From positions 1 to 20,094 of the IMG/VR virus record IMGVR_UViG_3300033571_001064: a stretch of 20,094 nt of DNA; one strand, written 5' to 3'. The notes below the pieces were generated by a model. The model did not search any database. It was given only the letters and a program-made list of their open reading frames with translations, and had not been told where the DNA came from. Of the stretch, positions 1 through 20,094 are shown piece by piece. This DNA is from a virus. The position numbers and the translations under genes were made by a program. Each line of letters begins with the position of its first letter. Position 1 is the first letter of the stretch.

Positions 1-6
1 AATAAA

Positions 7-1329
7 TCATGGTGCTGGTGTTGTTGTTTGTGATTTAATTTTATCACCACCATCTACAGGAGGTAATGATGCCAATGCACGAATCTCATTCTCAGTCATT
101 GATTCAAGCACTTTCGTAGCTACCAATGGTGACATGGCATTAAGTGCATCGTTTATTTTCTTCGTTGAATCTTCTACCTCGATAATAGTCTCATTGATAA
201 CTTGAAAGTTATTCAACTTAATCGAACAAGGTAATTTAGCTATATCGAAAAGGTCATTAATTATATCCTCTACCAGGCTTCGTCTAGGCATTACATCGTT
301 TTTCTCGAAAATAGTGTATGCTTGTTTGATGTCTGTACCACTTCCTAACTTTCCACTTACTCGAATACCCATTAATATTGGGTCAATGATGTGTGCTTGA
401 CATATTTTAGAATCAATAGACTCTGTGGTAACTTGAAATAGATTATCGTTGTTGCTTGTTGGTATTGCTTCAATCGTTGGTAATTGGTCTTTATTATTTG
501 CGAAAAAAGCTAATGCTTTACCAGCCTCACTTGCACCTTTTCCCTTTTCTATGGTGTCTTTGATACCTTGCATCTCTTCGGGAGTTTGAGGCTTCTTAGG
601 GAACATCATAGCAAAAGATGGAAAAATAGAGTTAACTATGTTACTCTTTTGAAGATAAGACATTTCACCATCGAGAAATGCCCAATTGAATGCTGATGTA
701 TAGCTAGGTAATGGATAAACGTCTTGACCAACACATTTAGCTTCATAAATATATAGCTGTGTTCTATCCTGACAATCGTGTTTATATGGTTTGATAGTTT
801 CAACATCTATTAAAGTTGACCAATCATAACAGATAGAATAGTTATCACCATACTTATCTTTTCTTACTTTTTCAGCACCTACAAATTCCACTTTAATAAC
901 ATCCTTGGTTTGATTGAAAGTGATTTTAAAATAGCATCTGTTATGTAATATAATGTCCTTAGTCATCTGTGGCATTACCACCTTTAAATCTAGTCTTTTG
1001 ATAAAAGTTAAAATATCTACCTCTTCAATAGCTGTTATTGATTTTGGTTTCATCACTTCAAAACCTCCACCAATTGTTGCATTCGTTTTAAAATCCACTA
1101 TAGATGCATGTAGTGGTGAGGTATAGTATAATTGATTAATCAGCTGTGGGAAAAGATTATCCGAACCAAATCTCACATAGCCATTAACAAGCACCCTCGC
1201 ATCAATGTAAGGTGTTGATAGGTTACCTTTACCTACTTTTAAAAAGGGTGTGCTAAAGGTCTTATATCCTTGTACCTCCTCTACTTTGACAGAGTTTTCT
1301 CTGCTTAAATTAAAACCGAATAACTTCAT
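7..1329 (-). CDS. Phage portal protein (Bacteroidetes phage type)
   Basis: Probable portal, which forms the dodecameric ring at the capsid vertex through which DNA enters and to which the tail joins. It has 440 aa, a usual portal length. Residues about 52-76 (VRFGSDNLFPQLINQL, then SPLHASI) are the recognisable portal signature of Bacteroidetes phages, followed by a Gly-rich GGGF turn near residue 87. A second familiar stretch (SGTDIKQAYTIFEKN) lies in the C-terminal half, and the tail is Thr/Pro-rich. The start is set by a TAATG overlap with the stop of the upstream 115-aa gene, so the two are probably co-translated. At its 3' end the stop overlaps an ATG at 10-8 that may open another gene outside the window. 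The portal normally lies next to the large terminase; here they are about 16 kb apart. Assignment is by sequence feel, not by search. Confidence 0.87.
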   Translation of the reverse strand: MKLFGFNLSRENSVKVEEVQGYKTFSTPFLKVGKGNLSTPYIDARVLVNGYVRFGSDNLFPQLINQLYYTSPLHASIVDFKTNATIGGGFEVMKPKSITAIEEVDILTFIKRLDLKVVMPQMTKDIILHNRCYFKITFNQTKDVIKVEFVGAEKVRKDKYGDNYSICYDWSTLIDVETIKPYKHDCQDRTQLYIYEAKCVGQDVYPLPSYTSAFNWAFLDGEMSYLQKSNIVNSIFPSFAMMFPKKPQTPEEMQGIKDTIEKGKGASEAGKALAFFANNKDQLPTIEAIPTSNNDNLFQVTTESIDSKICQAHIIDPILMGIRVSGKLGSGTDIKQAYTIFEKNDVMPRRSLVEDIINDLFDIAKLPCSIKLNNFQVINETIIEVEDSTKKINDALNAMSPLVATKVLESMTENEIRALASLPPVDGGDKIKSQTTTPAP

Positions 1330-1676
1330 TAGTCGTATATTGAATTACTTGTACCTATCACTTGCATTCGACCCTCTTCTAACTCAGTCAAACCCTCCTC
1401 ACTTGTGGATGGTGTAACTAAAATCGGTGTTTCACTTTCATAAACACGATAGCTGTATTGACCTATGATTAAATTAAGGTCTGTAGGTTCGTCAAGTATA
1501 AATAGGTTGTATCTTTCTGGGTAACTACTTTGGTCTAGTGGTGACCAATATAAAGGTGTTGATGAGGTGTTAAACTCATTCTCAAACTTAAACAAAAAAT
1601 AGGGTGATGTAATAGTGCTACTTTCTGTGAGAGTTAACACTACTTTATTTTCTTGCCCCTTTTCAATGTATATCAT
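1329..1676 (-). CDS. Conserved Bacteroidetes-phage structural protein, function unknown
   Basis: A 115-aa protein located between the probable tail-tube and portal genes. The open frame reaches back to 1712, but the start at 1676 (MIYIEKGQENKVVLTL) is preferred: it carries the AATATAGTTATG element shared with three other genes and removes an N-terminus (MMYNDYNLCNIV) that looks like untranslated leader. The sequence is beta-rich, with a patch of aromatic residues (SPYFLFKFENEF), a RYNLFIL strand and a Gln-Tyr-Ser-Tyr-Arg-Val-Tyr strand, ending in an acidic ELEEGRMQVIG segment. Proteins with this pattern recur in structural regions of Bacteroidetes phages, but I know of no assigned function; a head-tail connector or stabiliser is a guess from position. 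A terminator lies just upstream (1711-1743), so this gene probably starts a new transcript that also carries the portal. Confidence 0.82.
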   Translation of the reverse strand: MIYIEKGQENKVVLTLTESSTITSPYFLFKFENEFNTSSTPLYWSPLDQSSYPERYNLFILDEPTDLNLIIGQYSYRVYESETPILVTPSTSEEGLTELEEGRMQVIGTSNSIYD

Positions 1677-1708
1677 AACTATATTACAAAGATTATAGTC
1701 ATTGTACA
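1674..1708 (-). promoter_or_regulatory. Start-codon-overlapping element with upstream TGTACA
   Basis: On the minus strand TAATATAGTTATG (1686-1674) ends in the start codon of the 115-aa gene. TGTACA (1708-1703) lies exactly 26 nt before the ATG, the same distance as at the protease-scaffold gene. It directly follows a terminator, which is where a promoter would be needed. It could equally be a translation signal. Confidence 0.45.
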
Positions 1709-1710
1709 TC

Positions 1711-1743
1711 AATAGAAAAGCCTACCCCAATTAAGAGTAGGCT
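1711..1743 (-). terminator. Intrinsic terminator after the tail-tube gene
   Basis: On the minus strand AGCCTACTC pairs with GGGTAGGCT (9 bp with one G-T wobble; 1743-1735 with 1727-1719) around a 7-nt loop, followed by TTTTCTATT. There is no T-run on the plus strand, so it acts on minus-strand transcripts. It lies about 20 bases past the stop of the 168-aa gene. Confidence 0.85.
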
Positions 1744-1763
1744 CATCTATTAAAGTGTAGCTA

Positions 1764-2270
1764 TTAGATAATAGTAGGTATCACAGCCGAGTCTACCTCG
1801 TATGCTAAATTCTCATTCTCTGCTACTAGTGTGATGTTGTACTTAGAACCATCTGCTTTTGCTGTTCCTGACCCCTCGGTCACGGTTGCTAATTGAGCAT
1901 ATGGGAAATACCAAAACTTACCATTTGCATCCTTAACAATCACAGCTAGGTCTCTTTGACCCTCACCTAAAATCTTGATTGCTTTAGATTTAGCAGCCTC
2001 TCTTCTAGAGAACACTAAAGTGATAGTAGCACGTACAAAGTTTGAACCAGCAACTAAATCTCTTTGGTCTTCCTCAACATAAGATGAGGTATTTCTTAAA
2101 AATTCGAATGCTTTAAAGTCGGATGAAACCGTCATTGCAGTAATCTCCCAAGTCGCAGCATCCTCAGTAATCGCAGTTACGTTTGCTAAATCGTTGATAT
2201 ACACATTTGTTATACCTCCGATGTTGCCATCGCACCCACGAAGAATAGATGTTATTGTTTGACAAGCCAT
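1764..2270 (-). CDS. Probable major tail tube protein
   Basis: A 168-aa protein that probably polymerises as stacked hexameric rings to form the tail tube. Evidence is size, place next to the capsid gene, and a pattern I associate with Bacteroidetes-phage tail-tube proteins: a Cys-containing N-terminus (MACQTITSILRGCDGNIGGI), a central strand before a Lys/Arg-rich helix (ATITLVFSRREAAKS), then LAVIVKDANGKFWYFP and a Gly/Thr turn leading into a beta-strand (GSKYNITLVAENEN). The start has an AT-rich leader (TTTATAAAATGG). The gene is bounded by intrinsic terminators on both sides with almost no space for its own promoter, so its level may be set by read-through from the capsid gene. An alternative is a head decoration protein. 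Confidence 0.7.
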   Translation of the reverse strand: MACQTITSILRGCDGNIGGITNVYINDLANVTAITEDAATWEITAMTVSSDFKAFEFLRNTSSYVEEDQRDLVAGSNFVRATITLVFSRREAAKSKAIKILGEGQRDLAVIVKDANGKFWYFPYAQLATVTEGSGTAKADGSKYNITLVAENENLAYEVDSAVIPTII

Positions 2271-2283
2271 TTTATAAAGGTTT

Positions 2284-2308
2284 AAAAAGGGTAGTCACCT
2301 ACCCCTTT
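2284..2308 (-). terminator. Intrinsic terminator after the major capsid gene
   Basis: On the minus strand GGGTAG (2304-2299) and CTACCC (2294-2289) form a GC-rich stem around a GTGA tetraloop, followed by five T residues (2288-2284), and three A residues (2308-2306) precede the stem. It begins a few bases after the capsid stop codon and ends about 14 bases before the ATG of the next gene. Confidence 0.85.
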
Positions 2309-2315
2309 GTTAATA

Positions 2316-3233
2316 TTAAGCGTATAATACGATTTCTGTAGGGTTTGTGTAGTAGAAACCAATCTTCAAGTTAGCACGTGTGCGGATGTAAGGCTCTGCT
2401 ACAGAATCAGATAAGTTAACAGCTTTTAATGCTTTACCATCTTGCTCACCATCGAATGCATAAATCATGTTAGATTTCAAAGTGATAACGAATGTATCGT
2501 TTGGCATACCCTCACATACAACAACCTTAACTCCTAAGAAAGTAAGTGCTAAAGGTGCAGTTACATAAGTCATAGTGTTACCTGATGCAGCAGCAAATTC
2601 GTATGCTTGTGCAACATTAGGTGCTACGAAAATACGTAGGTCAGCTTTTTTACGTTGTACAGCAGCTGGTAATGCAGCGAATGCTGTTTGTAATTTAGTT
2701 AATACGTTACCTTGGTTAACTGCTCCTGTTCCTCCTGAGATTACATCACCATCATTAGATAACTTTTTCAAGTAACCATCACACAATGCTAGTGTAGCAT
2801 TAGCAGATGCTGTGTCACCTTGCCATCTAATCAATTCAACATCCTCACCAATTTGCTTAGACATAGTGTCCCAGTAATAATTCATGAATGCTGGAACGGT
2901 AAAGTCAGCATTAGAACCTTGTGCCATCTGTAAAGCTACGAATGACTGCTCTAAATCGAATTGACAGATTTGAGCCATTGCAGATACTGCGCATACATCA
3001 ATGTCAATCGCATTTAACAAATCGGTTGGTGCAGAAAAGTTACAAGTAGATGCCTGTAGGATGTTACCAAATGTGATGTTACCTAATTTAGTAGCAGATT
3101 TAATTCCAGGTAATGAACGATAGTTATCTACGATGTCTTCGCTAATATAAGCACGTGAATAAAACTCATTCGGGTTAGGACATAACAAAGCATTGCTTTC
3201 TATATCCAAATCAAATTTCAATTTTCTTTCCAT
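2316..3233 (-). CDS. Major capsid protein (HK97-fold type, probable)
   Basis: A 305-aa protein directly after the protease-scaffold gene, the standard place and a usual size for a major capsid protein. The N-terminal third has alternating hydrophobic stretches and Cys residues (IDIDVCAVSAMAQICQF, about residues 77-93), followed by a helix (DLEQSFVALQMAQGSN) that fits the spine helix region of this family. The C-terminal part contains DLRIFVAPNVAQAYEF and beta strands (ALTFLGVKVVVCEGMP) consistent with the P and A domains, ending in a beta-rich KIGFYYTNPTEIVLYA. The start is decided by a TAAAAAAAATGG junction with the upstream stop: an A-rich leader of the kind favoured in Bacteroidetes translation. 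Whether the upstream protease trims its N-terminus is not visible. A strong terminator follows. Confidence 0.85.
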   Translation of the reverse strand: MERKLKFDLDIESNALLCPNPNEFYSRAYISEDIVDNYRSLPGIKSATKLGNITFGNILQASTCNFSAPTDLLNAIDIDVCAVSAMAQICQFDLEQSFVALQMAQGSNADFTVPAFMNYYWDTMSKQIGEDVELIRWQGDTASANATLALCDGYLKKLSNDGDVISGGTGAVNQGNVLTKLQTAFAALPAAVQRKKADLRIFVAPNVAQAYEFAAASGNTMTYVTAPLALTFLGVKVVVCEGMPNDTFVITLKSNMIYAFDGEQDGKALKAVNLSDSVAEPYIRTRANLKIGFYYTNPTEIVLYA

Positions 3234-3238
3234 TTTTT

Positions 3239-4192
3239 TTAGTCTTTAAACGTTTGTCTGTATTTGATTAATCTTTCGTGTGCTGACATTTTTTGTTCTT
3301 TCATTTCTTCTATTACTTCCTCTTCAACTTCTTCTTGTGCAAGTTTGTCAGCAATGACTTGCAAAAGTTCAGCTTTAAGTGCTTCGAGTGCTGGTGCAAC
3401 AATATCCAAAATAGCAGCCTCATCTGCCTTAGGGTCAACAGCCATAGCTACCTCTTCCTCTTTAGGCTCTTCTTCTACTACTTCTTCTTCTTGTGCTACC
3501 TCTTCTTCGATAGGCTCTTCTACTTCAGCAGCAGCTTCTACCTCTTTTTCTTCGACATCTTTAATCTCTACAATTTCTCCATCTTTTACAACGTAGATTT
3601 TGTCCTCGATTAGATGCTCACCATCGGGTAACTTCATACTATATTTATTTGTTTGTTCCTGTTCGTTAAATTTCAACCCGAAAAACCCCTCAATAGAAAA
3701 CCCTACTTTACCCAAGTCCACAAGTTCGTTGTAGTAGTCTTTGTCCGTGATTTGCGCAGTACACATGATTGTACCTTTTTTGACATCTATACCAAACGAT
3801 TTTGACTTGTCGGTCTCAGGGTCATCAACTATCCATGCTTCTAGTACATAAGCTGGTACAACCTCATCTGTATGTTCTACATTAAACAAGTTTTGGTTGT
3901 TTAGGTTAGCCATGAATTTAGAAAAGATTTTCTCGGTCTCTTCCTCTGTGAACTGCACAAAGTATTCTCCATCCTCATCGTTACGATAGATTTCGCTTGG
4001 TATCATTAGAGGCGCACATATACGCATCTTAGGTTCATCTGCGAAAATCATTTTTTTCTCGTGACTACTGAATGCAATTCCTTTAGTAACAATGGCTGGT
4101 TTACGGGTGAATGCTATCATAGATACTCCAAGGTCATTACCCTCGCTGTATTCGTCGTCTATGGTTATTTTCTTTATAGGCAATTCACTCAT
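3239..4192 (-). CDS. XkdF-like prohead protease fused to an acidic scaffold-like tail
   Basis: A 317-aa protein when started at 4192 (MSELPIKKI). The frame allows 4207, but 4192 carries the shared ATAGTTATG element. Residues about 45-175 resemble the XkdF-like putative serine protease family: RICAPLMIPSEIYR, then FNVEHTDE with His107 and VGFSIEGFF with Ser166 as likely catalytic residues. Members cleave scaffold and capsid precursors during head maturation. Residues about 213-249 are almost all Glu, Val, Ala and Pro, followed by a predicted helix (about 255-310) ending in a basic tail. This reads as a scaffold domain fused to the protease, and no separate scaffold gene is present. The capsid gene follows after six bases. 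It is the first minus-strand gene after the divergent promoter region. Catalytic residues are inferred from position, not proven. Confidence 0.85.
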   Translation of the reverse strand: MSELPIKKITIDDEYSEGNDLGVSMIAFTRKPAIVTKGIAFSSHEKKMIFADEPKMRICAPLMIPSEIYRNDEDGEYFVQFTEEETEKIFSKFMANLNNQNLFNVEHTDEVVPAYVLEAWIVDDPETDKSKSFGIDVKKGTIMCTAQITDKDYYNELVDLGKVGFSIEGFFGLKFNEQEQTNKYSMKLPDGEHLIEDKIYVVKDGEIVEIKDVEEKEVEAAAEVEEPIEEEVAQEEEVVEEEPKEEEVAMAVDPKADEAAILDIVAPALEALKAELLQVIADKLAQEEVEEEVIEEMKEQKMSAHERLIKYRQTFKD

Positions 4193-4224
4193 AACTATTT
4201 TACACATTTATTTGTTAGTGTACA
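4190..4224 (-). promoter_or_regulatory. Start-codon-overlapping element with TGTACA, protease-scaffold gene
   Basis: On the minus strand TAAAATAGTTATG (4202-4190) ends in the start codon; TGTACA (4224-4219) lies 26 nt before the ATG, exactly as at the 115-aa gene. The TGTACA is also one half of the dyad in the plus-strand promoter, so both directions may be controlled by one site. Confidence 0.45.
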
Positions 4225-4239
4225 ATTTTTGTACATTTG
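4211..4239 (+). promoter_or_regulatory. Bacteroidetes-type promoter for the plus-strand gene pair
   Basis: TTTG (4211-4214), 17 nt, then TACATTTG (4232-4239) fits the Bacteroidetes -33 TTTG / -7 TAnnTTTG pattern with every fixed base of the -7 box matched. A start point about seven bases past the -7 box would leave a leader of only some 8 nt before the ATG at 4254. Confidence 0.65.
4219..4235. promoter_or_regulatory. Perfect 7-bp dyad, possible operator
   Basis: TGTACAA (4219-4225), TTT, TTGTACA (4229-4235) is a perfect inverted repeat. It lies between the -33 and -7 boxes of the plus-strand promoter and overlaps the first bases of the -7 box, so a bound protein would block that promoter; it also covers the TGTACA of the minus-strand element. 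No T-run follows, so it is unlikely to be a terminator. Confidence 0.5.
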
Positions 4240-4253
4240 TGAAAACTTCAACA

Positions 4254-4808
4254 ATGATAGAACTAGGTACAACAACAATCAAAAACAGAGTAGATGAGTT
4301 TACTCTAAACGAGTTTCAAACCATCACATCGATACTTGCAGATGAGTCACTTGACAAAATAGAACAATGGGTAAAGGTATTCGTGTTTTTAGGCGCAGAT
4401 GAAAATGAGGTAGATGGTTTAGACTTTTCCGAGTTTAAGGAATACGTAAAGCAATGGAATGAAAACCAACCTAATCTTGATAATTCATTCTTAAAGTCAT
4501 TCGATTTAAACGGATACACATATCAAGCATATGATAATGAGTTTAAGCTGAACGTAAAAGATTTAAAACACATCGAAAAGATTATCAAACAAAAACCATC
4601 TGCATACATTCTAGATGTAATGGCTATTATATTTAAACGTACTGATTTGTCATCTAGTGAACACTACACAGAAAGTCATTTAAAGCATAAAGCTAAACTT
4701 TTTAAAGACCTTGATGCATCTATTTGCATACCCTATATAAACTATATCGGTCAAAAAATATCTAACACAGCAACACAACTAGATGCAGTTACCGAAGTCG
4801 TGGAGTGA
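4254..4808 (+). CDS. Putative tail-assembly chaperone, first of a paralogous pair
   Basis: A 184-aa acidic, helical protein (MIELGTTTIKNRVDEF...). The open frame extends to 4092, but that part runs antisense through the protease gene, whereas the ATG at 4254 lies just behind a Bacteroidetes-type promoter. The protein lines up with its downstream neighbour in order: FTLNEF with ISLEQF, an acidic segment near residue 50, LNGYTYQAYD with LGHYTFKPFE, HIEKIIK with DIEHYFK, a hydrophobic stretch plus IIFKR with ILFKK, and LFKDLDASI with LFLDIPITD. Chaperones that guide tape-measure folding often come as two adjacent genes like this. It is encoded opposite to all other genes in the window. Its last 26 bases overlap the next gene in another frame. 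Function is inferred from style, size and pairing. Confidence 0.75.
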   Translation: MIELGTTTIKNRVDEFTLNEFQTITSILADESLDKIEQWVKVFVFLGADENEVDGLDFSEFKEYVKQWNENQPNLDNSFLKSFDLNGYTYQAYDNEFKLNVKDLKHIEKIIKQKPSAYILDVMAIIFKRTDLSSSEHYTESHLKHKAKLFKDLDASICIPYINYIGQKISNTATQLDAVTEVVE

Positions 4809-5514
4809 CATTAGTCTTGAGCAGTTTATAGAACTTGCTGAACTAGACAAAAACGAGTTTGATTCATTAATAGAGTATAATGTGCTAGTGTTATCTATTC
4901 TTCTAGATGAGGATATAGATGTATTTGAAGAAATGGAACTAGATGAATTGAATGACTTGATGAAAAAAGTCAATTTTATTCGTAGTTATCCATCTAAAAA
5001 TCACATACAAAAGCTAGGACATTATACTTTTAAGCCATTCGAGAAACTTTCTTTAGGCGAGTTTATAGATATAGAACACTACTTTAAAGATGGCATCAAA
5101 AACCTACCTTTAATTTGTGCTATTTTGTTTAAGAAAGTTAAGCTAGATGAATGGTCTAATATAAATTATGAGCCTTACACATACGACTTGAACACTAGAC
5201 AAGAACTTTTCTTAGACATACCTATCACCGATGTGTTTAATATATGGACAAGCTACTCGAAATTTCGTGAAAACTTTGTTCAAACATACCAGCCTTTGTT
5301 TAGTCAAAAGGTAGATGACGATGAAGAGATGGATGAGATGACAGCAGAAGAAAAGAAACAAGCTGACCTCGAATCTCGCTATTCAAAATGGGCATGGGAA
5401 AATATGGTATATAGTCTAGCTAATGAAGATATAACCAAGGTAAACGAAATCACGGACATGCCTCTAATATTCGTGTTTAATATGGTTAGTATGAAAGAGG
5501 AACTTAGTATGTAG
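4783..5514 (+). CDS. Putative tail-assembly chaperone, second of the pair
   Basis: A 243-aa acidic protein beginning MQLPKSWSDISLEQFIEL, an opening I associate with predicted tail-assembly chaperones of Bacteroidetes phages. It continues with a helix-rich core (IEHYFKDGIKNLPLICAILF), NYEPYTYDLNTRQELF, then an acidic linker (DDDEEMDEM) near residues 183-191 and a C-terminal module with KWAWENMVYSLANEDITK and NEITDMPLIFVFNMVS. That C-terminal module is absent from the upstream paralogue. The ATG comes right after an in-frame TAG (4780-4782), so it must be made by its own initiation, likely coupled to the end of the first gene, and not by an upstream ribosomal frameshift. Its 3' end overlaps the convergent gp10-like gene by 11 bases. 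Confidence 0.77.
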   Translation: MQLPKSWSDISLEQFIELAELDKNEFDSLIEYNVLVLSILLDEDIDVFEEMELDELNDLMKKVNFIRSYPSKNHIQKLGHYTFKPFEKLSLGEFIDIEHYFKDGIKNLPLICAILFKKVKLDEWSNINYEPYTYDLNTRQELFLDIPITDVFNIWTSYSKFRENFVQTYQPLFSQKVDDDEEMDEMTAEEKKQADLESRYSKWAWENMVYSLANEDITKVNEITDMPLIFVFNMVSMKEELSM

Positions 5515-5944
5515 CTGGTGCTATCTTTAGATTCCACTCTCCACTAGGGTCACCATATAAATCAAAACCTACTCTTACCGTTGGGTTGTTTAATATCTTA
5601 GCCATCTGTAATAGTGGGTAGTTTTGAAACTGCCATTGAATATAGTCTGCTACTATTTCTGAAATCACAGCTTGTACTCGTGGCGAAGCTAACCAAAGTT
5701 CAGTAATATTTTGAGGCTCAATAAATCCCTTATTCCAAAGAATAGCACCTTTATCTTGAAACAAATAATAGTAAAGTGCAACGATTGTAATATCTATTTT
5801 GTTTAATTCTTCGCCAGTCATTGCTGAGATTCTAAGCGAATCATATAATGCACCCGTATCTATTAATCCTAGTCTACGAACCTCTTGCTGTAAAGCTCTC
5901 GCTAGTTTATTTCTCGTTGCATACTTTACTTTATATGTTGCCAT
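5504..5944 (-). CDS. HK97 gp10-like tail completion or neck protein (putative)
   Basis: A 146-aa protein. LGLIDTGALYDSLRISA (residues about 25-41) is the hallmark of gp10-like head-tail and tail-completion proteins, in which a long N-terminal helix is followed by a D-T-G-x-L-x-x-S motif. Next come a beta-strand (NKIDITIVALYYYLFQDKG) and a C-terminal helix. Such proteins join the finished tail to the head. The start is fixed by a TATAATGG junction, where the upstream 80-aa gene's TAA overlaps this ATG. Unlike usual phages, where this gene is beside the connector genes, it ends the tail-fibre group and runs into the plus-strand chaperone gene tail to tail, overlapping it by 11 bases. The final 45 residues do not match anything I recognise. 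Confidence 0.68.
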   Translation of the reverse strand: MATYKVKYATRNKLARALQQEVRRLGLIDTGALYDSLRISAMTGEELNKIDITIVALYYYLFQDKGAILWNKGFIEPQNITELWLASPRVQAVISEIVADYIQWQFQNYPLLQMAKILNNPTVRVGFDLYGDPSGEWNLKIAPATY

Positions 5945-6186
5945 TATAACTCAAATTGATTTCGTGTTTCAATAGGAACGTTATCCATTGCTTTGAATTG
6001 CTCAAATAGTATAGGTGTCATCTCAACAATAAAAATATCAGTATCTGCAATAGCACTAGACTCGTTTGCATATGTTCTATATGTACAAATAAAGTCAGAT
6101 ATTTCAGCATCACTAGGTCGTAAACATACATTACATTCTAGGTCTTCCTCTACGATGTGACTAGCTATTAAAACAAACTTTTTCAT
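5944..6186 (-). CDS. Hypothetical 80-aa protein
   Basis: Not recognised. It is a small acidic protein that starts MKKFVLIASHIVEEDLECNVC and ends with a helical-looking segment (IVEMTPILFEQFKAMDN). There is no signal peptide: the hydrophobic stretch is too short and is followed by acidic residues. It begins within the stop of the 314-aa gene (ATGA overlap) and its stop overlaps the start of the gp10-like gene, so it is probably translated by coupling in the middle of the tail operon. Two close cysteines (CNVC, about residues 18-21) plus one at about residue 34 could be structural, but there is no complete metal motif. A chaperone or small virion part would fit the position. Confidence 0.75.
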   Translation of the reverse strand: MKKFVLIASHIVEEDLECNVCLRPSDAEISDFICTYRTYANESSAIADTDIFIVEMTPILFEQFKAMDNVPIETRNQFEL

Positions 6187-7127
6187 AGTTGCGAATATAC
6201 ACCTAATTTATACAAGTCAAATTGACCTGAGTTAGTTACTGCTGCATTCATTGTTCTAGAGGCAAAGAAATTTAACCCCGTAGTAGCAGATGGTAATGCT
6301 GTTACTCCACCCGTATATATACCTCCGATATACCCTCTAGCAATTGCACCCGTTTCTCTATTAATAACCTCGTACCAAATAACTTGTGCTGATGGTGGAT
6401 TATAAAGAGTAACTGAATAGATAGTAGTAGATACTGCACCCGCAGTTCTATTCGCTGGGAATGATGCTCCTAGGTCTACCTTACCACAAGTCCCTGTTGC
6501 ATCGTTGTAGAAAATCTGTAAGTTCGTATCACCAGCTTCACTACCTACACCTATTAAGTTGGTAAGTGTTGATAATTGAACCAATGATGTACCACCATAT
6601 GCAAGGTCGGCTGTACTAGATGCCATGCCATAAAATTGCTGACAATCTGCACCATATGCTGTATCACTAATATTAAAATCACAAACGAATTTAAAACCAC
6701 TTGTAATATACCACAATAACGCAGACCCTCTAAGACCCGTATATCTACCTGTCTGCACAATTGATGCATAGTAACGTAGACGAATAGATTTAGTTGCAAA
6801 GTTTGTTGATGCTACCGATTGTGCTAGAGTAGATGCAGATGCTGATGTAGTCACACCTCCATCAGTAACTAGAGTAGTAGAATTATTATTAAACGATACA
6901 CCTCTGTACGTTTCATTTCCATTCATCTGTGGTATAAACGTATTATTGAACACATTTTGCACTACCCCGTATGCATCTTTAAAGTATACTAGCTTACTTT
7001 CTAAATCGTAAAAGTATGTGCTATTGGCAACATCTAAAAAGTCTACGCTTGTATCTGTGACTTTTGTTATTTGTATGCCCGTTGTAGGATTAGATATAGT
7101 TAATCCTGTATAATTGTTTACTGCCAT
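6183..7127 (-). CDS. Putative tail-fibre or appendage protein
   Basis: A 314-aa beta-rich, Thr/Ser/Asn/Gly-rich protein without signal peptide or membrane segment. The first 60 residues (GLTISNPTTGIQITKV...) look like a short virion-attachment segment. The rest matches a pattern I associate with Bacteroidetes-phage fibre proteins: a FVCDFNISD strand, NLIGVGSEAGDTNLQIFYND, then VDLGASFPAN and a paired strand around VIWYEVINRETGAIARGYI. It ends with FFASRTMNAAVTNSGQFDLYKL. The likely role is a receptor-facing or decorating domain of the tail. Its start overlaps the stop of the 86-aa gene (TATAATGG). The sequence upstream in the operon is the large fibre, so this may be an accessory fibre subunit. 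No catalytic motif is seen. Confidence 0.7.
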   Translation of the reverse strand: MAVNNYTGLTISNPTTGIQITKVTDTSVDFLDVANSTYFYDLESKLVYFKDAYGVVQNVFNNTFIPQMNGNETYRGVSFNNNSTTLVTDGGVTTSASASTLAQSVASTNFATKSIRLRYYASIVQTGRYTGLRGSALLWYITSGFKFVCDFNISDTAYGADCQQFYGMASSTADLAYGGTSLVQLSTLTNLIGVGSEAGDTNLQIFYNDATGTCGKVDLGASFPANRTAGAVSTTIYSVTLYNPPSAQVIWYEVINRETGAIARGYIGGIYTGGVTALPSATTGLNFFASRTMNAAVTNSGQFDLYKLGVYSQL

Positions 7128-7387
7128 TATATGTCTGAATAGTTATCTAAAACAAATTGAGGTGCAAGTACATCTTTAATATAGTCCCATGCTGATTTCA
7201 AAGGTTCTGGTTGGTTAGCCATAACAGAATTTGGAACTTCGAATGATGCTAAATCACTTAATGTTTTACCTTGTGCTTTAATCCCTTGAATCTCTGTTAC
7301 TACCATGCATGATTGAACAAGCGAACCATCTGCTTGTATCGTCGCTGTACCTATTGCTTGTACTTCTTTTAAAATGAAAGTTGCCAT
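7127..7387 (-). CDS. Hypothetical 86-aa protein in the tail-fibre group
   Basis: Not recognised. The N-terminal half reads as beta-strands (FILKEVQAIGTATIQADGS), the C-terminal half as a helix with conserved-looking Trp (KSAWDYIKDVLAPQF). There is no signal peptide or membrane segment. It starts 10 bases after the stop of the 821-aa fibre with an A-rich leader (AAACATAAACACATGG) and its stop overlaps the start of the 314-aa fibre-like gene. Small proteins directly after a fibre gene are often fibre-assembly chaperones or fibre caps; that is inferred from position only. Confidence 0.72.
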   Translation of the reverse strand: MATFILKEVQAIGTATIQADGSLVQSCMVVTEIQGIKAQGKTLSDLASFEVPNSVMANQPEPLKSAWDYIKDVLAPQFVLDNYSDI

Positions 7388-7397
7388 GTGTTTATGT

Positions 7398-9863
7398 TTA
7401 TGCGTAAATTACTTCTGTTGTTTCTATCACAGCAGTCCATTGAATGTTTGTTGCTGCTGCACCTGTTACTTGTACTTGTAGACCTCCGTTAGTTGTATCC
7501 GCTGTAAGTGTTGGTGTACCCCACGCAGGTGTATTTTGAACCAAAGTTACATTTGATATTAATAGAGTTGTTGATGCTGCATTCGCACCTCTTACTATCA
7601 ATCCATCAACATCCCATGCTGCTGCATTAGTTGAACCTGATTGCTTTCCAATGATAGTACCTTTGAATCTATATGCTGATTGGTTCTGCAAATTTACTTG
7701 ATTTATGGCAGATGGCGCACCTGCTCCAAATCCCGAAACTAATGTTGTAGCTGTATTATTCGTTGTTCTTGTTGATAAGCAAAAAATTGATTTTTGACAA
7801 TCACCTGTAACGGTGTTTACCTGACCTGTAACCCACCGACCACGTACACTAAATGCAGATGTATAATACCCCATAGCAATAGCGTGTTCGGCATTAGCAT
7901 AGGCATTATTACCAAATGCTATCGCATCACCTCCTGTTGCTTGGCATCTATCACCTCCAGCGAATGAATTATTACCACTTGCTGTATTTTGACTGCCTAT
8001 TGCTGTAGATTGAAGACCACTTGCTATATTAGCATAACCAAATGATGTTGATGACTGACCGCTTGACGTATTAGAATAACCGATAGATGTTGCTCCTAAA
8101 ATACCACTTGCTACGCACGAAACTCCTGATGCTGTTGAAAAAGCACCACTTGCTGTGTTACCCGCTCCAAAAGCAACCGAATCATTACCACTAACTGTAT
8201 TTTCACGGCCACCAACTACTGAATTATTACCACTTGCTACTTGTGTTGCTGATGTTCTATTCGTCTGTAAGTCTACTGAACGTGTGCCTCGTTTATTTCC
8301 TCCTGTTGTTGTGTTGTCAGGTATAGCTAAAGTAAACGCACCACTACCTTTAGGCCTTATGGATACATCCGCATTTGCTGCTGCACTTACCGCTGTTAAA
8401 GAATCTACAGGAACGGTAGCATTAGGTGCTGCTGTATTTTGTGCTTCTGTAAAATATGTCAACCCACCACTAGCGTAGTTAGGGATGTTTAATGTAGACC
8501 CTACTAAAGTAGCTGCTCCACTTGTACCCGTTGTAGTTAGCGTTAATGCGTTCTGCTTCCCGTTAAATGTGCTCCAATCTGTAGATGTCAAATAACCACT
8601 TGTAGATGTTGATGCTGTACCTAACTTAGATTGGATGGTAGCTTGTGTCTCATCACCCGTATTCGTACCACTAGTGTTACCTATGACTACTTGTTGCGCA
8701 TCTGTTACATAGTTTTTATCTGTAGATGCTGCAACACTAGCTGTTGTGAGTGATTTGTTTTTCCATAGTTGTGTACTAGATTCATACTGCAAAACTTGGT
8801 TGTTTGCAATTGATGCTATTTGTACATCATGTAACTCATCTACCTCGTAACCATTTTGGATTTTAACCTCAATAATTCCTTGTGTTGGATGGTCACGAAC
8901 TACGACACCAACATAAACCAAATGTATAGGTGCTTGTGGTTTAGTTGTTGTATATGCACCTGATGTCGTACCGCTTAAATATAATTGTGTTCCTGTGCCT
9001 AAGCCATTCGTGTTGAGGTCGCTTAGTTTACCAGCAACAATGACATAACCATTATTATTATTTGTAATGTCATTACGTACCCACCCAAAAGTTTGAGCAG
9101 ATGTTGCATCAGCACTAGCATTAGCCTTAGTAATAGTAGGTAGGTTACCTTGACCACCATTGATGTAGACAATAGTACCCTTTGTTAACGTAGCACCCGT
9201 ATTATTGTAGACCTCTGTAATTAGACTACCAGCATCTAGTATAGTTGGAAAAGTTTGTAACGCTCCTGTGCCATCAATGTATTGTGCAGATGTGCCTGTA
9301 GGATTATTGAACTTTCCGTTTAAAGCAGTCTGTGTCGCTGTGCTTATTGGCTTGTTTAAATCGGATGTATTGTCAACGTTATTTAGACCTATATCATTTT
9401 TGTCTAAAACAACAACACCCGTATATCCATTTACCGATGTAACAGCACCCGTAGGTGTAACGATTTCTTGCCAATTGTCTATATCGGTTGGGTCTGTGCC
9501 TATCAAGATGTAAGTTAAATCTACATCTGTACGTATACACCAATCACCCTCTTGACCTAGTAAAGCTAACATAGCTGCTTGACTATTGACTGCTCCTAAG
9601 AACTCACTAATAGCAATAGCTGGTATCTGTGAACTAGGAACTTTACCACCTACTAAATCAGCTTTGTTATCTAGTGCTGTTTGAGTAGCTGTACTTATAG
9701 GTTTGTCTGCATCACTTGTATTGTCTACATTGCCTAAACCCACATCTGTTTTATCAATCGTTAAATCACCCGAACCAAGGATAGTTTCTCCATTTATAGT
9801 TTTGATGTTTTCACCCGATACAAGGGTAGGTTGTACGCCTGTTAAGTTTACTATATAACTCAT
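7398..9863 (-). CDS. Tail fibre with knob-type linkers and YadA-like head repeats
   Basis: An 821-aa fibre, probably trimeric. It starts with a short attachment segment, followed by two copies of a common phage-fibre linker (residues about 37-68 and 155-184; core NVDNTSDADKPISTATQTAL). A mid region carries NNQVLQYESSTQLWKNKSL and VIGNTSGTNTGDE, familiar in fibre proteins. Residues about 541-672 are a run of imperfect repeats of about 14 residues with the core (V/T)ASGxxSxAxG, as in the left-handed beta-roll head of YadA-type adhesins. The C-terminal 145 residues form a Gly/Thr/Asn-rich tip domain. No YadA membrane anchor or signal peptide is present, so this is a fibre and not an autotransporter. 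The start overlaps the preceding stop (ATGA). It is the best candidate for host-surface recognition. Confidence 0.88.
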   Translation of the reverse strand: MSYIVNLTGVQPTLVSGENIKTINGETILGSGDLTIDKTDVGLGNVDNTSDADKPISTATQTALDNKADLVGGKVPSSQIPAIAISEFLGAVNSQAAMLALLGQEGDWCIRTDVDLTYILIGTDPTDIDNWQEIVTPTGAVTSVNGYTGVVVLDKNDIGLNNVDNTSDLNKPISTATQTALNGKFNNPTGTSAQYIDGTGALQTFPTILDAGSLITEVYNNTGATLTKGTIVYINGGQGNLPTITKANASADATSAQTFGWVRNDITNNNNGYVIVAGKLSDLNTNGLGTGTQLYLSGTTSGAYTTTKPQAPIHLVYVGVVVRDHPTQGIIEVKIQNGYEVDELHDVQIASIANNQVLQYESSTQLWKNKSLTTASVAASTDKNYVTDAQQVVIGNTSGTNTGDETQATIQSKLGTASTSTSGYLTSTDWSTFNGKQNALTLTTTGTSGAATLVGSTLNIPNYASGGLTYFTEAQNTAAPNATVPVDSLTAVSAAANADVSIRPKGSGAFTLAIPDNTTTGGNKRGTRSVDLQTNRTSATQVASGNNSVVGGRENTVSGNDSVAFGAGNTASGAFSTASGVSCVASGILGATSIGYSNTSSGQSSTSFGYANIASGLQSTAIGSQNTASGNNSFAGGDRCQATGGDAIAFGNNAYANAEHAIAMGYYTSAFSVRGRWVTGQVNTVTGDCQKSIFCLSTRTTNNTATTLVSGFGAGAPSAINQVNLQNQSAYRFKGTIIGKQSGSTNAAAWDVDGLIVRGANAASTTLLISNVTLVQNTPAWGTPTLTADTTNGGLQVQVTGAAATNIQWTAVIETTEVIYA
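7848..8243 (-). repeat. YadA-type head repeats within the tail fibre
   Basis: Protein-level tandem repeats (fibre residues about 541-672) of roughly 14 residues with recurring ASG or SGN turns and G-x-x-N steps. The early units are close to each other (TVSGNDSVAFGAGN, TASGAFSTASG); the later ones diverge (NAYANAEHAIAMGYY). At DNA level the units are degenerate. Confidence 0.8.
9312..9755 (-). repeat. Two copies of a phage-fibre linker motif
   Basis: Two segments of the fibre (9755-9660 and 9401-9312) encode nearly the same peptide: (V/I)GLxNVDNTSDxxKPISTATQTAL. They are about 250 bases apart, separated by a unique segment of about 85 residues. Such duplicated linkers are common recombination points between fibres. 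Confidence 0.75.
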
Positions 9864-10585
9864 GGTTGTATTGTTATCGTGTTGTTGCCTAATGTCACTA
9901 CTGATATAGTTTGTTGATATACGCTGTTAACGTATATATCTATATTAGTATCAGGCAAAGTTAATGTATTTTCAGCAGCAACTGATTCAGTATATGTGCT
10001 ATCTGTATTTGTTACTATGCTATCACCTACTACTATTATTTCGGATGCACCACTATCAATGTCACCAAAAGCAAGTATTTCATCATTCGTGTTTTCGATA
10101 GTATACAATGCTGGTAAACAATCACTAGGTGTAGGTGTTGGTATAGGCTCAATTGGAATAGCACACACCCCGTACTGCTCAATCTCAAACGTTACATTTG
10201 CAACCCATCCCGCTACATAATCTAAATCATAGTTGTTTAAAGGTGACATCGTTGCTGTACCTACCACATCTACCTCAAAATCATTACCATTTTTAAAGTA
10301 AATGAACAAATCATTTAAAATGAGTTCGCAGTCCGATAGAATCGTGTTTATGTTTTCTCGGTCATCTTGTATAAGGTCAACACAATAGATGTCTAGTGTG
10401 ATAGCTTTTGCATTTAAGTCACTATAACCCGATGCTGGAACTACAAATACAACGGGATACTTCTCGTCTTTAGTGCTAAAGTTTGGCATCTGTTCACGAA
10501 ATTCCCCAGCATACTTTTTAATCTGCATGTGTGCCGAGCAGAATGCCTCTATTTTAGTCAGTAATTTTCTGTAACTTATTGTCAT
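9860..10585 (-). CDS. Tail-terminator-like protein with extra C-terminal beta module
   Basis: A 241-aa protein. Residues 1-145 resemble a family found in Bacteroidetes-phage tail operons: a helical N-terminus, KYPVVFVVPASG, a strand ALTLDIYCVD-like segment, DDRENINTILSDCELIL and DYVAGWVANVTFEIEQYGVCAIP. Size and fold pattern (two helices against strands) fit proteins that cap the tail tube, but this is inference. A Pro/Thr linker (EPIPTPTP, about 146-153) then leads to a 90-residue beta-rich, Asp/Thr-rich module ending DIYVNSVYQQTISVV, similar in style to surface-exposed Bacteroidetes-phage domains. It is expressed with its neighbours: both ends overlap by four bases (ATGA). The location between tape measure and fibre fits either a tail tip or tail terminator. 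Confidence 0.65.
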   Translation of the reverse strand: MTISYRKLLTKIEAFCSAHMQIKKYAGEFREQMPNFSTKDEKYPVVFVVPASGYSDLNAKAITLDIYCVDLIQDDRENINTILSDCELILNDLFIYFKNGNDFEVDVVGTATMSPLNNYDLDYVAGWVANVTFEIEQYGVCAIPIEPIPTPTPSDCLPALYTIENTNDEILAFGDIDSGASEIIVVGDSIVTNTDSTYTESVAAENTLTLPDTNIDIYVNSVYQQTISVVTLGNNTITIQP

Positions 10586-13137
10586 AACGCACTTCCCTCT
10601 TCATAATATGCTTGTAGTTTTTGTGCAGATGTTATCTGTGTTTCACTCACTACCGCTGTGACTACTATATTTTTCTCCTCAGGTGTTGATGCACCGAGAT
10701 TGTTTGCTTGGTTACCTTGTCCAACTAGATTAAATGATGGTGATGCTGGTGTACTACTTACTCCACCACCTCCTAGGCTAGGGTTAGGTGCTTCGACACC
10801 TCCACCTCCTCCACCATCGTATTGGGTACTAGCTATTTTTGCTATGTTGGCTGCACTCGTTGCCACAGCAAAAGCTAGTGATGCTATTCCTAGTGGGTTA
10901 GGTACTGCTCCAATGGCTATAGGTGCTTGTGCTAGTGATGCAGTAACAGCTTTGAAACCATCCATGATAGCACCAGCTAACTGCAATTTTTTGTTAGCTT
11001 CAAATTGTTTTTTCATCAACTTCTCTTCCTCTTCACTACCCTTTTTAACTTTGCTTAACCTACTTGCAAATACAGCATCTGTTAACCCTTGTACAGCGTT
11101 TAAACCTTTCTCTGCTGTTTCTTGATACTTTGCAAGTTCGGCTTGTCGTAGTGCTTTAATTTTTTCTGTTGCACCCTCTTCTGCTGTGATACGTGCTTGT
11201 CTATACTTCTCCTCTATTGCAGCTTTCTCGCTTTGACTTAAATCTAGTGCAGCCAATTCAGCTACTCGTTGTGCCTCAATTGTTTCAAGTTCTTTTTGTG
11301 CTGCTTGTTCAATTAAATCTACACGACCACTTATATTACCTTTATAATGCTCTAGATTAAAATCAAGCATTGACTGCTCTACCTCTAGCATCTCAGCCAT
11401 AGCTTTTAATTCTGCTTGGTTAGCTTCTATCTTTAAGGTGCTTATATCAAGTTCTGCTTGTTTGATTAGTTTCTCTCTTTCTCCTATTGTTAACTCCGTG
11501 TTTTGCAAGGCAATGTCTCTCTCTACTTCAACTAATTTAATAGCTGCATTTAGTCTCTCTGCGTTATTAGTTGCATTAAGTTTAAGTAATTCGGCTTCTG
11601 CTTGTGCTTGTCTGTTTACACTATCGGTTACCGTTGTGTTAAAAGTTTCTTGTAGTTCTATTTTCTTTTCTTGATAATCTGCTTCAATCAATGCCAATTG
11701 GTCATTGGACATCTTAAACTCCTTTTGGTATTTCTTTAAGAAACCAAGCTCAGCATCTAGTTTATCTTTCTCAGCATTAACCCTATCTTGCGTACCCTCT
11801 TTTGTTTTAGCTATCTTTAGAGCCTCTGCATCTTGCAATGCTTTGTATTCCGTTTCTTTTAATTTAATGTAATCTTCTTTTGCTTTATTCGCAGCTTCAC
11901 GTTGTTCTTTTGCTCTTTCTTGTCTAGCTTTCCTTTCGTCTTCCGCTACTCGTTTGTCAACCTTTTGTGCTTCACCAGCGTAGAACTTTCTAATCTCGTT
12001 TTTTGTCTGTTCTAATAATGTAGTATTTTGACCTAGCTGTTTAGCTTTTCTAATTTCTATGTCTATTTCTGCTAATGCACGTTGCTCTTGAATTTTAAAC
12101 TCAGCCTTAGCACGTTCATTCTCATTCTTTATATTTTTAGTTTTCCAATCTTGTAAAGTCTGGAATGCTTTTCTGTTTAAGTCAATGATAGCCTTTTGTT
12201 TAGACCTCTCTATCTCAACCTCTTGTTGACTTAAATCTCGTCTTTTATCCTTTAATTCGGATAGTTGTTTTTTCTGTTCATCGGTTAACTCTCCACCCAT
12301 GTCAGTAATCTTGTTGAGACTTTCAATCTCTCTGTCTACTGATTCTTTGGTTTGTGTTACCTTGTTTTTTTGGATGTCGTATAAAGACTTGTTTAAATTT
12401 ATTTGTTTGCCTATTCTCTTTTCTAACATCTTTACTTCCTCATCGGACATATCTGCAGTTAGATTGTATAGGTCTTCTCGTGTTTTAGCAGTTTTTTCTA
12501 TAGACTTTCTATTTTGCTCTTCAGCTTTTGCTATCTTTTCTGCACTCTCTTCTGCTGCATATGTTGTAAGTCCTAGCCAATCGGTCATCTTTTTAAATAG
12601 GTCTATAACAGCATTGATAGGTATCATTAATGCTTTCATCACTTTTTGAAGAACACCTATCTTATTTAAGAAAATACCAACTGCCACAACGATAGCAGTA
12701 ATCACAGCAACCAGCAAAAATATTGGATTGGTAAGTAATTGAATACCAAACTGCACAAACGTTTTACCCAATGTACCAACCGTGCTTATCAACCCTTTGA
12801 TTTGTCCACCTATCTCTTTAGGTGTTAGACTTGTTAATGTTTGGTTAAATATTTTAGCTTTCTCACTAGCACCCTCGAAATCTAAAGACATCAAATCATT
12901 ACCTATCATTCCAAACGAGTTACTGATAGCTTCAAATTTAGACCCTGTGGCGAATATGCTTACTTGCTCGTTTACATCTTTTAATCTATCCTTTAGCTGT
13001 CCAGCACGTTCAGCAAGGTCTTGCATCTGTTTTGGGTCTGTAGCTTGGTCTATCTGTCCTTGCAAAGACCGAATCTCTGCTTTGATTGCAGCTACTCCTG
13101 ATAAACTAATAGGTATTTCAATCGGTTGTTGTGCCAT
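10582..13137 (-). CDS. Tape measure protein
   Basis: An 851-aa protein that sets tail length and is probably delivered with DNA. Residues 1-60 are typical for Bacteroidetes-phage tape measures (SGVAAIKAEIRSLQGQIDQA). One strongly hydrophobic segment lies at about 137-158 (NPIFLLVAVITAIVVAVGIF), then a long charged coiled-coil region (about 200-690) rich in Lys, Glu, Ala and Gln. The C-terminus holds an Ala/Gly-rich hydrophobic segment (ASLAQAPIAIGAVPNPLGIA) and a Gly-rich tail including six consecutive Gly. No lysozyme or peptidase motif is visible. If mostly helical at 1.5 angstrom per residue, it would span about 130 nm. The start carries the AATATAGTTATG element after a 29-base gap. Its presumed chaperones are about 5 kb away on the other strand. 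Confidence 0.9.
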   Translation of the reverse strand: MAQQPIEIPISLSGVAAIKAEIRSLQGQIDQATDPKQMQDLAERAGQLKDRLKDVNEQVSIFATGSKFEAISNSFGMIGNDLMSLDFEGASEKAKIFNQTLTSLTPKEIGGQIKGLISTVGTLGKTFVQFGIQLLTNPIFLLVAVITAIVVAVGIFLNKIGVLQKVMKALMIPINAVIDLFKKMTDWLGLTTYAAEESAEKIAKAEEQNRKSIEKTAKTREDLYNLTADMSDEEVKMLEKRIGKQINLNKSLYDIQKNKVTQTKESVDREIESLNKITDMGGELTDEQKKQLSELKDKRRDLSQQEVEIERSKQKAIIDLNRKAFQTLQDWKTKNIKNENERAKAEFKIQEQRALAEIDIEIRKAKQLGQNTTLLEQTKNEIRKFYAGEAQKVDKRVAEDERKARQERAKEQREAANKAKEDYIKLKETEYKALQDAEALKIAKTKEGTQDRVNAEKDKLDAELGFLKKYQKEFKMSNDQLALIEADYQEKKIELQETFNTTVTDSVNRQAQAEAELLKLNATNNAERLNAAIKLVEVERDIALQNTELTIGEREKLIKQAELDISTLKIEANQAELKAMAEMLEVEQSMLDFNLEHYKGNISGRVDLIEQAAQKELETIEAQRVAELAALDLSQSEKAAIEEKYRQARITAEEGATEKIKALRQAELAKYQETAEKGLNAVQGLTDAVFASRLSKVKKGSEEEEKLMKKQFEANKKLQLAGAIMDGFKAVTASLAQAPIAIGAVPNPLGIASLAFAVATSAANIAKIASTQYDGGGGGGVEAPNPSLGGGGVSSTPASPSFNLVGQGNQANNLGASTPEEKNIVVTAVVSETQITSAQKLQAYYEEGSAL

Positions 13138-13147
13138 AACTATATTG
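13135..13147 (-). promoter_or_regulatory. Start-codon-overlapping element, tape measure gene
   Basis: CAATATAGTTATG on the minus strand ends in the tape-measure start codon. At 26 nt before the ATG stands TAAACA followed by CTA, close to the TGTACA-CTA at the protease-scaffold gene. It lies in the short gap after the 989-aa gene. Confidence 0.4.
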
Positions 13148-13166
13148 TCTTTTTAATACCTAGTGT

Positions 13167-16136
13167 TTAAATAATTATCCATCGGTTTAATGTAGCTGAT
13201 GCTATGATGGTGATTGAGTCTAAATAAAGTGCTGTCTTTGTTAATGCATCGTCAATGTAGTAACCATCTGGTGTAGTTATTGTCACCGTAGTACCATCAG
13301 CAAAATTCTTAATAAAAAACTTTTCATTGAAAGCAGCATTGTAATATGGTAATGTTACGGTTATACTAGGTGTAACGGGTGAACTTTTTACTACTACTAC
13401 ACCATGGTCGTTAATAGTCATGTCATAGTCTACATCTGTATATACTACTTTTAACGCTATACCTCCATCAGTAACTTGTAATGCAAGTCCATCTGTAGAA
13501 TCTAGTTCTATGGCTGCCTCATTACTAGAACCTACATATAAGCTAGGTGCATCTGCAATAGGTTTAAAGTCCTTGTTTATGTAGACATTACCTCTGTCTA
13601 GATGTAGTTCGTTATTGTCTAGGTTGTGATTTCTTTCTCCCGTGAATAGTAAGTCAGCATTGGCAAAGTTTTCGAATGCTTGGTCTGCATCTATCCCGTT
13701 TATTGTTCGTGTTTCTAAATTGGGAGTATATACTCCAGCCTCATCCACAGACCATCCACTACCTACTACTATACCACTCGCATTACTACCTATTTGATTG
13801 CCTTGTCCATAAACGCTTACATTAGCCATACGACTTACAGCACTAGCTTGTGACTCTCTCACATCACGCAATGACTCACCTATCAAAAAGTCATCTTCTC
13901 GTTTTACAAATCTTCGTGTTTTAAAAGGTGTAAATCTCAATGCATCGTCTACAGATAATAACTCCACTTGTGTTACATCGGGATTGTTCGCATCGTAGTC
14001 TATCACCTTGTTTATGTTCCACCAAGAATTATTAATTCGAATCTTGTCGGATAGTTTCAGTTTAGCTATGTCTACTGCATTTAGTCTAAAGTAAGCAGTC
14101 AACATCTTGCCCGAGTTGATTTGTTCAATTGTGCGTCTCCAATAAAGGTTGTATAGGTTGTTGTTTGTTAGCTGTGCATTGTAAAAATATCTATCGCACA
14201 CACCGAAATTTAAATCGAAATGAGGGTCACTAGGGTTATCAAAGTGAGTTACCATTGGGTAACTACTCACCTCCTCGTAATAGTCATATGTGATTGATTG
14301 ATTCGAATTGATAGTAACCGATTCAATTATTTTATAGGTCTCACATGGTTGTGCGCCACCATCGTATAAGATGCGTATGTTCGTGTTTGGTGCGATAAAT
14401 GAAATAGCTGGTACATAACAACCCCATGAATTGACCATTGTCGGAGTAGGTGAAAATATTACCTCTTTAGTGTCTACATCTTTAATATACTCGTTATCAA
14501 ATGTAAATTCCAACTGACCATACACCTCATTAGTGGCATCCTTGTATCCTACGTTTGCTTGGTCTTTGTCTTCTTTGTAAGTGAAAAGTATTTTCTTGTT
14601 CGTTAACTCAGGTAGAAATCTCAGCTTTTGGTCTTTGTTCTTTGCTAGTTTAGCTGTCCAATCTACCTCTGCACCATTGTCATAATAAGTGTCACGTTGT
14701 ACTAGCCTTAACACATTGCTATCTGTACCATCGTTGTCTACGTACAAGTTGTACATGGTGAATATAGACTTTACAAAATCTTTTTGTTTTATCTTTTTAG
14801 GTATATAACCATTCATAGATACAGCACCACCTACAACTAAAATCGTTTGGCTAGTAGTGACAGACATCTGTATGTCATAATCACATGCTACGTTTACAAT
14901 TGCATCTACACCCGTTGAACTATTCGTCTTTTTCCAAAATGACTTTTGACCCGTATACAATCGTGGCATGTCAGCACCTAGTCTAAACTGCAAGATGTCA
15001 CCAGCTTGACATCCACTTACCTCGACCTCTACTACTTGTAAACCATCAATGATGGTAGTCGTACCACTTACTAATGTATCATTGTTGTAGTAAAGTTTTT
15101 CCCCATTTAAAGGTGTAGTGTATATGACGTTTGATGTGCTATTTTTTGTTACATAGAACTTAGGTCGAATGTAGTATGCTGGTCCTGTAAAACCATAACC
15201 AGATGTGTCTTTCAAATAAGCTGTACTCGTGTGGGTGTTATCTTGGCTATAAGAGTAGTTTATGATAAACTTAAATGTTACTTTATCACCAGCACTTACG
15301 TCAAAAGGGAATTGATATTGTCCCGTTGACATGTCCCATATCGATTGAGGGTCATACTCATTATCCCAATTGGTAAGAGGCTCACTCCATGTGGTTTGGA
15401 ATCCATTACTAAAACCATCACTTACACCATTTACGGTATTACTTGTGATGTTGTACTCATCATAATTTATACTAGATAACTCCCCATTATATGGAATAAG
15501 TAATTTATCAAAGTTGCATTGGCTTAGTTCATCCCATACATAGCTATAACCAGCTTGTGCAAATATCCTGTCAAGATATGTCTTTGCGTATATAGCTGGT
15601 TTGTAATCCTTTAAGAAAGTATCTTTCGAGTCTGTGTAACCTAGCAGATATTTATACCCATCAGTTTGTGTATTGCCAAATGTAGTGAACACATCAACAG
15701 CAGTATAGGTGTGGTCTAGGTCGCTGAAATCTAAATCAGTTAATTCTAGGTTTGTTATCTTGGTAAAAAAGTCACTCTTGCTGTCTATGATAGCTACCTC
15801 GTACTCTATCTGTTGGTCTAGTGCATTCGTAGTTTGTTTCTTGACTACATTTAAAAGTTGTATATAGGCATTGTCTACAATCACTTCACCATCTTGCCAT
15901 ACAACACATGGAGTTAACCTATTGACATCAAATGTACCAGCAGATACGTTCACATCGTAATAGTGGTTAAGTAGGTTGTGATTGTTCCTAGTGTTGGCTA
16001 ATGTGATAGTCCGTGAAAATGTACCACCCTTTTTAGTCACATCACGAATGTCACTAACAGCAAAGTTTAATGGAAATGGCTTGTTATCTTTTACATCTAG
16101 ATAACCATCTTGAAGTTGAATGCGTATGTTAGACAT
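13167..16136 (-). CDS. Large tail-tip protein with C-terminal adhesin-like end
   Basis: A 989-aa protein. The N-terminal 100 residues (FAVSDIRDVTKKGGTFSRTI, then NTRNNHNLLNHYYDVNV) match a signature common at the head of large tail proteins of Bacteroidetes phages. A long middle region is beta-rich. At about 740-785 comes an Arg/Asp-rich helix (GESLRDVRESQASAV). The end, from about 869 on, is a fibre-like domain: YVGSSNEAAIELDSTDG, then ITVTLPYYNAAFNEKFFIKN and a closing strand ending in RWIII, a type of ending seen in many phage fibres. So it may combine a tail-tip hub with a receptor-binding end. No hydrolase motif is visible. Its ATG lies eight bases inside the end of the 471-aa gene. The role at the tip is inference; the N-terminal family likeness is moderately firm. 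Confidence 0.75.
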   Translation of the reverse strand: MSNIRIQLQDGYLDVKDNKPFPLNFAVSDIRDVTKKGGTFSRTITLANTRNNHNLLNHYYDVNVSAGTFDVNRLTPCVVWQDGEVIVDNAYIQLLNVVKKQTTNALDQQIEYEVAIIDSKSDFFTKITNLELTDLDFSDLDHTYTAVDVFTTFGNTQTDGYKYLLGYTDSKDTFLKDYKPAIYAKTYLDRIFAQAGYSYVWDELSQCNFDKLLIPYNGELSSINYDEYNITSNTVNGVSDGFSNGFQTTWSEPLTNWDNEYDPQSIWDMSTGQYQFPFDVSAGDKVTFKFIINYSYSQDNTHTSTAYLKDTSGYGFTGPAYYIRPKFYVTKNSTSNVIYTTPLNGEKLYYNNDTLVSGTTTIIDGLQVVEVEVSGCQAGDILQFRLGADMPRLYTGQKSFWKKTNSSTGVDAIVNVACDYDIQMSVTTSQTILVVGGAVSMNGYIPKKIKQKDFVKSIFTMYNLYVDNDGTDSNVLRLVQRDTYYDNGAEVDWTAKLAKNKDQKLRFLPELTNKKILFTYKEDKDQANVGYKDATNEVYGQLEFTFDNEYIKDVDTKEVIFSPTPTMVNSWGCYVPAISFIAPNTNIRILYDGGAQPCETYKIIESVTINSNQSITYDYYEEVSSYPMVTHFDNPSDPHFDLNFGVCDRYFYNAQLTNNNLYNLYWRRTIEQINSGKMLTAYFRLNAVDIAKLKLSDKIRINNSWWNINKVIDYDANNPDVTQVELLSVDDALRFTPFKTRRFVKREDDFLIGESLRDVRESQASAVSRMANVSVYGQGNQIGSNASGIVVGSGWSVDEAGVYTPNLETRTINGIDADQAFENFANADLLFTGERNHNLDNNELHLDRGNVYINKDFKPIADAPSLYVGSSNEAAIELDSTDGLALQVTDGGIALKVVYTDVDYDMTINDHGVVVVKSSPVTPSITVTLPYYNAAFNEKFFIKNFADGTTVTITTPDGYYIDDALTKTALYLDSITIIASATLNRWIII

Positions 16137-17544
16137 TGACTATGTTTTCGTTTGCCAATCGTATAGTGATTGTTTTTCTAAATAGGTTCTTGTTTCTCTG
16201 TTTCTCTATCTCGAATGATGAGTCTTGAATAATGCATGGGGTAAGCACATCGTTTTCAATAAAGAAAGTTCTCGGTGATGTAAGTAACTCCTCAAAGTAA
16301 ATTGCCATAGACTCAATCATCCAATTGGTGGATAGTTCATAGGTCTTGTCTACTTGTACACCTGTTATTTGCTCACCTACATCTGTAGTCGAATAGAGCC
16401 AATCACCACCACTTACATAGCCATATATGTTTTTGTTGTATGTCTGTCTTTGAATCGTTCCTCTTTCATATGATTTTAAGGTAAACGCAAATGTGTTGAA
16501 TGCTCCCATCCTATCAATAAAACCGATGTAGTAATCGTTTATTGAACATCGTCTATCTATGTAAAACTTAAACGACTGACCAAACTTTTCATCACCTACT
16601 TGGTAGTTGGTAGGATATATTTCGTACCATTCAGTATCGGGTTTGATTAATGGTGCTGTGCCCGATTCTACATATAAGTCGAGATTAGCTGCGCCTAATG
16701 GCATATAGGTAACGGTGTTCGTGTTTGGGATGTCCATTCTAAATATGTCACCATTGCTGTTCTCTACATATAACCCTTGTTGATAGCCTCCTGTCGAATT
16801 TATCATTAGCGCAGATAGCTGTTGGTCTTCACGAACATACATGCCATCAGTAGGCATAGATGTAAGTAGCTTGAAATTGTTACTACTTGGTTGGTAGTCA
16901 ACATAATTATAACTAGGAAAGTCTTTAAATGGCAATGCACCATTAAACACATATCTGTTCAACATCGTAGTGATGTTTCTCGTAATCGTCTTTCGACCAT
17001 CAGCATAGACAATCGTACCCGTAGTAAGTGAGGCATATGCAGCCTTATAAGGTAATGATATAGTAAACGATGTAGCACTTTGAACTGACACGATATTGTA
17101 AAGTCCATCTACATCTACTACGTTACTTCCCGATATAGATACTTGGTCACCAGCACTAAAGGTGTTTGATGTCGTAGTGTTCAATCTTAGATACCCTCCG
17201 TTATCTACGGGTGTGTTGATTGAGTAACTGATTTGATACTCTTCACCAACTTTGACATCGTACTTGTAAAAGCTATCTGTAGCATTTTGTCCACCTAATG
17301 TACCATACTCTTCAGTATAGGACATTTGACTTACTAGCAACCTAGACAAGTCGCATTCACCATAGCCATCACCGAATCTAGGGAGTATCTTAAATTCTTT
17401 CAATTTAGTAGCTGAACCCGATGGGTAAATGTCAAATACATATTTAAAACCTACTTGATTTTTGTTTGTGGAGTCCATGATATATTTAACAGGATTGTAT
17501 CCCGCTGTCCATAATTGTGGTGCTGCTATTGTTGTCTGTGCCAT
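16129..17544 (-). CDS. Tail-tip structural protein (Bacteroidetes phage type)
   Basis: A 471-aa beta-rich protein of a kind that precedes the large tail-tip gene in Bacteroidetes phages. It starts MAQTTIAAPQLWTAGYNPVK. Residues 112-187 look like an inserted domain: TFSAGDQVSISGSN, VDGLYNIVSVQSATSF and a closing TTGTIVYADG, a small beta unit often found in fibre proteins. After this the sequence resumes the main fold, with a Cys-containing RRCSINDYYIGFIDRMGAFN and KSYERGTIQRQTYNKNIYGY near residues 325-380. The end (FRKTITIRLANENIVNV) is an amphipathic strand. The start follows the large-terminase stop directly, and the TAA of that stop is part of the AATATAGTTATG element. A distal-tail or baseplate role is inferred from position only. 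Confidence 0.73.
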   Translation of the reverse strand: MAQTTIAAPQLWTAGYNPVKYIMDSTNKNQVGFKYVFDIYPSGSATKLKEFKILPRFGDGYGECDLSRLLVSQMSYTEEYGTLGGQNATDSFYKYDVKVGEEYQISYSINTPVDNGGYLRLNTTTSNTFSAGDQVSISGSNVVDVDGLYNIVSVQSATSFTISLPYKAAYASLTTGTIVYADGRKTITRNITTMLNRYVFNGALPFKDFPSYNYVDYQPSSNNFKLLTSMPTDGMYVREDQQLSALMINSTGGYQQGLYVENSNGDIFRMDIPNTNTVTYMPLGAANLDLYVESGTAPLIKPDTEWYEIYPTNYQVGDEKFGQSFKFYIDRRCSINDYYIGFIDRMGAFNTFAFTLKSYERGTIQRQTYNKNIYGYVSGGDWLYSTTDVGEQITGVQVDKTYELSTNWMIESMAIYFEELLTSPRTFFIENDVLTPCIIQDSSFEIEKQRNKNLFRKTITIRLANENIVNV

Positions 17545-17554
17545 AACTATATTA
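17542..17554 (-). promoter_or_regulatory. Start-codon-overlapping element, tail-tip gene
   Basis: TAATATAGTTATG on the minus strand; the TAA is the stop of the large terminase and the ATG starts the 471-aa gene. No TGTACA is found at 26 nt; a TGTACT lies 36 nt before the ATG, one helical turn further. Confidence 0.4.
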
Positions 17555-18703
17555 GAAACTAATGTATGAATCGTTTGTAAAGTACATTTCCTTTATAAAT
17601 GTCACAGCATAACGCACAGCATCCATGGCATCGTCAAATAGCTTAATCGGTTCATCTGTTATCATGTCACCTACTTTTTTATACTTGTAGTTTTCATATT
17701 CACGTATGATTCTTTTGTCATCTTTTGCATACACCTTAAACGATTTCACGTAATCAATACCTTGCTTAACTACCTTGTTGGCATTGTTCACGTTATAACC
17801 AGCATTCTGCATCTCTGCAATTATTTCGGGTCTAGAATAATCTGCTAGTATGTCATCTGTTTGATTGATGCCTAAGGTCTTAAACTTTTCGATAAGTTCC
17901 GATGTGGTCAAATATGACTCGTATATCACAGGCTCAATATAAATGTCATTGTCGCACCAATAAACTCTCATCAATGCAGTAGGGTGATTGTAACCAAAGT
18001 CTAACCCATATACATAGTTCTTGAACCTCATCGGTTTGTCACTAATAAAATCCCAAGTGTTGTATATATTAGTTCGTGATATTGCTTTCTCGCCAAGTGC
18101 GTAGATTTGATACTGCGCTTCGTCTGTGCGCTTTAAATCTTCAATCTGTCTCTTTATACTCTCAGGTAAAAAAGGATTGTCCTTGTACGTTGATTTGATT
18201 AGGATTGATTCGTCTTGTGGCAGTTCGTAAAGCCATGAAACCGAGTCACTAGGGTTGTAGTCAAAGATTAGTTTTTGTTCAGTACGCATATTCAACTGCT
18301 GAAAGTCATCAAACCAAAGTTCATTGGCTTCATTACACCACCCTATGTCACGCTTCCGACCTCGTATCTTTTGCTCGTCATCCACAGAAAAGAACTCTAC
18401 TATTGACCCGTTATTAAAACGATAGATGTTCTCACTCATGTTGTGATTCGTCTTTTCATAGATGTTTAGGTCTTTCATTATCTCGAAGAAATCACGCATC
18501 ACCGTTGCACGTAACGCTGGGAAAGTCTTTCGCACAATACTCACCACCTTGTTAGGATTTTGTAAGCAATACACGATAATAAGTTGACAGAGTGAATAGG
18601 TCTTTGATGAACGTGAACCACCTTGATTAATGATGAACCTCACACCACTATTCGATAGTGCTTGATAATTACGCTGAAAGATATTAGTTGCTTTTATTTC
18701 CAT
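17552..18703 (-). CDS. terL: Large terminase subunit
   Basis: The 383-aa packaging motor and nuclease (PBSX/XtmB-like terminase family). The ATPase half carries a Walker A motif GGSRSSKT at 28-35, a Walker B-like strand ending IGWCNEANE at about 120-128 with an acidic pair for catalysis, and FDYNPS (147-152), the coupling motif typical of this family. The nuclease half has three acidic clusters: GLDFGYNHPTA with Asp235, ADYSRPE with Asp288 and DDAMDAVRYA with Asp358/Asp361, as needed for metal binding in an RNase H-like fold. The length is a little short for the family but complete. The start lies within the 3' end of the nuclease-like gene (GGATGGAAATAA), so the two are coupled. All catalytic residues expected are visible. 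Confidence 0.96.
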   Translation of the reverse strand: MEIKATNIFQRNYQALSNSGVRFIINQGGSRSSKTYSLCQLIIVYCLQNPNKVVSIVRKTFPALRATVMRDFFEIMKDLNIYEKTNHNMSENIYRFNNGSIVEFFSVDDEQKIRGRKRDIGWCNEANELWFDDFQQLNMRTEQKLIFDYNPSDSVSWLYELPQDESILIKSTYKDNPFLPESIKRQIEDLKRTDEAQYQIYALGEKAISRTNIYNTWDFISDKPMRFKNYVYGLDFGYNHPTALMRVYWCDNDIYIEPVIYESYLTTSELIEKFKTLGINQTDDILADYSRPEIIAEMQNAGYNVNNANKVVKQGIDYVKSFKVYAKDDKRIIREYENYKYKKVGDMITDEPIKLFDDAMDAVRYAVTFIKEMYFTNDSYISF

Positions 18704-19044
18704 CCTATCAAATCTGTAATAGGTAATAGTATCCCCTTGCTCGTGTTATTGTCACCACCTAGTACATCTCTATTCGTGCCTAGATACTTTCTACACATGT
18801 CTTTTAATTCGTCCTTTTTGATAAGTACATACCTTTGCTTAACAACGATACAATAATAGTCCGACTCGCTTATGGCTATTCCTGACCTCTTTCCTCTACT
18901 TTCATATTCGACAAACACATTGCCCGTTATGTGTGCCTTTTGGTCATTCTTTACCTCTATCTTTTTACCTAGTAATTGTGCAAGTTCACGTTCAGCAACT
19001 TGTCCTACCTCTAAGTCATATTTAAAATCGGAGTTAAAATTCAT
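18694..19044 (-). CDS. Small PD-(D/E)XK-like nuclease (putative)
   Basis: A 116-aa protein between the two terminase genes. Its pattern fits a compact PD-(D/E)XK-type fold: an N-terminal helix with Glu18 and Glu20 (VAERELAQLL), a strand KKIEVKND (Glu30, Lys32, Asp34), then GNVFVEYESRGKRSGIA (Glu46, Glu48, Lys52) and a strand DYYCIVV. The C-terminal GGDNNTSKGILLPI is a loop I associate with phage proteins of this family. Which acidic residues bind metal cannot be settled without a structure. Both ends overlap the terminase genes, so all three are co-translated. It may trim or nick DNA during packaging, or resolve branched DNA before it enters the capsid. That role is inferred. Confidence 0.65.
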   Translation of the reverse strand: MNFNSDFKYDLEVGQVAERELAQLLGKKIEVKNDQKAHITGNVFVEYESRGKRSGIAISESDYYCIVVKQRYVLIKKDELKDMCRKYLGTNRDVLGGDNNTSKGILLPITDLIGWK

Positions 19045-19454
19045 TCATTGCTCCCATTCACAATGGTTACCTTAATCTCGTTTATCTTGTCACCTTGTGT
19101 TGTGATGTCCGTCTTTTCAGTAAGACCATTTAAACGCTGTGTGATAGATGGATTGAATTGTCCAACCATACCTCCCTCTATTTGGTCTTGTCGTATCTCT
19201 CTCTTTATACGTTGACAGATAGTGCAATATTCTTGATAAGAACCATTTGAGTTATTGAAATAATGGTCTAAGGTTAACCCTATTGAATAACCATATACTT
19301 CTAATCCCTCCATTGTAAGAGGTGGCATGTGCTTTTCTATCTTTACTCCTGTAGCTGTAGCCTTTTGTATTTCTCTTGGTTTAAGGCTTTTCTTATAGTC
19401 TTCGAATATCTTATAGAGTTTCTCAGGAGTCTCTATGTATTTTTTCTTTGCCAT
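19041..19454 (-). CDS. terS: Small terminase subunit (GP3-package-like)
   Basis: A 137-aa protein placed upstream of the large terminase. MPPLTMEGLEVYGYSIGLTL (43-62) is the opening helix-turn-helix-like region known from gp3-type DNA-packaging proteins, in which a Pro-Pro-Leu-Thr-x-x-Gly motif begins the DNA-recognition part. The following YCTICQRIKREIRQDQIEGG (76-95) and FNPSITQRLNGLTEK (100-114) complete the typical pattern. The last 25 residues form a beta hairpin and acidic tail. These proteins bind the packaging site and regulate the large subunit. The start is preceded by GACGAACACCAATGG, with A residues but no Shine-Dalgarno. Its stop overlaps the start of the nuclease-like gene (ATGA). 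Confidence 0.87.
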   Translation of the reverse strand: MAKKKYIETPEKLYKIFEDYKKSLKPREIQKATATGVKIEKHMPPLTMEGLEVYGYSIGLTLDHYFNNSNGSYQEYCTICQRIKREIRQDQIEGGMVGQFNPSITQRLNGLTEKTDITTQGDKINEIKVTIVNGSNE

Positions 19455-19475
19455 TGGTGTTCGTCTTTTTGTGGA

Positions 19476-19706
19476 TTAAACATCTTTCTTTCGTCTTCGT
19501 GTTTTTCTCTCTTCGAGTTTCTCTTTCACTTCCTCTACGATGACATCCTTAACGATTTCTACCAAGTCTTCAAAAATCTCAAAACCCAATGCTTTAATTC
19601 GTGCCATCATCTCAGGCTTGATTTTGTCTACTTCAATTTTGATTTGACCAAGAATAGGGTCGTACTTGGTTAAAATCTTTCCTTTAAATTCATCTTTGAT
19701 TTTCAT
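19476..19706 (-). CDS. Hypothetical 76-aa charged helical protein
   Basis: Not recognised. A strongly charged protein rich in Lys, Glu and Ile/Val: an N-terminal strand region (GKILTKYDPILGQIKIEV), then helices (KPEMMARIKALGFEIFEDLV), and a C-terminal helix of Glu and Lys ending in a basic TRRRKKD tail. There is no membrane segment or cysteine. It could bind DNA through the tail or act as a small terminase partner, but nothing in the sequence shows this. It starts inside the last codons of the 55-aa gene (overlap of 17 bases in another frame) and is 21 bases before the small terminase. Confidence 0.75.
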   Translation of the reverse strand: MKIKDEFKGKILTKYDPILGQIKIEVDKIKPEMMARIKALGFEIFEDLVEIVKDVIVEEVKEKLEERKTRRRKKDV

Positions 19707-19857
19707 CTCTAATTTGATTTACGTAAATAATATAAACAAATATACCTATCCCTATGATAGGCTCTGTATAATCACTCCTAAACACTAAGCTGCAACCCAA
19801 AATTATTAAGTTCACCAGCATTAAAAGTTCTAGCAGTCTACTTATATTCCATTTCAT
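19690..19857 (-). CDS. Small two-membrane-segment protein (possible holin)
   Basis: A 55-aa open frame beginning MKWNISRLLELLMLVNLIIL. It has two hydrophobic segments, about residues 8-25 and 34-46 (EPIIGIGIFVYIIYV), joined by a short charged turn (FRSDYTE) and ending in a basic/acidic tail (NQIRDENQR). It fills what would otherwise be an empty stretch of about 130 bases and overlaps the stop of the HTH gene upstream (20 bases) and the start of the 76-aa gene (17 bases), as coupled genes in this window do. Size and two segments suit a class II holin, though a Leu-Gly-Cys at residues 20-22 weakly resembles a lipobox. No endolysin is in view to support lysis. The real role is unknown. Confidence 0.5.
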   Translation of the reverse strand: MKWNISRLLELLMLVNLIILGCSLVFRSDYTEPIIGIGIFVYIIYVNQIRDENQR

Positions 19858-20094
19858 TTGCTATCTGTTTGATTTCTTGCTTCATTTCTTTGATGTAACT
19901 ATGCGCAGACATGGTGCTTATGCCAAAGTGACTACCCATCTTTCTACATGATGTGATGCCTTTATCGTAATAGGTTTCAAACACTATTTTTTTTACTTGG
20001 TCTTTTTGATTTTCACGATAATGCTTACAGGCTGACATTTGTAAGTTATATCTTTCCTCTATGAGTAGTTTTTCTTCTAGGTCTGTGTCTATGA
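19838..20094 (-). CDS. Small HTH protein, 5' end outside the window (probable)
   Basis: The protein reads MSACKHYRENQKDQVKKIVF from an ATG at 20038, but the same frame stays open without a stop for all 18 codons up to the window edge and reads like a real protein (DTDLEEKLLIEERYNLQ). The gene therefore probably begins outside; a start at 20038 (66 aa) is the alternative. The central part (about 30-55 counted from 20038) has a helix-turn-helix look: ITSCRKMGSHFGIS with a short second helix MSAHSYIKEMKQE. Such proteins upstream of terminase genes may be a regulator or a terminase-related DNA-binding protein. Its stop overlaps the start of the 55-aa gene. No exact family is recognised. Confidence 0.6.
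   Translation of the reverse strand, partial: IDTDLEEKLLIEERYNLQMSACKHYRENQKDQVKKIVFETYYDKGITSCRKMGSHFGISTMSAHSYIKEMKQEIKQIANEMEYK

Follow-up and report, generated by a model that had tools for sequence, protein, structure and literature searches.

A reversed two-gene island in a clade of Bacteroidetes-type phages: paralogues in place of a frameshift gene and a probable tail assembly chaperone operon

Few recoding events in tailed phages are as conserved as the frameshift that yields the long tail assembly chaperone. In the gpG/gpGT pattern, a short and a long protein are produced via a −1 frameshift, with the long form carrying an extra domain (PMC5009743), and other tail assembly chaperone loci use poly-T sites (PMC12846349). 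Separate genes have also been described. T4 makes its short and long tail assembly chaperones from separate genes, according to Vladimirov et al. 2022 as cited in PMC10885494 and PMC12846349, and some Microbacterium cluster EA phages carry two chaperone ORFs with no evident frameshift and apparently separate expression (PMC7302621). The locus described here is a reversed two-gene island within a 20,094-nucleotide stretch of viral DNA (IMG/VR record IMGVR_UViG_3300033571_001064), referred to throughout as the window. The island is very probably a two-gene tail assembly chaperone operon derived from a frameshift ancestor that was duplicated and inverted.

The reversed island and its promoter

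Inspection of the window's ORF list reveals g1 and g2 as the sole plausible plus-strand genes amid minus-strand virion genes (Table 1). The minus-strand series comprises TerS, TerL, orf471, orf989, the tape measure gene, orf241, a fibre gene, genes of 86, 314 and 80 aa and the gp10-like gene, and it continues past the island with the protease, MCP, tail-tube-like, orf127 and portal genes. GC and AT skew, computed from the base composition of the window, flip sign across the island as expected for reversed genes. ORF list and skew together bear out the coordinates and strands of the island described in an earlier sequence-only reading, which had also correctly placed the pair ~5 kb from the tape measure gene on the opposite strand. 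Both genes are under purifying selection, with dN/dS of about 0.05-0.15 in most pairs; the g2 value for the window versus two relatives (L002/L003) was discarded owing to an unaligned codon indel.

Table 1. Coordinates of the island, its surroundings and the frameshift gene of phage P12024L. Positions refer to the window except in the last row.
Feature	Position	Strand	Remarks
g1	4254..4808	+	184 aa; short form (TAC-N-like), putative tail assembly chaperone
g2	4783..5514	+	243 aa; long form (TAC-NC-like), putative in-frame counterpart of relatives' frameshift product
g1 end/g2 start overlap	4783..4808	+	26 nt; +1 frame relation
g2 C-terminal domain, residues 160-241	5260..5505	+	matches relatives' −1-frame ORF (profile B), window E 2.4e-15
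Island promoter	4211..4239	+	TTTG-N17-TACATTTG: −33 TTTG 4211-4214, −7 box TACATTTG 4232-4239
g2/gp10-like convergent 3' overlap	5504..5514	.	overlapping stops
gp10-like gene	5504..5944	-	146 aa; labelled by sequence appearance and order; island border in nearly all relatives
XkdF-like head protease gene	3239..4192	-	PF14550; other border of island
Major-capsid-like structural protein (MCP)	2316..3233	-	served for synteny and tree
Tail-tube-like protein	1764..2270	-	phrog_19091 (unknown function); label suggested by appearance and order
Tape measure protein gene	10582..13137	-	presumed chaperone client
TerL/orf471 gap	17545..17551	-	7 nt, empty; site of single frameshift gene in distant relatives
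P12024L (L009) gp40/gp41	23946-24640	virion strand	gp40 = zero-frame ORF, gp41 in −1 ORF; TTTTTTT at 24389

About 160 related loci were gathered by scanning with the protease and the capsid protein; g1 is reversed in 128 of them and g2 in 124. A stricter count gives 121 loci with both genes and 6 with g1 only, in each case opposite to the capsid and protease genes. No related locus that carries g1 has it on the virion strand, and in this synteny the reversal is fixed. The site of the island is always the interval between the gp10-like and protease genes (99 complete cases and 14 ended by a contig end). The loci with the island come from a large group of aquatic Bacteroidetes-type phages, in which g1 and g2 are kept as split genes. 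A first scan of GTDB genomes found no kin, and a second found two contigs from metagenome-assembled genomes (MAGs). These are phage-like contigs binned into MAGs, one of them labelled uncultured Bacteroidetes. A Bacteroidetes host is suggested for the clade of the window.

The sequence-only reading had also given the pair a promoter of its own, which is upheld by conservation among relatives. In the window alone the promoter pattern occurs at chance level (2 found vs 1.1 expected in 20 kb). Upstream of g1, the −7 box TAnnTTTG is present in 82/82 distinct loci, as against about 5 in shuffles, and it was found before none of the protease (0/69), MCP (0/74), portal (0/60) or tape measure (0/58) genes. 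The −33 TTTG stands at suitable spacing in only 14/82 loci. The distance from the box to the g1 start is mostly 11-17 nt, or 52-53 nt in 28 loci whose start was taken at a downstream ATG; in the window the box ends 14 nt ahead of the start. The leader of the g1 transcript would be very short and the mRNA nearly leaderless. A perfect 7-bp inverted repeat, TGTACAA-TTT-TTGTACA, touches the −7 box at 4219-4235 and occurs in close relatives only. Since the palindrome is missing from the more distant upstream regions printed, an operator is not claimed here. A TAnnTTTG box also lies 21 nt before the g2 start in 24 distinct loci; counting any such box before g2, the split clade has 28/83 versus 2.9 expected. 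The long form may have a second promoter here, or the box may be a coincidence of the coding sequence within one subclade.

At its other end, the island converges on the gp10-like gene, and the overlap of the two stops is kept at 4-21 nt in nearly all loci. No terminator was found at this convergence in the window, so late transcription probably reads antisense through the island.

Paralogy of the pair and the frameshift gene of relatives

A tblastn search of g1 and g2 against isolated phages returned nothing, and their kinship was reached through the protease/capsid loci and single-gene relatives. Comparison of the two family profiles gave a match covering almost all of g1 (hhalign 99.9%, E 1.9e-32), which makes the two genes paralogues. 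Distant relatives, which include the cultured Nonlabens phage P12024L besides viral contigs from metagenomes, carry one virion-strand homologue beside TerL (81 loci). In 85/85 loci where both parts are readable, a second ORF in the −1 frame overlaps the 3' end of this homologue. An in-frame TTTTTTN is found at the ORF overlap in 64/64 distinct sequences versus 6.9 expected from codon shuffling, a count in which the relatives are not independent samples.

To relate these reading frames to the split genes, one profile was made from five zero-frame ORFs only (A) and another from five −1-frame ORFs only (B). Profile A matches g2 residues 2-150 and profile B residues 160-241, each in 75/76 g2 sequences, and profile B matched 0/95 g1 sequences. 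From this domain equivalence, g2 corresponds to the long product placed in a single frame and g1 to the short product. Canonical −1 heptamers within g1 and g2 lead to no product extending >10 codons past the ORF end, and no third copy was found in 23 near-complete clade genomes. Judged by these comparisons, the two genes of the split clade replace a frameshift-encoded short/long pair and have no productive slippery sites. This replacement of a programmed frameshift by paralogues is the main point of the locus, and it had been missed by the sequence-only reading.

The annotation of P12024L treats gp40 and gp41 as separate hypothetical proteins (PHROG 32199 and 38404, both of unknown function). 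They are very likely the halves of one −1 frameshift gene, which would correct the annotation and offers a likely function for both PHROG families.

Chaperone identity, history and rival explanations

Assignment of g1 and g2 as tail assembly chaperones is well, though indirectly, supported by their short/long layout, by the −1 frameshift ancestor and by the tape-measure position that relative L072 suggests for that ancestor. The profiles of g1 and g2 indicate a shared N-terminal domain with an extra C-terminal domain on the long form. To this extent the earlier description of the genes as chaperone-like stands. Curated families and solved structures do not add to it: Pfam and PHROG searches with g1 and g2 gave chance-level matches only, with no curated chaperone family, and the comparison with known chaperone folds that had been proposed gave no match in the PDB. 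Since no solved chaperone structure was matched, the fold does not prove chaperone function. The predicted models (pLDDT 89 for g1 and 85 for g2) have a common order of main elements with extra C-terminal helices in g2, and both find one viral fold family that includes P12024S. A single annotated tail assembly chaperone was returned weakly by the BFVD fold search (E 0.035, prob 0.95). The product of Flavobacterium phage 6H gp10 (10352-10927) gave a weak profile and fold match that was left unused, as the −1 frame is shut just past its T run. The 6H gene lies upstream of the tape measure gene and is followed by an unannotated −1-frame ORF with one interrupting stop.

In L072 the frameshift gene precedes the tape measure gene, both having the same orientation, and two homing-type genes lie in between, both matching NUMOD3 and one also GIY-YIG. 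With the mobile genes set aside, the frameshift gene stands in the canonical chaperone place. Homing-endonuclease-type genes at 2605-3171, 3510-4055 and 5836-6330 (the third by resemblance) flank the L072 tape measure gene. Trees place L072 as sister to g2 for the chaperone (support 95/98) and as sister to the split clade for the tape measure protein (91/97), and within the split clade for capsid and protease. Considering L072 and L075 versus L070, the capsid and protease genes of the head give L072 another placement than do the tail genes for tape measure protein and chaperone. The conflict may reflect head-gene exchange or long-branch error. A single origin of the split state, after divergence of the L072 lineage, is likely from these trees, and is short of proven because those of capsid and protease nest L072 among the split clade.

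Three further readings make the pair something other than two chaperone genes of fixed orientation, and a fourth still joins them by a frameshift. An unlikely reading is that the frameshift gene and its split descendants are a two-isoform virion or assembly protein, e.g. a tail completion or head-tail component whose long form is the minor one. The missing chaperone family and fold matches would suit such a protein, as would the position of the gene in most frameshift relatives, which is after TerL and several kb from the tape measure gene. Against this, a −1 frameshift short/long pair with an extra C-terminal domain is a hallmark of tail chaperones (PMC5009743, PMC12846349) and argues for the chaperone reading; the L072 gene stands before the tape measure gene; and frameshift loci lack space for another chaperone there, the gap before the tape measure gene of L169 being about 125 nt.

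It is very unlikely that the island is a moron, that is to say an acquired host-takeover or regulatory pair unconnected to virion assembly. Its opposite strand and host-type promoter would fit, but g1 and g2 are homologues of the frameshift gene that relatives carry on the virion strand, and no clade member lacks the island or has it at another position among the structural genes. We give as little credence to a persisting fusion of g1 and g2 by +1 frameshift in their overlap. In its favour, g2 lies in the +1 frame relative to g1 in 97/98 distinct pairs, yet g2 starts on its own and has an entire N-terminal domain, and the stop codons and next bases differ between loci (TGAT, TGAG, TAAC and others). 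The constant frame is explained by inheritance of the overlap. A local inversion or assembly artefact in the window contig has nothing in its favour but the unusual orientation and is refuted by about 127 IMG/VR loci, drawn from numerous metagenomes, and by the two MAG contigs (L250, L251), all of which share the arrangement.

The preferred history, a duplicated and inverted frameshift gene, would begin with a single ancestral gene on the virion strand. Its zero frame would have encoded a short protein, and −1 programmed ribosomal frameshifting at a T run would have given some longer copies with an extra C-terminal domain, as in lambda gpG/gpGT. Duplication in the clade of the window would have left g1 with the short form alone and g2 with the long form fixed in a single frame, its slippery site lost. 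The pair would then have ended up inverted between the gp10-like and protease genes with its own host-type promoter. Gene order also differs between distant relatives (terL - chaperone - orf241 - orf471 - orf989 - tape measure - protease) and the clade of the window (terL - orf471 - orf989 - tape measure - orf241 - gp10-like - [reversed g2, g1] - protease).

In operation, g1 would most likely be translated first from the nearly leaderless mRNA, with excess g1 protein coating the tape measure protein. The g2 protein, whose start lies within the g1 end, would most likely be less abundant, and its C-terminal domain would recruit the tail-tube protein. Transcription and translation initiation, in place of ribosomal slippage, would then determine the short:long ratio. 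Separate timing or amount of chaperone, proposed earlier as a reason for the reversal, is plausible. A more specific version is tentative and, in our estimation, on the unlikely side: dosage control may have moved from slippage to transcription, with the host-type promoter making the pair before late transcription, antisense late read-through shutting it off, and amount and timing tied to when the virion operon switches on. In the clade of the window a near-universal frameshift was dropped via gene duplication, and the ancestral version survives in relatives. Since relatives keep the frameshift form, comparison within one phage group can address how far a fixed ratio, translation beside the tape measure gene and slippage are needed.

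Comparison with known chaperone systems

As in cluster EA phages, the chaperone ORFs of the window are without evident frameshift; those of cluster EA, however, are not reported as short/long paralogues or as reversed in PMC7302621. P12024L gp40/gp41 are homologous to g1/g2 but very likely make up one frameshift gene, which follows TerL on the virion strand. With lambda gpG/gpGT the window pair shares a short form and a long form with an extra domain, and its relatives use the −1 frame and a slippery T run. In contrast to lambda, the window has no frameshift and two genes, on the opposite strand and away from the tape measure gene, and the pair matches no curated chaperone family.

The separate chaperone pair of T4 is reportedly encoded by genes 26 and 51. 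In the T4 record, gene 26 is on the strand opposite to gene 51 and tape measure gene 29, and gp26 and gp51 belong to one Pfam family, PF12322. Both systems comprise paralogues from separate neighbouring genes (208 + 249 aa in T4 versus 184 + 243 aa in the window), with an extra C-terminal part on the long form and no frameshift. The T4 genes diverge, with gene 51 on the tape measure strand, whereas in the window both genes are reversed in one overlapping operon that has its own promoter, lies ~5 kb from the tape measure gene and has a frameshift ancestor in close kin. No homology of g1/g2 to PF12322 or to gp26/gp51 was detected, in a comparison with single T4 sequences that is weak for very distant kin. 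The window pair therefore seems to have replaced the frameshift independently, its split origin apparently separate from that of T4.
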